Shown here in pieces: positions 1 to 64,000 of a DNA stretch of 64,000 bases. The position numbers and the translations under genes are program-made. Each line of letters starts with the position of its first letter. Positions within the stretch are counted from its first letter, which is position 1. The notes under the pieces are model-generated. The model saw only the letters and a list, made by a program, of their open reading frames with translations. It was not told the DNA's origin and searched no databases. The stretch comes from Rhodopseudomonas palustris (GTDB lineage: Bacteria > Pseudomonadota > Alphaproteobacteria > Rhizobiales > Xanthobacteraceae): the NCBI RefSeq assembly GCF_013415845.1, contig NZ_CP058907.1:2046001-2110000 (forward strand), in the 5' to 3' direction.

Positions 1-24
1 AATCGACGCCGAGACGGAGCAGAC

Positions 25-435
25 ATGACCCCTGCCAGCGTTGCGCTGCGCGCGGCGATCCACCACGCGCTCACCAGCGACACCGCGTTGCTCGCCGCGC
101 TCGGCGGGCCGCGGATCTATGACGAGCCGCCACGCGAGCCGGCGTTTCCGTTCGTCACGCTCGGCGAAGCGCGGATCAGCGATGTCTCCGCCGACGATGC
201 GCCGACCCAGGAGCATCAGCTGACACTGCACGCTTGGTCGCGGCAGGGCGGCCACAAGGAGGCGCACCTCATCACCGGCGCGCTGCTGCAGGCGCTGGAT
301 GATGCGCCGCTCGCCCCGTCCGGCCATCGCCTGGTCAATCTGCGGTTCGCGCTCGCCGACATCCGCCGCGAGCCCGACGGCCGCACCTATCACGCCTTGG
401 TGCGATTTCGCGCCGTCACCGAACCCATTAGTTAG
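25..435 (+). CDS. GTA tail terminator-type protein (DUF3168, GTA g8-like)
   Basis: A 136-residue protein of the DUF3168 family, matching gene 8 of the Rhodobacter capsulatus GTA cluster. In that particle g8 is the tail terminator, the ring that closes the tail tube at the head-tail junction. The N-terminus (residues 1-35, VALRAAIHHAL then GPRIYDEPP) and the following FPFVTLGEA segment are typical of the family. It lies 12 bases before the tail tube gene in the same direction, in the conserved g8-g9-g10 order, so it is one operon with what follows. The head genes expected upstream lie outside the window. Function rests on family and position. Confidence 0.88.
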   Translation: MTPASVALRAAIHHALTSDTALLAALGGPRIYDEPPREPAFPFVTLGEARISDVSADDAPTQEHQLTLHAWSRQGGHKEAHLITGALLQALDDAPLAPSGHRLVNLRFALADIRREPDGRTYHALVRFRAVTEPIS

Positions 436-447
436 CAGGAGCCGCGC

Positions 448-855
448 ATGGGCGCACAAAAGGGCAAGGATCTGCTCATCAAGATCCACGATGGCACGAG
501 CTACGTCACCGTCGCCGGCTTGCGCAGCCGCAAGATCGCGTTCAACGCCGAGCTGGTCGATATCACCCACGCCGAATCCGCCGACCGCTGGCGCGAGCTT
601 TTGGCCGGCGCCGGCGTTCGCCGCGCCTCGATCTCCGGCCGCGGCCTGTTCAAGGATGCGGGCTCCGACGCGCTGGTGCGAAGTGCGTTCTTCAGCGGGC
701 TGATCAGCGACTGCCAGGTGGTGGTGCCGGATTTCGGCAGCATCACCGGGCCGTTCCAGATCGCCAGCCTCGAATTCGCCGGCGAGCACAACGGCGAAGT
801 CACCTTCGACCTGACGCTGGAGAGCGCCGGCGCGCTCGGCTTCGTCGCCATCTAG
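448..855 (+). CDS. GTA major tail tube protein (TP901-1 family, g9-like)
   Basis: A 135-residue phage major tail protein of the TP901-1 type, equivalent to GTA g9. Hexamers of this protein stack to form the tail tube. The start MGAQKGKDLLIKI and the segment VTVAGLRSRKIAFNAELVDI are characteristic of GTA and Siphoviridae tube proteins, and the length is normal. A purine-rich AGGAG lies about 10 bases before the ATG. It sits between the tail terminator and the chaperone gene (9-base gap), as in other alphaproteobacterial GTAs. Nothing unusual was seen. Confidence 0.92.
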   Translation: MGAQKGKDLLIKIHDGTSYVTVAGLRSRKIAFNAELVDITHAESADRWRELLAGAGVRRASISGRGLFKDAGSDALVRSAFFSGLISDCQVVVPDFGSITGPFQIASLEFAGEHNGEVTFDLTLESAGALGFVAI

Positions 856-864
856 GAGGACACC

Positions 865-1182
865 ATGGCCAACAGACATCGCGGCGAAATCGAAGCCGAA
901 CTCGGCGGCCAGACCCGCACGCTGGTGCTGACGCTCGGCGCGCTCGCCGAACTCGAAGCCGCGTTCGCCGCCACTGATCTCGTCGCACTCGCGCAGCGCT
1001 TCGGCAGCGGGCATCTGTCGGCGCGCGATCTGGTCCGGATCATCGCCGCGGGCCTGCGCGGCGCCGGCGAGGCGGTGCGCGACGACGAGGTCGCGGCGAT
1101 GACGGTGAAGGGCGGTGCCGCCGGCTATGCCAGCATCGCGGCCGAGTTGTTAGCAGCGACGTTCGGCGAGGCGGCGGCGTGA
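865..1182 (+). CDS. GTA tail assembly chaperone-like protein (g10-like)
   Basis: A 105-residue protein of the 'gene transfer agent family protein' group, matching GTA g10. The N-terminal half (RHRGEIEAELGGQTRTLVLT) resembles tail-chaperone proteins that describe the epitope of the tube. The C-terminal half is alanine-rich and helical. Its stop overlaps the next start (GTGA at 1179-1182), so translational coupling with the second chaperone is likely. In long-tailed phages this pair loads tail tube subunits around the tape measure. The role is inferred from position and family. Confidence 0.85.
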   Translation: MANRHRGEIEAELGGQTRTLVLTLGALAELEAAFAATDLVALAQRFGSGHLSARDLVRIIAAGLRGAGEAVRDDEVAAMTVKGGAAGYASIAAELLAATFGEAAA

Positions 1183-1382
1183 CGCCGTTTCCGTGGGCGG
1201 AGGCGATGCAGCTCGGCCTCGGTGTGCTGCGGCTGCCGCCCGATCAGTTCTGGCGGATGACGCCGCGCGAACTCGCCGCCGCGATCGCCGGCCTGCGCGG
1301 CGGCGCGACGGCGCCGCTCGACCGCGCCGCGCTCGACGAGCTGATGCGGCGCTATCCGGATCAACGAGGACCGACGCGATGA
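1179..1382 (+). CDS. GTA tail assembly chaperone (rcc01693-like, g10.1)
   Basis: A 67-residue protein beginning at a GTG that overlaps the stop of the upstream gene. It belongs to the small chaperone family between g10 and the tape measure gene of the R. capsulatus GTA (rcc01693 type). The pattern PFPWAEAMQLGLGVLRLPP followed by FWRMTPRELAAAIAG is typical of it. The 3' end overlaps the tape measure gene through ATGA at 1379-1382. Overlaps on both sides support this short frame as real. Confidence 0.85.
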   Translation: MTPFPWAEAMQLGLGVLRLPPDQFWRMTPRELAAAIAGLRGGATAPLDRAALDELMRRYPDQRGPTR

Positions 1383-1972
1383 CCGGCAGCGGCACTGGCG
1401 AAGGCTGCGACTGTGCGTGCGTCGACGACACCACGCAGAAGGTCGACCAGCTCACCACCAAGACCCAGGCGCTGAGCAGCGAAGCCAAGGGCTTCGCGCG
1501 CGCGATGACCTCGGCGTTCGCGCAATCGGTCACCGGCGGCAAGCAGTTCGAGGACGTGCTGAAGTCGCTGGCGCTGAAGGTCTCGGACCTCGCGCTGAAG
1601 GCGGCGCTGAAGCCGCTGACCACGAGCCTCGCCACCGGCTTCGACAGCCTGTTTTCGGGCCTGTTCGGCGGCTCGCTCGTCAAGAACGCCGATGGCGCCA
1701 TCAAGCCGTTCGCGACCGGCGGCGTGATCGGCACGCCGACCTACTTCCCGATGCTCGGCGGCGGCGTCGGCCTCGCCGGTGAAGCGGGCCCCGAGGCGAT
1801 CCTGCCGCTGGCGCGCGGCGCCGACGGCCGGCTCGGCGTCGCCTCCAGCGGCGGCGCCACCACCGTCAACATCCAGATCGCCACGCCCGACGCCGACAGC
1901 TTCCGCCGCTCCGAGACCTATCTGACCGGCCAGATCGCCCGTGCCGTCGCGCGCGGGCAGCGGGGCTTGTAG
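1379..1972 (+). CDS. GTA tail tape measure protein (short, g11-like)
   Basis: A 197-residue tape measure protein of the lambda-type GTA g11 group. I chose the ATG at 1379, inside the ATGA overlap, over an upstream in-frame start because it begins the conserved CDCACVDDTTQKVDQL region. Residues 15-75 look like a helical/coiled-coil segment. The C-terminal part has the conserved FATGGVIGTPTYFPM and GEAGPEAILPLARG motifs. GTA tape measures of this group are short, which matches the short tails of GTA particles. It precedes a 140-base gap holding a palindromic repeat. Confidence 0.88.
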   Translation: MTGSGTGEGCDCACVDDTTQKVDQLTTKTQALSSEAKGFARAMTSAFAQSVTGGKQFEDVLKSLALKVSDLALKAALKPLTTSLATGFDSLFSGLFGGSLVKNADGAIKPFATGGVIGTPTYFPMLGGGVGLAGEAGPEAILPLARGADGRLGVASSGGATTVNIQIATPDADSFRRSETYLTGQIARAVARGQRGL

Positions 1973-1979
1973 CTCGCGC

Positions 1980-2095
1980 GGTCATTGCGGGCGCAGCCAA
2001 GCAATCCAGCTCCGTGCATTGAGCGGGATTGCTTCGTCGCGGAGCCTGTGCCCGGACGGCGCGTCGCGCCGATCCGGGTGCGCCTCGCAATGACG
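1980..2095. repeat. Palindromic intergenic repeat, family B copy 1
   Basis: The segment begins GTCATTGCGGGCGCAGCCAA and ends CGCCTCGCAATGACG, so its ends are inverted copies of one another. GCAATCC and GGATTGCTTCGTCGC lie inside. The same building blocks recur at 14440-14523. It fills the gap between the tape measure and distal tail genes. This looks like a REP/BIME-type element of the Bradyrhizobium group. Exact borders are uncertain. Confidence 0.7.
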
Positions 2096-2111
2096 ATGAA
2101 AGACCGATCGC

Positions 2112-2750
2112 ATGACCCCATTCCACGAAGTCCTGTTCCCGCTCGATGTCGCGCTGAAGAGCGCCGGCGGGCCGGAGCGGCGCACCGAGATCGTCGGCTT
2201 CGGCTCGGGCCGCGAACAGCGCAACGCGCGCTGGGCGGACTCGCGGCGGCGCTACGACGCCGGCTACGGCGTCAAGACGTTCGAGGCGCTGCAGCAGGTT
2301 GTGGCGTTCTTCGAAGAGCGCCGCGGCCCGCTCACCGGCTTCCGCTGGCGCGACCGGATGGACTGCAGTTCGGCCGCGCCCGGCGCGCCGGTGTCGCCGC
2401 TCGACCAGGGCATCGGCATCGGCGACGGCACGCGCGCCAGCTATCAACTCGTCAAGACCTACGGCGCGGGTTTTGCGCCCTATGTGCGCACCATCACTAA
2501 GCCGGTCGCCGGCAGCGTGCGCGTCGCAGTCGGCGGTGCCGAAGCCGCGGCCGCCGCGTTCGCTTGTGATCCCGCCACCGGCGTCGTCACCTTCGCGCCC
2601 GGCCATCTGCCGCCGTCCGGCGCCGCGGTGACCGCCGGCTTTCAGTTCGACGTGCCGGTGCGGTTCGACACCGACTATCTCGAAGTCGATCTCTCGGCGT
2701 TTGCCGCCGGCGCGATCCCGAAGATCCCGCTGGTCGAGATCAGGGTGTGA
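2112..2750 (+). CDS. GTA distal tail protein (DUF2460, g12-like)
   Basis: A 212-residue DUF2460 / TIGR02217-type protein, matching GTA g12. In the R. capsulatus particle it is the distal tail protein joining the tube to the hub. The N-terminal FHEVLFPLDVALKSAGGPER and the following ERRTEIVGFGSGREQRNARW are strongly conserved in the family. The C-terminus ends DLSAFAAGAIPKIPLVEIRV, also typical. It should be followed directly by the hub gene. Here a foreign low-GC gene intervenes. Confidence 0.93.
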   Translation: MTPFHEVLFPLDVALKSAGGPERRTEIVGFGSGREQRNARWADSRRRYDAGYGVKTFEALQQVVAFFEERRGPLTGFRWRDRMDCSSAAPGAPVSPLDQGIGIGDGTRASYQLVKTYGAGFAPYVRTITKPVAGSVRVAVGGAEAAAAAFACDPATGVVTFAPGHLPPSGAAVTAGFQFDVPVRFDTDYLEVDLSAFAAGAIPKIPLVEIRV

Positions 2751-2862
2751 AAAGAGGCACCGCGGGAGGAAAGTGCAGAGGGCAGTCATACAGATGCGAT
2801 ATGCTCTGGTTCGCAACCGAGAGATGAAGTAGTGTTGGAGCGCTCTTTTTTTAAGGCGTCCC

Positions 2863-4689
2863 ATGACCGCTTCTCAGAACCTGCTGCCTGTATATCAAAC
2901 TCTCGATCTTCCGCTGAAATCCATTCTCAATGAGATCCATCAGAGCCGCTGGGTTTTGCCAGCAATTCAACGCGAGTTCGTATGGAGCGATCAGCAGATA
3001 TGTCGTCTCTTTGACTCGATGATGCGGGGTTATCCCTTCGGGACTTTTCTCTTCTGGCAGATCGAAGGTTCAACTGCATCGAAGTTCAAGTTTTACGAGT
3101 TTATGCGACGTTATCATGAGCGTGACGCAAAGACCTGTCGCGAGTTGCCAGCGCTTGGCGATCGGCAAGTGATAGCTGTACTTGATGGGCAGCAACGGCT
3201 CACAGCTTTAAACATCGGCTTGGCCGGCTCCCGTGCGATGAAACTTCCAAACAAGCGAAGGTCTAACAATCAAGCCTATCCCGAGACCTTCCTTCACCTG
3301 GATCTTCTTGGTGAAGGAGCTGAACAAGAAGATGGTATGGTCTATGATTTTCGCTTTCTCACGCTCGAAAAAGCTGCAGAGCAGAGCAGGCCGGCCGAGA
3401 ACCATATTTGGTTTCGTGTGGGAGATTCGCTGCAGCTCAAGGAAGGAATTGGTATTTTCGAGCGGGTTCAACAGCACGAATTAAATCGCGATCAGCAAAC
3501 AGTTGCGTTTGAACGCCTCGATCTTCTCCATCGCTTGGTGCACAAGACGCCTCTGATCTCTTGTTACACTGAGCGCGTTCAGGATCTTGGCCGTGTACTC
3601 GACATCTTTATACGGATGAACTCCGGTGGAACGGTCCTTTCTTATTCGGATCTTTTGTTCTCAATTGCGGTGGCAAATTGGACGGAGCTTGATGCAAGGC
3701 GCGAAGTCAATGAGATCGTCGATGCTTTAAACGGCGTAGGCGGCGGATTCTCATTCTCAAAGGATTTCGTTCTGAAGGCCGGCCTCATGCTGGCCGAAAT
3801 AAAGTCTGTTGGTTTTAAGGTCGAGAATTTTGATCGGACCAATATGGCTACTCTTGAGAGAGCGTGGCCCGCAATCAGGCAGGCGCTCGATCTTACCGTC
3901 CGACTCGTGTCTAATTTTGGATTCACCGGGCAGACGCTTAGAGCCGACAGCGCACTACTGCCGATTGCGTATTATCTATTTAAACGAAAGGCACAGCAGG
4001 ATTTTCTTACACACTCCCGACACTCGGATGATCGGCGTAATATTCTGCGCTGGTTGGCTCGCTCATATCTTAAGGCGTCGGGCATTTGGGGGTCGGGTCT
4101 CGATACTCTCCTAACCTCGCTCCGCGAGGTTGTTGCAACGCAGGGTACAAACGCATTCCCTGCAACCCAGATCGAAGAGGAGATGGCGAGGCGAGGTAAG
4201 ACCTTGAGCTTTACCCCTGACGAACTTGATGATCTCGTCGAATTGCCTTATGGCGATTCGCGAACGTTTGCCTTGTTAACGTTGATCTTCGAGACAGTGG
4301 ATACCAGCAAGTCGTTACACATGGATCATATTGTTCCTATTTCGAAGTTTAAACGGCGCCTTTTGCTTGCTGAGGGCGTGCAAGAAGCCGCAATAGAAGA
4401 GTGGTCTGAGCAAGCTAACACTTTGCCAAATCTTCAGTTGATTGAAGGAGCTATCAATCAAGAGAAATTGGCGATGATGCCTGCGGACTGGCTGCGCATG
4501 CGCGAGCCGGATGACCTGCGTCGCGAGAAATATATCTATCTCCACATGTTAGAAGGACTCCCAGAGAAGCTCGGAGATTTTGAGGTTTTCTACCAGAGGC
4601 GGCGTAGATCTCTTCAATCTCAGATTGCTTTATTGTTGGGCGGAAGTGGCGCCGAATCTGCAAGTGCACCGAAGTCATCGGCGGCTTGA
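2863..4689 (+). CDS. DUF262 + HNH (DUF1524-like) protein, GmrSD/SspE-type putative defence nuclease inserted in the GTA cluster
   Basis: A 608-residue protein. The N-terminal domain is DUF262 (ParB-like nucleotide-binding fold): LPAIQREFVW at residues 32-41 and VLDGQQRLTAL at about 106-116 are its two signature motifs. Near the C-terminus MDHIVPISKF (487-496) followed by NTLPNLQLI and INQEK is an HNH motif of the DUF1524 kind. This architecture is that of single-chain GmrSD type IV restriction enzymes and of SspE, which cleave modified or foreign DNA. No sspBCD, dnd or other partner gene is adjacent. Base composition differs sharply: three sampled 60-base lines held 28, 25 and 34 G+C, against 45 in a GTA line. 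It splits g12 from g13, which points to horizontal acquisition. Activity and target are not known. Confidence 0.85.
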   Translation: MTASQNLLPVYQTLDLPLKSILNEIHQSRWVLPAIQREFVWSDQQICRLFDSMMRGYPFGTFLFWQIEGSTASKFKFYEFMRRYHERDAKTCRELPALGDRQVIAVLDGQQRLTALNIGLAGSRAMKLPNKRRSNNQAYPETFLHLDLLGEGAEQEDGMVYDFRFLTLEKAAEQSRPAENHIWFRVGDSLQLKEGIGIFERVQQHELNRDQQTVAFERLDLLHRLVHKTPLISCYTERVQDLGRVLDIFIRMNSGGTVLSYSDLLFSIAVANWTELDARREVNEIVDALNGVGGGFSFSKDFVLKAGLMLAEIKSVGFKVENFDRTNMATLERAWPAIRQALDLTVRLVSNFGFTGQTLRADSALLPIAYYLFKRKAQQDFLTHSRHSDDRRNILRWLARSYLKASGIWGSGLDTLLTSLREVVATQGTNAFPATQIEEEMARRGKTLSFTPDELDDLVELPYGDSRTFALLTLIFETVDTSKSLHMDHIVPISKFKRRLLLAEGVQEAAIEEWSEQANTLPNLQLIEGAINQEKLAMMPADWLRMREPDDLRREKYIYLHMLEGLPEKLGDFEVFYQRRRRSLQSQIALLLGGSGAESASAPKSSAA

Positions 4690-4981
4690 CGTCGAATTTG
4701 GGATTTTCATCCAAAGAATAGCACTTCTGCTCCTCATTGCCGTGGTTGTCCCGCCAGCTTCATCGCCGTCAAGGAAGCTTGGCGATACGTCATACTGGCA
4801 TGCGGAAGGATGACGCTTCGCGGCACCTGCGCTAATGGGGACTGAGTGCCGGCGAGGCAATCGGTACAACTCACGAGCAGGTCTGGACGACAAGCGCGTG
4901 AGGTCATGAACGTCCGGTCGGCCCCCGTCAGATCGGGCCGAGACCCACTTGTGGATCGCCAGAGTCGCACGGAGGTCCCCC
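4690..4981. other. Intergenic region after the DUF262 gene
   Basis: About 290 bases with no convincing gene. The first part keeps the lower GC of the DUF262 gene and the rest returns to host-like composition, so the insertion boundary probably lies around 4740-4860. A 16-base string at 4876-4891 (AGCAGGTCTGGACGAC) recurs at 6893-6908, beside the second block of non-GTA genes. A good ribosome binding site (GGAGGT) at the right end serves the hub gene. Confidence 0.5.
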
Positions 4982-5893
4982 ATGCTCACCATTCCCACCG
5001 CGTTGCAGGCCAGGCTCGATGCCGGCGTGACCACGCTGGCGCAGTGCTGGATCGTGCGACGGCGCGACGGCACGGTGCTCGGCTTCACCGATCACGACCG
5101 CGACCTTGTGATCGAGGGCGTGAGCTGCCGCGCCGGCACCGGGTTCTCGGCGTCGGAGGCGTCGCAGCGGTTCGATCTGTCGGTCGATGGCGCGGAGATT
5201 TCCGGTGCGCTCGATGACGATCTGCTGCGCGAGGCGGATCTCGCCGCCGGGCGCTTCGACGCGGCGGCGATCGAGAGCTGGCTGGTGGATTGGAGTGCGC
5301 CCGAGCTGCGGGGACTGACCGCGCGCGGCACGCTCGGCGAGGTGCGGCGCGAGGGCTCGGCGTTCACCGCGGAACTGCGTGGACTCGCCGACCTGTTGTC
5401 GCAGGAGACCGGCCGGCTCTACACCGCGAGCTGCAGCGCTGATCTCGGCGATGCGCGCTGCCGTGTCGATCTCGGCAGTCCGGCGCGGCGCGGCGAGGGG
5501 CGTGTCGTCGCGGCGCCGGGCACGTCGACCATCACGGTCTCCGGGCTCGACGGCTTTGCGCCCGGCCTGTTCACCGCCGGCCGGCTGAGCTGGCGCAGCG
5601 GCGCCAATGCCGGCGCGGCGGTCGAGATCAAGCAGCACCGCATCGTCGGCGGCGAGGTGCGGCTGTCGCTGTGGCAGGTGACGGCGGAGCCGATCGCGGC
5701 CGGCGACAGCTTCGTCGTCACTGCCGGCTGCGACAAGCTGTTTGCGACCTGCCGCGACCGCTTCGGCAACAGCGACAATTTCCGCGGCTTCCCGCAGATC
5801 CCCGGCAACGATTTCGTCGTCAGCTATCCGGTGCCCGGCGCGCCCGGCAACACCGGCGAGCCGATCGGTCCGGTGCTGCGCGGCGACGTCTAA
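4982..5893 (+). CDS. GTA hub protein (DUF2163, g13-like)
   Basis: A 303-residue DUF2163 / TIGR02218 protein, equivalent to GTA g13, the baseplate hub component. The ATG at 4982 is chosen because GGAGGT lies about 7 bases upstream and the protein then begins with the family start MLTIPTALQARLDAG. Conserved features include CWIVRRRDGTVLGFTDHDRD, the middle LRGLADLLSQETGRLYTASC, and the C-terminal cysteine cluster GCDKLFATCRDRFGN. It is followed by the peptidase gene at a 39-base gap. Confidence 0.92.
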   Translation: MLTIPTALQARLDAGVTTLAQCWIVRRRDGTVLGFTDHDRDLVIEGVSCRAGTGFSASEASQRFDLSVDGAEISGALDDDLLREADLAAGRFDAAAIESWLVDWSAPELRGLTARGTLGEVRREGSAFTAELRGLADLLSQETGRLYTASCSADLGDARCRVDLGSPARRGEGRVVAAPGTSTITVSGLDGFAPGLFTAGRLSWRSGANAGAAVEIKQHRIVGGEVRLSLWQVTAEPIAAGDSFVVTAGCDKLFATCRDRFGNSDNFRGFPQIPGNDFVVSYPVPGAPGNTGEPIGPVLRGDV

Positions 5894-5932
5894 CGGTCCG
5901 CATATCAACTCATTCGTTCGAGCGAGGGCGCC

Positions 5933-6385
5933 ATGAATCAGCCCATCGACCGCGACGCGCTGGTCGCCGAGGCGCGGAGCTGGATCGGCACAAGCTATCG
6001 GCATCAGGCGTCGGTGAAGGGCGTCGGCTGCGATTGCCTCGGCCTGGTTCGCGGGGTGTGGCGCGCCTGCCTCGGCGAGGAGCCGGAAGCGCCGCCGCCT
6101 TACGCGCCGGATTGGGCCGAGGCCGGCGGCGACGAGACGCTGGCGGCGGCAGCGCTGCGCCATCTGGTGCCGGTGCCGTGCGATGCGTTCGACAAAGCCG
6201 ACGTGCTGCTGTTCCGCTGGCGTGACGGCTGCGTCGCCAAGCACGCCGCGATCGCCAGTTCGGCGACGACGATGATCCACGCGCATGACGGTGCGGCAGT
6301 GTGCGAGGTCGCGATCACGCCGTGGTGGCGGCGTCGGCTCGCCTATGCGTTCACGTTTCCCGGCGTTGCAGATCCGCTGCGTTGA
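5933..6385 (+). CDS. GTA NlpC/P60-family cell wall peptidase (g14-like)
   Basis: A 150-residue NlpC/P60 peptidase matching GTA g14, which trims peptidoglycan during DNA delivery. GVGCDCLGLVRG (about residues 29-40) carries the catalytic cysteine. The histidine is probably in AKHAAIASS (about residues 102-110). It follows the hub gene as usual. In R. capsulatus the next gene is the megatron (g15). Here about 2.8 kb of unrelated genes intervene before it. Confidence 0.9.
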   Translation: MNQPIDRDALVAEARSWIGTSYRHQASVKGVGCDCLGLVRGVWRACLGEEPEAPPPYAPDWAEAGGDETLAAAALRHLVPVPCDAFDKADVLLFRWRDGCVAKHAAIASSATTMIHAHDGAAVCEVAITPWWRRRLAYAFTFPGVADPLR

Positions 6386-6449
6386 CGACGCCGGAGCTGT
6401 CTGGTCAGGTCCGGCGGAGTTCGAACGGATCGACTTGGAGGCCTGCGGG

Positions 6450-6875
6450 ATGGACAACGTCAGCAACGTGCGGACCGGCGGGTGCCACTGCGGCGCAGTG
6501 CGCTTCGAGGTGAAGCTGAGCGACGGCTTCGACTCGATCCGGCGCTGCACCTGTTCGTATTGCCGGATGCGCGGCGCGGTGGTCGCGATGGCCGAGATGG
6601 GCGGGATCAAGATCCTGCAGGGCGAAGAGGTGCTGACGACCTATCGCTTCCACACCCGCGCGGCGCAGCACTTCTTCTGCTCACGCTGCGGCATCTACAC
6701 CCACCATCAGCGGCGATCCAATCAGAACCTCTACGCCGTGAACGTCGCCTGCCTCGACGGCGTCAGCCCGTTCGATTTCACCGAGGTGCCGGTGATGGAC
6801 GGCATCAATCACACCAACGACACCGGCCAGCCGACGCGCCGCGCCGGCACGCTGCGCTTCATCGCGTCGGAGTGA
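6450..6875 (+). CDS. GFA-family (glutathione-dependent formaldehyde-activating-like) zinc protein
   Basis: A 141-residue GFA-fold protein. The start at 6450 (MDNVSNVRTG) places the conserved GGCHCGAVRFEV at residues 10-21. The other zinc ligands are in CTCSYCRMRG (about 32-41) and FFCSRCGIYTHH (about 74-85). Named after S-hydroxymethylglutathione synthase, most members have unknown substrates, so formaldehyde activity should not be assumed. It is not a GTA gene and opens the second non-GTA block in the tail cluster. Composition is host-like. Confidence 0.85.
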   Translation: MDNVSNVRTGGCHCGAVRFEVKLSDGFDSIRRCTCSYCRMRGAVVAMAEMGGIKILQGEEVLTTYRFHTRAAQHFFCSRCGIYTHHQRRSNQNLYAVNVACLDGVSPFDFTEVPVMDGINHTNDTGQPTRRAGTLRFIASE

Positions 6876-6913
6876 CGGCGCGCGCTTAGCTCAGCAGGTC
6901 TGGACGACGAAGC

Positions 6914-7381
6914 TCAGGCCGACGCCTTGGCGCGGGCGGCCTTGGTCTCGACGATCATCCGCTTGATGGCGTCGACGGTTTCGGGCGGCAGGTGTTTGGC
7001 CGCGCCGAGGGCGACGTACAGCGCGTTGAGCGTGTTGCGGCGAGCTTCGGGCGGGATCACCATCTTGGCGCGCGGGCCTTCGGCGAGGCCGTACAGCGCC
7101 TGCGCGGCGAGATCGAGATCGTAGCCCCATGCCCAGCACCACAGCCGCACCGCGGTCGACCAGCCGCGCTCGTAAGCGCGCAGCGACGTGCCGGCTTCGA
7201 ACAGCGCCTTGACCGCGGCGTCGCGGGTCTCCTCGGGGGCGGCGGCGTCGACGCCGGAGTAGCGCTCGGCGACGTCGAGCACTTCGATCCGCTTGGCCTG
7301 CAGCGCCACCACCGGCTTGCCGATGAAATACACCGCGCCATAGGCGAGGATCGCCACGACCACGCTCGCTAGAAATTCCAT
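6914..7381 (-). CDS. Membrane-anchored protein of unknown function
   Basis: A 155-residue protein on the minus strand, against the direction of the GTA genes. I prefer the ATG at 7381, which gives MEFLASVVVAILAYGAVYFIG, one N-terminal membrane segment (about residues 3-22). After it come a helical soluble part, a tryptophan-rich stretch (STAVRLWCWAWGYDLDL) and a lysine/alanine-rich tail. I recognise no domain. Its start region faces the MarR gene divergently, about 150 bases away, so it might share that control region. Confidence 0.6.
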   Translation of the reverse strand: MEFLASVVVAILAYGAVYFIGKPVVALQAKRIEVLDVAERYSGVDAAAPEETRDAAVKALFEAGTSLRAYERGWSTAVRLWCWAWGYDLDLAAQALYGLAEGPRAKMVIPPEARRNTLNALYVALGAAKHLPPETVDAIKRMIVETKAARAKASA

Positions 7382-7500
7382 CGTCTGATCCTGCCGGCCG
7401 GTTCGCTCAAGCCGGGTACGATGCAAATACCGTGCACGCCGTCAACGCCGCCGGCATTGAACTTCCGTCGCGTCCGGTCGGGGAGGGGTGTTCGGCATAT

Positions 7501-7535
7501 TGACAGTAAGCTGTCAAAATGACAGTGTGCTGTCA
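7501..7535. promoter_or_regulatory. Two tandem perfect palindromes, probable MarR operators
   Basis: TGACAGTAAGCTGTCA (7501-7516) and TGACAGTGTGCTGTCA (7520-7535) are two perfect inverted repeats TGACAG-N4-CTGTCA. Their centres are 19 bases apart, about two helical turns. The second ends on the A of the MarR start codon. A consensus -35 (TTGACA, 7500-7505) overlaps the first. There is no clear Shine-Dalgarno, so the message may be leaderless. Autorepression by the adjacent MarR protein is the obvious reading. It is inferred. Confidence 0.85.
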
Positions 7536-8008
7536 TGATACAAGCCAATGACGCCCCGTTCGACCATCCCGCCAACGCCCTCGTGCTGGAGGTTTTCCGG
7601 CTCAACGGCGCGCTGATCAGGTTCGGCGATGCGTTGGTGAAGCCGCTCGGGCTGACCAGCGCGCGCTGGCAGGTGCTCGGTTCGGTTGCCCACGGCCGCG
7701 GCACGTTTTCGGTGGCGCGGCTGGCCGACAACATGGGCCTGGCCCGGCAATCGGTGCAGCGGATCGTCGATGAGCTGGCCGAAGCGGGGCTGGTCGGCTT
7801 TGCGCCGAACCCGGCGCACAAGCGCGCCAAGCTGGTGCTGCTGACGCCGCGCGGCGAGCGCGTGTTCAAGCAGGCGAGCGAAGTGTGGGCGCCGGTTGCC
7901 GACGCGATGATCGCCGGCGCCGATCCGCGCCAGCTGCGCAAGACCCGCGATGCGCTGATCGCGCTGCGCGAACGGCTCGACGAGCAATTCAGTGACAGGA
8001 CTTCGTAA
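7535..8008 (+). CDS. MarR-family transcriptional regulator
   Basis: A 157-residue MarR protein. The winged helix spans about residues 45-115: TSARWQVLGSVAHG, then the recognition region VARLADNMGLARQSVQRIVDEL, then the wing NPAHKRAKLVLLTPRG. The start sits directly on the second of two perfect palindromes, so autoregulation is likely. It heads an operon with an unknown 4-TM protein (1-base gap to the ATG) and a cytochrome b561. The inducer is unknown. By analogy it may be an oxidant, a phenolic compound or a membrane redox signal. Confidence 0.9.
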   Translation: MIQANDAPFDHPANALVLEVFRLNGALIRFGDALVKPLGLTSARWQVLGSVAHGRGTFSVARLADNMGLARQSVQRIVDELAEAGLVGFAPNPAHKRAKLVLLTPRGERVFKQASEVWAPVADAMIAGADPRQLRKTRDALIALRERLDEQFSDRTS

Positions 8009-8009
8009 A

Positions 8010-8462
8010 ATGATCAGGAAGCTGCACCCGATCGCGGGCCTCATCGCGTTTCTCACCATCCTGGTGTTCTGGACCTCGACGGTCGTGGTCGAACTCGGCG
8101 GCGATGCAGCCGCGATTGCCGCCGTGAAGCTGCGCATCCTGTGGGGCCTCGCGGTGCTGATCCCGGCGATCGCCTTCGCCGGCGCCAGCGGTTTCAAGCT
8201 CGGCGGCAAGTCGCCGCATCCGATCGTCGCGGCCAAGCGCTGGCGAATGCCGTTCATCGCTATCAACGGCATCGCCGTGCTGGTGCCGTGCGCGATCCTG
8301 CTGCAGCAGCGCGCCGCCGCCGGTCAGTTCGACCAGATCTTCACGGTGGTGCAGGCGGTGGAACTGATCGCCGGCGCGATCAACCTGGCGCTGATTGGCC
8401 TCAGCACCCGCGACGGCTTCCGGTTGACGCGGCGGTTCGGCCTGTCGGCCGCGGCGCGCTGA
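8010..8462 (+). CDS. Four-helix integral membrane protein, unknown function
   Basis: A 150-residue protein with four likely membrane segments: about residues 8-28, 45-65, 83-100 and 115-135. The first helix begins with a histidine (KLHPIAGLIAF) and contains FWTSTVVVELGG. I chose the ATG at 8010, right after the MarR stop at 8008. A GTG at 7992 is also in frame. Lying between a MarR regulator and a cytochrome b561, it could be a partner membrane redox subunit, but I recognise no family with a known role. Confidence 0.75.
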   Translation: MIRKLHPIAGLIAFLTILVFWTSTVVVELGGDAAAIAAVKLRILWGLAVLIPAIAFAGASGFKLGGKSPHPIVAAKRWRMPFIAINGIAVLVPCAILLQQRAAAGQFDQIFTVVQAVELIAGAINLALIGLSTRDGFRLTRRFGLSAAAR

Positions 8463-8487
8463 GATCTTCGGCGACAGGACGACCGCG

Positions 8488-9027
8488 ATGGCGCTGCATA
8501 GCTCATCCGATCAATACGGCAGTGTCGCCGTGACGATCCATTGGCTCACCGCCGTCCTGATCGTGATCGCGCTGTTGACCGGTTTCCGTGCCGCGGCGGC
8601 CGAGGACGTGGCAACCGAGGCGGCGCTGCTCCGGGTGCATCTGCCGGCCGCGGCGCTGGTCCTCGTGCTCACCGTCGTGCGGGTGGTGTGGTGGCTCGGC
8701 ATCGACGACAAGCCGGAGCCGATCGACGGCGCGCCGCGCTCGCAGCAGTTAGTCGCTGGCGCGGTGCATCTGTTGTTCTACGTGGTGGTGTTCGGCATGA
8801 TCGCGAGCGGCATCGGCATGATGCTGGCGAGCGGCGCGGCGCCGGCGATCTTCTCGCGCGACGTCCCAGCGCTGCCGGAGTTCTGGCACTACCGGCCGCG
8901 TATCCCGCACGGGTTGGGCGCACGGCTGCTGGTGCTGTTGCTGATCGCGCATCTCGCGGCGGCGCTGTATCACCATTTGCGCGGCGACCGCGTGTTCCGC
9001 CGGATGTGGTTCGGCCGCAATCCGTAA
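8488..9027 (+). CDS. Cytochrome b561-family protein
   Basis: A 179-residue di-haem b-type cytochrome of the bacterial b561 family, with four membrane helices. Candidate axial histidines are in VTIHWLTAVL (helix 1), LLRVHLPAAAL (helix 2), GAVHLLFYVVV (helix 3) and LIAHLAAALYHHLR (helix 4). The last is the characteristic C-terminal signature before the RMWFGRNP tail. Such proteins move electrons between membrane quinol and periplasmic acceptors, and some oxidise superoxide. It ends the MarR-led operon, 26 bases after the 4-TM gene. It has no evident link to GTA function. Confidence 0.9.
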   Translation: MALHSSSDQYGSVAVTIHWLTAVLIVIALLTGFRAAAAEDVATEAALLRVHLPAAALVLVLTVVRVVWWLGIDDKPEPIDGAPRSQQLVAGAVHLLFYVVVFGMIASGIGMMLASGAAPAIFSRDVPALPEFWHYRPRIPHGLGARLLVLLLIAHLAAALYHHLRGDRVFRRMWFGRNP

Positions 9028-9118
9028 TCTTAAGGACGCAGCTGGCCGCGCTCGCATTCGGCGGCTGACTTCACGTCCCATCAGCGTCCCGACCAGATCC
9101 TCGAAGCGTTCGCGCGAT

Positions 9119-9146
9119 GCACGCGCGGGCGGGCGTCCGCGCGTGC
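9119..9146. other. Perfect 10-bp hairpin upstream of the megatron gene
   Basis: GCACGCGCGG (9119-9128) and CCGCGCGTGC (9137-9146) form a perfect 10-bp stem with an 8-base loop, 22 bases before the megatron start. No T run follows on the + strand, so it is not a classical intrinsic terminator. It may separate the cytochrome operon from the resumed GTA genes or affect translation start of the megatron gene. Confidence 0.5.
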
Positions 9147-9168
9147 TTCACACAGCGAAGTCGATCCC

Positions 9169-12100
9169 ATGGCAGCTCTCGTTCTCTCCGTCGCCGGCGC
9201 TGCGGCCGGCGCGCTGTTCGGTCCTGTCGGCGCCATCGCCGGGCGGATCGCGGGCGCGCTGATCGGCAATGCGCTGGATCAGTCGCCGTTCGGCGGCAGC
9301 AGCGATAGCTCGCGCGCGGTCGAGGGACCGCGGCTCGCCGATCTCGACGTGATGGCCTCGACCGAAGGCGCGCCGATCCCGCGGGTGTATGGCCGCGCCC
9401 GGCTCGCCGGCCAGGTGATCTGGGCGACCGCGCTCGAGGAGGTGATCAGCGTCGAGCAGAGCACCACCGGCGGCGGAGGTGGCGGCAAGGGCTTCGGTGG
9501 CGGCGGGGGCGGGCAGACTACGACCACCACCACGACCTACAGTTACTTCGCTAATTTCGCGGTCGGGCTGTGCGAAGGGCCGATCGGCCGGGTGGCGCGG
9601 ATCTGGGCCGACGGCAAGCCGCTCGATCTGTCGGGCCTCAACGTCCGTGTCCATCGCGGCACCGAGGATCAGGCACCGGATGGGCTGATCGTCGCCAAGG
9701 AAGGCGCCGGCAATGCGCCGGCGTATCGCGGGCTGGCTTACGTCGTGTTCGAACGGCTGCCGCTCGCCGATTTCGGCAACCGGATTCCGCAATTGTCGTT
9801 CGAGATCGTGCGGCCGATCGGCGAGCTCGAACAGATCACCCGCGCGGTGACGCTGATCCCCGGCACCACCGAATTCGGCTACGAGCCGGCGACGCGGGTG
9901 CAGGTGCTCGGCGCCGGCAGCGCGGCGCCGGAGAACCGCCACGTTGCCTATGCGCCGTCCGACGTGCTCGCCTCGCTCGACGATCTGCAGGGCGTCTGTC
10001 CCGGACTGCAGCGCGTCGCGCTGGTGGTGGCGTGGTTCGGCACCGATCTGCGCGCGCAGGCCTGCACGGTCGAGCCCGGCGTCGAACGCCGCGACAAGAG
10101 GCTCGATCAGGGCTCCTGGTCGGTGGCCGGCGCGACGCGCGCCAGCGCACGGCTGATCTCGCAGGTGAATGGACGCCCTGCGTACGGCGGCACGCCGTCC
10201 GACGACAGCGTGGTGCATCTGATCGGCGAGCTGAAAGCGCGCGGGCTGAAGGTCACGTTCTATCCGTTCGTGGTGATGGACGTGCCGGCCGGCAACGGCC
10301 TTGCCAATCCATGGACCGGCGCGGCGCCGCAGCCGCCTTATCCCTGGCGCGGCCGCATCACCTGCGATCCGGCGCCCGGCGTGCCGGGCTCACCGCAGGG
10401 GACGGCGACGGCCGCCGCCCAGGTGGCGCAGTTCTTCGCCGGCGGCGTCTGGAGCTATCGCCGCATGATCCTGCACTACGCGCAGCTCTGCGCGAATGCC
10501 GGCGGGGTCGATGCGTTCCTGATCGGCTCGGAGCTGCGGTCACTGACGCGCGTGCGCTCCGCGCCCGGCGTGTACCCGGCGGTGCAGCAGCTCGTCGCAC
10601 TCGCCGCCGACGTCAAGGCGATCGTCGGTGGCGGCACGTTGGTCACTTATGGGGCCGATTGGACCGAATACGGCGCCGATGTCGTGACGCCGGACGCGTC
10701 CGAGATCCGGTTTCCGCTCGATTCCTTGTGGGCATCGTCCGCGATCGGCGCGATCGGAATCGATTACTACGCACCGCTCGCCGACTGGCGCGACGATGCC
10801 GGCCATCTGGATTCGGCGCTCGCCGCCACCAGTTACGACCGCGGCTATCTCGCCGGCAATGTCGAAGCCGGGGAGGGCTACGACTGGTACTACCCGGACG
10901 CGGCGGCGCGCACAGCGCAGGCACGCGTGCCGATCACCGACGGGCTCGGCAAGCCGTGGATCCACCGCGTCAAAGATATCCGCAGCTTTTGGTCGCTGCC
11001 GCATCACGAACGGGTCGGCGGCACTGAGTTCGCGTCTCCGACCGGCTGGGTGCCGATGAGCAAGCCGGTGTGGCTGACCGAGGTCGGCTGCCCGGCGGTC
11101 GACAAGGGCGCCAATCAGCCGAGCGTGTTTCCCGATCCGAAATCGAGTGAGAATTTTGCTCCGTATTTCTCCAGCGGCGAGCGCGACGACCTGATCCAGC
11201 GCCGCTATCTCGAATGCCTGATCAGGGCGTTCAGCGCCGAGGCCTGCAATCCGGTGTCGCCGCTGTATGGCGGACGGATGATCGATCTGTCGGCGATCCA
11301 TCTGTGGACCTGGGACGCGCGGCCCTATCCGGTGTTTCCCGCCGCCGATGAGGTGTGGAGCGATGCGCCGAACTGGGCCAGCGGGCACTGGCTGACCGGC
11401 CGGCTCGGCGGCGCGCCGCTCGATGCGCTGATTGCCGCGCTGCTCGCCGATGCCGGCATCCTCGGAGTCGACAGCAGCGATCTGCGCGAAGGCTGCGACG
11501 GCTATGTGGTCGACCGGCCGATGTCGCCGCGGGCGATGATCGAGCCGCTGGCGCTGGCCTACAGTTTCGATGCGGTTGCGGCCGGCGGCACGCTGCGTTT
11601 CGTGCAGCGCGGCGGCGCGCCGGTGATCGACCTCAACGAAGACGATCTGGTGCTGCCCGACAAGGCCGCGCCGTGGCGGCTGACGCGGGCGCAGGAGACC
11701 GAGCTGCCGCGCGAAACCGCGATCGCCTACAGCGATGCGCTGGCCGATTATCGCCGCGCTGCCGCTGCCTCACGCCGGCTGGTCGGCGGCGCGGCGCGGA
11801 TGGTGAAGGCCGATCTCGCGGTCGTCACCAACGATGCGGCAGCAACGCGGCGCGCCGAGATCGTGCTGCAGGATCTGTGGGCCGGCCGCGAGCGCGCCAG
11901 CTTCGCGCTGGGCTTGCGACATCTGCGGCTCGCGCCCGGCGACGTGGTGGCGCTGACTCTCGCGGGCCGGCGACGGCTGTTCGAGATCGACGAACTGGTC
12001 GACACGAATACGCGGCAGGTGACGGCGCGCAGCATCGATCCCGACGTGTTCGCGCTGCCGCAGCGGATGCCGCGGCCGGCCGTGGCGACGATCCCGGCCG

Positions 12101-13041
12101 CGCTCGGCCCGGCCGAGGTGATCGCGCTCGATCTGCCGGTGATCGACGCTGCTGAGCCTGACGTGCTGACGCGGCTCGCGGTGTTCGCCAATCCGTGGCC
12201 GGTGGCGGAGACGATCTACGTCTCGGCCGATGGCGCGAGCTATCAGCCGCTGGCGCGCGCGCCGGCGCGGACGATCATCGGCACCACGCTCGATCCGCTG
12301 CCGCGCGGGCCGCTGGCGCGGTGGGATCGCGTCACCGCGTTTCGCGTCCAGATCGCCAGCGGCGCGCTGGCGTCGCTGTCGGAGCTGCGGGTGCTGGCCG
12401 GCGGCAATGCCGCTGCGGTGCAGACGCCGGACGGCGGCTGGGAGATCCTGCAATTCGCCAGCGCCGAACTGATCGACGGCAACACTTATCGCTTGTCGCA
12501 TCTACTGCGCGGGCAGGCCGGCAGCGATGCCGCGATGCGCGACCTGGTGCCGGCCGGCGCGCGGTTCGTGTTGCTCGATACCCATCTGGTGCCGATCGCG
12601 CGCGGGCTGTCGGCGCTCGGCCGCAGCCTGCGCCTGCGCGTCGTAGCAAGCGGGCGCAGCCATGATGATGCCAGCGCGGTGGACCTGACGGTGACGCCGG
12701 GGCTGGTCGCGCTGCGGCCGCTCGCGCCGGTGAATTTGTCGGCACGTCGCGCCGCCGATGGCATTCGCATCGGCTGGATCCGCCGGACCCGGATCGACGG
12801 TGATGGCTGGGGCGTCGAGGTGCCGCTCGGCGAGGAGCGCGAAGCCTACACGCTCGACATCCTCGGAAGCGGCGGCGCGGTGGTGCGGTCGATCCAAACC
12901 ACTGCTCCGCAAGCGCTGTACGCCGCCGCCGATGAGCTTGCGGATTTCGGCACGCCGCAAGCCTCGCTCATCGTCCGCGTCGCGCAGCTATCCGCCACCG
13001 TCGGACCGGGCTTCGCCGCCACCGCCACCTTCGCGTTGTGA
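9169..13041 (+). CDS. GTA baseplate 'megatron' protein (g15-like, TIM-barrel and phage-tail domains)
   Basis: A 1290-residue protein matching GTA g15, the large baseplate/fibre protein that contacts the recipient. The N-terminus is a hydrophobic glycine/alanine segment (residues 1-45). It leads to a low-complexity linker of glycines and threonines near 103-127 and then SYFANFAVGLCEGPIGR. A TIM-barrel, glycoside hydrolase-like domain covers roughly 430-770, including WTEYGADV and WLTEVGCPAVDKG. A phage-tail domain and a Rcc01698-like C-terminal part follow. Length is normal for the family. It is separated from g14 by the cytochrome b561 block. The start has the usual MAALVLSVAG. Confidence 0.93.
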   Translation: MAALVLSVAGAAAGALFGPVGAIAGRIAGALIGNALDQSPFGGSSDSSRAVEGPRLADLDVMASTEGAPIPRVYGRARLAGQVIWATALEEVISVEQSTTGGGGGGKGFGGGGGGQTTTTTTTYSYFANFAVGLCEGPIGRVARIWADGKPLDLSGLNVRVHRGTEDQAPDGLIVAKEGAGNAPAYRGLAYVVFERLPLADFGNRIPQLSFEIVRPIGELEQITRAVTLIPGTTEFGYEPATRVQVLGAGSAAPENRHVAYAPSDVLASLDDLQGVCPGLQRVALVVAWFGTDLRAQACTVEPGVERRDKRLDQGSWSVAGATRASARLISQVNGRPAYGGTPSDDSVVHLIGELKARGLKVTFYPFVVMDVPAGNGLANPWTGAAPQPPYPWRGRITCDPAPGVPGSPQGTATAAAQVAQFFAGGVWSYRRMILHYAQLCANAGGVDAFLIGSELRSLTRVRSAPGVYPAVQQLVALAADVKAIVGGGTLVTYGADWTEYGADVVTPDASEIRFPLDSLWASSAIGAIGIDYYAPLADWRDDAGHLDSALAATSYDRGYLAGNVEAGEGYDWYYPDAAARTAQARVPITDGLGKPWIHRVKDIRSFWSLPHHERVGGTEFASPTGWVPMSKPVWLTEVGCPAVDKGANQPSVFPDPKSSENFAPYFSSGERDDLIQRRYLECLIRAFSAEACNPVSPLYGGRMIDLSAIHLWTWDARPYPVFPAADEVWSDAPNWASGHWLTGRLGGAPLDALIAALLADAGILGVDSSDLREGCDGYVVDRPMSPRAMIEPLALAYSFDAVAAGGTLRFVQRGGAPVIDLNEDDLVLPDKAAPWRLTRAQETELPRETAIAYSDALADYRRAAAASRRLVGGAARMVKADLAVVTNDAAATRRAEIVLQDLWAGRERASFALGLRHLRLAPGDVVALTLAGRRRLFEIDELVDTNTRQVTARSIDPDVFALPQRMPRPAVATIPAALGPAEVIALDLPVIDAAEPDVLTRLAVFANPWPVAETIYVSADGASYQPLARAPARTIIGTTLDPLPRGPLARWDRVTAFRVQIASGALASLSELRVLAGGNAAAVQTPDGGWEILQFASAELIDGNTYRLSHLLRGQAGSDAAMRDLVPAGARFVLLDTHLVPIARGLSALGRSLRLRVVASGRSHDDASAVDLTVTPGLVALRPLAPVNLSARRAADGIRIGWIRRTRIDGDGWGVEVPLGEEREAYTLDILGSGGAVVRSIQTTAPQALYAAADELADFGTPQASLIVRVAQLSATVGPGFAATATFAL

Positions 13042-13050
13042 GGACACATC

Positions 13051-14418
13051 ATGACCACGGCCAATCTCGGCCTACCTCTGATCGAGGCCAGCCAGGCGCA
13101 GAAGCACGTCACCCACAACGAGGCGCTGTTTAGCCTCGACGGCCTGGTGCAACTCGCGGTGTTGTCGTCGGCGTTGAGCGCGCCGCCGTCGGCGCCGGGC
13201 GAGGGGCAGCGCTGGATCGTCGCCGCCGGCGCCAGCGGCGCCTGGGCCGGCAAGAGCGGGCAGGTCGCCGCTTACTACGACGGCGACTGGCGGTTCTTTG
13301 CGCCCAATCCCGGCTGGCTCGCCTATGATCTGTCGATGCAGACGCTGCTCGCCTGGAACGGAACAGCTTGGGTCAACGCGCTGGCGGCGTTTCAGAACCT
13401 GCCGCTGCTCGGCCTCAACACCACGGCGGATTCCAGTCGTCGCCTGGCGGTGAAGTCCGACAATGTGCTGCTGTCGAATGACGACGTCACCCCCGGCAGC
13501 GGCCATATGCGCCTGACCATCAACAAGAGCGCCGCCGCGAAAGATGCCGGGCTGATCCTGCAGGACAATTGGAGCGCGCGGGCGCTGCTCGGCCTGCTCG
13601 GCAATGACGACTTCGTCGTCAAGCTGACGCCGGACGCGACGAATTACTACGCTGGCTTACGCGGATGGTCGGCGCTGCACGGCCGGCTCGATCTGAAGGA
13701 CGCGCGGCGCCGCCAACCGCTGCAGTGGTCGCCGCGGCCGGTCAGCACGACGCTCGATGTCGCCGGCCTTGGTACGACGATCACCGGCACCGCGACCGCG
13801 GTGAGCCCGTCGGCCGGCAATCTGTTTCTGTCGTCGCCGCGGCTCGATCTCGTCTCCGCCGCCAGCGCCGGCGCATCGGCCGGCGTGAGCGGTTCGGCGC
13901 TGACGCTGTGGCGCGGCAATGCCGCGAGCCTCGGCGGGTTCTATCTGCTGATGCGGTTCGGCATCGAGTGGTTTCAGACCAACTGCCGGCTGTTCGCCGG
14001 GCTGTATGGCTCGGCGAGCCCGATCGGCAACGTCGCTCCGAGCACGCTGCTCAACCTGATCGGTGTCGGTTTCGATTCCGGCGACACGACCTTGTCGCTG
14101 CTCAGCAACGACGGCAGCGGTGCGGCGACCAAGATCAGCCTCGGCGCCGGCTTCCCGACCACCGGCGGGCAGGATCTATACGAGCTGTTACTATCCGCCG
14201 AGCCGAACGGCGGCGAAGTGCGCTACCGCGTCGAACGGCTGAATTCCGGTGACGTCGCGACCGGCGTCGTCACCAGCGATCTGCCGGTCGCCACGCAATT
14301 CCTCACCCCGCATCTGTGGATGAACAACGGTAGCACTGCGGCTTCGGTCAACGTCGCGCTGTTCCAGATGTACGCCGAGCCCGCGGCCCTGCTCGGCTCG
14401 CGCGGGGCGATTGGTTAG
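13051..14418 (+). CDS. DUF2793 fibre/appendage-like protein at the GTA cluster end
   Basis: A 455-residue protein. The first ~95 residues are DUF2793: it starts TTANLGLPLIEASQAQKHVT and contains GEGQRWIVAAGASGAW and AYYDGDWRFFAPNPGW. The rest is rich in serine, threonine, glycine and small hydrophobics, as in beta-structured tail fibre or head spike domains. It begins 9 bases after the megatron gene, so is cotranscribed. DUF2793 proteins accompany GTA clusters in several alphaproteobacteria. I infer a receptor-binding or surface-decoration role. Confidence 0.75.
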   Translation: MTTANLGLPLIEASQAQKHVTHNEALFSLDGLVQLAVLSSALSAPPSAPGEGQRWIVAAGASGAWAGKSGQVAAYYDGDWRFFAPNPGWLAYDLSMQTLLAWNGTAWVNALAAFQNLPLLGLNTTADSSRRLAVKSDNVLLSNDDVTPGSGHMRLTINKSAAAKDAGLILQDNWSARALLGLLGNDDFVVKLTPDATNYYAGLRGWSALHGRLDLKDARRRQPLQWSPRPVSTTLDVAGLGTTITGTATAVSPSAGNLFLSSPRLDLVSAASAGASAGVSGSALTLWRGNAASLGGFYLLMRFGIEWFQTNCRLFAGLYGSASPIGNVAPSTLLNLIGVGFDSGDTTLSLLSNDGSGAATKISLGAGFPTTGGQDLYELLLSAEPNGGEVRYRVERLNSGDVATGVVTSDLPVATQFLTPHLWMNNGSTAASVNVALFQMYAEPAALLGSRGAIG

Positions 14419-14439
14419 TTACGCGACATCTCAACTCCG

Positions 14440-14523
14440 CGTCATTGCGAGGAGCGAAGCGACGAAGCAATCCAGACGGTTCGTGCTCGAAACTGGATTG
14501 CTTCGCTTCGCTCGCAATGACGG
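14440..14523. repeat. Palindromic intergenic repeat, family B copy 2
   Basis: CGTCATTGCGAGGAGCGAAG at the left and CTTCGCTTCGCTCGCAATGA at the right are near-perfect inverted copies. GAAGCAATCCAG and CTGGATTGCTTC are mirrored inside. It is the same family as 1980-2095 and fills the gap before the endolysin gene. As RNA it would fold into one long hairpin. It may act as a partial transcription barrier between the tail and lysis genes. Confidence 0.85.
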
Positions 14524-14548
14524 TCGTTTCGGCTGCACGAGGACGACC

Positions 14549-15313
14549 ATGAAAATCGACGAATCCTTGCTGCGGCGGTTGTGGCCGCGGGGCGATCGGC
14601 GCGTGGCGGGACTGATTGCCGGCACCGCGGCGGCGTCGGAGAGCGTGTTTGTACGCTTTGGCATCACCACGCCCACGCTTGCTGCGCATGTGATGGCGCA
14701 GCTCAGCCACGAATGCGGGGCCGGGCAGGAGGTCGTCGAGAATCTCGACTACACCGCGGCGCGGATGATGCAGGTATGGCCGTCGCGATTTCCGACGCTG
14801 GCGAGCGCTGCGCCTTATGCCCACGATCCGCGGGCACTCGCCAACAAGGTCTATAACGGCCGGATGGGCAACCGCGCCGGCTCCGACGACGGCTGGAGCT
14901 ATCGCGGCCGCGGCGCGGCGCAGACCACCGGGCGCGAGGGCTACGCGAGGCTCGCCGCGCTCACCGGCCTCGACTTGGTCAATAATCCCGAGCTGCTGAT
15001 CGATCCGCGCTACTTCCTGCTATGCGGCGTCGCTGACTTCGTCGCCTGCGGCTGTCTGCCGTTCGCGCGGGCCGACGATGTCGTCGGCGTCACACGCCGG
15101 CTCAATGGCGGCACCATCGGTCTCGCCGAACGCAAAGCGTGGCTGGCGAGCTGGAAGGCGGCGCTGGCCGCAGCGCCTGTGGCGAGCGCATCGCCGCCGC
15201 TCGCGCCCGACCTGCCTGCGGACGCGCCGCCGCGACCGCAACCGACGCCGCCGTCCTCGTCTCGGTGGAGCCAAATCGTCGCCGTGCTGCGCGCGGCCTT
15301 CCGGAGGAGCTGA
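14549..15313 (+). CDS. GH19-family endolysin (chitinase-fold muramidase)
   Basis: A 254-residue glycoside hydrolase family 19 protein of the phage endolysin type. The start at 14549 (MKIDESLLRRLWPRGD) lies just after the palindromic repeat. The catalytic glutamate region is VMAQLSHECGAGQEVVEN (about residues 49-66). WSYRGRGAAQTTGREGYARL and the late VTRRLNGGTIGL are typical of the family. The last ~60 residues are proline/alanine-rich and end in a basic segment. It most likely releases GTA particles by cutting peptidoglycan, with the downstream holin. Confidence 0.88.
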   Translation: MKIDESLLRRLWPRGDRRVAGLIAGTAAASESVFVRFGITTPTLAAHVMAQLSHECGAGQEVVENLDYTAARMMQVWPSRFPTLASAAPYAHDPRALANKVYNGRMGNRAGSDDGWSYRGRGAAQTTGREGYARLAALTGLDLVNNPELLIDPRYFLLCGVADFVACGCLPFARADDVVGVTRRLNGGTIGLAERKAWLASWKAALAAAPVASASPPLAPDLPADAPPRPQPTPPSSSRWSQIVAVLRAAFRRS

Positions 15314-15315
15314 TC

Positions 15316-15888
15316 ATGGATTGGGCCGATCTCGCCAAACAGGTGATTGCGCTCGGCGCGCCGATGCTGGGCACCGCACTCGGCGGACCGCTCGGCGGTG
15401 CGGCCGGCAAGATCCTGTCCGATGCGCTCGGCGCGTCGGTGCCGACGCCGGAGGTGGTGCAGGCGTCGCTGCCGGCAGCCGCGCCGGAGCGGATCGCGGA
15501 GGCCGAGGCGCGGTGGTGCGAGGCGGTTCGCGCCGAAGCGGAGGCCCAGCGCACCGCGATCGCCGAGACCCAGGCGACGATCCGGGCCGAGCTTGCCGCC
15601 AGCGACCCGGTGCAGCGCTGGTGGCGGCCGTTTTATGCTTTCGAGCTGACGGCCGAATGCGCCGCGCTGTGGGCGGTGTTGGTGCACGAATTCTGGACCG
15701 GCGACGTCGCCACCATCAACGCGCTGATCGGCGCCACCGCGCTTCTGGTCGCCTATTGGGGTTTCCGATTCGGCGTGCTAGGCGTTTATGTCAGCGGTCG
15801 GACCCGCGAAAAGGTCTGCGCTGCCACCGGGCAGGACAGCCCGGGCGTGATCGACAGGCTGGTCAAGGCGATCGTGAAGAAAAAGTAA
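15316..15888 (+). CDS. Holin-family protein (3TM-type)
   Basis: A 190-residue protein that starts 3 bases after the endolysin stop. The N-terminal part is glycine-rich (VIALGAPMLGTALGGPLGG). A helical stretch rich in glutamate and alanine covers about 50-100. The conserved DPVQRWWRPFYAFELTAEC then leads into two clear membrane helices (about 118-135 and 142-165). Residues WWRPF are a signature of this holin family. It should permeabilise the inner membrane so that the adjacent GH19 enzyme reaches the wall. Pairing with a GTA cluster suggests GTA release. Confidence 0.82.
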   Translation: MDWADLAKQVIALGAPMLGTALGGPLGGAAGKILSDALGASVPTPEVVQASLPAAAPERIAEAEARWCEAVRAEAEAQRTAIAETQATIRAELAASDPVQRWWRPFYAFELTAECAALWAVLVHEFWTGDVATINALIGATALLVAYWGFRFGVLGVYVSGRTREKVCAATGQDSPGVIDRLVKAIVKKK

Positions 15889-15993
15889 TCCGGCGCCGCG
15901 CCGTCGTTCACCGCGCATTCACCCCGCCGCCGCTCATCTTCACATCCGTCATGCTGTCAGCGCTTCGCCTGCCAGTGCATCAAACGACCGGAG

Positions 15994-16674
15994 TTGAAGG
16001 TGCGTCTGCTCGTCGTCGAAGATGACCCCGATCTCAACCGCCAGCTCACCACCGCGCTGACCGATGCCGGTTACGTGGTCGACCGCGCCTTCGATGGCGA
16101 GGAGGGGCATTTCCTCGGCGACACCGAGCCGTACGACGCCGTCGTGCTCGATATCGGCCTGCCGAAGATGGATGGCATCTCGGTGCTGGAAGCGTGGCGG
16201 CGCAACAGCCGCGCGATGCCGGTGCTGATCCTCACCGCGCGCGACCGCTGGAGCGACAAGGTGCAGGGCTTCGACGCCGGCGCCGACGATTACGTCGCCA
16301 AGCCGTTCCATCTCGAGGAAGTGCTGGCGCGGATCCGCGCGCTGCTGCGGCGGAGCGCCGGCCACGCGCAATCCGAACTGACCTGCGGCCCGGTGGTGCT
16401 CGACACCCGCACCGGCCGGGTCAGCGTCAGCGGCAATCCGGTGAAGCTGACCAGCCACGAATATCGGCTGCTCGCCTATCTGATGCACCACTCCGGCCGG
16501 GTGGTGTCGCGCACCGAGCTGGTCGAGCATCTGTACGATCAGGACTTCGACCGCGACAGCAACACCATCGAGGTGTTCGTCGGCCGCATCCGCAAGAAGC
16601 TCGGTGTCGACATCATCCAGACCGTGCGCGGGCTCGGCTATCTGCTGTCGCCGCCGGCCGCGGACGCGCATTAG
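15994..16674 (+). CDS. feuP: OmpR/PhoB-type response regulator, FeuP-like
   Basis: A 226-residue response regulator. The receiver domain covers residues 1-118, with acidic residues EDD at about 9-11, the phosphoacceptor aspartate in AVVLDIGLPKMDG and the conserved lysine in DYVAKPFH. The winged-helix DNA-binding domain follows. The sequence, especially GHFLGDTEPYDAVVLD and LYDQDFDRDSNTIEVFVGRI, matches my memory of FeuP, which with FeuQ controls cyclic glucan export and osmoadaptation in Sinorhizobium. No ATG is near. The start is a TTG at 15994 or a GTG six bases later. The kinase gene follows after 15 bases. Confidence 0.85.
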   Translation: MKVRLLVVEDDPDLNRQLTTALTDAGYVVDRAFDGEEGHFLGDTEPYDAVVLDIGLPKMDGISVLEAWRRNSRAMPVLILTARDRWSDKVQGFDAGADDYVAKPFHLEEVLARIRALLRRSAGHAQSELTCGPVVLDTRTGRVSVSGNPVKLTSHEYRLLAYLMHHSGRVVSRTELVEHLYDQDFDRDSNTIEVFVGRIRKKLGVDIIQTVRGLGYLLSPPAADAH

Positions 16675-16689
16675 CGCGCCGGCGACGCG

Positions 16690-18081
16690 GTGACCGCCAA
16701 ACCATCCCGCCGCGGCAGCTCGCTCGCCACCCGGCTGTTCCTGTCGGCGACCGCGTGGGTGGTGGTGATCCTGGCGATCACCGGCATCGCGCTGTCGTCG
16801 GTGTATCGCGGCGCCTCGGAGCGGGCGTTCGACCGCCGGCTCAACCTCTATCTCCGCACCATCATCGCCGAGGTTGCGACCCCCGACTCCAACCAGGAGG
16901 CGTTCCAGTCGATCGGCGAGCCGCTGTTCGATCTGCCGTTGTCCGGCTGGTACTGGCAGGTGGTCCGCACCGACGGCGAGAAGCCGGAGACGCGCGCCTC
17001 GCGCTCCCTGTGGGACCGCAAGCTGCCGCGGCTGGAAGATCAGGGCATCGAGCTTGGCCCGTCCGGCGTGCGGCACGGCTATGTCGACGGACCGGAAGGC
17101 CAGACCCTGCGCATGGTCGAGCGGCCGGTCGATCTCGGCCTCGACGGCAAGTTCATCGTGACCGTCGCCGGCGACGCCACCGAGATTTTCGAAGAAACCC
17201 GCACCTTCGATTATTATCTCGCGGGCACCTTCCTGGCGCTGTCGATCGGCCTGGTGCTGACCACGATCTTCCAGGTCCGGTTCGGCCTCGCGCCGCTGAA
17301 GCGGATCTCGGAGTCGATCGCCGACGTTCGGTCCGGCCGGGCCGAGCGGCTGGAGGGCCAGTTCCCGGTCGAGATCGCGACGCTGGCGCGCGAGACCAAC
17401 GCGCTGATCGAAGCCAACCGCGAAATCGTCGAGCGCGCCCGGACCCACGTCGGCAACCTGGCGCATGCGATCAAGACGCCGCTGTCGGTGCTGGTCAATG
17501 AGGCCAGCGCCCGCCCGGGCGATCCGCTGGCCGCGAAGGTGATGGAGCAGGCCGAGCTGATGCGCAGCCAGGTCACCCATCATCTGGAGCGCGCCCGGAT
17601 CGCGGCGCGGCTCACCGTCATCGGCACCATCACCGAGGTCGAGCCGGTGATCGAGGCGCTGCGCCGGACCATGGAGAAGATCCACCGCGACCGTGCCATC
17701 CAGGTCCGCGCCGAGGTCGCGCCCGGCCTCAAGTTCCGCGGCGAGCGCCAGGACCTCGAGGAGATGGTCGGCAATCTGGTCGACAACGCCTGCAAATGGG
17801 CGGCCGGGCGGGTGTTCATCGCCGTCACCGGCGAGAAGGGCGACGAGCCGGGCGGTCCGCCCAAGCTGCGGATCGTGGTCGACGACGACGGTATTGGGCT
17901 GTCGGCCGAGCAGCGCGCGATCGTCGCCCGGCGCGGCAAGCGGCTCGACGAGAGCAAGCCCGGCTCCGGCCTCGGTCTGGCAATTGTCGTTGATCTTGCA
18001 GCGCTTTACGGCGGCGAGCTGAAGCTCGACAACGCCCCGATCGGCGGCCTGCGCGCCGAGCTATGGCTGCCTGCGGCATAA
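16690..18081 (+). CDS. feuQ: Sensor histidine kinase, FeuQ/PhoQ-like
   Basis: A 463-residue membrane kinase with a GTG start. Two membrane segments flank a periplasmic sensor: about residues 15-37 (LSATAWVVVILAITGIALSS) and about 178-200 (YYLAGTFLALSIGL). A HAMP region follows, then the phosphoacceptor histidine in VGNLAHAIKTPLSVL (about 254-268), the PhoQ-type H box. The ATPase domain has DNACKW (N box) and GSGLGLAIVVDLAALYGG (G2 box). It forms an operon with the FeuP-like regulator. In rhizobia the pair precedes ccmI, as here after two more genes. Confidence 0.85.
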   Translation: MTAKPSRRGSSLATRLFLSATAWVVVILAITGIALSSVYRGASERAFDRRLNLYLRTIIAEVATPDSNQEAFQSIGEPLFDLPLSGWYWQVVRTDGEKPETRASRSLWDRKLPRLEDQGIELGPSGVRHGYVDGPEGQTLRMVERPVDLGLDGKFIVTVAGDATEIFEETRTFDYYLAGTFLALSIGLVLTTIFQVRFGLAPLKRISESIADVRSGRAERLEGQFPVEIATLARETNALIEANREIVERARTHVGNLAHAIKTPLSVLVNEASARPGDPLAAKVMEQAELMRSQVTHHLERARIAARLTVIGTITEVEPVIEALRRTMEKIHRDRAIQVRAEVAPGLKFRGERQDLEEMVGNLVDNACKWAAGRVFIAVTGEKGDEPGGPPKLRIVVDDDGIGLSAEQRAIVARRGKRLDESKPGSGLGLAIVVDLAALYGGELKLDNAPIGGLRAELWLPAA

Positions 18082-18177
18082 CGAGCCGCGCAGTTGCCAC
18101 AGGGGCGCCAGAATTTGCATCTTGTTTTCCTTAACGGTTATGGATGTAGGCTGTTGGCCTTCGGGGAGCCGTTGGGG

Positions 18178-18642
18178 ATGACCATGACGTCTTGGGGGGT
18201 GAAGCCGCTGTTGCTGCTCACCGGCGCGCTGGCGCTGGCTGGGTGCGATCGTACGTCCGGGCTGGTGGCCCGGGTGGATTCCTTCACCAGCACCGCGACC
18301 TCGGATTTCGGCCGCAATGACGGCAGCGCCGCGGTCGATGCCGCCGCAATGGGCGGCCTGATCGGGCCGAAGATCGGCGCGCTGCTCAATGCCGAAGACC
18401 GCCGGCTGGCCTATGCGGCCGAGCTGGAAGCGCTCGATCGTGGCGAATCCGGAGCCCCGGTGGCGTGGAAGAACGCGTCCTCAGGCCGCTACGGCAACAT
18501 CGTGCCCGGGCCGGTCTATATGAAGCAAGGCGCTACCTGCCGCGGCTACTCGCACGCGGTGACGATCGGCCAGCAGATCGAGATCTCCCGCGGCACCGCC
18601 TGCCGCGCTCAGGACGGCGCCCCCTGGACGGCGCAAGGCTGA
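18178..18642 (+). CDS. Probable outer-membrane lipoprotein, 17 kDa surface antigen-like
   Basis: A 154-residue protein if started at the ATG 18178 (MTMTSWGVKPLLLLTGA). The lipobox LALAGC ends the signal peptide, with cysteine about residue 21 as the lipidated residue. The C-terminal half (WKNASSGRYGNIVPG, CRGYSHAVTIG, GTACRAQDGAPW) resembles the rickettsial 17 kDa surface antigen family that many alphaproteobacteria carry. The role is probably structural in the outer membrane. A longer in-frame start at 18094 would bury the signal peptide and is less likely. Confidence 0.75.
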   Translation: MTMTSWGVKPLLLLTGALALAGCDRTSGLVARVDSFTSTATSDFGRNDGSAAVDAAAMGGLIGPKIGALLNAEDRRLAYAAELEALDRGESGAPVAWKNASSGRYGNIVPGPVYMKQGATCRGYSHAVTIGQQIEISRGTACRAQDGAPWTAQG

Positions 18643-18864
18643 CCGGCATCTGCTCCCGGCGCGCTGGAAGCCGAAATTTTTCAGCGTGTTATCGTCATGA
18701 GCGGCAGTTGCAGCAGAGTGTGAATCCGGCGTTCGCGGCGGTCACCTCAACCCCTTCTTAACATCGCCGTGGCTATCTCTGGAGGGTAGCGCCGTGGCGT
18801 GACGGGCACCATGCGAGTGGTGCGCAATTCCACGCGTGCCGACAGCCTGCAAACCATTGGGCGC

Positions 18865-20268
18865 ATGAGCCAGACACCCACCGAACGGCTGAGAGATTAT
18901 CTCTCCCAGCTCCCGCCGCAGTCCCAAGCGCTGCTGATGCGGGAATTCGAGCGTGCGCTCGAACGAGGCGAGGATGTCGCGGTCGCCAGCTTCGTGCTGG
19001 AGGAGTTGCGCAAGATCGTTCGCGGCTCCGAGGACGACAACAAGCCTCGCTCCGAGGATCCGGCCCGGCTGATGTTCCGGGTGCTGGAACCGTTTCTGAT
19101 CGATCCCAAGGAATCGCCGCGGCCTGGACAGCTCCGGCGCTCGTCGCTGACCTCGGTCTGGCAGTGGCTGGAGCGCGAGGGCATTCCGGATCAGATCCGC
19201 GAATTCGAAGCCGGGCTGATCGGCCTGCGCGGCGCGCCGGCGTCGCAAGTCGAGCAACTGGTCCGCAAGCTGCAGCAGGCCGCCGCCGCTGCGATCGACA
19301 AGCTGATCAATCCCGAGCCGGGCGTCGACCGCCAGCGCGCGATGTCGAGGGTCGGACCGCCGTCCGCAGTCGAGGATCTGGCGCCGATCGGCGCGGTGCT
19401 GAAGAACCGCGACGCCATCGACACCTTCAACGGCAAGCTCTCCAGCAACCTGCGGGTGTTCGGCGACAGCCAGGTCAATTCGATGATCGCGGCGCTCAAC
19501 GTGCCGGCGCTGCAGACGCCGATCCTGCTGCCGTTCGCGCTGACGCTGATCCTCAATCACCTCAACCAGCCGTGGCAGATCGTCCGGATGGCGATCAAGG
19601 TCGCGGGCTCGGACGACGAGATCAAGGTCGCGGCCACGCCTTACGGCGTCGCCGTCACCATGGCGATCCAGGATCTGGCGCGGCTCACTGCCGATCTGCG
19701 CGAGGAAATCCGCCGCGGCCACTACGGCAACGTCGCCGAAAATCTGAAAGTGATTCACGACGGCATTCGCGGCCTGCGCACCGAACTCGACATCCGCAGC
19801 GACTCGTCGTGGGGCAAGCAGCTCGCCGCGATCCGCGTCGACATCTCCAACGCGGTGAAGTCGGAGATCGAGAGCGTGCCGGGCAGGGTGCGCCGGCTGC
19901 TGCGGCAGCGTCCCGACAAGGACATCGCCAGCGGCGCCAAGCTCGACCAGCTCGAGGTCGACGAGACCGCCGCGCTGATCGATTTCGTCGCGGTGTGCCG
20001 CACCTATGCCAGCGAGCTGGCGATCAACGAAGTGACGCAGCGGACCTATTCCGAGCTACAGCAATATGTCGAGAAGTCCACCGACGCGCTGGTGCAGTCG
20101 CTGCGCGGCTCCGACGCCCGGGTCAAGCCGTTCCGGCATCAGCAGGCGCAGGCCGCGGTCCGGTTCTGCGAATTGCTGTTCAGCCACGACTACGCCTCGC
20201 TGATGAGTCGCGCGGTCGAAAACGCCATGGTCGTGGTGGAACGCAAGCCGGCGGCGCGGGCGGGCTGA
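18865..20268 (+). CDS. Conserved protein of unknown function
   Basis: A 467-residue soluble, largely helical protein from the ATG at 18865 (MSQTPTERLRDYLSQLP). Upstream in-frame starts (18799, 18811) are possible. I see no membrane segment, signal peptide or catalytic motif that I recognise. The middle carries long amphipathic helices (QVEQLVRKLQQAAAAAIDKL) and there are several aspartate/glutamate-rich stretches. It stands alone between the lipoprotein gene and the ccm operon and has host-like composition, so it is probably an old gene of this bacterial group. I do not assign a function. Confidence 0.7.
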   Translation: MSQTPTERLRDYLSQLPPQSQALLMREFERALERGEDVAVASFVLEELRKIVRGSEDDNKPRSEDPARLMFRVLEPFLIDPKESPRPGQLRRSSLTSVWQWLEREGIPDQIREFEAGLIGLRGAPASQVEQLVRKLQQAAAAAIDKLINPEPGVDRQRAMSRVGPPSAVEDLAPIGAVLKNRDAIDTFNGKLSSNLRVFGDSQVNSMIAALNVPALQTPILLPFALTLILNHLNQPWQIVRMAIKVAGSDDEIKVAATPYGVAVTMAIQDLARLTADLREEIRRGHYGNVAENLKVIHDGIRGLRTELDIRSDSSWGKQLAAIRVDISNAVKSEIESVPGRVRRLLRQRPDKDIASGAKLDQLEVDETAALIDFVAVCRTYASELAINEVTQRTYSELQQYVEKSTDALVQSLRGSDARVKPFRHQQAQAAVRFCELLFSHDYASLMSRAVENAMVVVERKPAARAG

Positions 20269-20276
20269 ACTCCCCT

Positions 20277-20290
20277 TTGATTCAAATCAA
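20277..20290. promoter_or_regulatory. Perfect FNR/FixK-type box upstream of ccmI
   Basis: TTGATTCAAATCAA is a full match to the TTGAT-N4-ATCAA site bound by FNR, FixK and AadR-type regulators. Its centre is about 147 bases before the ccmI start and nothing else lies between. Low-oxygen induction of cytochrome c maturation is therefore likely. In R. palustris the candidates are FixK or AadR. This is inferred from the sequence match and context. Confidence 0.75.
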
Positions 20291-20430
20291 GTTTCGTCCC
20301 CTGCGGCGCCTTATCCGGTGCCGCAAATGTCAATTGCGGCTATCGTCCGACCATGGTGTAACCCGCCCGGATTTTCGACCTGCCGGGCCGGTGCCGCGGC
20401 TCCTTAGTCTTCACCCGGAACCTCGCTCGA

Positions 20431-21537
20431 ATGGCGCTTTGGTTTGTGTTCGCGATGATGACGGCCGTGGCGGTGTTCGCCGTGCTGTGGCCGCTCGGGC
20501 GTAGCGTCAAGGCGCAGCGCGATGGCAGCGAGGCGGCGGTCTACAAGGACCAACTCGCCGAGGTCGACCGCGATGCCGCGATCGGGCTGATCGGCCCCTC
20601 CGAAGCCTCCGCCGCCAAGGTCGAGATCGGCCGCCGGCTGCTCGCCAGCGCCGAGGCTGAACGCACCACCCCGACCACCACCCGCCGCGGCCTGCGCCGC
20701 TTGGTTGCGCTGACGGCGCTGGTCGGACTGCCGGTGCTTGCGGTCGCGATCTATCTGCCGCTTGGCTCGCCGACGCTGCCGGACGAGCCGCTGGTGGCGC
20801 GGGCCAAGGCGCCGGCCAGCTCGCAGCCGCTCGACAATCTGGTGGCCCAGGTCGAGGCGCATCTGGAGAAGAACCCGACCGACGGCCGCGGCTGGACCGT
20901 GCTGGCGCCGGTGCTGGCCAAGACCGGCCGGTTCGAGGATGCGGCGCGCGCCTATCGCAATGCGATTACTTACGCCGGCGAGACCGCGGACCGCCGCGCC
21001 GATCTCGGCGAGGTGCTGACTTCGGCGGCGGGCGGTGTCGTGACCGCCGACGCCAAGACCGAATTCGAGCGTGCGGTCGCGCTCAATCAGGATGAAGCCA
21101 AGGCGCGCTACTTCCTCGGCCTCGCTGCCGAACAGGATGGCCGCCCAAAGGACGCCGCGACGATCTGGCGCGCGATGCTGGAGAAGGCGCCGGCCGACGC
21201 GCCGTGGCGGCCGATGCTGCAGACCGAGCTCGCCCGCGTCGACGGCACCGCCAAGCAGCCGGCGTTGCCGGAAGGCGCGGCCGCTGCCGTGCAGAACATG
21301 AGCGAAGCCGATCGTGCCGCGATGATCCAGGGCATGGTCGCCAAGCTCGCCGCGCGACTGAAGCAGAACGGCGACGACGTCGACGGCTGGCTGCGGCTGG
21401 TGCGCGCCTATATGGTGCTCGGCGACACCGACAAGGCCAAGAGCGCGCAGACCGAAGCGCGCCAGGCGGTCGCCGACAAGCCCGACCGGCTGAAGCAGCT
21501 CAACGACGGCCTCAAGGGCCTCGGGCTCGACGGCTGA
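20431..21537 (+). CDS. ccmI: Cytochrome c maturation protein CcmI (CycH)
   Basis: A 368-residue membrane protein of system I cytochrome c biogenesis that presents apocytochrome c to the CcmFH haem lyase. An N-terminal membrane helix (residues 2-22) is followed by a cytoplasmic segment with YKDQLAEVDRDAAIG and a second helix (about 91-110). A periplasmic TPR domain from about 135 to the end follows, with repeats around WTVLAPVLAKTGRFEDAARAY and WLRLVRAYMVLGDTDKA. It is the first gene of ccmIEFH, the usual order in rhizobia, with a FixK-type box upstream. Confidence 0.93.
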   Translation: MALWFVFAMMTAVAVFAVLWPLGRSVKAQRDGSEAAVYKDQLAEVDRDAAIGLIGPSEASAAKVEIGRRLLASAEAERTTPTTTRRGLRRLVALTALVGLPVLAVAIYLPLGSPTLPDEPLVARAKAPASSQPLDNLVAQVEAHLEKNPTDGRGWTVLAPVLAKTGRFEDAARAYRNAITYAGETADRRADLGEVLTSAAGGVVTADAKTEFERAVALNQDEAKARYFLGLAAEQDGRPKDAATIWRAMLEKAPADAPWRPMLQTELARVDGTAKQPALPEGAAAAVQNMSEADRAAMIQGMVAKLAARLKQNGDDVDGWLRLVRAYMVLGDTDKAKSAQTEARQAVADKPDRLKQLNDGLKGLGLDG

Positions 21538-21650
21538 CGATTGCAGCACGAACGATGTGTTTTCGACATCTTCGTCAGACAAACAGTTCGAGCGACGCCG
21601 CGAAGCGTCGCTTGTGAACATCCGGTAGAGGACGCCGAGGCGAACGAACC

Positions 21651-22154
21651 ATGACGCGTAAACAGCGGCGGTTGTTGATGATCGGGGGCGCCGGGGTGGT
21701 GCTCATCGTGGCGGTGGGGCTGGTGCTCAACGCGCTGCGCGACTCGATCGTGTTCTTCTCGACGCCGAAGATGGTGGCCGAACAGCACATCGAGGCCGGC
21801 AAGCGGTTCCGGCTCGGCGGCGTGGTCGAGCCCGGCTCGCTGCAGCGCGGCGAGCAACTCAGGGTGTCGTTCAAGGTCACCGACGGCGCGGCCAGCCTGC
21901 CGGTCGCCTACAAGGGCATTCTGCCGGACCTGTTCCGCGAAGGGCAGGGCGTGATCGCCGAAGGCTCGCTCGACAAGGCCGGCGTGTTCGAAGCCGACAC
22001 CGTGCTCGCCAAGCACGACGAGAAGTACATGCCGAAGGAAGTCGCCGACGCCTTGAAGAAGGACGGCCACTGGAAGGACGACTACGGCAAGAAGCCCCCC
22101 GGTGAGACGACCGCGGGCCAGACCTCGGCGAATGCGGCGGAGGGCGGCAAATGA
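21651..22154 (+). CDS. ccmE: Cytochrome c maturation haem chaperone CcmE (CycJ)
   Basis: A 167-residue membrane-anchored periplasmic haem chaperone. After a basic start and one helix (residues 8-28) comes the beta-barrel domain. The haem-binding motif AKHDEKYMP has His122 (covalent haem link) and Tyr126. The C-terminal tail is flexible and charged. The stop overlaps the ccmF start (ATGA at 22151-22154), so translation is coupled. The role follows from the strongly conserved family. Confidence 0.96.
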
Positions 22155-24133
22155 TCGCCGAGGCCGGGCACTACGCACTGGTTCTGGCGCTGGCTCTGGC
22201 GCTGATCCAGTCCACCGTTCCGCTGCTCGGCGCGCGGCTCAATGACGGCGCGCTGATGAACGTGGCGCGCTCGACCGCGCTGGTGCAGTTGCTGTTCGCT
22301 GGCCTGTCGTTCACCGCGCTGGTGTGGCTGCACGTCACCTCCGACTTCTCGGTGGTGAACGTGTACGAGAACTCCCACTCGATGAAGCCGCTGCTCTACA
22401 AGATCACCGGCGTGTGGGGGAACCACGAAGGCTCGATGCTGCTGTGGGTGGCGATCCTGGCGCTGTTCGGCGGCCTGGTCGCGGCGTTCGGCAACAACCT
22501 GCCGCTGTCGCTCCGCGCCCACGTGTTGGCTGTTCAGGGCTGGGTCGCAACTGCGTTCTATCTGTTCATCCTGATCACCTCGAACCCGTTCGCGCGGATT
22601 GCCAATGCGCCGGCCGAAGGCCGCGATCTCAACCCGGTGCTGCAGGATATCGGTCTCGCGGTGCATCCGCCGATGCTGTACCTCGGCTATGTCGGGTTCT
22701 CGATTTCGTTCTCGTTCGCCGCCGCGGCGCTGATGGAAGGCCGGCTCGACGCCGCCTGGGCGCGCTGGGTGCGGCCGTGGACACTGGTCGCCTGGATCTT
22801 CCTCACCCTCGGCATCGCGATGGGCTCGTATTGGGCCTACTACGAACTCGGCTGGGGCGGCTGGTGGTTCTGGGACCCGGTCGAGAACGCCTCGCTGATG
22901 CCGTGGCTCGCCGGCACCGCGCTCTTGCACTCGGCGCTGGTGATGGAGAAGCGCAACGCGCTGAAGGTCTGGACCATCCTGCTGTCGATCCTGACCTTCT
23001 CGCTGTCGCTGCTCGGCACCTTCCTGGTGCGCTCCGGCGTGCTCACCTCGGTGCACGCCTTCGCCACCGATCCGTCGCGCGGCGTGTTCATCCTGATCAT
23101 CCTGTGCGTGTTCATCGGCGGCAGCCTGACGCTGTTCGCCTGGCGGGCTTCGTCGCTCAAGCAGGGCGGTCTGTTCGCGCCGATCTCGCGCGAAGGCTCG
23201 CTGGTGCTGAACAATCTGTTCCTCACCACCGCCTGCGCCACCGTGTTCGTCGGCACGCTGTATCCGCTGGCGCTGGAAGTGCTGACCGGCGACAAGATCT
23301 CGGTCGGCGCGCCGTTCTTCAATCTCACCTTCGGCCCGCTGATGGTGCCGCTGCTGGTCGCGGTGCCGTTTGGTCCGCTGCTGGCCTGGAAGCGCGGCGA
23401 TCTGGTCGGCGCCGCGCAGCGGCTGATCGCCGCCGGCGTGGTGGCGCTGCTGGCGGTCTCCTTCGTGTACGCCTGGGTCCATGGCGGCGCGGTGCTGGCG
23501 CCGCTGGCGATCGGGCTTGCGGTGTTCGTCATCCTCGGCGCGCTGATCGACATCGCCGAGCGCATTGCGCTGTTCCGCGGTCCGCTGTCGATCTCGCTGC
23601 GCCGGGCCTCCGGCCTGCCGCGCTCGGCCTGGGGCACGATGTTCGCCCATGCGGCGCTCGGCGTGACGCTGATCGGCATCGTCTGCGAGACCACCTGGAA
23701 CAGCGAGTACATCGCCGCGATGAAGCCGGGGGACAGCACCAAGCTCGCCGGCTACGAGTTCAAGTTCGAAGGCGCCAATCAGCGCCAGGGACCGAACTAT
23801 CGCGAGTTGCTGACGCAGTTCACGGTGACCGAGAACGGCCGGCTGGTCGGCGGCATGGCGCCGTCGAAGCGTAGCTTCATCACCCGCGGCTCCTCCACCA
23901 CCGAGGCGGCGCTGCTGACCCGCGGCTTCAGCCAGCTCTACATCTCGCTCGGCGATCTCAACGACCAGGGCGCGGTGACGGTGCGGATCTATCACAAGCC
24001 GATGGTGCTGCTGATCTGGTTCGGCCCGATCCTGATGGCGCTCGGCGGCCTGCTGTCGCTGTCCGATCGCCGCTTGCGGGTCGGTGCGCCGAAACCCGCC
24101 AAGGCGCCGCGCGTACTGCAGCCGGCCGAGTAG
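22151..24133 (+). CDS. ccmF: Haem lyase subunit CcmF (CycK)
   Basis: A 660-residue integral membrane protein that attaches haem to apocytochrome c. The tryptophan-rich WWD signature is [19 protein letters not shown] at about residues 234-252. Conserved histidines flank it, in [10 protein letters not shown] and in [15 protein letters not shown]. The predicted fold has about 15 helices and a periplasmic loop near the C-terminus. It overlaps ccmE by 4 bases and is followed by ccmH after 13. Length is normal. Confidence 0.96.
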
Positions 24134-24146
24134 GGTGGAGAGACCG

Positions 24147-24644
24147 ATGCGGAAGCTAGTCGCCGCTCTGTTCATCGTGTTCGCGACCGTCGTCGCGTCG
24201 CCGCTGGCGCATGCGGTGCAGCCCGACGAGGTGATGGCCGATCCGAAGCAGGAGTCGCGGGCGCGCGAGCTATCGCGCGAGCTGCGCTGCATGGTGTGCC
24301 AGAACCAGTCGATCGACGATTCCGACGCGACGCTCGCGAAGGACCTGCGGCTGCTGGTGCGCGAGCGGATCGCGGCCGGCGACAGCAACAAGCAGGTGAT
24401 CGACTATCTCGTCTCGCGCTACGGCGAGTTCGTGCTCCTGAAGCCGCGGTTCGAGACGCACACGCTGCTGCTGTGGCTGCTGCCGCCGCTGGTGCTGGTC
24501 GCCGGCGGCCTCGGCCTGTGGCTGCACATCCGCCGACGCAGCCGCGACGCCGCCCGTGCCAGCGACGCCCCGAAGCCGCTCAGTGCCGACGAGCAGGCGC
24601 GGCTCGACAAGCTGCTGGCCGAGGGCGCGGATCAAGCGCCCTAA
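24147..24644 (+). CDS. ccmH: Cytochrome c maturation thiol oxidoreductase CcmH (CycL)
   Basis: A 165-residue protein that reduces apocytochrome c CXXCH cysteines within the haem lyase. It has a signal peptide (residues 1-23, ending PLAHA), the active-site [11 protein letters not shown] with Cys48 and Cys51, a C-terminal membrane helix (about 108-128) and a short cytoplasmic tail. The start at 24147 gives the proper signal peptide. An in-frame start at 24084 would overlap ccmF widely. It ends the ccmIEFH operon. In rhizobia degP usually follows. Here about 6.5 kb of accessory genes come first. Confidence 0.94.
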
Positions 24645-24952
24645 TTTTGCAGCAGAGCTGATCGGATCTCTCCGAACGTGGCCGAGCAGGCGGGAGCGGT
24701 CCTGTGCTCCGCTCAATTCGCCGGGTGTAACATGGTCAGCGACAACGGCGCCGAGTTCGCGCGGAACGGCGCGATGGACGTCGGCGTTCGCGGCGCGCGG
24801 CGATGATGAACTCTTGCGCCCCCGCATGGCACACTGCAGCGACGCTCGTGGCGAAGGTTCTAGGGCGGTCCGGCCTTCAAGCCCGCCCCTCACTCAAGGA
24901 CCCGGTCGCCGTGGCGGCCGGGTCTCCCTTGGGATGACGAGATCGGTGGGAG
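24645..24952. other. Intergenic region between ccmH and amiF
   Basis: About 300 bases between two convergent genes, with no convincing coding sequence. The only structure is a strong hairpin at its right end (24899-24924). A short translated string with SDNGAEF was looked at as a possible transposase remnant and not accepted. Confidence 0.5.
24899..24924. terminator. Hairpin between the convergent genes ccmH and amiF
   Basis: GACCCGGTCGCC and GGCGGCCGGGTC form a 12-bp stem with one G-T pair and a very small loop. It lies 29 bases beyond the amiF stop on that gene's strand. The T run on either side is weak. It probably ends the amiF transcript and may also stop read-through from ccm. Confidence 0.6.
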
Positions 24953-25975
24953 CTACTCCGCCGCGATCGGCTTCGGCATCGGGCCGAGCTTGACGCCGTC
25001 CGGATAATACTTCCAGCCGTCGCGGACCTTGATCTTGTCGTCCCAGGGAAGCTTGTAGTTGCCTTCGGCGAGGTCGCGCACCCAGGTCAGGTAGTTCGCC
25101 TTTTCGCCGCCGGGCTTGCCGACATAGGCACGGCAGCCGAGGTTGAAGATGTTGTTCTCCAGCGCCCAGTTCTCGCGCGCCTTGTCGACCAGGCGGGGGA
25201 ACAGTTCGGCGGTGACGATCTCCCAGGGATTGCGGTGGCCCTGCTGGATGACGTTGCCGTCGTAATTGCACACCGTGCCTTCGCCGAAGTAATAGAACAC
25301 GCCGTCGTAGCCGGCCAGGTTGACCGACATGGTGTACATCAGGTTCTGCCAGGCGTTGGTCCGGTTGGTCCAGATCCACTGATCATTGACCTGGGTCGAA
25401 TAGCCGGAGATCCGGATGTAGACGTTGGCGCCCTTGTAGGCGGCCTCGCGCGCCAGTTCCGGGAACATGCCGTCGTGGCAGATGCAGACCGCGAGTTTCG
25501 AGCCCTTCGGGCCGTCGCACACCGGCATGCCGTAATTGCCCGGCGACCACGGCTCGATCGGCACCCACGGCTGCAGCTTGCGATAATGCAGCGCCAGTTC
25601 GCCGTCGGCGTTGATGATGATCGCGGTGTTGAACGGCGGCAGCGACGGATCGTCGTTACGCTCCATCAGCGAGAACACGCCCCAGACCTTGTTGCGCTTG
25701 CACGCCTGCTTGAACGCGCCGATCTCCGGCGAATCCACCGTCAGCAGCATCTCGTCGTAGGTCCAGATCGCGGTGTTGAGACCCTGGGTCGAATATTCGG
25801 GGAACACGATCAGATCGAGATCGGGGTAGCCGGCTTTGGTGGTGTCGACCGCGCGGCAGATCTGCTTGACCTGGATTTGGATATCCTCCGGCCCGCTGAC
25901 CACCGGCACGGGATATTGGATCATCGCAACGAGCAGGGCTTCGTCCCACGCGCTTACGCTTCCGGTACTTGCCAT
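24953..25975 (-). CDS. amiF: Formamidase (AmiF)
   Basis: A 340-residue nitrilase-superfamily amidase that hydrolyses formamide to formate and ammonia. The catalytic Glu-Lys-Cys triad is in [15 protein letters not shown] (Glu about 61), [14 protein letters not shown] (Lys about 134) and [15 protein letters not shown] (second Cys, about 167). The sequence follows Helicobacter AmiF closely in my memory, including [18 protein letters not shown] and [11 protein letters not shown]. The short aliphatic amidase AmiE is the alternative, but the fit is better to AmiF. The gene is alone on its strand. Nitrogen acquisition is the likely role. Confidence 0.9.
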
Positions 25976-26094
25976 AACTTGGCTCCATGTAACGTTAGAA
26001 CGTCACGTCTATGGAACTGCAGCGGTCGGTGGCGAATACGCTGTTCTACGTAACGGGCTTCGTAATCTTGAGCAGGTGCATGCGCGGCGTCGGC

Positions 26095-26745
26095 TCAGGC
26101 CGCGTCCGTGACGCGTCGCCACCCCGGAAACGGGTCGGGCAGGTGACGGTAACTGTTCGGATCGAACGCCTCGGCGCTGGCCGGCTCGGCCAGGCAACGC
26201 TCCAGCATGGTGGTGATGCGGGCGCGGCTCATCGTCCCGAGCATGCCGATGAACACGATCTGCTGCCGCCGGGCAGCGGCGTCTGCAGGAATTCGTTGAA
26301 GCGCTCGGGGATCAGCGGCCGGCGCGCCTCCCAGACGAAGCTGGTGACGCCGTATTCGGCGTCCTCCGGCACGTGGTCGTCGAAGCCGTACAGCTCCTTG
26401 AACCACATCGGGTGCTGATGGGCGCGTTCGAAGTCGAACAGGCCGGTGTCGAAGATCTGGTCCGGCGACACCCGGCTGTAGTCGGTCTCGATCAGCCGGG
26501 CGTCGGGATTGAGCGCGTGGATGATGGCCCGCGCCGCCTCGTGCTGCGCGGGCGTGGCGTCCACGACCTTGTTCATGACAACGATGTCGGCGAACTCGAT
26601 CTATTCGACCAGCAGATTGACCAGGGTGCGCCCGTCGCCTTCGCCCGCGGTCTCGCCGCGGTCGGCGAGAAAATCGGTCGACGAATAGTCCTTCAGCAGG
26701 TGGACGGTGTCGACCACCGTCACCATGGCGATGTGCGGGCCGGCG
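26095..26745 (-). pseudogene. Remnant of a CobW/ZigA-type metal-chaperone GTPase
   Basis: Three frames together give part of a CobW-family (COG0523) protein. The N-terminal ~130 residues with the P-loop are absent. The remnant opens with MVTVVDTVHLLKDYSSTDFL. A TAG (minus strand, 26603-26601) interrupts LVNLLVE*IEFADIVVMNK where the family usually has glutamine. After FLQTPLPGG a frame shift joins directly to RRQQIVFIG, skipping roughly 80 residues that normally hold the second half of the C-terminal domain. The end (LPDPFPGWRR) is the usual C-terminus. At least three lesions mean the gene is dead. Confidence 0.85.
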
Positions 26746-26829
26746 AGGTGTCAAGCACGGCGCGGGGCGGGGACGAGCATCTTGTTTCGGCGGCTGCCTT
26801 GAAGACCGCCGACGCAGATTCCTCGCCCT

Positions 26830-28296
26830 CTACTGACGGGCGGGGCTCTTGCGCACGATCAAGGCAATGAGCGCGGCAGCGACGATGACGGCGGCGAGAT
26901 TGTAGATCATTGCGCCGGAGAAGGCGTCCGCGTAGCGCCCTGCCTGGGAGACGCCTTCGCCGGCATCCTTACCGAGAATCCCCACGAAGAATATGCCAAC
27001 AACGGAAACGCCGAAGGCTCCGCCGACCTGTTGCATGGTGGAAATAAAGCCGGCCGCCATTCCGGCATGACTTTCCTCGACATAGCCGATGACCAGATTG
27101 AGCAGCGGCGTCATCGACAGGCCCTGTCCGAAGCCGAACAGCACCAGAGGCGGCAGCAGGGCGAATATTCCAGCTCCGTCGCCGAGACCTGCGGCGGTCA
27201 CGATCAGCCAGCCGATGCCGGCTGCATAGACCAGCGTGCCACCGGCGATTGCGATGTTTCCGAAACGCGCCACCAGCTTCGGTGCGACCAGCGATGCCAC
27301 CACGAAACCGACGCTCGCCGGCGCGAACAGCGTGCCGGCCGCGAACGGCGTCAGACCGAGGCCGGACTGCACCAGCAGGGCGAAGCATAGAAACAGCGAT
27401 GTCGCTGTCGAATAGATCAGCAGCACCACCACAGACCCCACCGAGAAGCCGGTGTTGCGGAACAAGGTCAGATCAATGGCGGGATCGCCGCCGCGCCTTG
27501 CAACCAGATGCTCCCAGACGAGAAACGCCGTGAGCAGCACGACCGAGGCTGCCATGCTGGCCCATGTCCAGAGCGGCCAGCCGAGATTCGGGCCTTCGAG
27601 CAGAGGCAACAGCAGGAGCAGCAATCCCGCTGTCGCCAGTCCGATCCCGGGCCAATCGACGCCCATCGCGTCGGAAGAGCGCGATTCCGGGATGATCCGC
27701 GCCGATAGCAGCGCGATGATGCCTATCGGCAGGTTGATGAGGAAGATGATACGCCAGCCGAGGCCGAACAGGTCGCTTTCAACGATCAGGCCGCCGAAGA
27801 CCTGTCCGACGATGGCCGCCAGCCCCAATGTCATGCCGAGAAGTCCGAATGCCCGGCGGCGGCCAGCATCGTCGTACATGACACGTAGCAGCGCATAGAC
27901 CTGCGGAAACAGGATCGCGCCTGTCGCGCCTTGCAGAAGGCGGGCAACGATCAGGCTGGTGGCGTCGGGCGCGATGCCGCAGAGGAACGATGTGATCGCA
28001 AATCCGGCCATGCCGAGTGCGAACAGGCGACGTCTGCCATGGCGGTCGCCGAGCCGCCCGCCCGCGATCAGCAGCACGCCGAAGGCCAGTTCATATCCGG
28101 CGATGACGAAGCCGATTTCGGCAAAGCTCACACCAAGATCGGCCTGCATCGAGGGGATCGCGATGTTGACCACAAACAGGTCGAAGACGGTGATGAACCC
28201 GCCCAGCAACAGGATGGTCAGAGCCAGCGCCGAGGGGCGTGTTTTGGCGGCGGTCTGCGGGACATGCGATGTCGCAGGTGGGTGATCGACGGTCAT
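26830..28296 (-). CDS. MFS drug exporter, DHA2 (EmrB/QacA) type, 14 TM
   Basis: A 488-residue major facilitator of the 14-helix DHA2 family, which exports drugs or other amphipathic compounds by proton antiport. Motif A is seen in AGGRLGDRHGRRRLF (about residues 76-90). The N-terminal helix contains GGFITVFDLFVVNIAIPSM, typical of EmrB-like proteins. The start at 28296 is preferred over 28356 because it lies outside the repeat-rich promoter. It is divergent from an MmyB-type regulator 74 bases away, so the regulator probably controls it. GC is somewhat below the neighbours, consistent with acquisition. Confidence 0.88.
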   Translation of the reverse strand: MTVDHPPATSHVPQTAAKTRPSALALTILLLGGFITVFDLFVVNIAIPSMQADLGVSFAEIGFVIAGYELAFGVLLIAGGRLGDRHGRRRLFALGMAGFAITSFLCGIAPDATSLIVARLLQGATGAILFPQVYALLRVMYDDAGRRRAFGLLGMTLGLAAIVGQVFGGLIVESDLFGLGWRIIFLINLPIGIIALLSARIIPESRSSDAMGVDWPGIGLATAGLLLLLLPLLEGPNLGWPLWTWASMAASVVLLTAFLVWEHLVARRGGDPAIDLTLFRNTGFSVGSVVVLLIYSTATSLFLCFALLVQSGLGLTPFAAGTLFAPASVGFVVASLVAPKLVARFGNIAIAGGTLVYAAGIGWLIVTAAGLGDGAGIFALLPPLVLFGFGQGLSMTPLLNLVIGYVEESHAGMAAGFISTMQQVGGAFGVSVVGIFFVGILGKDAGEGVSQAGRYADAFSGAMIYNLAAVIVAAALIALIVRKSPARQ

Positions 28297-28340
28297 GGCA
28301 ACTCCAATGTGCTTGAAGTCGCTTCGCACGCGCATTAATC

Positions 28341-28373
28341 TATTACTATGGAGCAAATTATACTATTACTATG
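28341..28373. promoter_or_regulatory. Direct repeats in the MFS/MmyB divergent promoter
   Basis: TATTACTATG occurs at 28341-28350 and again at 28364-28373, the second including the regulator's own start codon. The repeats are 23 bases apart and the region is AT-rich in a GC-rich chromosome. Both divergent genes start within about 50 bases, so this is a good candidate for the binding site of the MmyB-type regulator. The ATG of the first copy is not in frame with a gene. Confidence 0.65.
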
Positions 28374-29222
28374 AGTGATACGCTGGATCATCGGCTGGAT
28401 CGCACGCGCGCCGAACTGGCGGATTTCTTACGGCGGCGGCGGGAAAGCCTTTCACCGCTCGATGTCGGTCTACCGGTCGGGAAACGGCGGCGGACGCCGG
28501 GGCTTCGCCGTGAGGAAGTCGCCGCCCTCGCGGGCGTTGGCCTCACCTGGTACACGTGGCTGGAACAGGGCCGTGCCATCAAGGTTTCGACGGCCTTTCT
28601 CGACAATGTGTCCCGCGTCCTGAAGCTGGATGAAATCGAGCGGCGGCATCTGTTTCTGCTCGCCCATCAGCGGCCGCCTGCAATGGCGGGACAGGCTTGG
28701 TGCGAGCTGCCGCCGCTGGTGCGCCGATTGCTCGACGATCTCACTCTGCGCCCATCCTATGTGCTGAACCTGCGATGGGATGTGATCGGCTGGAATGATG
28801 CAGCCGAACGTCTGTTCGGGTTCGAGCAGCGCGATCCTGCCGAATGCAATATGCTCTGGATGCTGTTCGCGGACGATCGGCTGAACGGCAGGATCGTGGA
28901 ATGGTCGGTTCAGGCTCCGCAAATTCTGGCGAGCTTTCGGCGGGATTTTGCGCGGTCCCCCGAGGATGAAAGCATGGTGGCGCTCGTCGAGTCGCTGGAG
29001 CAGGTCTCGCCTTCCTTCAGAAAGCTCTGGAACCAGCACGACGTGCATGGACGCTGCGAAGGCCGCCGAAGCTTCATGATCGACGGCCGGGGGCCGGTGG
29101 CGTTCGATCATGCATCCTTCATCGTCGATGAGGAAAAGCACCTCCGCCTTGTGTTCTATGCGGCAGCGGATCACGGAGATGTTGCAGCAGCTCTTCACGC
29201 TGGAAGAGGCCGGCCCCTATAA
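28371..29222 (+). CDS. MmyB-type HTH transcriptional regulator
   Basis: A 283-residue regulator with an XRE helix-turn-helix (about residues 15-90, including TPGLRREEVAALAGVGLTWY) and a C-terminal MmyB-like PAS-fold ligand domain (from about 110: RPSYVLNLRWDVIGWNDAA, then PSFRKLWNQHDV). This class was first noted near the methylenomycin cluster and commonly sits beside a divergent reductase or exporter it represses. Here it faces an MFS exporter across a short promoter with direct repeats. The ligand is unknown. The domain usually binds a hydrophobic molecule such as a fatty acid. Confidence 0.9.
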   Translation: MSDTLDHRLDRTRAELADFLRRRRESLSPLDVGLPVGKRRRTPGLRREEVAALAGVGLTWYTWLEQGRAIKVSTAFLDNVSRVLKLDEIERRHLFLLAHQRPPAMAGQAWCELPPLVRRLLDDLTLRPSYVLNLRWDVIGWNDAAERLFGFEQRDPAECNMLWMLFADDRLNGRIVEWSVQAPQILASFRRDFARSPEDESMVALVESLEQVSPSFRKLWNQHDVHGRCEGRRSFMIDGRGPVAFDHASFIVDEEKHLRLVFYAAADHGDVAAALHAGRGRPL

Positions 29223-29318
29223 GCCCTCGATAGGGGGCTCAGGGCACTTAGCTCATACGAACAGCGACCAGGTGTAGATCCCCGGCCGACGCAAGGCAGC
29301 CGACGCAGAGCAGCCGGC

Positions 29319-29340
29319 GCGAGGCCGTGACCGGCCTCGC
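29319..29340. terminator. Perfect hairpin between the MmyB regulator and ferritin-like genes
   Basis: GCGAGGCCG and CGGCCTCGC form a perfect 9-bp stem with a TGAC loop. It lies 97 bases after the regulator stop and 45 bases beyond the stop of the convergent ferritin-like gene, so it may serve as a shared terminator. There is no strong T run on either strand, which lowers confidence. Confidence 0.5.
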
Positions 29341-29385
29341 GTGGTTGGGTTCGGGAGTGAGCGCGGGCGATCGGGCTACCGGGCT

Positions 29386-29874
29386 TCAGAACGGCACGAT
29401 TTCCATCGGCAGCGGCTTGCCGGCCTTATGCAGCGCGATCCAGCGGTGCAGCTCGGCGACGTGGCCGCTTTCTTCCTCGACGAATTCCTTCGCCAGCATC
29501 TTGATCTCGGGATTGTCGGTGGTGTCGAGGACGTTCTTGTACCAGTCGAACGCACCGGTCTCCGCTTCCAGCGCGATCTGCAGCGCGAGGTCGCGGCCGA
29601 TGAACGGGTCGGTGCCCCAGATCGCGGCGGCTTCCGGGCTTTCCAGGCCCGGCCATTTGAAATCGCCGGGCTCCATCTGCGGGATGTCGCGGAAGCCGGC
29701 GCGGGCCTGCGCGTCGGCCTGATGCATCCGCGAGTAGTCCGCGAGCTGGCGGAACAGCTTCGATACTTCCTTGTTGCCGCAACTATCCATCGCGTCGGCG
29801 AGCTGACCGAACCGCAGCGCGGCTTCCTGCTCCAGCTTGATCGAATGCGCCAGAAACTCTTCGACTGTTTCCAT
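29386..29874 (-). CDS. Ferritin-like (rubrerythrin-type four-helix) protein
   Basis: A 162-residue protein with a ferritin-like four-helix bundle. Likely di-iron ligands are Glu17 in KLEQEAALRF, His51 in YSRMHQAD, Glu103/Glu105 in ALEAETGAF, and Glu134 with His138 in EFVEEESGHVAEL (an ExxH pair). It is homologous to the C-terminal half of the next gene: both share W-P-(G/D) then a (S/T)PE...W segment before helix 3. AGGAGA precedes the ATG at 29874. It begins 53 bases after the fusion gene, so they form one operon. Likely roles are iron storage, peroxide reduction or oxygen scavenging. No C-terminal rubredoxin domain is present. Confidence 0.85.
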   Translation of the reverse strand: METVEEFLAHSIKLEQEAALRFGQLADAMDSCGNKEVSKLFRQLADYSRMHQADAQARAGFRDIPQMEPGDFKWPGLESPEAAAIWGTDPFIGRDLALQIALEAETGAFDWYKNVLDTTDNPEIKMLAKEFVEEESGHVAELHRWIALHKAGKPLPMEIVPF

Positions 29875-29927
29875 CGTCGTCTCTCCTTGTTCGGCCGTCG
29901 CCGGGGTGGCGACGGCCGTCGCTGTCG

Positions 29928-30836
29928 TCAGGCGTTCTCCGCAGCCTTGGCGGCGTGCTTGAGCGACCATTCCTCCTGGGTGATCCAGGCCTCGAGAATG
30001 CGGACGTGCTCGGCTTCTTCGTTGACGAATTCCTTGGCCGCCGCGGCGACCTCGGACGACTTGGTGGTGGCTTCGACCGCACGATAAAACTCGTAGCCGC
30101 GGCGCTCGCCCTGCAGCGCCGCCTTCAGCGCGCCGAGACGGGTGAGCGTGGTGTCCGAGGCCCACACCGCGGCGCGCTCCGGCGTCGCGTGGTCGGGCCA
30201 GGCGTAGTCCGGCGGCACGCTCTTGCTGAGGTCGATGCTGCCGGCGCGCGACTTCACTTCGGCCAGATGCAGCCGCGAGAACTCGGCGAGCTGCGCGAAC
30301 AGCTTCGCCACCGGCGCGTTGCCGGCGTCCGCCATCGCCTTGGCGAGGCTGTCGTAGTGCAGCGCGGCGTCTTCCTCGACCTTGGCAGCGTAGCTGAAGA
30401 ATTCCTGCGGGGTGTTGATCTCCATGCCGCCCTTGTAGTGCGCGGCGGCCGGCGTCACCGCGAGGCGCTGCGGCTTGGTCTTGTCGCCCTCGAACTTGAC
30501 CAGGATGTCTTCGTTGCGGACGAAGCACTGGCAGGCGAGGCGGTAGCGCGGCGGGATGTCGTTGACTTCGGCGTCGACGATCTCCTCCTTGGTGATCTTG
30601 CCAAGCTGGCGCAGCACTTCCTTTTCCTTTTCGGTCAGCGCCACCGCAGCTTTGGCCTTCGGATTGAAGTGCTCGACTTGCACCAGGCAGGAGCCGCATT
30701 CGCCATCCTGACAGTCGAACGGGATCGGAATGCTGTGCGATTTCGCAACCGCCAGAATGGTCCCGCGATCGCCCGCCACCGCATACACGGTCACGTCCTT
30801 GGCCATAACCGGGGACGAGAAGGTAATATTCGCCAC
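29928..30836 (-). CDS. [2Fe-2S] ferredoxin fused to a ferritin-like domain
   Basis: A 302-residue two-domain protein. Residues 10-115 are a plant-type [2Fe-2S] ferredoxin: Cys42, Cys47 and Cys50 in FDCQDGECGSC and Cys102 in YRLACQCF. The gap of 51 residues before the last cysteine is longer than the usual ~29. From about 138 a ferritin-like bundle follows, with candidate di-iron ligands Glu154/155, His190/Glu193, Glu244, and Glu274 with His277. The start is GTG at 30836 with AGGAGA upstream. Built-in electron delivery to a di-iron site is the natural reading. Iron release, peroxide or oxygen reduction, or nitrogenase support are possible. The promoter region has sigma-54 and NifA-type motifs. 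Confidence 0.88.
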   Translation of the reverse strand: MANITFSSPVMAKDVTVYAVAGDRGTILAVAKSHSIPIPFDCQDGECGSCLVQVEHFNPKAKAAVALTEKEKEVLRQLGKITKEEIVDAEVNDIPPRYRLACQCFVRNEDILVKFEGDKTKPQRLAVTPAAAHYKGGMEINTPQEFFSYAAKVEEDAALHYDSLAKAMADAGNAPVAKLFAQLAEFSRLHLAEVKSRAGSIDLSKSVPPDYAWPDHATPERAAVWASDTTLTRLGALKAALQGERRGYEFYRAVEATTKSSEVAAAAKEFVNEEAEHVRILEAWITQEEWSLKHAAKAAENA

Positions 30837-30899
30837 GTCGTACTCTCCTGTCGTCAGGGGTTGATCGACGCCGTGCCGGCGCCCTCCGGCTGCCCCTTG

Positions 30900-30914
30900 G
30901 CAAGAACCAGGCCA
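30900..30914 (-). promoter_or_regulatory. Candidate sigma-54 (-24/-12) promoter of the ferredoxin-ferritin operon
   Basis: On the minus strand the sequence is TGGCCTGGTTCTTGC. Against the consensus TGGCACG-N4-TTGC, 9 of 11 fixed positions match, including the invariant GG and GC with the exact 10-base spacing. It ends about 64 bases before the GTG start of the fusion gene. The combination with the TGT-N10-ACA site at 31001 is what makes it credible. Confidence 0.7.
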
Positions 30915-30923
30915 CGCACGATC

Positions 30924-30942
30924 ACTAAGTAATTCAGTTAGT
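30924..30942. promoter_or_regulatory. Imperfect 19-bp palindrome upstream of the -24/-12 element
   Basis: ACTAAGTAATTCAGTTAGT has perfect 5-base arms (ACTAA/TTAGT) and further symmetric positions inside. It sits in a short AT-rich island just upstream of the proposed -24 element. It could be a second regulator's site, or only the flexible DNA that sigma-54 promoters often have for IHF bending. Confidence 0.4.
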
Positions 30943-31000
30943 TGCAGCGGTGGGGCAGGGGGTTGTCGCGACTAAAGGCGGATCGGATTCCCGACACGAA

Positions 31001-31016
31001 TGTACGAACGGCGACA
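31001..31016. promoter_or_regulatory. NifA-type upstream activator site (TGT-N10-ACA)
   Basis: TGT at 31001-31003 and ACA at 31014-31016 with exactly ten bases between, the NifA recognition pattern. It lies about 105 bases upstream of the proposed -12 element, within the normal range for NifA sites. Six fixed bases will occur by chance about once per 4 kb, so the site only carries weight together with the sigma-54 promoter. degP begins about 190 bases away on the other strand. Confidence 0.55.
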
Positions 31017-31204
31017 ATTCCGCGGCCCGGAGCAGGGCGGGAAGCGACCATCCGTCGCGGCCTCTGGGGGCCGAATACCACCAAAATTACAAAAGTTTAA
31101 TTCCCTCGCCAGAGCCCCGTAAGGCGGCGGGCCCCATCTTCCGAAGCAACGGTGCTGATCAGTTCCGCACCTTCAGTTTCAACTGGTCTTCGGAGACTCC
31201 CGCA

Positions 31205-32776
31205 ATGCACGATCGTCGCCCCGTCCTGTCCACGCAGTCTTCGCACCGGCCCCAGTCGAGGTCGTTGCTGTCGGCGCGCAAGTTCGCGCTGATGGCTTCG
31301 GTCGTCGCCGGTCTCGGCGCGGGGGCTTTCGGGCTCGGCAACGGTTCGTTCGATCTGATCGCCACTCCGGCGCATGCGCAGCAGGTCAGCGCCAACGTTC
31401 AGCCGGCGCAGCAGCCGGTCGGTTTCGCCGACATCGTCGACAAGGTGAAGCCGTCGGTGATCTCGGTGAAGGTCAACATCGCCGACAAGATGGCCAAGAA
31501 CGAAGACCGCGAGGATTTCTCGTTCCCGCCCGGCTCGCCGATGGAGCGGTTCTTCCGCCGGTTCGGCGGCGAGATGCCTCCCGGCCTGCGCGGCCATCGC
31601 GGCGGCGGCATGATCACCGGCCAGGGCTCGGGCTTCTTCATCTCGGCCGACGGCTATGCGGTGACCAACAATCACGTGGTCGAAGGCGCCGACAAGGTCG
31701 AAGTCACCACCGACGACGGCAAGACCTACAAGGCCAAGGTGATCGGCAATGATCCGCGCACCGACTTGGCGCTGATCAAGGTCGAAGGCGGTTCGAGCTT
31801 CCCCTACGCCAAGCTGTCGGAAGGCAAGCCGCGGATCGGTGACTGGGTGCTGGCGGTCGGCAATCCGTTCGGCCTCGGCGGCACCGTGACGGCCGGCATC
31901 GTCTCGGCGATGGGCCGCGACATCGGCAACGGTCCGTACGACGATTTCATCCAGATCGACGCGCCGGTGAACAAGGGCAACTCCGGTGGCCCGGCGTTCA
32001 ACACCGCGGGCGAAGTGGTCGGCGTCAACACCGCGATCTACTCGCCGTCGGGCGGCAGCATCGGCATCGCGTTCTCGATCCCGGCCAACACCGTCAAGGC
32101 GGTGGTCGAGCAGCTCAAGGATCGCGGCTCGGTGAGCCGTGGCTGGATCGGCGTGCAGGTGCAGCCGGTGACGCCGGAGATCGCCGACAGCCTCGGCCTG
32201 AAGAAGGCGGAAGGCGCGCTGGTCGCCGAGCCGCAGTCGAACGGTCCGGCCGCCAAGGCCGGCATCGAATCCGGCGACGTGATCGTCGCGGTCGATGGCA
32301 CGTCGGTGAAGGACGCTCGCGAACTGGCCCGCACCATCGGTGCGTTCGCGCCGGGGCATGCGGTCAAGCTCACCGTGTTCCACAAGGGCAAGGAGCGTGA
32401 GCTGACGCTGACGCTCGGCGAGCTGCCGAACAAGATCGAAGCCAGCAACAACACCGACCGCGGTGATCGCGGTGGAGCCAACCAGGGCCTCGACCTGCCC
32501 AAGCTCGGCCTGACGCTGGCTCCGGCCAGCTCGGTCGCCGGTGCCGGCAAGGATGGCGTGGTGGTGACTGACGTCGATCCGAAGGGTGCCGCAGCCGACC
32601 GCGGCTTCAAGGAAGGCGATGTGATCCTCGAGGTCGCCGGCAAGAACGTGTCGAGCCCGGCGGACGTCCGCGACGTGCTCGCTACGGCGAAGACCGAAAA
32701 CAAGAACAGCGTGCTGGTCCGGGTACGCAGCGGCGGCGCCTCGCGCTTCGTCGCCCTCCCGATCGCCAAGGGCTGA
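31205..32776 (+). CDS. degP: Periplasmic serine protease DegP/HtrA (Do family)
   Basis: A 523-residue Do-type protease that degrades or refolds damaged envelope proteins. The ATG at 31205 gives a signal sequence (basic start, LMASVVAGLGAGAFG, ending ATPAHAQ at about 60). The catalytic triad is His157 in NNHVVEGAD, Asp187 in RTDLALIKVE and Ser260 in KGNSGGPAFN. Two PDZ domains follow (about 310-400 and 430-515). An LA-loop-like segment FSFPPGSPMERFFRRFGGE precedes the histidine. In rhizobia degP follows ccmH and precedes a two-component regulator. Here the second neighbour is kept. Confidence 0.94.
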   Translation: MHDRRPVLSTQSSHRPQSRSLLSARKFALMASVVAGLGAGAFGLGNGSFDLIATPAHAQQVSANVQPAQQPVGFADIVDKVKPSVISVKVNIADKMAKNEDREDFSFPPGSPMERFFRRFGGEMPPGLRGHRGGGMITGQGSGFFISADGYAVTNNHVVEGADKVEVTTDDGKTYKAKVIGNDPRTDLALIKVEGGSSFPYAKLSEGKPRIGDWVLAVGNPFGLGGTVTAGIVSAMGRDIGNGPYDDFIQIDAPVNKGNSGGPAFNTAGEVVGVNTAIYSPSGGSIGIAFSIPANTVKAVVEQLKDRGSVSRGWIGVQVQPVTPEIADSLGLKKAEGALVAEPQSNGPAAKAGIESGDVIVAVDGTSVKDARELARTIGAFAPGHAVKLTVFHKGKERELTLTLGELPNKIEASNNTDRGDRGGANQGLDLPKLGLTLAPASSVAGAGKDGVVVTDVDPKGAAADRGFKEGDVILEVAGKNVSSPADVRDVLATAKTENKNSVLVRVRSGGASRFVALPIAKG

Positions 32777-33053
32777 TCGCCCGCGCTGAGAAATTGGAGA
32801 GTGTCGCCGGCAATCGTCGCCCCCAGCCGACGGCGCTATCCCGGGGACGGGTCGCAACCCCGCTCGTCCCCGCCTTTACACCTTCCGGAAGGAGTTCAGC
32901 CCCCCTCCGTCGGAAGGTCTAGGCGGGCGGTGGAGTCCCCCAGCTCCATCGCCCGTTCCCCCTCCGGGGCCCGATCGAGCCGCCTTGCAAGGAGGCTGAA
33001 GCCGCGTCATGTTGCATCAGAGCCCGCAGAGTTTGAAGAAATCCGACAGCAAT

Positions 33054-33734
33054 ATGCGTCTGTTGATCATCGAGGATGACCGCGAATCCGCCGACTATCT
33101 GGTCAAGGCGTTTCGCGAGGTCGGCCACATCGCCGATCTCGCCAGCGATGGCGAAGAGGGCCTCGCGATGGCGGAGAGCGGCGACTACGACGTGCTGGTG
33201 GTCGATCGCATGCTGCCGAAGCGCGACGGCCTGTCGGTGATCGGAAGCCTGCGTGACAAAGGAAATCGCACGCCGGTGCTGATCCTGTCCGCGCTCGGCC
33301 AGGTCGACGACCGTATCAAGGGCCTGCGTGCCGGCGGCGACGACTATCTGCCGAAGCCCTACGCCTTCGCGGAACTGCTGGCGCGCGTCGAGGTGCTGTC
33401 GCGCCGTCACGGCGGCCCGGCGGAAGAGACCAGCTACCGCGTCGCCGATCTCGAACTCGACCGTCTGTCGCATCGCGTCACCCGCGGCGGCGAGGAGCTG
33501 ACGCTGCAGCCGCGCGAATTCAGACTGCTCGAATATCTGATGAAGCACGCCGGGCAGGTGGTGACCCGCACCATGCTGCTGGAGAACGTCTGGGATTATC
33601 ACTTCGATCCGCAGACTAACGTCATCGACGTCCACATCTCCCGGCTGCGTTCGAAGATCGACAAGGGCTTCGATCACCCGCTGCTGCACACCATCCGCGG
33701 CGCCGGCTACATGATCCGCGACGGGCTGCGCTGA
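33054..33734 (+). CDS. OmpR-type response regulator
   Basis: A 226-residue regulator. I chose the ATG at 33054 (MRLLIIEDDRESADYL) over 33009 because it begins with the first strand of the receiver. The phosphoacceptor aspartate is in VLVVDRMLPKRDG (about 51), the conserved lysine in DYLPKPYAF (about 101), and the winged helix ends with HISRLRSKIDKG and HTIRGAGYMIRDG. The probable cognate kinase is at 35468, after a chemoreceptor gene. The pair before glnE is a conserved arrangement in this group. The signal is unknown. Confidence 0.9.
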   Translation: MRLLIIEDDRESADYLVKAFREVGHIADLASDGEEGLAMAESGDYDVLVVDRMLPKRDGLSVIGSLRDKGNRTPVLILSALGQVDDRIKGLRAGGDDYLPKPYAFAELLARVEVLSRRHGGPAEETSYRVADLELDRLSHRVTRGGEELTLQPREFRLLEYLMKHAGQVVTRTMLLENVWDYHFDPQTNVIDVHISRLRSKIDKGFDHPLLHTIRGAGYMIRDGLR

Positions 33735-33956
33735 GCTTCGCTCAGCGCCTCGTGACGCCGGCAGCGCCGTTCTCGCGACCCCGCTCGAGCGATGCCCAGA
33801 GGACCGCACCCCTTTAGATGCTGGCGGTGTTCGGTGCCGGCGGTTTACCGACGTTGCACTACCTCCGTAGTGTTTCTTGGTATCTAAATACGGCCGAGCT
33901 ATCGTTTCTTAACTTTCGCATGCGAACGTCCCGCAAACTCACTGCAGATCAGGGAT

Positions 33957-35255
33957 GTGAAAAGCCGCATGTTTATGGGACGTCAAAAGCGACAGGAGCT
34001 GCTGCAGAAGGCCGAATGGCTCGACACCCTCTCGCTTCACTGCGGCATCGGATTGTGGGACGCGATCCTGTACGAAGGCGATGCGATGCATCCCAAGGCC
34101 CGGTGGACCTGGTCGTCCGAGTTTCGCCGGCTGTGCGGCTACAGTTCTGAAGCCGAGTTTCCCAACGTCGTGCAATCCTGGTCGGATCGCCTGCATCCCG
34201 ACGATGTCGCGCCGACCTTCGCGGCGTTCACCCAGACCTGCCAGACCGGCATCGGTTACGACGTGAAGTATCGCCTCAAGGTCAAGGACGGCAGCTATCG
34301 CTGGTTCCGTGCGACCGGCGGTGTCGTGCTCGACGAGAACCGTAAGCCGCGGCGCGCCTGCGGTTCGCTGGTCGACATCGACGAACTGGTGAAGGCGGAA
34401 AACCAGAAGCGCGACTCGATCCATCAGCTCGCCAACGATTTCGAAGGCGCCATCGGCAAGATCGTCAGGACCGTGTCGTCGGCTTCCGCCGACCTCGAAA
34501 GCTCGGCACGTCAGCTCGCGACCACGGCCGACACCTCGCAGCACCTCGCCGGCAACGTCGCGGCGGCCTCCGAAGAAGCCACCAGCAACGTGCAGTCGGT
34601 GGCATCGGCGACTGATCAGCTGTCGTCTTCGATCCGCGAGATCAGTCAGCAGGTTCAGGAATCCGCGCGGATCGCCGGCGAGGCGGTCGGCCAGGCGCGC
34701 AACACCACCGATCGCGTCAGCGAACTGTCGAAGGCCGCGACGCGGATCGGCGACGTCGTCGAACTGATCAACACCATCGCGGGCCAGACCAATCTGCTGG
34801 CGCTGAATGCCACCATCGAGGCGGCGCGCGCCGGCGAAGCCGGGCGAGGCTTCTCGGTCGTCGCCGCCGAAGTGAAGGCGCTCGCCGAGCAGACCGCGAA
34901 GGCCACAGGCGAGATCGGCCAACAGATCAGCCGCATCCAGTCGGCGACGCAGGAGTCGGTCGGCGCGATCAGCGAGATCAGCGGCACCATCGAGAAGCTG
35001 TCCGAAATCTCCGCGCACATCGCGTCGGCGGTCGAAGAGCAGGGCGCGGCGACGCAGGAGATCTCGCGCAACATTCAGCAGACCGCGCAAGGCACCGAGC
35101 GCGTCTCCGCCACCATCCTGGATGTCCGGCGCGGCGCGGTCGAAACCGGCACGTCATCCACGCAGCTGCTCTCGTCCGCGCAGTCGCTGTCGCAGGAGAG
35201 CGGCCGGTTGGAGGACGAAGTGAGCCGCTTCCTCCGCACCGTGCGCGCCTCGTAG
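33957..35255 (+). CDS. Soluble PAS-domain methyl-accepting chemotaxis protein
   Basis: A 432-residue chemoreceptor without any membrane segment. Residues ~18-140 are a PAS_3 domain ([41 protein letters not shown]). The rest is a signalling coiled coil with the hairpin tip ETN-like core [20 protein letters not shown] and [17 protein letters not shown]. It starts at a GTG (33957) or an ATG twelve bases later. It should act in the cytoplasm and sense a redox or small-molecule cue. No che genes are near. It separates a response regulator from its likely kinase, and a strong terminator follows. Confidence 0.92.
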
Positions 35256-35294
35256 CGACGCCGCAGCGGCGGACTATTCCAGCTATCACTCAGA

Positions 35295-35333
35295 CCGAGG
35301 CGTCGTCCCACAGGACGGCGCCTCGGTTTTTTT
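35295..35333 (+). terminator. Intrinsic terminator after the chemoreceptor gene
   Basis: CCGAGGCGTCGTCC and GGACGGCGCCTCGG form a 14-bp stem with one mismatch and a CACA loop, followed by a run of seven Ts. It is a textbook rho-independent terminator 40 bases after the chemoreceptor stop. It shows that the kinase gene at 35468 has its own promoter. Confidence 0.92.
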
Positions 35334-35467
35334 ATGTCTGGGCCTTCAGTCATGCAGACAATTGGCGCGCTACTTGAACGATTTGTCACTTTGGATTCAG
35401 GCCCGGAGTGTCTAGTTTGCGGGCATGAAAACTCTTCAACAGCAGCGCTGCCGCCGGGACGTGATCC

Positions 35468-36916
35468 GTGACCGCCTTCGGTAAACTGATCCGAACCACC
35501 GCGTTTCGGCTGACGCTGGTCTATCTGTTTCTGTTCGGTCTGTTCGCAGCCTCGCTGGTCGCGTACTTCGCCTGGACAACGCGCAAGCTGATCACCGATC
35601 AGATCACCACCACGGTCGATGCCGAGATTGCCGAGATCAACGACATCTACGGCCGACGCGGCTTGCGCGGCGTGGTGTTCACGCTGGAGAACCGCGCGCT
35701 GCGGCCGGGCGCCAATCTCTATCTGGTCACCACGCCGGCAGGGCAGGCAGTCGCCGGCAACGTCGGCGCGCTGGCGCCGGGGGTGATGAGCAAGAACGGC
35801 TGGAGCGAGACCTTCTATCGCCGCCTCGACGATCAGGAGCGTTCCGATCACCGCGCGCTGGTGCGCGTCACCGAGCTGTCGAGCGGGTTTCGCCTGCTCG
35901 TCGGTCGCGATCTCGAAGAGCGGAGACGGCTGAACAAAGTGGTGCGCTCGGCGGCGCAATGGTCGGTGCTGATCGTGGTCGTGCTCGGCCTCGGCGGCGG
36001 CGTGTTTGCGGCGCGCCGCGTGCTGCGGCGGATCGATGCGATGACCGGCACCACGCAGCGGATCATGGCGGGCGACCTGTCGGGCCGGTTGCCGGTCGGG
36101 CGCAGCGGCGACGAGCTCGACCGCCTGGCGGAAAATCTCAATGCGATGCTGGAGCGGATCGAAGCTCTGATGTCGGGCATGAAGGAAGTCTCCGACAACA
36201 TCGCGCACGACCTCAAGACGCCGCTGACGCGGCTGCGCAACCGCGCCGAGGAGGCGCTGGCGCGCGCTGCCAATGAATCCGATTATCGCGTCGCGCTGGA
36301 GCGCACGATCGAGGAGTCCGACGGCCTGATCCGCACCTTCAACGCGCTGTTGATGATCGCTCGCGCCGAAGCCGGCTACGCCAGCGGCGACATGACCGAT
36401 TTCGACGCCGCCGAGATTGCGCGCGACATCCACGAACTGTACGAGCCGCTCGCCGAAGACAACGCGCTCACCCTGCAGGTCGAGGCTCTGGCTGCGCCGG
36501 TCCGGGGCAATCGCGAATTGATCAGCCAGGCGCTCGCCAATCTGGTCGAGAACGCGATCAAATACGGCAAGCCGCAGCCGGCTGCCGAGGCTGACGTTCC
36601 TGCCGCCACCGGCACCGTCCAGATCGAGGCGCGGCGCGACGGCGATCAGGTGCTGCTCAGCGTCACCGACCACGGCATCGGCATTCCGGAAGGCGATCGC
36701 AAGCACGCGATCGAGCGCTTCGTTCGGCTCGAGGCCAGCCGCACGCTGCCGGGCTCCGGGCTCGGCCTCAGCCTCGCTTCGGCGGTGGCGCGGCTGCACG
36801 GTGGCGAACTGCGACTCGCCGACGCGGACCCGGGTTTGCGCGCCACGCTTGCAATTCCGGCCCGCACGGGCGAAGGACAGGCCTCCGCAACAACTCTCGA
36901 ACCGGCGCCGGCATGA
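35468..36916 (+). CDS. Sensor histidine kinase upstream of glnE
   Basis: A 482-residue kinase with a GTG start. It has two membrane segments (about residues 12-35 and 158-178) around a short periplasmic loop. A HAMP domain follows (RRVLRRIDAMTGTTQRIMAG), then the phosphoacceptor His in DNIAHDLKTPLTRLR (about 238-252), the N box in LVENAIKYG and the G2 box GSGLGLSLASAVARLHGG. It is likely the partner of the regulator at 33054, although a chemoreceptor gene and a terminator separate them. Its stop overlaps the glnE start by ATGA, so the two are coupled. Confidence 0.88.
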   Translation: MTAFGKLIRTTAFRLTLVYLFLFGLFAASLVAYFAWTTRKLITDQITTTVDAEIAEINDIYGRRGLRGVVFTLENRALRPGANLYLVTTPAGQAVAGNVGALAPGVMSKNGWSETFYRRLDDQERSDHRALVRVTELSSGFRLLVGRDLEERRRLNKVVRSAAQWSVLIVVVLGLGGGVFAARRVLRRIDAMTGTTQRIMAGDLSGRLPVGRSGDELDRLAENLNAMLERIEALMSGMKEVSDNIAHDLKTPLTRLRNRAEEALARAANESDYRVALERTIEESDGLIRTFNALLMIARAEAGYASGDMTDFDAAEIARDIHELYEPLAEDNALTLQVEALAAPVRGNRELISQALANLVENAIKYGKPQPAAEADVPAATGTVQIEARRDGDQVLLSVTDHGIGIPEGDRKHAIERFVRLEASRTLPGSGLGLSLASAVARLHGGELRLADADPGLRATLAIPARTGEGQASATTLEPAPA

Positions 36917-39885
36917 TTTTTTCCGCGATCACCGCGGACCTCGACAACACCGCTTTGGCCGCGCGCTTCGGCGCCGGACCGCGCCTGTACGATCCCGTAC
37001 TGGCTGCGGAGCGTTGGGCTGGCTGGCTAGTCGATCTTGCGCCTGAACAGGCTGATGCGATCGCGGCCCTCGGCAACGCGTTTCCCGACCTGCAGATCGC
37101 ACTGCAATCGATCGCCGAGGCTTCGCCGTATCTGTTCGATCTGATCCGCGGCGATCCGGTGCGGCTGCTGCGCGTTCTGCGCGGCGCTCCGGAACAGCGG
37201 CTCGCCAAGCTGCTCGAAGACGCCGAGACGTTCGTCGCTGCGGCGTCGGCCGAAGACGAGGTGATGGCGGCGCTGCGCCGGCTGAAGGCCGAGGCTGCGC
37301 TGCTGATCGCGCTGTGCGATATCGGCGGGATCTGGCCGGTGATGCAGGTGACGCAGGCGCTCACTGATCTCGCCGGCCGCTCGGTGCAGATGGCGCTGCG
37401 CTTCCTGCTGCGCCTGGAGGCCGGCCGCGGCCGGATCGTGCCGCCCAATCCCGATTGCCCGGAGCAGGGCTCCGGCCTGATCGTGCTGGCGATGGGCAAG
37501 ATGGGTGCCGGCGAGCTGAACTACTCGAGCGACATCGACCTGATCGTATTCTACGAGCTCGATGCGCCGACGCTCGCGCCCGACATCGAACCGCAGCCGT
37601 TCTTTGTGCGCGTGACCCAGGGGCTCAGCCGGATCCTGCAGCAGCGGCGCGGCGACGGCTACGTGTTCCGCGTCGACCTGCGACTGCGGCCCGATCCGGC
37701 GTCGACGCCGGTGGCGCTCTCGACGGTGTCGGCGCTCGATTACTACGAACGCGAAGGCCGCACTTGGGAACGCGCCGCGATGATCAAGGCGCGGCCCTGC
37801 GCCGGAGATCTCGTCGCAGGCGACGCGCTGCTGTCGGAGATCGCCCCGTTCGTCTGGCGCAAGCATCTCGACTTCGCCGCGCTGTCCGACGTCCACGACA
37901 TGAAGCGGCAGATGCAGACCTATCGCGGCCAGACCGAGATTGCTGTCGAGGGCCACAACGTCAAGGTCGGCCGCGGCGGCATCCGCGAGATCGAGTTCTT
38001 CGCCCAGACCCAGCAACTGATCGCCGGCGGCCGGCATCCGGAATTGCGGGTGCGGCCGACGCTCGAGGCGTTGGAAATCCTGGCGGCGCGCAACTGGATC
38101 ACCATCCAGGCACGCGACGAGCTGACCGAAGCGTATCTGTTCCTGCGCAAGGTCGAGCACCGCGTGCAGATGATCGCCGACGAGCAGACCCACGCGCTGC
38201 CCGACACCGTCGAGGCGATCGAACGGTTTTCGCGTTTCCTCGGCTACGACAGCCGGGACTCGTTTGCGCGCGATCTGCTCGGCTATCTCGAACGGGTGCA
38301 GGGCCATTACGCCAAGCTGTTCGAGGGCGATCCGACCGGCACCGCCAAGCTGCCGCCGGTCGATTACGGCGCCGGTCCTGAAGACACGCGGCTGCTCGAT
38401 CACCTGCTGTCGCTCGGCTACAAGAAGCCGCTGATGATCGCGACCACGCTGCAGCAGTGGATGACCGGCGGCTATCGCGTGCTCAAGGTCGAGACCACGC
38501 AGCGCGCATTCCGCGAATTCGTGCCGGCGCTGATCGAGGAGCTGGCGCGCGCCGAACAGCCGGACGACGCCGTCAATGCGTTCGATCGCCTGCTGCAGGC
38601 GCTGCATCGCGGCGGCCGGCTGATTTCGCTGCTGAGCCAGAACCGCGAACTCTTGACGCTGGTGGCGCTGGTGCTCGGCGCCGCGCCGCGGCTCGGCGAC
38701 ATGCTGGCACGGCAGCCGCAGATTCTCGACGGCCTGATCGACCCGCGGTTCTTCGGCGCCATGCCGGATCAAACCGAACTGTCGGCGCGGCTGGCCGTCA
38801 CGCTGGCGGATGCGGGGTCGTACGAAGAGTTTCTCGATCGGCTGCGGCTGTTCGGACAGGAGAGCCTGTTCCTGATCGGCACGCGGATTCTGTCCGGCAC
38901 GGTTCCGACCCAGCAGGCGGCGGTGGCATTCGCCGATGTCGCCGAAGGCATCGTCGGCACGGTGCATGGCCTGGTCAGCGAGCAGTTCGCCTCGACCTAC
39001 GGCCGGGTCAAAGGACAGCAGACCGCGATCTTGGCGATGGGCAAGCTCGGCAGCCGCGAGATGACGGCGTCGTCCGATCTCGACCTGATCCTGATCTATG
39101 ATTTCGACGACGATCAGCCCGACAGTGACGGCGAACGCTCGCTGCACGGTGCGCAATACTTCGCTCGGTTCACCCAGCGGCTGATCTCGGCGTTCACCAC
39201 GCGGACCAATTACGGCGTGCTGTACGACGTCGACATGCGGCTCCGGCCGTCGGGCCGCGCCGGTCCGGTGGCGTCGCGGCTGGATGCGTTCGCCGCCTAT
39301 CAGGAGCAGGAAGCCTGGACCTGGGAGCATCTGGCGCTGACCCGGGCGCGGGTGATCTCGGCCGCGCCGGAGTTTCGCAGCAGGATTGAGCAGGTGATCC
39401 GTGCGGTGCTGACGCGGCCGCGCGACGCGGCGATCATCGCCAACGACGTCGCCGAAATGCGCCGCGCGATCGCGCAGGAGAAGGGCGAGGACGACGTCTG
39501 GGATCTGAAATATGCAGCCGGCGGCATGGTCGATATCGACTTCATCGCGCAGTATCTGCAGCTCGTGCATGCGCACGAGGCGGCCGACATCCTGCACGTC
39601 AACACGCTGTCGGCTCTCGATAATGCCAACCGGCTCGGCTTCCTGACGCAGGCCGATGCCGAAGTGCTGCGGCCCGCAGCGCGGCTGTATCAGAACCTGA
39701 CGCAGATCCTGCGGCTGTGCGTCAGCGAGAAGTTCAATCCGGACACCGCCGGCGACGATCTGTTGCGGGTGATGGTGCGCGCCGGCGACGCGCCGGACTT
39801 CTCGTCGTTGCAGGCGCGGGTGAAAGAGACCCAGTCCGACGTTCGCGCGATCTTCAACCGCCTGATCGGCGGCGAGGACGCTTAG
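36913..39885 (+). CDS. glnE: Bifunctional glutamine synthetase adenylyltransferase/adenylyl-removing enzyme
   Basis: A 990-residue enzyme that adds or removes AMP on glutamine synthetase in response to PII, tuning ammonia assimilation. The two nucleotidyltransferase domains are visible: GELNYSSDIDLIVFYE (about residue 199 on, adenylyl-removing half) and GSREMTASSDLDLILIYD (about 714 on, adenylylating half). The central regulatory region and helical C-terminus have normal length. It overlaps the kinase gene by 4 bases. The arrangement kinase-glnE is shared with relatives. Confidence 0.96.
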   Translation: MIFSAITADLDNTALAARFGAGPRLYDPVLAAERWAGWLVDLAPEQADAIAALGNAFPDLQIALQSIAEASPYLFDLIRGDPVRLLRVLRGAPEQRLAKLLEDAETFVAAASAEDEVMAALRRLKAEAALLIALCDIGGIWPVMQVTQALTDLAGRSVQMALRFLLRLEAGRGRIVPPNPDCPEQGSGLIVLAMGKMGAGELNYSSDIDLIVFYELDAPTLAPDIEPQPFFVRVTQGLSRILQQRRGDGYVFRVDLRLRPDPASTPVALSTVSALDYYEREGRTWERAAMIKARPCAGDLVAGDALLSEIAPFVWRKHLDFAALSDVHDMKRQMQTYRGQTEIAVEGHNVKVGRGGIREIEFFAQTQQLIAGGRHPELRVRPTLEALEILAARNWITIQARDELTEAYLFLRKVEHRVQMIADEQTHALPDTVEAIERFSRFLGYDSRDSFARDLLGYLERVQGHYAKLFEGDPTGTAKLPPVDYGAGPEDTRLLDHLLSLGYKKPLMIATTLQQWMTGGYRVLKVETTQRAFREFVPALIEELARAEQPDDAVNAFDRLLQALHRGGRLISLLSQNRELLTLVALVLGAAPRLGDMLARQPQILDGLIDPRFFGAMPDQTELSARLAVTLADAGSYEEFLDRLRLFGQESLFLIGTRILSGTVPTQQAAVAFADVAEGIVGTVHGLVSEQFASTYGRVKGQQTAILAMGKLGSREMTASSDLDLILIYDFDDDQPDSDGERSLHGAQYFARFTQRLISAFTTRTNYGVLYDVDMRLRPSGRAGPVASRLDAFAAYQEQEAWTWEHLALTRARVISAAPEFRSRIEQVIRAVLTRPRDAAIIANDVAEMRRAIAQEKGEDDVWDLKYAAGGMVDIDFIAQYLQLVHAHEAADILHVNTLSALDNANRLGFLTQADAEVLRPAARLYQNLTQILRLCVSEKFNPDTAGDDLLRVMVRAGDAPDFSSLQARVKETQSDVRAIFNRLIGGEDA

Positions 39886-39943
39886 GGCGCAGTTGCGTGC
39901 GCCGCAGGTTTCTCGAGCGGGGAGTTGTAATCGTCCGGAGCGA

Positions 39944-40195
39944 TTACTTCGCGGCGTCGGCAGAGGGCAGCTGTTCGCAATCCATCGAATACACCAGCTT
40001 GCCGCTCGCGGTCTGGCCGATCGGCTTGCAGCCGGTCACGCCATCGTCGATCGGAGCCGCGATGGAGGCGGGCGCCGTCGCCGGTGCCTCGTCCTGCTTG
40101 GACATGACGATGTAGCCGATGCCGACCGCGGCGCCGACGAACGCCAGTCGAAACATCCAGACCGAGGTCTGGTGGAAGGCGGTGCTGAAATCCAC
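39944..40195 (-). CDS. Small single-TM protein, unknown function
   Basis: An 83-residue protein convergent with glnE. One membrane helix at about residues 13-31 (WMFRLAFVGAAVGIGYIVMS) is followed by a short polar domain with two cysteines (GCKPIG and MDCEQLP), which suggests a periplasmic disulfide. A longer in-frame start cannot be excluded. I recognise no family. It stands alone between glnE and the AraC regulator. Confidence 0.6.
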   Translation of the reverse strand: MDFSTAFHQTSVWMFRLAFVGAAVGIGYIVMSKQDEAPATAPASIAAPIDDGVTGCKPIGQTASGKLVYSMDCEQLPSADAAK

Positions 40196-40295
40196 GCCGG
40201 GCTCCTCGCATCAATCGTCGGTTCGCTCTTACACGGCCGCTCCGAACGCGGACAAGCCGGATTTTAGACTAGAGCGTTGCTCGGAATGCTGTAGC

Positions 40296-41318
40296 TCAGA
40301 CGGCCTGCCTGAACGGATCGCGCGCCACCGCGGTCCACCATTGCTGCACCACCGCCGGGCTGGTGAGCTGGATCGCCGCCGAGGCATCGAGCTGCGCCTT
40401 GCGATAGGCGCTGGCGGTGATGCCGAACCGGGCGCGGAACGAGCGGCTGAAATGCGCCTCGCTCTTGAACCCGAGATCGGAGGCGAGGCGTGACAGCCGC
40501 CGCGTCTCCACCGGATCGGCGAGCGCCGCCTGCACCGCGAGCAGCCGGCGTTCCTGGACGTAACGCATCACCCCACCGCGCTCGGCGAACAGCCGGTAGA
40601 GCGAGGCGCGCGACACGTCGAGCTGCTGCGCCAGCCAGTCAGGCGACAGCTCCGGCAGCGCAAGATTGTCGCGGATCAGCGCCTCGGTCAGCGCCAGGAT
40701 GGTCTCGTCGGCGCCGCGTTGCGGGGCGAGGTCGGTTTCTGCGGACGGCGCCAGCAGCCGACGCAGAAAGTCGGCGGTCTCCGCTACTGTCGTTGCCACG
40801 TCGGCCTCGGTGAGCTGCGCGCTGCGCTCCTGCAGCGAACGGATATAGGCGGCGAGCAGGTCGTTGCGCAGCGGATCGAGCTTCGGCTTGAGCGCGTGCA
40901 GCGGCAGCCCCGCGAGCAGCTTGCGCGGCACGATCAGGCACATCGTGTTCGACGCGAATGCCCGGGTCGAGATCGGGCAGGCGAGATCGATCAGCGCCAC
41001 CTTGCCGGGGCCGATCACGGTCTGCTGCCGCGTCACTTCACCGTTGAAGCCGCCGGACACGTAGAGGTGCAGCAGCAGGTGATCCGGCGTCACCGCGATG
41101 CGCTGGGCATCGCGGACGAAATCCTGGGCGTTGAACGCGACCTTGGCGACCACCAGGTCGCCGATGATGATGCCGTAGGCCGATCCGGTCGGCGTCTTCC
41201 GGCTCGGCCCGCAGGGGCGCGGCTCGAACAGCGGCGAGATCACCGCACGCCAGGTCGCGAACGCGTTGGCCTCGTCGAGGCCGGAGGTCACGTAATAAAG
41301 GCGGGGAAGGGACGCCAT
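40296..41318 (-). CDS. AraC-family transcriptional regulator
   Basis: A 340-residue regulator with an N-terminal AraC_binding_2-like sensing domain (about residues 20-190) and a C-terminal double helix-turn-helix (about 225-320: LAQQLDVSRASLYRLFAERG, then LASDLGFKSEAHFSRSFRARFG). This is the type also seen in FeaR and NahR-like activators of aromatic or amine breakdown. It is divergent from the subtilisin autotransporter with a 400-base gap, and might control it. The inducer cannot be told from sequence. Confidence 0.88.
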   Translation of the reverse strand: MASLPRLYYVTSGLDEANAFATWRAVISPLFEPRPCGPSRKTPTGSAYGIIIGDLVVAKVAFNAQDFVRDAQRIAVTPDHLLLHLYVSGGFNGEVTRQQTVIGPGKVALIDLACPISTRAFASNTMCLIVPRKLLAGLPLHALKPKLDPLRNDLLAAYIRSLQERSAQLTEADVATTVAETADFLRRLLAPSAETDLAPQRGADETILALTEALIRDNLALPELSPDWLAQQLDVSRASLYRLFAERGGVMRYVQERRLLAVQAALADPVETRRLSRLASDLGFKSEAHFSRSFRARFGITASAYRKAQLDASAAIQLTSPAVVQQWWTAVARDPFRQAV

Positions 41319-41719
41319 CAGGTCGATTGATCTTCAAGCCGGCTCGATCAGGCCATCGGTATTGAGCTACGCTGGCGGCCAAGTGCTTTCAGCTTAGCGG
41401 TTTTTTCCGAGAAAGACGATGCGTCTCCGCGCCGCCAGCAGCGGGACGCGGTAGTCATGTATTGCGCGCTCCGCGTGTATCCGCGCCAAGGCGAATTGGT
41501 GGCCGACATTGCCGTCCCCTCCGGTTCTGAGACGCAAAGTCAAAGGAAAGCGCCGCCGTCAACCTGAATCCCGCCGCTCCACTCTGTCGCGACGCATTCG
41601 CACCGATCTAGAACTACGCGAACACCGGGGCGAAGTGTTCGTCAGTTCGCCGACCGGAGACGAACAGAAGACTGGGCATGCGCGGCTGAGGCGCCTGCCG
41701 AGACAGGAAGGGGAAGTCT
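41319..41719. promoter_or_regulatory. Divergent 400-base control region, AraC regulator / autotransporter
   Basis: No gene is seen. The region separates the AraC regulator from the autotransporter and is long enough for two promoters. A clear AGGAAGGGGAAG ribosome binding site lies just before the GTG of the autotransporter. I found no long palindrome or -35/-10 pair that I would defend. Confidence 0.45.
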
Positions 41720-44700
41720 GTGAGCACCGTGGGGCGTTTTCGTCATCTCTCGTCGCTGCTGTTGTGTACGACGTTTCTTGTCAGCGCTCCGATGTCAGCG
41801 GTGCTGTATGCGGCAGAGTCGCCTTCGAAATCGAAGTCGGTCGCCAGGTCTGTCTTGTCCCCTGAATTGGAGGCGAAGTTTTCCGATGCGATGCGGCAGG
41901 GCGAGCGCGCGCTGATCGCACAGGCTTACGACAGCACGTATCGCGATCCCGGGCTGCGCGACGCGGTGGTGCGCCACGTGTCTACACTGGCACCGACCGC
42001 GCTGCGCGACGTCACCACCGCCGCCGATCTCGGCGTGCTGACCTCCGGCCAGCGGATGGTGCTCGCGCCGAATGCCGCGCAGGTGCTGGCGACCCGCACC
42101 GCCTCGGCTTCGGGACTGACCGCGTCGTCGTATCAGAACGTCGCGATGGCGGTGAACAACTCGCCGAACCTGCCGAACCCGATGCCATCGAGGACCGAGC
42201 AGACCTGGAACCTGGATATGATCGGCGCCCAGGGCGCCTATAACCGCGGCTTCACCGGCGCCGGCGTCACCGTCACGGTCGCGGACACGGGCTTCGACAC
42301 CACCAATGCCGGCCTCGTCAACAAGCTCAGGACCAATCTCGGCAAGAACTACATGGTTGAGATCGGCAAGGCGTTCGATCCGAACGATCTCTCGCCGGAG
42401 AGCGCACAGAAAACTGACATCCATGGTTCGCACGTCGCCGGCATTATCGCGGCCGAGAAGTTCGACAATGTCGATGCGCATGGCGTCGCCTACGATGCCA
42501 GCATCATTCCGCTGCGCGCGATCGCCGAGAAAGGCTACACCACTTACGGGAACGTCGACTCCTCCGCGCTGGCGCTGAACTACTTCGCCGGCCTGAGCGG
42601 GACGATGGTCTATAACGCCAGCTACGGTCCGAACTCCGACGGTCTCACCAATCTGAAGCTATGGACCGTCGGAAACATCGACGACGAGGCGAATGCCGCG
42701 TTTAACGTCCTCAAGGCCGGCAAGATCATCGTCGCTGCCGCCGGCAACGACCGCGCCGACAATCCGATCGCCGCCCGCAATGCCAACGGCATTGCGCTGA
42801 TGCCGTTCTTCAATCCGGCGCACGCCGCGCTTGGTGTGTACGACGATCAGGGACAGCAGCTCGACGGATCTGCCCTTCAACATCAGCAGGGGCAGATTAT
42901 TTCGGTGATGTCGGTGGGCATCACCAAGGCGGCTGCGTCCTATTCGAATCTCTGCGGCGTGACCGCGAGCTGGTGCGTGGCCGCGCCCGGTGGCGATGAT
43001 GCGACGGGCGCGCTGGTTTATTCCACCGTGCCGGTGAACACCTACGGCTTCGCGCAAGGCACCTCGATGGCAGCGCCGACGGTGTCGGGCGCGATCGCGG
43101 TGCTGATCCAAGCTAACCCGAGCTACAACGCGCAGGACCTGTCGCGCCTGTTGTTCTCGAGCACCGAAGATCTCGGCGCGCCCGGCGTCGATGCTGTGTT
43201 CGGCTACGGCCTGATCCGGCTCGATCGGGCCACTGATGGTCCGACCACGCTCGCTGCTAACACGGCGGTGTCGGTGGTCGCCGACCAGACCACTTATTGG
43301 AGCCGGCTGCTCACCACCGACGGTGATTTCTCCAAGGTCGGCACCGGCATTCTGAGCATCTCGGGCCGGACCAACGCCGGCGGCAATGTGTTCGCGCAGC
43401 TCGGCACGCTGGCCGTCGACGGCACGCTGACGATGTCAGCCGGCCATCGCCTGGAAGTGGCACAGCCTGCAACCCTGGCCGGCTTCGGCACGATCGCCGG
43501 CGACACGGTGATCGCGGGTACGCTGTCGCCGGGCAAGATGGCCAATATCGGCGACCTCGTGAGCAACAACGTGGTGCCGGCCGGCACGGTGCTGAACGGC
43601 AACTCGGTCGGCTCGCTGACCTTCAACGGCAACGTCACGCTGACCTCGACCGCCACGACCCGGATCGACATCGACGGCTCGCTGATCGTGCCCGGCGGCC
43701 CCGGCACCTACGACAAGATCTACGTCACCGGCGCCGGCAACGTGTTCTATGCGGCCGGCACGCTGACGCCGGTGCTGCGCGGCAGCGTCGGCACCGTCAG
43801 CAACTACACGCCGGCGATCGGCACCGAGTTCGCCTTCGTACAGGCAACCGACGGCGCCAGCACGGCGGGCAGCTTCTCCAAGCTGGTGCAGCCGACGTCG
43901 GGGCTGCCGGCCAATGGCCGTTTCGACCTGATCTACAACCCGACGTCGATCACGCTGGTGGTGACGCCGTCGAGCTTCAGCCAGCTCGCCGATGCCGATA
44001 AGCTCGGCCCGACGCAGCGGTCGATCGCCGGCATCCTCGACAAGGATCGCGCCGCCTCGGGCGAGATGCCGACAGCCAACGAGAAAGCGCTGTATGACGC
44101 GCTGTACAAGCTCAACTCCGAGGCTGAGTTCGACAAGGCGCTGAATCAGCTTTCGGGTCCCGGCCAGCCGGCGATGGCGAGCGCGCCGCTGCAGGCTTTC
44201 ACCGGCTTCCTCGGCGCGATCGGCGATCGCCAGGACATGCTGACGTCCGGCAGCGAGATCGGCCAGAACGGCACCGCGCAATCGTTCGCGCTGTCATATG
44301 CAGGCCGCAACACGATGAGTGCCGGGACCAATGCGGCGATGAACGCGTTCGCCAGCATCTCGCCGGCCGAGCGGGTGCAGGACGGCTGGTCGGTGTGGGG
44401 CCAGGGCTTCGGCCGCAACAGCCGGGTCGGCGACAGCGGCGACCTGTCCGGTTCGAAGGCTGTCAGCGCCGGCTTCGCGGTCGGCGTCGATCGCCGGTTC
44501 TCCAACAGCTTCAACGCCGGTGGTGCATTCGGCTATACGCGCACCACGGCGACCAGCACCGACATGCAGGGCACCGTCGATACCTATGCGGGCGCTGCCT
44601 ATGCGAGCTGGACGCCGGGCGCCGCCGTGCTCGACTTCCGGATCGCGGCCGGTCCCAGCCAGATGGCGACCAGCCGCCAGATCCTGCTGTCGCCGACCAG

Positions 44701-45196
44701 CCTGCAGGGCAGCGCCAACGGCGTCGGCGTCGGCACCACGTTCGAGGCCGGCTATCGGTTCGCGATGGGGCACGACGTGACGCTGAAGCCGTTCGTCGGC
44801 ATGACCTGGCAGGGCTTCCGCCGCGACGCCTACAGCGAAAGCCAGCTGCCGATCGGCCTCGTCTATGCGGCCCGGACCTATGACAAGCTGACCTCCACGG
44901 TCGGCGCGGCGGTGAGCGCGCGGCTGCGCACCACCGACGGCACCACGCTGGCGCCGGAGCTGAAGGTCGGCTGGGGCTACGATCTGCGCGACAGCACGTT
45001 GGTCAGCGATGCCGCGCTGCTCGATGAAGCGTTCCTGGTCGATGCAGCCCAGCCCGGTCGCAACGCGGCTCTGGTCAGCGCCAAGCTGTCCGGCTGGCGT
45101 ACCGAGACGTTCCGGATGTTCGCCGCCTACACCGGCGAATATCGCAGCAACGCCACCAGCCACCAGGTCTCGGCCGGCGCCCGCGTCAACTGGTAA
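41720..45196 (+). CDS. Subtilisin-like (S8) autotransporter serine protease
   Basis: A 1158-residue type Va secreted protease. The signal peptide is residues 1-32 (LLLCTTFLVSAPMSAVLYAA). The S8 domain (about 155-510) has Asp189 in VTVADTGFDTT, His235 in DIHGSHVAGII and Ser449 in GTSMAAPTVSGA. A passenger stalk with autotransporter-type beta repeats (GDFSKVGTGILSISG, GTLAVDGTLT, GFGTIAGDTVIAGTLSPG) runs to about 850. The C-terminal beta-barrel (about 890-1158) ends in the expected terminal aromatic residue (GARVNW). The start is GTG at 41720 with a strong ribosome binding site. It is presumably displayed or released at the cell surface. Substrates are unknown. Confidence 0.92.
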   Translation: MSTVGRFRHLSSLLLCTTFLVSAPMSAVLYAAESPSKSKSVARSVLSPELEAKFSDAMRQGERALIAQAYDSTYRDPGLRDAVVRHVSTLAPTALRDVTTAADLGVLTSGQRMVLAPNAAQVLATRTASASGLTASSYQNVAMAVNNSPNLPNPMPSRTEQTWNLDMIGAQGAYNRGFTGAGVTVTVADTGFDTTNAGLVNKLRTNLGKNYMVEIGKAFDPNDLSPESAQKTDIHGSHVAGIIAAEKFDNVDAHGVAYDASIIPLRAIAEKGYTTYGNVDSSALALNYFAGLSGTMVYNASYGPNSDGLTNLKLWTVGNIDDEANAAFNVLKAGKIIVAAAGNDRADNPIAARNANGIALMPFFNPAHAALGVYDDQGQQLDGSALQHQQGQIISVMSVGITKAAASYSNLCGVTASWCVAAPGGDDATGALVYSTVPVNTYGFAQGTSMAAPTVSGAIAVLIQANPSYNAQDLSRLLFSSTEDLGAPGVDAVFGYGLIRLDRATDGPTTLAANTAVSVVADQTTYWSRLLTTDGDFSKVGTGILSISGRTNAGGNVFAQLGTLAVDGTLTMSAGHRLEVAQPATLAGFGTIAGDTVIAGTLSPGKMANIGDLVSNNVVPAGTVLNGNSVGSLTFNGNVTLTSTATTRIDIDGSLIVPGGPGTYDKIYVTGAGNVFYAAGTLTPVLRGSVGTVSNYTPAIGTEFAFVQATDGASTAGSFSKLVQPTSGLPANGRFDLIYNPTSITLVVTPSSFSQLADADKLGPTQRSIAGILDKDRAASGEMPTANEKALYDALYKLNSEAEFDKALNQLSGPGQPAMASAPLQAFTGFLGAIGDRQDMLTSGSEIGQNGTAQSFALSYAGRNTMSAGTNAAMNAFASISPAERVQDGWSVWGQGFGRNSRVGDSGDLSGSKAVSAGFAVGVDRRFSNSFNAGGAFGYTRTTATSTDMQGTVDTYAGAAYASWTPGAAVLDFRIAAGPSQMATSRQILLSPTSLQGSANGVGVGTTFEAGYRFAMGHDVTLKPFVGMTWQGFRRDAYSESQLPIGLVYAARTYDKLTSTVGAAVSARLRTTDGTTLAPELKVGWGYDLRDSTLVSDAALLDEAFLVDAAQPGRNAALVSAKLSGWRTETFRMFAAYTGEYRSNATSHQVSAGARVNW

Positions 45197-45217
45197 GCGA
45201 ATCTCACAGCTCCAGCG

Positions 45218-45256
45218 AGCCCCGGTTCTGAGCGATCAGAACCGGGGCTTGTTTTT
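45218..45256 (+). terminator. Intrinsic terminator after the autotransporter
   Basis: AGCCCCGGTTCTGA and TCAGAACCGGGGCT form a perfect 14-bp stem with a GCGA loop, followed by TGTTTTT. It starts 22 bases after the stop codon. Confidence 0.95.
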
Positions 45257-45307
45257 GCGCGGGGGGCTGAGGACCCGTGGCTGACGGCATTGACCAGAAC
45301 AGCTCGG

Positions 45308-45416
45308 GATTCCGGGTTCGCGAGCTCTCGCTCGCGCCCCGGAATGACGTTGCATTGATTGCTTAGACTCTCCCCGAGTCATTCCGGGGCGCGCGGAGCG
45401 CGAACCCGGAATCTCC
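45308..45416. repeat. Palindromic repeat family A, inverted pair
   Basis: Copy one (45308-45349) runs GATTCCGGGTTCGCG ... CGCCCCGGAATGACG. Copy two (45378-45416) is the reverse orientation, GTCATTCCGGGGCGC ... GAACCCGGAATCTC. Each copy is itself a palindrome with a variable GC-rich core. The pair lies in the 315-base gap between the autotransporter and the convergent kinase gene. The rest of that gap holds only the terminator. Confidence 0.88.
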
Positions 45417-45511
45417 TTCTGCGGTGCGTATTCACGCCATCACAGTGCAACGGCAGAGACGCGGCCGTGAAAAGAGACCAAGCGTAGGGAGAGAGACTAA
45501 GCGCGACGAGA

Positions 45512-47821
45512 TCAGGCGGCGAGGGGGCGCTGCTGGCAGGTGCGGGGCAGGCTCACCATCACGACGGTGCCGGCGCCGAGGGTGGAGCGCAGACGCATCG
45601 AGCCGCCGTGCAGATTGACCAGCGACTTGGCGATCGCGAGGCCGAGGCCCGAGCCGTGATAGCTCTTTGTGAGCTGGCTCTCGACCTGCTCGAACGGCTG
45701 GCCGAGACGGCGCAGCGATTGCGGCGGAATGCCGATGCCGGTGTCGGCGATCATCAGCACGATCGAACCGCCGGCGAGGTGACCGCGCACGGTGACGCGG
45801 CCGGCGTCGGGGGTGAACTTCACCGCGTTCGACAGCAGGTTGATCAGGATCTGTTTGATGGCGCGGCGGTCGGCGACGATCGGAATCTGGTCGTTCAGCT
45901 CGGAGCGCAGCTCGAGGTGCTTGTGCTCGGCGCGGCCGGCGACGACTTTGACCGACTCGCCGATGGTCTTGGCGAGATCGAGCGGCTCCATCTCCAGCCG
46001 CATCCGCCCGGCTTCGATCTTCGACATGTCGAGAATGTCGTTGATCACCTCCAGCAGATAGTGACCGCTGGTCATGATGTCGTGGCAGTATTCCTGATAC
46101 TTCTCCGAGCCCAGCGTGCCGAACATGCCGCTGCCCATGATCTCCGAGAAGCCGATGATGGCGTTGAGCGGCGTCCGCAGCTCGTGGCTCATATTGGCCA
46201 GGAATTTCGACTTGGTCTGATTGGCTTCCTCGGCCCGCCGTTTTTCGTCGGCATATTTGCGGGCGAGGTCGGCGAGTTCGAGCGCCTGCTTCTCCAGCTT
46301 CGATTGCGTGATCTTGAGATCGGCGACGGTGGCGCGCAGTCGCAGGTCGTTGTCGACCAGCTTCTGTTCGTGCGCCTTGATCCTGGTGATGTCGGTGCCG
46401 ACTGCGACGTAGCCGCCGTCCTTGGTGCGGCGCTCGCTGATGTGCAGCCAGCTGCCGTCGTCGAGCTGCGCCTCGAAGGTGCGGGCGCCGGGCATCACCG
46501 CGCCGTTGTCGCATAGCCGGGTGCGAAGCTGCGGCATCCGGCCGACTTCGAGAATGGTCTCGTACGAGGTGCCGGGCGTCACCGCCGAGTCCGGCAATTT
46601 GTGCAGGCGCTGGAAGTGCGAATTGCACAACACCAGCCGGTTCTCGGCGTCCCACAGCACGAAGGCTTCCGGGATGGTCTCGATCGCGTCGCGCAGGCGC
46701 AGATCGGCTTCGACCGAACGCTCGGCAAGGCTCTTCTGTTCGGTGATATCGACCGCGATGCCGATCAGGTGCTTCTCGGTTGCGCCGGCCTCTTGGGTCA
46801 GTTCGCAGCGCATCCGCAGCCAGATCCAGTGGCCGTGGGCGTGACGCATCTGGAAGCTGTGATCGATGTGATCGACGCGGCCGGCCATCAGTTCGTCGGC
46901 GATCGCGAACAGGTCGATGTCCTCGCCCTTCACCAGCGCATTGACCTCACCGAAGGTGAGGAGGTCGTTGCGGCTTTCCAGGCCGAGGATCGTGAACATC
47001 GATTGCGACCAGAAGATCCGGCCGCGGCTGAGGTCCCAATCCCACAGCCCGCAGCGGCCGCGATTGAGCGCGGTGTCGATCCGGCTGCGCACCGCGTCGT
47101 TGATCAGGTCGCCCTCGCGGGCGCGGGTCGATTGCCAATGGAAGGCGAAGCCGAGGATCAGCACCACGAAGCCGGTGGTCGCCGACAGCGTCACCTGTAG
47201 CGCGGTGTCCGATCGGAGCAGCGAGCCGGTGTCTTCCTGGATGATGACGACCTGACCGGGCAGCGACTTCACCACGTGCATCGTGGCCAGCGCGGAAGCG
47301 CCGCCTGGCAGGGTGATTTCGCTGATGCTGCTCTGCTGACCTGATTTGGTCAGCGACGCTGCGCCCAGGATTTCGAGAAAGCGGTTGTCCACACTCGGTT
47401 CGGTGCCGATCGGCACGCGCGCGAGAATTCGCTGATCGGCGCTGGTGACGATGACATGCCGCCCCGGCGCAATACCCCAAGTCGGGATCAGGCCCGGCAA
47501 CAGATTCTGCAGGCGTTCGATCGAGGCGGGGCGGTCGAGCCGGACGACGCCGATATGTTCGAGACGTTCGGCGATCAGATCGGCGAGCGCGCTGAGGTCG
47601 CGGTTCATCGCACCGCGCTTCTGCTTGCTCTGCTCGATGATCTGAACAGCGGCACCGAAGAAGATGGTGACGAGAAATGCGATGATCAGCAAAGGCACCG
47701 CGCGCCGCAACACCGGTTCTGCATTCAGCAGCCGATGATAGGCGGGTTTAGCGATCGACTGCGCCAATCCTTTGATTGAATCGGATTGAGCGCAGGCGTC
47801 CGCTGCCTGCACGCGCGCCAT
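45512..47821 (-). CDS. PAS-domain sensor histidine kinase, PleC-like
   Basis: A 769-residue membrane kinase from the ATG at 47821. A membrane helix near residues 40-62 (VPLLIIAFLVTIFFGAAV) and a second at about 200-222 bracket a periplasmic region. Two or three PAS domains follow (WDLSRGRIFWSQSMF, FVLWDAENRLVLCNSHF). The phosphoacceptor is in FLANMSHELRTPLNAIIGFS (His about 546), followed by GMFGTLGSEKYQEYC and INDILDMSKIEAGR, which resemble Caulobacter PleC. The G2 box is GSGLGLAIAKSLVNLHGG. There is no receiver domain. It is probably a phosphatase/kinase of the DivK cell-cycle pathway, by resemblance only. Confidence 0.85.
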   Translation of the reverse strand: MARVQAADACAQSDSIKGLAQSIAKPAYHRLLNAEPVLRRAVPLLIIAFLVTIFFGAAVQIIEQSKQKRGAMNRDLSALADLIAERLEHIGVVRLDRPASIERLQNLLPGLIPTWGIAPGRHVIVTSADQRILARVPIGTEPSVDNRFLEILGAASLTKSGQQSSISEITLPGGASALATMHVVKSLPGQVVIIQEDTGSLLRSDTALQVTLSATTGFVVLILGFAFHWQSTRAREGDLINDAVRSRIDTALNRGRCGLWDWDLSRGRIFWSQSMFTILGLESRNDLLTFGEVNALVKGEDIDLFAIADELMAGRVDHIDHSFQMRHAHGHWIWLRMRCELTQEAGATEKHLIGIAVDITEQKSLAERSVEADLRLRDAIETIPEAFVLWDAENRLVLCNSHFQRLHKLPDSAVTPGTSYETILEVGRMPQLRTRLCDNGAVMPGARTFEAQLDDGSWLHISERRTKDGGYVAVGTDITRIKAHEQKLVDNDLRLRATVADLKITQSKLEKQALELADLARKYADEKRRAEEANQTKSKFLANMSHELRTPLNAIIGFSEIMGSGMFGTLGSEKYQEYCHDIMTSGHYLLEVINDILDMSKIEAGRMRLEMEPLDLAKTIGESVKVVAGRAEHKHLELRSELNDQIPIVADRRAIKQILINLLSNAVKFTPDAGRVTVRGHLAGGSIVLMIADTGIGIPPQSLRRLGQPFEQVESQLTKSYHGSGLGLAIAKSLVNLHGGSMRLRSTLGAGTVVMVSLPRTCQQRPLAA

Positions 47822-48036
47822 ACGTGGCCCCCACCAAGTATCCGTCAGCACCCGTTCGAGCAGCGAGCGCCGTTCGAATCATGATTAGGATTTGAATCGA
47901 CTTTTAGTGGGCTGTCGAGAGTCAACGACTCAGCCCGTCGGAAAAATTCTTATCCAAAGGTGAATCGCGCCGACATTTTTTCGTGAGTCGAGTCCGAAAG
48001 GAGAACGGCCGCAAAGTTTGTTGCGGCGCTTTCAGC

Positions 48037-49419
48037 TCAGTCGGCGTTCGGCGGTTCGGCGTGACTGATCACGCGCTTTACCGAGGGGAACTTGGCGCGC
48101 AGCTTGCGCTCGATTTCGTCGACGTGGTCGTGAACCGAGATCACGCTCATCGACGGATCGGCGTAGCAGTGGAAGTTGACGATCTCGCCGGCATCGGTGT
48201 CGCGCACGCGGACGCTGTGCACGTCGTGGATCGCGCCATCGTGGGTGAGCCGGCGCAGTGCCAGCCGAATCTCTTCGACGCGTGCGGGCGCGGCGTCCGA
48301 GCCTTGCGGCAGCTCCGGCTCCAGCGGCTCGATGTGGGTGTCGACTTCGACGTCGGCACCGAAGTCCTCACGGATGTGATCCTCGAGCTTGTGTGCGATA
48401 TCGTGCGCTTCGATCAGCGGCATATTGCCGTCGACTTCGAGATCGATGCTGACGATCAGCTTGTGGCCGCCGAGATCGTGGACGGTGACATGGTGGACGG
48501 CGAGGCCGGAATTGCGCGCGATCACCATGATGCGCTCGCGGACGCTCTCATTGTCGCGCGCCACCGGAATCGCCGTGAAGGTGAGATCGGCGTCGCCGAA
48601 GATCTCGGACATCGATTCCTGCGCCTTGCGCTTGATCTCGTCGATGCGGTCGATCGGATAGGTGCGGGGCACTTCGACCAGGGCGTCGATGAAGTGCGTC
48701 GGTCCGACCATGCGGGCGCGCAGCCGCTCGACGCCGACCACACCCGGTACGGCGCCGATCGCTTCGCGCGCCTTCTCCGACACGCCTTCGGGGGCGCGAT
48801 CGAGCAGGGTCTGAATCGTGGAGCGGCCGAGCCGCAGCCCGAGCAGCGAGATCATCACCGCGACGCCGATCGCGGCCGCGGCGTCACCCCAATGGAATCC
48901 CGCGGCGGCGAGCGCCAGGCCGGCGATCACCGCGAACGAGCCGAGCACGTCGGAGGCGAAATGCAGCGCGTCGGCGGCGAGCGCCTGGCTCTTGGTGGCG
49001 ACCGCGGTGCGGTGCAGGGCCCAGGCGCGCCACAGATTGACGACGATATCGACGCCGAGGATGACGAAGGCCAGATACGAGAAGGTCGGCGGCGCCGCGC
49101 CCTCGCGCAGCCGGCTGTAGGCTTCGACCAGGATGCCGCCGGCCAGCACGTACAGCATCGCGATCACGCCGAGCGCCGACAGGCTCTCGATCTTGCCGTG
49201 ACCGTAGTGATGCGCGTCGTCGGCGGGGCGGTCGGAGATCCGCACCACGAACCAGGTGATGATGGTGGCGACCAGATCGATCGAGCTGTGAAGCGCTTCG
49301 GAGATCAGCGCCAGCGAACCGATGGCGATGCCGACGGCGAATTTCGCCGCGGCCATGGTGGCACTCGCCACCACGGAGACCGCGGCCACTCGCGACTTGG
49401 TGCTGGCGACGTCGTTCAT
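48037..49419 (-). CDS. Cation diffusion facilitator (CDF) metal efflux protein
   Basis: A 460-residue CDF transporter with six membrane helices in its first ~210 residues. Metal-site motifs are ALISEALHSSIDLVATI (HxxxD, helix 2) and AADALHFASDVLGSF (HxxxD, helix 5). The YGHGKIESLSALG loop is typical. The cytoplasmic C-terminal part is about twice the usual length and repeats a dimerisation-type fold (DADLTFTAIPVARDNESVRE, later VEVDTHIEPLEPE). It likely exports zinc, iron or manganese. Metal identity cannot be read with certainty. The gene is monocistronic. Confidence 0.9.
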   Translation of the reverse strand: MNDVASTKSRVAAVSVVASATMAAAKFAVGIAIGSLALISEALHSSIDLVATIITWFVVRISDRPADDAHHYGHGKIESLSALGVIAMLYVLAGGILVEAYSRLREGAAPPTFSYLAFVILGVDIVVNLWRAWALHRTAVATKSQALAADALHFASDVLGSFAVIAGLALAAAGFHWGDAAAAIGVAVMISLLGLRLGRSTIQTLLDRAPEGVSEKAREAIGAVPGVVGVERLRARMVGPTHFIDALVEVPRTYPIDRIDEIKRKAQESMSEIFGDADLTFTAIPVARDNESVRERIMVIARNSGLAVHHVTVHDLGGHKLIVSIDLEVDGNMPLIEAHDIAHKLEDHIREDFGADVEVDTHIEPLEPELPQGSDAAPARVEEIRLALRRLTHDGAIHDVHSVRVRDTDAGEIVNFHCYADPSMSVISVHDHVDEIERKLRAKFPSVKRVISHAEPPNAD

Positions 49420-49549
49420 GGCGGGGGATTTAGCAGCCTCGTGCGACGCCGGAAAGGCGCGCGGCCCGTTACCCTGGTGGTAACGGGCCGGTTTGCAGTA
49501 GCTGCGAATTAGTCTCAGTAAAATGGAGGCGCGGCCGGGGTGAAACCGG

Positions 49550-50518
49550 TCAGATCGTCACCACGATCTTGCCGAGGTGGCGGTTGGCTTCCATGTGGGC
49601 GAATGCCGCACCGATCTCGGTGAACGGAAACACCCTGTCGATCGGCAGCTTCAAAACGCGGGCTTCGACCGCCGGCCAGATGTCGCCGCGGACTTGGCGG
49701 AAGATCTCGCGGACCTCTTCGACGCTGCGGCTGCGGAAGGTGACGCCGACATAATCGATCCGGCGCGCCGCATGCAGATCGAAATTGAAATCCGCATGGG
49801 TGCCGCCGAGCCGGCCGACATTGACGATGCGGCCGAGCACGCGGGTGGCGGCGAGGTTCTGGTTGGCGACCTTGCCGGAGACCTGGTCGATCACGAGATC
49901 GACGCCGGCGCCGCCGGTGGCGGCGAGCACCTGATCGACCCAGCCGTCGCCGGAGGAGTCGATCGCCAGATCGGCGCCGAACTGATGCAGCTTGTCGCGC
50001 CGGCTCTTGTCGGTCGACGAGCCGATCACCTTGCGGGCGCCCTTGAGCTTGGCGATCTGCATCGCCATCAGCCCGACGCCGGAGCTGGCGCCTTGGACCA
50101 GCACCGACTGCCCCGAGCGCAGCTTGCCGATCGCCACCACCGCATTGTGCATCGTGGTGAGGGCGACGGGCAGGGTGGCGGCCTCTTCGAAGCTCAAGCC
50201 GTCCGGGATCGGCAGCAGCCGGCCGTGATCGGCGAGGGTGTACTCGCCGAACGCTCCGGCGGTCGAGCCCATCACGCGGTCGCCGATCTTGCAGCCATAG
50301 GCCTCATCGCCGAGCGCTTCGACTTCGCCGGCGAATTCCATGCCCAGCACCGCGCCCACGCCGCCAGCGGCGCCGTGGGCGTGGCCCTTGGTCATGCCGA
50401 GGTCGGCGCGGTTGAGCCCGCAGGCGCGGACCCGGATCAGGACTTGCGGACCTTTCGGCGCCGGCTTGTCGACTTCGGTGATGGCGGCGCCACCGGCGCC
50501 GTAGACATAGGCTTTCAT
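49550..50518 (-). CDS. Zinc-independent quinone oxidoreductase / medium-chain dehydrogenase
   Basis: A 322-residue member of the NADPH:quinone oxidoreductase branch of the medium-chain dehydrogenases. The GroES-like start (AITEVDKPAPKGPQVLIRVR) and the Rossmann motif VLVQGASSGVGLMAMQIAKL (about 138-157) are visible. The structural-zinc cysteines of alcohol dehydrogenases are absent. It uses NAD(P)H to reduce quinones or an enone. It is last in a minus-strand series that starts with a GntR regulator, 42 bases after the nitronate monooxygenase gene. Confidence 0.88.
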   Translation of the reverse strand: MKAYVYGAGGAAITEVDKPAPKGPQVLIRVRACGLNRADLGMTKGHAHGAAGGVGAVLGMEFAGEVEALGDEAYGCKIGDRVMGSTAGAFGEYTLADHGRLLPIPDGLSFEEAATLPVALTTMHNAVVAIGKLRSGQSVLVQGASSGVGLMAMQIAKLKGARKVIGSSTDKSRRDKLHQFGADLAIDSSGDGWVDQVLAATGGAGVDLVIDQVSGKVANQNLAATRVLGRIVNVGRLGGTHADFNFDLHAARRIDYVGVTFRSRSVEEVREIFRQVRGDIWPAVEARVLKLPIDRVFPFTEIGAAFAHMEANRHLGKIVVTI

Positions 50519-50560
50519 CGCAAGCTCGTCCTGTTTCGCTGCGCCGATCCGGCGCGCGTC

Positions 50561-51780
<1,220 letters not shown>

Positions 51781-51796
51781 GCGCGTGGAAGGATCG

Positions 51797-52582
51797 TCAG
51801 GCTTTCGCCGTCTGGCGGAATTCGTTGTGCAGTTCGCCGATGCCTTCGATCGCGATGGTGACGGCGTTGACCGGCTCCTTCATCACGCCGACGCCGACCG
51901 AGGTGCCGCAGCAGATCAAATCGCCGGGCTCCAGCGTCATGTCGTGCGACAGCAGGCTGACGAGCTGATGCGGCGCGAAGATCATGTCGGCAACCGGGTA
52001 GTTCTGTCGCTCGGCGCCGTTCAGAATGGTGCGGATCGACAGCGTCATCGGATCGAGCCCGGTCGTGATCGCCGGGCCGAACGGCCCGAAGCCGTCGAAG
52101 CTCTTGGCCCGCGCCCATTGCGGGAAGCTCGGATCGCGATTGAGGATGTCGGCCGCGGTGATGTCGTTGACGCAGGTGTAGCCGAAGATATGCGATGCCG
52201 CCTCGGATTCCGAGATGTTGCTGCAACGCTTGCCGATGACGATGCCGAGCTCGCCCTCGTACACCACCTTGCCGTCGTAGGAGGCGGGACGGTTCACCAC
52301 GGCGCCGTGGGACGTGACGCTGGTGGTGGCTTTGAGGAAGTACAATGGCTCCGGCGGGATCGACTGATTGAGCTTGGCGGCGAGCGCGCGAAAGTTGTTC
52401 CACAGCCCGATGATCTTGCCCGGCGTACACGGGCTGAGCAGCTCGACATCACCGAGCTGCAGCGTCTGCCCGGTCGGCTGATGAGCGCCGAACATGTCGC
52501 CGTCATGCACGGTGATATCCGAATGCGCGATGGTCCCGAACCCGACCGCGCCACCTGCGCGAAAACGAACCCATTTGGTCAT
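51797..52582 (-). CDS. Fumarylacetoacetate hydrolase-family protein
   Basis: A 261-residue enzyme of the FAH superfamily (HpaG/MhpD-like hydratase, isomerase or decarboxylase). The motifs KIIGLWNNFRAL, VVYEGELGIVIGKRCSN (metal-ligand glutamates) and DLICCGTSVGVGVMKEP (GTxxG loop) are clear. Such enzymes act on 2-keto or acylpyruvate acids in aromatic or dicarboxylate breakdown. It lies between two repeat pairs, after the ketopantoate reductase-like gene. A role in a short catabolic route with its neighbours is inferred. Confidence 0.88.
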   Translation of the reverse strand: MTKWVRFRAGGAVGFGTIAHSDITVHDGDMFGAHQPTGQTLQLGDVELLSPCTPGKIIGLWNNFRALAAKLNQSIPPEPLYFLKATTSVTSHGAVVNRPASYDGKVVYEGELGIVIGKRCSNISESEAASHIFGYTCVNDITAADILNRDPSFPQWARAKSFDGFGPFGPAITTGLDPMTLSIRTILNGAERQNYPVADMIFAPHQLVSLLSHDMTLEPGDLICCGTSVGVGVMKEPVNAVTIAIEGIGELHNEFRQTAKA

Positions 52583-52606
52583 GGCGTAGTGTTCCTCAAC
52601 TCGGGA

Positions 52607-52718
52607 GTCATTCCGGGGCGCGCATGAAATGCGCGAGCCCGGAATCTCGATGGACTAGGCGTGCTAACAACCTCGGGATTCCGGGTTCGCTCGCTGGCGC
52701 GAGCGCCCCGGAATGACG
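52607..52718. repeat. Palindromic repeat family A, inverted pair
   Basis: Copy one (52607-52648) GTCATTCCGGGGCGCGC ... GAGCCCGGAATCTC and copy two (52675-52718) GGGATTCCGGGTTCGCTC ... GCCCCGGAATGACG, in opposite orientation, lie between the FAH and ketopantoate reductase-like genes. The cores differ (a CGCAT/ATGCG stem versus CGCTC/GAGCG), so copies evolve while keeping the fold. Confidence 0.88.
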
Positions 52719-52737
52719 GGGCGGGCAGCGCGGGTGA

Positions 52738-53718
52738 TTAGTACAGCCCCGCCACTTTGGCGCGCTGGATGACGAGGCCGAGGACCGAGTCGATCGCGGG
52801 AGTGGGGATGTTGGTCATCCGGCCCATCTCCTGCACCACGGTGACCAGCGGATCGATCTCCATCGGGCGGCCGCGTTCGAGGTCCTGCAGCATCGAGGTC
52901 TTGTGCGCGCCCACCTTGCGGGCGCCTTCGATGCGGCGTTCGACGTCGACGCGGAACTTGACGCCGAAGGTCTCGGCGATCTGCTGTGCTTCCAGCATCA
53001 TCGCCTTCGACAGCGCGCGGGTCGCCGGATCGGAGGCGATCACGTCGAGCGTGGCGTGGGTGAGCGCGCTGATCGGATTGAAGCAGACGTTGCCCCACAG
53101 CTTCAGCCAGATCTCGTCACGGATGCGGTCGAGGATCGGTGCCTTCAATCCGGAGGCTTCGAATACTTTCGACAGGTTCTCGACGTCCGAAGTGGTCTCG
53201 CCCGACGGCTCGCCGATCGGGAATTTGTCGCCGTAGACGTGGCGAATTACGCCGGGCGCCTCCAGCTCGGTCGCCGGATAGACGATGCAGCCGATGCCGC
53301 GCTCGGGGCCGAGCTCCTTCCACTGGCGGCCGCCCGGATCGATGCTCTCGAGCGTGCGGCCTTCGAATTCGTTGCCGCCGTGCTTGTGGAAGTACCAATA
53401 CGGCACACCGTTCACCGCGGTGACGATGCGGGTGTGCGAGCCGAGCAGCGGCTTCATCGAATCGATCGCGCCGGTGATCGAATGCGCCTTCAGGCAGATG
53501 ATGATGACGTCCTGGACGCCGAGTTCAGCCGGCTTGTCGGTGGCGTTGGGCCTGATCACCCGCTCTTCGCCCTCGATCAGCAGCTTGAGCCCGTTCTCCT
53601 TCATCGCCTGCAGATGCGCGCCGCGCGCCACCAGGCTGACGTCGGCGGCGCCGGACTGGGCGAGCTGAACGCCGAGATAACCGCCGATCGCGCCGGCGCC
53701 ATAGATACAGACTTTCAT
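52738..53718 (-). CDS. Ketopantoate reductase (ApbA/PanE)-family oxidoreductase
   Basis: A 326-residue NADPH-dependent enzyme. I use the ATG at 53718, which begins MKVCIYGAGAIGGYLGVQLA, the Rossmann motif. The ApbA C-terminal domain contains the catalytic lysine region EIWLKLWGNVCFNPISALT. True PanE makes pantoate for coenzyme A. But this gene is embedded in a CoA-transferase/OFA transporter cluster, so it may be a paralogue reducing another 2-keto acid. It is 100 bases downstream of the transporter gene. Confidence 0.85.
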   Translation of the reverse strand: MKVCIYGAGAIGGYLGVQLAQSGAADVSLVARGAHLQAMKENGLKLLIEGEERVIRPNATDKPAELGVQDVIIICLKAHSITGAIDSMKPLLGSHTRIVTAVNGVPYWYFHKHGGNEFEGRTLESIDPGGRQWKELGPERGIGCIVYPATELEAPGVIRHVYGDKFPIGEPSGETTSDVENLSKVFEASGLKAPILDRIRDEIWLKLWGNVCFNPISALTHATLDVIASDPATRALSKAMMLEAQQIAETFGVKFRVDVERRIEGARKVGAHKTSMLQDLERGRPMEIDPLVTVVQEMGRMTNIPTPAIDSVLGLVIQRAKVAGLY

Positions 53719-53818
53719 GCGATTTCCCATCAGACAGACGACAAGACAGGCGTGGCCATTCGGCCACGCCGCGGTGAGACCAGATTTGCCTGCGACGCGT
53801 GCGCTCCCGCCGCGTCGA

Positions 53819-55111
53819 TCAGACTATTTCGCTTTTGGCGACGACGCTGCGTCGCCATGGTTTGAGCACCAGCAGCGCGAGTAGCGACGCCAGGATGTTG
53901 GCGGCGGCGGCGATCAGGAACACCAGATCCCAACTGCCGCTGGATTGCTGCAGCGAATTGGCGAATGGCACCAGCAGCGCCGCGGTGCCCTTCGCGGTGT
54001 ACAGCAGGCCCGCATTGGTGGCGGCGAACTTCGACCCGAAGGTGTCGGTGCAGGTCGAGGGAAACAGCGAGTAGATCTCGCCCCATGCGAAGAACACCAG
54101 CCCCGACAGCAGCACGAACCACACCGGATCCTGCCCGAGCGCATACAGCGCGTAGATGCCGATGCCTTCGAGCCCGAAGGCGATGAACATCGTGTTCTCG
54201 CGGCCGATCTTGTCCGAGATCCAACCGAAGAACGGCCGCGTCAGACCGTTGAGGATGCGATCGAAGGTGGCTGCGAAGGTCACCGCCGTCATGGTCATCG
54301 CCATCAGCGTGACGGGCGTGTCGGCGATCTTCCAGTCGGCGGCGATCGGCTTCAGGTTGGCGGTGACCATCAACCCGCCGGCTCCGACGATCACGAACAT
54401 GAAGTACATCAGCCAGAACACCGGCTGGCGCAGCACCTCGGTCGGACGGTAGTCGCGCCGCGTCTGAAAGACGTTGGCGTTGCGGGTCGGTGAGGGCACC
54501 TGTCCCGGCTTCGGCGCGAGCAGCAGCAGCGACAGAAACACGATCACAATGCCCTGGCCGAGACCGAAATACATGAAGGTGGTCTGAAAGCCGGAGTCGC
54601 GGATCATCGCCTGGATCGGCGCCACCGTGAGCGCCGAGCCGGCCCCGAAGCCCGCCGCCGTCAATCCGGCCGCTAATCCCCGTTTGTCCGGAAACCATTT
54701 CAGCGCGTTGCCGACGCAGGTGCCATAGACCGCACCGGCGCCGATGCCCGCGACGATCATGCCGAGGTAGAAACCCGACAGCGTCGTCGCCTGCGCGTTG
54801 ATCGCCCAGCCGAGCGCACACAGGATGCCGCCGATCAGCACCACCAGACGCGGGCCGTATTTGTCCACGAACCAGCCCTCGATCGGCACCAGCCAGGTCT
54901 CGAACAATACGAAGAGGGTGAATGCCCATTGGATCGAGGCGCGGTCCCAGCCGAAGGTTTTCTGAATGTCGGGGACGAAGAACGTCCAGCCGTATTGGTA
55001 GTTGGCGATCATCACCATCGCGCCGACGCCGATGGCGAGTTGCGTCCAGCGATAGCTCTCACTCACGCGCCGCGTCTGCGCGGCGGCCACCCCGTGCACC
55101 GTGTCCGTCAT
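53819..55111 (-). CDS. OFA-family MFS transporter (oxalate/formate antiporter-like)
   Basis: A 430-residue 12-helix transporter of the oxalate:formate antiporter family. The ATG at 55111 is chosen because it places the first helix (TQLAIGVGAMVMIANYQYGW) about 25 residues in. YGWTFFVPDIQKTFGWD, EGWFVDKYGPR and GLAAGLTAAGFGAGSALTV are family features. It lies downstream of the formyl-CoA transferase gene on the same strand, so oxalate uptake in exchange for formate is a good guess. OFA members also carry other carboxylates. Confidence 0.85.
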   Translation of the reverse strand: MTDTVHGVAAAQTRRVSESYRWTQLAIGVGAMVMIANYQYGWTFFVPDIQKTFGWDRASIQWAFTLFVLFETWLVPIEGWFVDKYGPRLVVLIGGILCALGWAINAQATTLSGFYLGMIVAGIGAGAVYGTCVGNALKWFPDKRGLAAGLTAAGFGAGSALTVAPIQAMIRDSGFQTTFMYFGLGQGIVIVFLSLLLLAPKPGQVPSPTRNANVFQTRRDYRPTEVLRQPVFWLMYFMFVIVGAGGLMVTANLKPIAADWKIADTPVTLMAMTMTAVTFAATFDRILNGLTRPFFGWISDKIGRENTMFIAFGLEGIGIYALYALGQDPVWFVLLSGLVFFAWGEIYSLFPSTCTDTFGSKFAATNAGLLYTAKGTAALLVPFANSLQQSSGSWDLVFLIAAAANILASLLALLVLKPWRRSVVAKSEIV

Positions 55112-55193
55112 GTTTCCTCCGTGAGCCGGCGCCTCTGTCGGGAGCCGTACCGTCGCCATTGTGATCGTGCTAATCACCAGGCGCAAGGAGGGA

Positions 55194-55215
55194 AATAACG
55201 ACGTGACTTGTTATT
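55194..55215. promoter_or_regulatory. Palindrome upstream of the OFA transporter gene
   Basis: AATAAC (55194-55199) and GTTATT (55210-55215) form an inverted repeat with a 10-base spacer in an AT-rich patch, 83 bases before the transporter start. It could be an operator or part of a promoter. It does not match the CTGGCAT sites found before the GntR gene. Confidence 0.4.
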
Positions 55216-55279
55216 ACATCAAGACGAGTTAGTCCGACCGCGCCCGTGGTGTCCGAGCGCGGCGAATGCGTTGCAGCAA

Positions 55280-56557
55280 TTACTCCGCCGCTTGCTTGCG
55301 CGGCGGAGCGGTCGCACCGGAGTCGTGAATCTCTGCGACGTGCGCGTCGCTGTAGCCGAGGACGTCGCGCAGGATTTCGTCGGTGTGTTCACCGAGTAGC
55401 GGCGAGCGCTTCACCTCGGTGGGGGAGTCCGACAGCTTGATCGGGTTGCCGACCGACAGATAATTGCCGCGGGTCGGGTGATCGACCTCGACGATGGTGC
55501 CGGTGGCGCGCAGCGACTGGTCCTCGGCGAGTTCCTTCATCGACAGGATCGGGCCGCAGGGGATGTCGTCGGCGTTGAGGATTTCCATGGCCTCGAACTT
55601 GGTCTTGGTCATGGTCCATTGCTCGATGCGCGCGAAGATCTCGTTGAGCCGCGACAGCCGCGCCGGCGGCGTGGCGTAGTCCGGGTGCGTCTTCCAGCCG
55701 GTCTCGCCGATCACGTCGCAGATCTTCTCCCACACCGGCGCCTGGGTGATGACGTAGATGTAGGCGTTCGGATCCTGTTCCCAGCCCTTGCACTTCAGGA
55801 TGCGGCCGGGCTGGCCGCCACCGGAATCGTTGCCGGCACGCGGCACCGCATCGCCGAACGGGATGCCTTCGCCGAACTGGCTGTATTCCTTCAGCGGACC
55901 ATGGTCGAGGCGCTGCTGATCGCGCAGCTTGACGCGGCAGAGGTTCAGCACGCCGTCCTGCATCGCCGCGGTGACGCGCTGGCCGCGGCCGGTGTGGTGG
56001 CGCTGATACAGCGCAGTGACGATGCCGAGCGCGAGATGCAGGCCGGTGCCGCTGTCGCCGATCTGCGCGCCGGTGACCAGCGGCAGGCCTTCGCGGAAGC
56101 CGGTGGTCGAAGCGGCGCCGCCGGTGCACTGCGCGACGTTCTCATAAACCTTGCAGTCTTCATACGGGCCGGGACCGAAGCCCTTGATCGAGGCGACGAT
56201 CATCCGCGGATTGATCTCCTGGATCTTCTCCCAGGTGAAGCCCATCCGGTCGAGCACGCCGGGGCCGAAATTCTCCACCAGCACGTCGCAGGTGCGGATC
56301 AGCGCGGTCAGCACCTCCTTGCCCTTCGGGTTCTTGGTGTCGAGCGTGATCGACCGCTTGTTGTGGTTCAGCATGGTGAAATACAGGCTGTCCACCTTCG
56401 GGATGTCCTGCAGCTGACCGCGGGTGATGTCGCCGCTGCCGGGGCGCTCCACCTTGATCACGTCGGCGCCGAACCACGCCAAGAGCTGCGTGCAGGTCGG
56501 GCCGGATTGGACGTGGGTGAAGTCGAGAACGCGAACGCCGTCGAGCGCCTTGGTCAT
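55280..56557 (-). CDS. frc: Formyl-CoA:oxalate CoA-transferase
   Basis: A 425-residue class III CoA-transferase that moves CoA from formyl-CoA to oxalate, the first step of oxalate breakdown. The sequence tracks Oxalobacter Frc throughout as I recall it: [49 protein letters not shown] and the nucleophilic aspartate, Asp168, in [10 protein letters not shown]. Start at 56557 ([13 protein letters not shown]). The partner oxalyl-CoA decarboxylase gene (oxc) is not next to it or elsewhere in the window. Neighbours are a GntR regulator upstream and an OFA transporter downstream. Confidence 0.93.
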
Positions 56558-56673
56558 GGTCGTGCTCCTGTTGTCTCTTGCGCGCCGAAGCGGCATCTCT
56601 CCCGTCGGGGCGTCCGCCGCGGCGATCCGCGACGAACGTCCTTGTTATGTCGCGTCGGCCAAGCGTCGCCGCG

Positions 56674-57405
56674 TCAGGCGAACAGCTCCTGGCCGTGGGT
56701 CTCGACGTAAGCGGCCAGCCGCAGCGTGTGATCGCGCGCCAGCTTTTCGGCGAGTTCGGTGTCGCGTGTTTCCAGCGCCTCGATCATCGCCAGATGCTCG
56801 GGCAGGGAGGCGGCGATGCGCTCCTTGCGGCCGATGGTGAGCTGGCGATAGCCGCGGACGTGGATCAGGATGTCGTTGGTCATGTCGACCAGCACCGGCG
56901 ACTCGCTGAGCGAGATCAGCGTCTGGTGGAACACGATGTTGGCGCGGGAATATTCTTCGATGTGATCCTGCGGCAGCCGGCCCGGACCGAACTCCTTGAA
57001 CACGTCGCGCAGTGCGGCGATGTCGCGCTTGCGGGCCACGATGGTGATCAGCCGTGCCGCCATGCTCTCCAGCGCCGCCCAGGCGCGGATCATGTCGACG
57101 ATCTCCGCCTTGGTCCGGCGCACCACGATGATGCCCCGGCGCGGCACCGCCTTCACCAGCCCTTCCTGTTCGAGCATCGCGATCGCTTCACGGATCGGCG
57201 TGCGGCTGACGCCGAGCTTGTCGGACAGCGCGCGCTCGTCGAGCATCACCGGCTCGGGCGTGGTGTAGATGTCCATCTTCAGGATCGCCTGCTTCAGCGC
57301 CTCGTAGGCCTTGGTCTTGAAGCTGGTCTCCGGCGCGAGCCGCATGATGCCGAGCTCGGGCTCGGCAGGCGTCTCGTTCGGAGTGGGGCGGGCGCGCGCG
57401 ATCAT
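56674..57405 (-). CDS. GntR-family (FCD) transcriptional regulator
   Basis: A 243-residue regulator with an N-terminal winged helix (about residues 30-95: MLDERALSDKLGVSRTPIRE, then EGLVKAVPRRGIIVVRRT) and a C-terminal all-helical FCD domain that binds metal and a carboxylate ligand (histidines in ANIVFHQTLI, LPEHLAMIE and ARDHTLRL). The start at 57405 gives this normal layout. A start at 57669 would add about 88 odd residues. It begins the minus-strand cluster with frc. Two CTGGCAT-N-CCAG sites lie 40 and 115 bases upstream. Confidence 0.9.
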   Translation of the reverse strand: MIARARPTPNETPAEPELGIMRLAPETSFKTKAYEALKQAILKMDIYTTPEPVMLDERALSDKLGVSRTPIREAIAMLEQEGLVKAVPRRGIIVVRRTKAEIVDMIRAWAALESMAARLITIVARKRDIAALRDVFKEFGPGRLPQDHIEEYSRANIVFHQTLISLSESPVLVDMTNDILIHVRGYRQLTIGRKERIAASLPEHLAMIEALETRDTELAEKLARDHTLRLAAYVETHGQELFA

Positions 57406-57444
57406 GGAGTTCCTCAGGCGGTAACGGCCGCCGTCGACCTTGCT

Positions 57445-57456
57445 CTGGCATACCAG
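57445..57456. promoter_or_regulatory. GntR operator candidate, site 1
   Basis: CTGGCATACCAG differs from the perfect palindrome at 57520 by a single base. Its centre is about 46 bases before the GntR start codon, where a repressor would block the promoter. FCD-type GntR proteins often bind short palindromes of this TGG-N4-CCA kind. Confidence 0.65.
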
Positions 57457-57519
57457 ATGCCAAGCGGTCAAGCCGTTCTCACGGTGGTTTTCGCGTTCGC
57501 GGAGTGTTCGCGGGACGTT

Positions 57520-57531
57520 CTGGCATGCCAG
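57520..57531. promoter_or_regulatory. GntR operator candidate, site 2
   Basis: CTGGCATGCCAG is a perfect 12-base palindrome, 75 bases (about seven helical turns) from site 1. The whole-turn spacing would suit looping or cooperative binding of dimers. Confidence 0.65.
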
Positions 57532-57757
57532 GGGGGTGCGGCGATCGAAATGCCGACCTCCAAGGCCGCGGCCCCAGCTGTCCGGGTGACGTTTGTTTGA
57601 AGGGCCTTGGGCGGGGCGGGCGATTGCGCGCCAGATGGTCGCTGCATCACTGCGGAGTGATCGCTGCACCGCGCAACGCTGTTTGCTTGCGCGGGTTAGG
57701 AAGCAGACCTATCCTCAAATCCATTGCGGCATCAGACCAGCAAATCGGGAGGACCTC

Positions 57758-57838
57758 ATGGCCTGGAAGAAACCGGAAATCGTCGAGATCGCGGTCGGCT
57801 TGGAAATCAACATGTACGCCTGCGCGGCGCGCAAGTAA
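57758..57838 (+). CDS. pqqA: PqqA, precursor peptide of pyrroloquinoline quinone
   Basis: A 26-residue peptide, too short for most gene finders. Glu16 and Tyr20 in LEINMYACAARK are the two residues that PqqE cross-links to make the PQQ skeleton, with the required three-residue spacing. The start MAWKKPEIVEIAVG is typical of this bacterial group. GGGAGGAC lies just upstream. pqqBCDE follow at 57957-61132, so the identity is secure. Confidence 0.97.
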   Translation: MAWKKPEIVEIAVGLEINMYACAARK

Positions 57839-57839
57839 T

Positions 57840-57853
57840 CGACGCCAGCGTCG
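57840..57853. other. Small palindrome just after pqqA
   Basis: CGACGCCAGCGTCG is a perfect inverted repeat starting two bases after the pqqA stop codon. It could be a weak attenuator or RNA-stability element that keeps pqqA message above pqqBCDE, as has been proposed for other pqq operons. The stem is short (5-6 bp). Confidence 0.45.
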
Positions 57854-57956
57854 AGCAACGAAGCGGGCGTGGCCGGGGTGCGAGCCGGCTGCGTTCGTCT
57901 TCCGTGTTGTCCATGCCGCAGTTGCATTCTGCGACCTCCCGCCGAGAAGGCGCCCG

Positions 57957-58883
57957 ATGCTACGCGTGATCGTTTTGGGAGCCGCTGCTGGTGGCGGCGT
58001 GCCGCAGTGGAATTGCGGCTGTCCGGTGTGTCGCGCAGCGTTCGATGACCCTCGGCTGGCGCGAACGCAAGCGTCGCTCGCCATCAGTGCGGATAACGCC
58101 CACTGGTTCCTGATCAACGCTTCGCCGGACCTGCGCCAGCAGATCATTGCCACGCCGCAGCTGCATCCGCGCGCCGGTGCGCTGCGCCACAGCCCGATTG
58201 CCGGCGTGATCCTGACCAATGGCGAAGTCGATGCGGTCGCCGGTTTGCTGTCGATGCGCGAAGGCTCGCCGTTCAGCATCTATGCGCACGACAAGGTGCT
58301 GGCGATCCTGCGCGCCAACAGCATCTTCAATGTCCTCAACGAATCGATCGTCGCGCGTCGGCCGGTCGCGACCGACCAGCCGTTCGAACCGGTGCTGCCC
58401 GACGGCGCCCTGTCGGGGCTCCAGATCATGGCGTTTGAAGTTCCCGGCAAGCGCGCCTGGTATCTCGAAGGGCAAGCGCATCCCGGCGGCGACAGCCAGA
58501 GCGGCGATACGCTCGGCCTGACCATCACCGACAAATCGACCGGGCAGTCGCTCCACGTGCTCACCGCCTGTGCGCGCGTCACCGACGATCTCAAGGCGCG
58601 GCTGGCCGGCGCCCCGCTGCTGCTGTTCGATGGCACGGTGTGGCGTGACGACGAACTGATCGCCGCCGGCGTCGGCACCAAGACCGGGCAGGCGATGGGA
58701 CATATCGCGATGGCGGGTGACGATGGTGCGATCGCTGCGCTGGCGGATCTCGGCATCGGCCAAAAGCTGTTCGTCCACATCAACAATTCCAACCCGGCGC
58801 TGCTGGCACATTCCGCCGAGCGCGGGCAGCTCGAAACGGCCGGCTGGCAGATCCCGGCGGACGGCACGGAGGTGACGCTGTGA
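57957..58883 (+). CDS. pqqB: PqqB, metallo-beta-lactamase-fold enzyme of PQQ synthesis
   Basis: A 308-residue protein that hydroxylates the tyrosine ring in PQQ assembly. The start at 57957 (MLRVIVLGAAAGGGVPQWNC) is the family start. NCGCPVC near residues 19-25 is the conserved cysteine cluster and the histidine-rich segment of hydrolytic relatives is altered, as usual in PqqB. It ends overlapping pqqC (GTGA at 58880-58883). Confidence 0.96.
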   Translation: MLRVIVLGAAAGGGVPQWNCGCPVCRAAFDDPRLARTQASLAISADNAHWFLINASPDLRQQIIATPQLHPRAGALRHSPIAGVILTNGEVDAVAGLLSMREGSPFSIYAHDKVLAILRANSIFNVLNESIVARRPVATDQPFEPVLPDGALSGLQIMAFEVPGKRAWYLEGQAHPGGDSQSGDTLGLTITDKSTGQSLHVLTACARVTDDLKARLAGAPLLLFDGTVWRDDELIAAGVGTKTGQAMGHIAMAGDDGAIAALADLGIGQKLFVHINNSNPALLAHSAERGQLETAGWQIPADGTEVTL

Positions 58884-59644
58884 ATGCGATGACCGCGTTT
58901 TCGCTGAACGGCGCCGCGCCGCTCGCCAATGCCGACGAGCTGGAAGCGGCGCTGCGCCAGATCGGCGCCGCGCGCTATCACAATCTGCATCCGTTCCATC
59001 GCCTGCTGCACGGCGGCAAGCTCAACAAAGGGCAGGTGCAGGCCTGGGCGCTGAACCGTTACTACTATCAGAGCTCGATTCCGATCAAAGACGCGGTGGT
59101 GATCTCGCGGTTCCGCGACCGCGCCACCCGCGTCGAGTGGCGGCACCGCATCGAGGATCACGATGGCGATCTGTCCAGCGAGGGCGGCATCGAGCGCTGG
59201 CTGAAGCTGACTGAAGGTCTCGGTCTCGACAGCGGTTACGTCGAGTCGACCCAGGGCATTCTGCCGGCGACGCGCTTCGCGGTGGATGCCTATGTGCATT
59301 TCGTCCGCGACCGCACGCCGCTGGAGGCGATCGCCTCGTCACTGACCGAATTGTTTGCGCCCAATCTGCACGAGGAGCGGATCGCCGGGATGCTGGCGCA
59401 TTACGACTTCGTCAATCCCGAGATCATGAGCTACTTCAAGCGCCGCCTGGAGCAGGCGCCGCGCGATGCCGACTTTGCACTGCGCTACGTCAAGCAGCAC
59501 GCCACCACCCCGGCCGAGCGCGAAGCGGTGTGCAATGCGCTGATCTTCAAGACCAACGTGTTGTGGGCGCAGCTCGATGCGCTGCATCACGCCTATGTCG
59601 ACGGCCACATCCCACCCGGCGCGTTCGTGCCGCAAGGGTTTTGA
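58880..59644 (+). CDS. pqqC: PqqC, pyrroloquinoline-quinone synthase
   Basis: A 254-residue helical enzyme that performs the last eight-electron oxidation and ring closure to PQQ, cofactor-free with O2. The GTG at 58880 overlaps pqqB. Conserved features include HNLHPFHRLLHGGKLNKGQ, QAWALNRYYYQSSIPIKDA and the late DFALRYVKQHATTP, with histidine and tyrosine residues of the active site. Length is normal. Confidence 0.96.
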   Translation: MNAMTAFSLNGAAPLANADELEAALRQIGAARYHNLHPFHRLLHGGKLNKGQVQAWALNRYYYQSSIPIKDAVVISRFRDRATRVEWRHRIEDHDGDLSSEGGIERWLKLTEGLGLDSGYVESTQGILPATRFAVDAYVHFVRDRTPLEAIASSLTELFAPNLHEERIAGMLAHYDFVNPEIMSYFKRRLEQAPRDADFALRYVKQHATTPAEREAVCNALIFKTNVLWAQLDALHHAYVDGHIPPGAFVPQGF

Positions 59645-59648
59645 GCCG

Positions 59649-59957
59649 ATGGCGCCGCGCCGCATCAGCGTCAGCGAGACCAGCCGCCCGGTGCTGCCGC
59701 GCCATGCCCGGCTGAAGTTCGACGAGACGCGGCAGCGCTGGGTGATCCTGGCGCCGGAGCGGGTGCTGGCGCCGGACGAGATCGCGGTCGAAATCCTGCA
59801 GCTCTGCGATGGCGCGCGCGATGTGGCGGCCATCATCGATGCGCTGGCGACAAAGTACACCGCCGACCGCGCCGAGATCGGGCGCGATGTGGTCGCCATG
59901 TTGCAGGACCTCGCCGACAAAGGCTTTCTCACCGAGGCGCGGGAGACGACGCCTTGA
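59649..59957 (+). CDS. pqqD: PqqD, PqqA-binding chaperone
   Basis: A 102-residue RiPP recognition element that holds PqqA for the radical SAM enzyme PqqE. The ATG at 59649 lies 4 bases after the pqqC stop. PVLPRHARLKFDETRQRWVI and APERVLAPDEIAVEILQLCD are the wing regions of the family. The stop overlaps the TTG start of pqqE (TTGA at 59954-59957). Translation coupling would keep PqqD and PqqE at equal levels. Confidence 0.95.
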   Translation: MAPRRISVSETSRPVLPRHARLKFDETRQRWVILAPERVLAPDEIAVEILQLCDGARDVAAIIDALATKYTADRAEIGRDVVAMLQDLADKGFLTEARETTP

Positions 59958-61132
59958 CCGAAATCGCCACCAGCGTTGCGGATGCCGACGGCGTCGCCGT
60001 GCTGGAGAAGTCCGGCAGCGTCGCGGAGACGTTCGGAATTCCGCTGGCGGTGTTGCTGGAGCTGACGCATCGCTGCCCGCTGCAATGCCCGTATTGCTCC
60101 AATCCGCTGGAGCTTGAGCGCGGCGGCGCGGAGCTGTCGACCGATGAGTGGAAGCGGGTGCTGAGCGAGCTCGCGCGCATCGGCGTGCTGCAGGTGCATT
60201 TCTCCGGCGGCGAGCCGACCGCGCGCAAGGATCTGGTCGAGCTGGTGCGTCACGCCACCGAGGTCGGGCTCTACACCAATCTGATCACCTCTGCGGTGCT
60301 GCTCAGCCGCGAGCGGCTGGCGGCGTTGGCCGATGCGGGCCTCGCGCATGTCCAGATCAGTTTCCAGGGCAGCGAGGCGACGATCGCCGACCGCGTCGGC
60401 GGCTTCGCCGGCGGGCACGCCAAGAAGCTCGACGTCGCGCGCTGGACCCGCGAGCTCGATCTGCCGCTGACCGTCAATGCGGTGATGCACCGGCAGAACC
60501 TGCATCTATTGCCGGACATCATCGAGATGGCGCTCGCGCTCGATGCCGACCGGCTCGAAGTCGCCAATGTGCAGTATTACGGCTGGGCGCTGAAAAACCG
60601 CGCCGCGCTGATGCCGACGCTTGCGCAGATCGAGGACTGCACCGCGACCGTCGAGGCGGCGCGCGAGCGGCTGAAAGGCCAGCTCGCGATCGACTATGTG
60701 ATCCCGGACTATTACGCGGCGCGGCCGAAGAAGTGCATGGGTGGCTGGGGCCGGCAATTCTTCAACATCTCGCCGAGCGGCAAGGTGCTGCCGTGCCATG
60801 CCGCCGAGACCATCACCGGGCTCGACTTTCCGTCAGTGCGTGACGGCGCGTCGATCGCCGAGATCTGGCGCGATGCGGAAGCCTTCAACCGTTATCGCGG
60901 CACCGGATGGATGCAGCAGCCGTGCGCGAGCTGCGCGTTCAAGGAGATCGATTTCGGCGGCTGCCGGTGTCAGGCCTTCGCACTTGCAGGCGACGCCGCC
61001 GCGACCGACCCCGCCTGTGCGCTGTCGCCGCTGCATGACCGCATCTTCAAGACCGCAGAGGCCGAGGCCGCCGCCGGTAGCGACCGCTTCCTGTATCGCA
61101 ACTTTGCGGGTGGGACGGTCGAGGGCGCTTAG
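59954..61132 (+). CDS. pqqE: PqqE, radical SAM PqqA-crosslinking enzyme
   Basis: A 392-residue radical SAM enzyme that joins Glu16 and Tyr20 of PqqA. The SAM-cluster cysteines are Cys41, Cys45 and Cys48 in HRCPLQCPYCSN. The C-terminal SPASM domain has auxiliary-cluster cysteines in KKCMGGWGR, VLPCHAAE, QQPCASCAF, FGGCRCQAF and DPACAL. The start is a TTG overlapping pqqD, which is unusual but fixed by the overlap. It ends the pqqABCDE operon. No pqqF protease is next to it. Confidence 0.95.
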   Translation: MTEIATSVADADGVAVLEKSGSVAETFGIPLAVLLELTHRCPLQCPYCSNPLELERGGAELSTDEWKRVLSELARIGVLQVHFSGGEPTARKDLVELVRHATEVGLYTNLITSAVLLSRERLAALADAGLAHVQISFQGSEATIADRVGGFAGGHAKKLDVARWTRELDLPLTVNAVMHRQNLHLLPDIIEMALALDADRLEVANVQYYGWALKNRAALMPTLAQIEDCTATVEAARERLKGQLAIDYVIPDYYAARPKKCMGGWGRQFFNISPSGKVLPCHAAETITGLDFPSVRDGASIAEIWRDAEAFNRYRGTGWMQQPCASCAFKEIDFGGCRCQAFALAGDAAATDPACALSPLHDRIFKTAEAEAAAGSDRFLYRNFAGGTVEGA

Positions 61133-61147
61133 CGCGGCCCATCTTTC

Positions 61148-61361
61148 GTCATTCCGGGGCGCTCACGCAGTGAGCGAGCCCGGAATCTCCACCACAAATG
61201 CAATCCATCCTTCGTCATTCCGGGGCGCGCGAAGCGCGAACCCGGAATCCATAACCACTGGCTTCTGCTTTTTGGCAGAGCTTTGCTGCCTCTGTGCTTC
61301 ACCGCGAGTCCAGGGGCTATGGATTCCGGACTTGCGCGTACCGCGCAATCCGGAATGACGG
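61148..61361. repeat. Three palindromic repeats of family A after pqqE
   Basis: Copies at 61148-61190 (CGTCATTCCGGGGCGCTCAC ...), 61213-61251 (same orientation) and 61319-61361 (opposite and degenerate, GGATTCCGGACTTGCGCG ... CAATCCGGAATGACG). They occupy nearly all of the 248 bases between the convergent pqqE and efflux genes, and would give strong mRNA hairpins at both 3' ends. Confidence 0.85.
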
Positions 61362-61380
61362 AGGATAGTTCGTTCGGCGG

Positions 61381-62271
61381 TCAGCCGCCGCGGCGCTCGA
61401 TCACCACCGTCGCGGTGCGGCCGACCACGAGGCGGACGTCGGGCGGCACCTGGTCGAGCGCGATGCGCACCGGGATGCGCTGCGCCAGCCGCACCCAGTT
61501 GAAGGTTGGGTTGACGTTCGGCAGCAGCTTGGCGCCGGCGCTGCGGTCGCGGTCCTCGATGCCGCCAGCGATGCTCTGAACGTGACCATAGAGCGGGCTG
61601 CGCTCGCCCATCAGCCGCACTTCGGCACGGTCGCCGACCTTGATCGACGGCAGCTTGGTTTCCTCGAAGTAACCATCGACATGCAGCGTCGCCTGGTCAA
61701 TCAGCGCCGCAACGCCGCTGCCGGCGTTGACATAGGCGCCGGGGCGCAGGTCGAAATTCGTGATCAGCCCGCCGACCTGAGCGCGGACCTCGGAGCGGTC
61801 GAGGTTGAGCTTGGCGAGGTCGCGATCGGCGATCGCCTGATGCAGCGCCGCTTCGGCCTCGGCCTGGGTGGCGGTGATCTGTTCGCGCTTCTGCTCGGTG
61901 ACGGCGTCGCTGCTGAGATTGCGATAGCGCGCCAGATCCTTGTTGGCGGCGTCCAGCGCGGCGACGCGGCCTTCGACCGCCGCTTCGGCCTGGCGTAGCG
62001 CCAAGGTGAAGCGCTCGCGATCGATCCGGAACAGGATGTCGCCCTTCTTCACCACCTGGTTGTCGACGACTAGTACCTCGGAGACGAGGCCGGAGACGTC
62101 CGGCGCCACCGCGACGATGTCGGCGCGCACACGGCCGTCGCGCGTCCACGGATCGATCTCGTAATGCACCCACAGCCGCCAGCCGATGACGGCGGCGACC
62201 AGCACGCCGAGCGTGGTGACGCTGAGGCGGACGAGCAGAAGCGGAGTCTTTCCCATGGCTGGCCCTTTCAT
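61381..62271 (-). CDS. HlyD/EmrA-type membrane fusion protein (AaeA-like)
   Basis: A 296-residue periplasmic adaptor if started at 62271, in the ATGA overlap with the upstream gene. The ATG at 62256 (MGKTPLLLVRLSVT) is an alternative. It has one N-terminal membrane helix (about residues 9-30), the lipoyl-like segment VRADIVAVAPDVSGLVSEVL, a coiled-coil hairpin around 95-160, and a closing barrel. With the small DUF1656 protein and the FUSC transporter it forms the AaeXAB arrangement that exports hydroxylated aromatic acids. Confidence 0.88.
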   Translation of the reverse strand: MKGPAMGKTPLLLVRLSVTTLGVLVAAVIGWRLWVHYEIDPWTRDGRVRADIVAVAPDVSGLVSEVLVVDNQVVKKGDILFRIDRERFTLALRQAEAAVEGRVAALDAANKDLARYRNLSSDAVTEQKREQITATQAEAEAALHQAIADRDLAKLNLDRSEVRAQVGGLITNFDLRPGAYVNAGSGVAALIDQATLHVDGYFEETKLPSIKVGDRAEVRLMGERSPLYGHVQSIAGGIEDRDRSAGAKLLPNVNPTFNWVRLAQRIPVRIALDQVPPDVRLVVGRTATVVIERRGG

Positions 62272-62477
62272 TGCGGCCACCCCGAAACCAGACCGAGAGC
62301 GACGAACACGATGACGACGAAGATGGTGAGATTGAACAAGGTGTGATGCCAGACGAGGTGATAGAAGTTGAGCCACACCAGCAGGCGCGACACCAGACTG
62401 GTGAGAATGAAGGCCGCGGCGGCGCAGATCAGGATGGTCGGCACGAACACGCCGAGGATGTTGAGTTCAGCAGTCAT
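62268..62477 (-). CDS. DUF1656 small membrane protein (AaeX-like)
   Basis: A 69-residue protein with two membrane helices (about residues 10-32 and 45-65). ELNILGVFVPTILICAAAAF is the DUF1656 signature. It sits between the FUSC transporter and the fusion protein, overlapping both by a few bases, as aaeX does in enterobacteria. Its exact role in the efflux complex is not known. Confidence 0.85.
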   Translation of the reverse strand: MTAELNILGVFVPTILICAAAAFILTSLVSRLLVWLNFYHLVWHHTLFNLTIFVVIVFVALGLVSGWPQ

Positions 62478-64000
62478 CAGGCGGCCTCCTGAAGGGCGAG
62501 GCGCGGCGGCTTCGCGGTCGGAAACAGGCAGCGGCGCAGGCCGACCAGGCCGAGCACCGCGCGCCGCGCGGTGGCGCTCGGCTCGTCGCGAACCGCGGCG
62601 AGGGCGCGGTCGAGTGTTCTGAGCAGTCCGGCCGGCGGCGCTATCGAAGCCGATGCGTAGTGCCGCTCCAGCCGGATCAGCAGCAGCTCGAGCCGGCGAC
62701 GGGCGCCGCGCGACAGCTCAAGTCGTGCCCGATGCAGGTCGAGAATGTTGAAGCCGGCGCGCAGCTCGCGCAGCGCTTCCGGCATGGTGTGGCCGGCGGC
62801 GGCGGCGCGGGGCGCCAGCAGCATCATCCGGTCGATCATCAGGCCCGCGACGCTGGCGCGCTGGTTCTCGCTGCTGATATCGGCGGCCTGCGCCAGCGTG
62901 GCGCGGTTGGCGTTGATCAGTCGCAGTGCGCTCCATTCGGCGCCGACAGGCCGCAGTACGGCGGTGACCAGCGCGGCCAGGCCGGTGCCGGTGACCACGG
63001 CCACAGTCGAGTTCAGGAAGCTTGCGGTGTCGAAGGTGTACATCTCCTGCAGCGCGATCAGACTGGCGGTGTTGACGGCGAGGCCGAGGCCGATTGGGTA
63101 GGTCGCGGGCGCGCCCATCAGCACGCCGTACAAAATGAACGCCGGCGCCAGTACCAGCGCCAGACTTTCGAAATTATGCACCGCCGGCAGGATCAGCAGC
63201 AGATAGGCCGCCGCAGCAAAAGCGGCCACGATGGTCCACTTGGTCAGACCGACGATCGACGGATACGGATCGTCGCGCGCGGCGAACAGGCTGGTGCCGA
63301 CCGTCGCCATCATCGCGGCGGTGCCGCCGGCCGGCCAGGCGCACACGATCCAGAAGGTGCAGCAGGTGATCACGGTGAACAGCGTGACGAAGGCGGCGAG
63401 CAGCGCCATGCCGTGGTCCTGGTGCTTCACCACCGCGACATGCTGTTCGATCGGATAGTGCAGGGGCGCATCGAGCGTCGTGGCGTTGCCGGTGGTTGCG
63501 GCAGCCAGCGCGATACAGTCGGATTGGATGTTGAGCAGATCCCGAAGCCGCATCAGCAGTCCGAGTTCGAGGAGGTCGCGCCACGTGCCGCGATGCGGGT
63601 GTTGATCAATCTCGGCCTGAACGTCAGCCAGCAAGGCATCACGGACCGCGGCGTCACCGGGCTCGTCGCCTTCCATCCAGACGCGGGTGCGCTCGACCAG
63701 CGCCGCGACCGGGGCCGAAGGACCGCCGAGCGGCTGCAGCTCGTCGAGGCGATCGGCGACCGACGACATCACCGGCAACAGCAGCAGCATGCGCGGCTGC
63801 AATTGCTTGATCCAACGCGTCGCGCTCTGGTCGAGATTGGTGTCGTAGCTGAGGAAGGTGACGAGGTTTTCGATGTCGGCGGAGTCGGCGGCGACCTGCA
63901 GACGATGGGTTTCGGCCGCCGGGCTCTTGTTCAGGCTGACGGCGTCGCGGACGCTGGCATGGGCGTGCTTGAACCACGCTTTGACCCGCTGTGCCGCGAG
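62477..64000 (-). CDS. FUSC-family aromatic acid efflux permease (AaeB-like), partial
   Basis: The C-terminal ~507 residues of an inner-membrane FUSC transporter. The frame stays open to the window end, and reading on from 63802 gives SADIENLVTFLSYDTNLDQS, a typical AaeB segment, so the true start lies beyond 64000. A second block of membrane helices is at roughly 63060-63420 (MALLAAFVTLFTVITCCTFW, TKWTIVAAFAAAAYLLLI). It pumps aromatic carboxylates, for example p-hydroxybenzoate, with the fusion protein. The stop overlaps the DUF1656 start. Confidence 0.85.
   Translation of the reverse strand, partial: LAAQRVKAWFKHAHASVRDAVSLNKSPAAETHRLQVAADSADIENLVTFLSYDTNLDQSATRWIKQLQPRMLLLLPVMSSVADRLDELQPLGGPSAPVAALVERTRVWMEGDEPGDAAVRDALLADVQAEIDQHPHRGTWRDLLELGLLMRLRDLLNIQSDCIALAAATTGNATTLDAPLHYPIEQHVAVVKHQDHGMALLAAFVTLFTVITCCTFWIVCAWPAGGTAAMMATVGTSLFAARDDPYPSIVGLTKWTIVAAFAAAAYLLLILPAVHNFESLALVLAPAFILYGVLMGAPATYPIGLGLAVNTASLIALQEMYTFDTASFLNSTVAVVTGTGLAALVTAVLRPVGAEWSALRLINANRATLAQAADISSENQRASVAGLMIDRMMLLAPRAAAAGHTMPEALRELRAGFNILDLHRARLELSRGARRRLELLLIRLERHYASASIAPPAGLLRTLDRALAAVRDEPSATARRAVLGLVGLRRCLFPTAKPPRLALQEAA

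What the first reader, a model, noticed from the sequence alone, without database searches (positions are those of the whole stretch)
29386..31016. Ferredoxin-ferritin fusion plus ferritin-like partner under an apparent NifA/sigma-54 promoter
Seen: one protein joins a [2Fe-2S] ferredoxin (Cys42, 47, 50, 102) to a ferritin-like di-iron bundle. The next gene encodes a second bundle of the same kind, probably by duplication. Upstream are TGGC-N7-TTGC with exact GG-N10-GC spacing (30914-30900) and TGT-N10-ACA (31001-31016). Known: bacterioferritin needs a separate ferredoxin (Bfd) to release iron, and NifA with sigma-54 drives nitrogen fixation genes. Inferred: a self-reducing iron store or an O2/peroxide scavenger for nitrogenase, outside the main nif cluster. 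I recall, unverified, that a ferredoxin-like gene outside nif is induced by N2 fixation in R. palustris.
Basis: partly seen in the sequence, partly recalled or inferred. Interest (0 to 1): 0.82.

Follow-up and report, generated by a model that had tools for sequence, protein, structure and literature searches.

The report
Nitrogenase-guard ferredoxin fused to ferritin-like domain
A photosynthetic nitrogen-fixing bacterium switches on, under what looks like the same control as its nitrogen-fixing enzyme, a protein that joins a relative of the Azotobacter oxygen-guard ferredoxin to a ferritin-like helical bundle, which suggests a built-in way of shielding that enzyme from oxygen.

Summary
In detail: a 302-aa ferredoxin/ferritin-like fusion (30836-29928, minus strand), a second ferritin-like gene (29874-29386), a -24/-12 site (30914-30900) and TGT-N10-ACA (31016-31001). 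In the 5.32-Mb genome, activator site plus promoter at 70-100 bp spacing occurs twice: here and before nifH (reversed control 1). All 16 sampled genomes with the fusion carry nitrogenase genes. Nif/fix genes lie within about 10 kb in 13 of 61 named fusion loci. The companion accompanies fused and free FeSII. Against: the helix-2 glutamate of the di-iron site is serine in 58/58 fusions and 27/27 companions, and no aligned fusion keeps the two lysines reported for nitrogenase binding. Best explanation: a NifA-driven nitrogenase protector, an FeSII docking/redox domain tethered to a bundle with an altered metal site; docking and chemistry are inferred. A bacterioferritin-type store is unlikely. 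New variant of a known kind; no description was found in the literature searched.

The parts
29928..30836 (-). fusion gene, 302 aa: FeSII-type [2Fe-2S] ferredoxin + ferritin-like bundle
30483..30836 (-). FeSII (Shethna protein II) domain, residues 1-118; cluster Cys42, 47, 50, 102
   Evidence: PDB sequence match 5ffi_A E 1.6e-34; Foldseek 9cu1_N E 5.3e-12
30414..30482 (-). linker, residues 119-141, low model confidence in part
   Evidence: pLDDT <50 at 118-124 and 128-130
29931..30413 (-). ferritin-like/COG1633 bundle, residues 142-302; E154, S187xxH190, E244, E274xxH277
29386..29874 (-). companion ferritin-like protein, 162 aa; E15, S48xxH51, E105, E135xxH138
30900..30914 (-). -24/-12 (sigma-54) element TGGC-N7-TTGC
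31001..31016 (-). TGT-N10-ACA, NifA upstream activator site (by consensus)
30845..30849 (-). likely ribosome-binding site AGGAG of the fusion gene

Best explanation
It is a two-gene nitrogenase-protection operon. NifA with sigma-54 switches it on together with nifH (inferred from sequence, strongly). The N-terminal domain is an FeSII-type [2Fe-2S] ferredoxin. When O2 or peroxide oxidises its cluster it should bind the nitrogenase proteins and hold them in a reversible, inactive but O2-tolerant complex (known for Azotobacter FeSII; inferred here). Through a flexible linker it carries a ferritin-like four-helix bundle that pairs with the companion bundle (inferred). The bundle keeps three Glu and two His of the usual six di-iron ligands and has Ser for the helix-2 Glu. 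It most likely binds one or two iron ions and removes O2/H2O2 or catches iron beside the docked nitrogenase, using electrons from the tethered cluster (inferred, the least certain step).
Against: Azotobacter K14/K15, reported as needed for nitrogenase binding (passages of PMC3045800), are V15/T16 here. None of 58 aligned fusions has a basic residue at either position, whereas 21 of 38 free FeSII-like proteins keep Lys at the first (17 Lys-Thr, 4 Lys-Arg), although none has Lys-Lys. So docking is not assured. The helix-2 Glu of the di-iron site is Ser in every aligned member, and one fusion (L111) has lost both His. Neither promoter form is found at 25/61 fusion loci, including all of L074-L081 (Methylocystis group). 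One FeSII carrier, G492 (99% complete, free FeSII), has no nifD match. Many nif+ genomes lack FeSII (18 of 42 in the family sample), so it is not essential for N2 fixation. Domain orientation in the model is unsure (pTM 0.52). No complex was modelled.
Confidence: 0.52

Rival explanations
1. A soluble peroxidase/oxidase built like rubrerythrin, with the [2Fe-2S] domain in place of rubredoxin as electron donor. It scavenges H2O2/O2 in nitrogen-fixing cells without docking on nitrogenase.
For: Erythrin-type fold and five kept ligand positions; the fused redox domain mirrors rubrerythrin; nif-type promoter; Azotobacter binding lysines absent in all 58 aligned fusions.
Against: Canonical ExxH is lost in helix 2. 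The ferredoxin domain stays FeSII-like along its whole length rather than generic.
Confidence: 0.22
2. A self-reducing iron store or iron donor for nitrogenase cofactor assembly.
Against: By sequence nearest to COG1633/2oh3, not to cage ferritins. The canonical di-iron ligand set is incomplete. No Bfd or bacterioferritin family match passed its cut-off.
Confidence: 0.07
3. An electron carrier that feeds nitrogenase.
For: A ferredoxin under a nif-type promoter.
Against: FeSII-type; the midpoint of Azotobacter FeSII is -262 mV (PMC11301756), which from general knowledge is too high to reduce the Fe protein.
Confidence: 0.07
4. A redox or iron sensor that signals to NifA or to the maturation machinery instead of binding nitrogenase.
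For: Altered metal site; flexible linker.
Against: Pfam shows no signalling or DNA-binding domain in either protein above its cut-off. Conserved regulatory neighbours were not searched for.
Confidence: 0.06

Closest known systems
Shethna protein II (FeSII), Azotobacter
   Same: Residues 1-118 align without gaps, about 50% identity, all four Cys, including the stretch of the 59-96 'N-loop'.
   Different: Fused to a ferritin-like bundle and paired with a second one; K14/K15 not conserved; in this genome far from the nif cluster.
FdxD of Rhodobacter capsulatus
   Same: Described as FeSII-like, NifA-dependent and linked to nitrogen fixation in the presence of oxygen (passages of PMC8777916 and PMC6925177).
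   Different: Described there as a [2Fe-2S] ferredoxin encoded by an fesII-like gene; its sequence was not compared here.
Rubrerythrin / COG1633 erythrins (2oh3, TM1526)
   Same: Bundle fold and most of the Glu/His pattern; a redox domain fused to an erythrin, as in rubrerythrin.
   Different: FeSII-type [2Fe-2S] domain at the N terminus in place of rubredoxin; helix-2 Glu replaced by Ser (also in 2oh3).
Bacterioferritin + Bfd
   Same: A [2Fe-2S] protein partnered with a ferritin-like fold.
   Different: Neither family matched above cut-off.

Membership tests
FeSII (Shethna protein II) family | Sequence and fold of FeSII rather than generic 2Fe-2S ferredoxin | tested here: met
   E 1.6e-34 against 0.02 for the next ferredoxin; fold rank 1 is 9cu1_N
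FeSII (Shethna protein II) family | Four cluster cysteines | tested here: met
   58/58 aligned fusions
FeSII (Shethna protein II) family | Lys14/Lys15 reported as needed for binding in Azotobacter | tested here: not met
   hydrophobic-Thr in 58/58 fusions; in 38 free FeSII-like proteins Lys-Lys 0, Lys-Arg 4, Lys-Thr 17, no basic residue 17; K or R at position 13 in 57/58 fusions
FeSII (Shethna protein II) family | Oxygen-tolerant complex with MoFe and Fe proteins | not testable with these tools
   needs a binding assay or cryo-EM
FeSII (Shethna protein II) family | Occurs with nitrogenase | tested here: met
   6/6, 24/24 and 16/17 FeSII-domain genomes nif+; exception G492
Rubrerythrin-like di-iron proteins | Four-helix ferritin-like fold | tested here: met
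Rubrerythrin-like di-iron proteins | Complete ligand set E, ExxH, E, ExxH | tested here: not met
   helix 2 has Ser for Glu in 58/58 and 27/27; ExxH in 11 of 14 other COG1633 rows
Bacterioferritin/Bfd iron store | Bacterioferritin/ferritin family match and Bfd-type ferredoxin by sequence | tested here: not met
   no such family over its cut-off for either protein; Pfam Ferritin E 0.11 for the companion
Bacterioferritin/Bfd iron store | Cage assembly and iron mineralisation | not testable with these tools
   needs purified protein
NifA/sigma-54 regulon | -24/-12 plus TGT-N10-ACA upstream of it | tested here: met
NifA/sigma-54 regulon | Expression depends on NifA and RpoN | not testable with these tools
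   nifA and rpoN are present; no expression data seen

The most novel reading that the evidence does not exclude
A composite nitrogenase guard in which conformational protection (FeSII docking) and local chemical removal of O2/peroxide, or capture of released iron, are joined in one tethered protein with a companion bundle. It recurs across alpha- and betaproteobacterial diazotrophs, including Rhodopseudomonas, which a recent paper describes as seeming to lack a powerful nitrogenase-protecting mechanism.
Probability: 0.36. Interest if true: 0.85.

Novelty: new variant of a known kind. Interest (0 to 1): 0.7.

Why it matters
How nitrogenase survives oxygen is a long-standing question and a bottleneck for engineering nitrogen fixation into aerobic hosts (general knowledge). 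According to a 2024 paper, FeSII has been shown to protect only in two Azotobacter species (PMC11301756). A 2026 paper says R. [quoted passage not shown] This locus gives that organism group a directly testable FeSII homolog, with a new attached domain, in a genetically tractable phototroph. The serine-for-glutamate metal site, shared by the fused and companion bundles, poses a clear bioinorganic question.

Tried and rejected
Bacterioferritin/Bfd store: rejected on family and ligand evidence; the fold alone does not exclude it. Encapsulated ferritin: the companion's second helix pair resembles EncB/EncFtn-type models weakly (E 1.7e-9 and 1.1e-7, below cut-off; PDB profile matches E 6e-5 and weaker); no encapsulin search was made. 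Generic ferredoxin: rejected by score. Sigma-70 promoter: none found in 29200-31300 by a simple consensus scan. The -24/-12 motif alone as proof: rejected, because 343 matches occur in the genome. Recent duplication of the two bundles: not supported. Literature: in the listings of searches (open-licence PMC only) and the passages I read I saw no paper on an FeSII-rubrerythrin or FeSII-ferritin fusion; the one paper holding both 'Shethna' and 'rubrerythrin' (PMC12606649, redox-potential prediction) was seen as a listing only. Tsoy et al. 2016 (PMC4999443; outline, section 21 and passages) list a ferredoxin 'fer2' with candidate NifA sites in Rhizobiales and Rhodospirillales; this may be the same gene, and its supplement could not be opened. 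Cluster-to-metal distance was not measured (no coordinates returned; domain orientation unsure). Rhodobacter capsulatus FdxD was not compared by sequence.

Selections and limits: alignment A2 holds 58 fusions (one of them the window's) chosen for diversity from the 120 listed homologs (1064 found) and the 61 fusion loci. A3 holds 27 companions: the window's own and 26 of the 37 found in loci. Genome searches scored a limited number of candidates per genome and used E 1e-10 (class, phylum) or 1e-20 (family), so absences are not proof. Promoter controls are other gene starts predicted in the same loci, not curated genes. The companion count (37/61) demanded 55% identity and near-full length; L119 is cut by a contig end. 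In one search five further loci (L084, L085, L094, L098, L108) matched a single query and were not counted. Query labels NifK fragment, FixB and FixX are recalled from position, and X-numbered queries were left unnamed; NifA, NifB, NifE, FeoB, the NifX-associated protein, an ETF-beta (FixA-like) and a FixC-like protein were checked, NifH and NifD by place.

Full report
WHAT IS THERE. On the minus strand lie a 302-aa gene (30836-29928, GTG start with AGGAG eight bases upstream) and, 53 bp further on, a 162-aa gene (29874-29386). The operon stands alone: upstream, on the other strand, is a trypsin/PDZ (DegP-like) protease gene; downstream, convergent, an MmyB-type regulator. No sigma-70-like promoter was found in 29200-31300. 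The window sits at 2.046-2.110 Mb of a 5.32-Mb genome. Its nearest named relatives are Rhodopseudomonas (93-95% protein identity for the first three), so I take it to be a Rhodopseudomonas of the palustris group (inferred).

A caveat on membership: Lys14/Lys15, reported as needed for binding (PMC3045800 passages), are Val15/Thr16 here in Met-1 numbering. All 58 aligned fusions have a hydrophobic residue and Thr. Of 38 free FeSII-like proteins from fetched loci none has Lys-Lys, 4 (L052-L055) have Lys-Arg, 17 Lys-Thr, and 17 no basic residue there. So the pair is an Azotobacter trait in this set, but the fusions are barer than many free relatives. A basic residue at position 13 is kept in 57/58 fusions, and the His equivalent to H55 in 50/58.

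REGULATION. TGGC-N7-TTGC alone is frequent (343 in the genome, reversed control 184) and proves nothing. TGT-N10-ACA followed after 70-100 bases by TGGC-N7-TTGC occurs at two places: here and upstream of nifH (reversed-pattern control 1). Upstream of 61 named fusion genes (L062-L122) a strict -24/-12 lies at -40 to -200 in 26, a relaxed one in 33, and a -24/-12 with activator site in 17. Among 615 other gene starts in the same loci these are 10, 7 and 3. Eleven of the 26 and of the 17 are Rhodopseudomonas (L062-L072), so outside that genus the numbers are 15/50 and 6/50. Twenty-five of 61 show neither form, including all of L074-L081 (Methylocystis group). Within 12 Rhodopseudomonas regions all eight -24/-12 bases are invariant, against 29/216 other columns; three of six activator-site bases are. 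NifA and RpoN genes are present.

NITROGENASE LINK. Three genome samples gave FeSII-domain carriers and nif carriers: class 6/289 carriers, all nifH+ (9/289 nifH+); family 24/149 carriers, all nifD+ (42/149); phylum 17/397 carriers, 16 nifD+ (45/397), the exception being G492, which has only a free FeSII. The samples overlap in part. Fused forms number 4, 12 and 4 (16 distinct genomes), all nif+. Fisher p is 1e-10, 1e-16 and 8e-16, uncorrected for relatedness; by genus in the family it is 7/7 against 6/34, p 8e-5, and for the fusion alone 3/3 genera, p 0.03. In 13 of 61 named fusion loci two or more genes of the nif/fix region match within the fetched flanks (up to 10 kb): Rhodopila, Variovorax, Azospirillum, a Methylocystaceae MAG and several Burkholderiales, among others. 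In Rhodopseudomonas (L062-L072) none was found near the fusion.

ARCHITECTURE HISTORY. One search found 1064 homologs at E 1e-10; of the 120 listed most carry Fer2+Rubrerythrin. The companion is present in 37 of 61 fusion loci: 31 directly downstream, 5 divergent (L104, L109, L112, L113, L116, mostly betaproteobacteria), 1 (L084) about 4.5 kb upstream; some loci are cut by contig ends. In four family genomes an unfused FeSII gene is followed directly by a companion-type gene, and in G035 both lie in the nif cluster 5 kb apart. The tree makes the fused bundles one clade (100/100). Of 29 companion rows 28 group with five rows from the FeSII-pair genomes and their kin (93/91, short of the program's star); the L092 companion and the G035 gene fall outside that group. 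So a free FeSII+companion pair exists beside a fused form whose bundle has a single origin in this sample.

HOW IT MOST LIKELY WORKS. Shown: FeSII homology, ferritin-like bundle, altered ligand set, companion association, nif co-occurrence, nifH-like promoter. Inferred: NifA-driven expression, docking of the oxidised FeSII domain on nitrogenase, pairing of the bundles, and O2/peroxide or iron chemistry at the altered site. The overall protection role I rate at 0.52; the combined docking-plus-chemistry reading at 0.36.

LITERATURE. PMC13327599 (passages) says R. [quoted passage not shown] its main text has no match for 'ferredoxin' or 'rubrerythrin' and names only RPA1432 and RPA4249 by RPA number (its data sets were not seen). 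Searches showed no paper on this fusion in their listings, but only open-licence PMC text is held. Automatic names such as 'rubrerythrin/ferredoxin' exist in databases. 'fer2' of Tsoy et al. 2016 may be this gene.

Noticed in passing
36913-39885 (+): glnE (glutamine synthetase adenylyltransferase, Pfam GlnE), a nitrogen-status gene about 6 kb from the operon; probably coincidence.
   Followed up: no
32792-32960 (+): Rfam match to the Bradyrhizobiaceae sRNA BjrC80 (149.5 bits), just after the DegP-like gene.
   Followed up: no
L108 and L123 (Rhodoblastus sp. 17X3): One organism carries both a fused FeSII-ferritin and a free FeSII-like gene on different contigs; how they divide the work is open.
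   Followed up: no
L111:10001-10888 (Roseiarcus fermentans): This fusion has Leu and Arg at the two metal-site His positions and sits on a long branch: a natural test of whether the bundle's metal is needed.
   Followed up: no
2oh3 (Magnetospirillum), L015, L030, L032: SxxH instead of ExxH in helix 2 also outside the FeSII-linked pair, so the altered site probably predates the fusion.
   Followed up: partly
G000:C1:5079030-5081253: feoB (confirmed) and a small feoA-like gene (recalled by position) lie beside the main nif cluster.
   Followed up: no
G492:C3:7185-7532: A free FeSII-like gene in a 99% complete genome without a nifD match: either nif is missing from the draft or FeSII has another client.
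   Followed up: no
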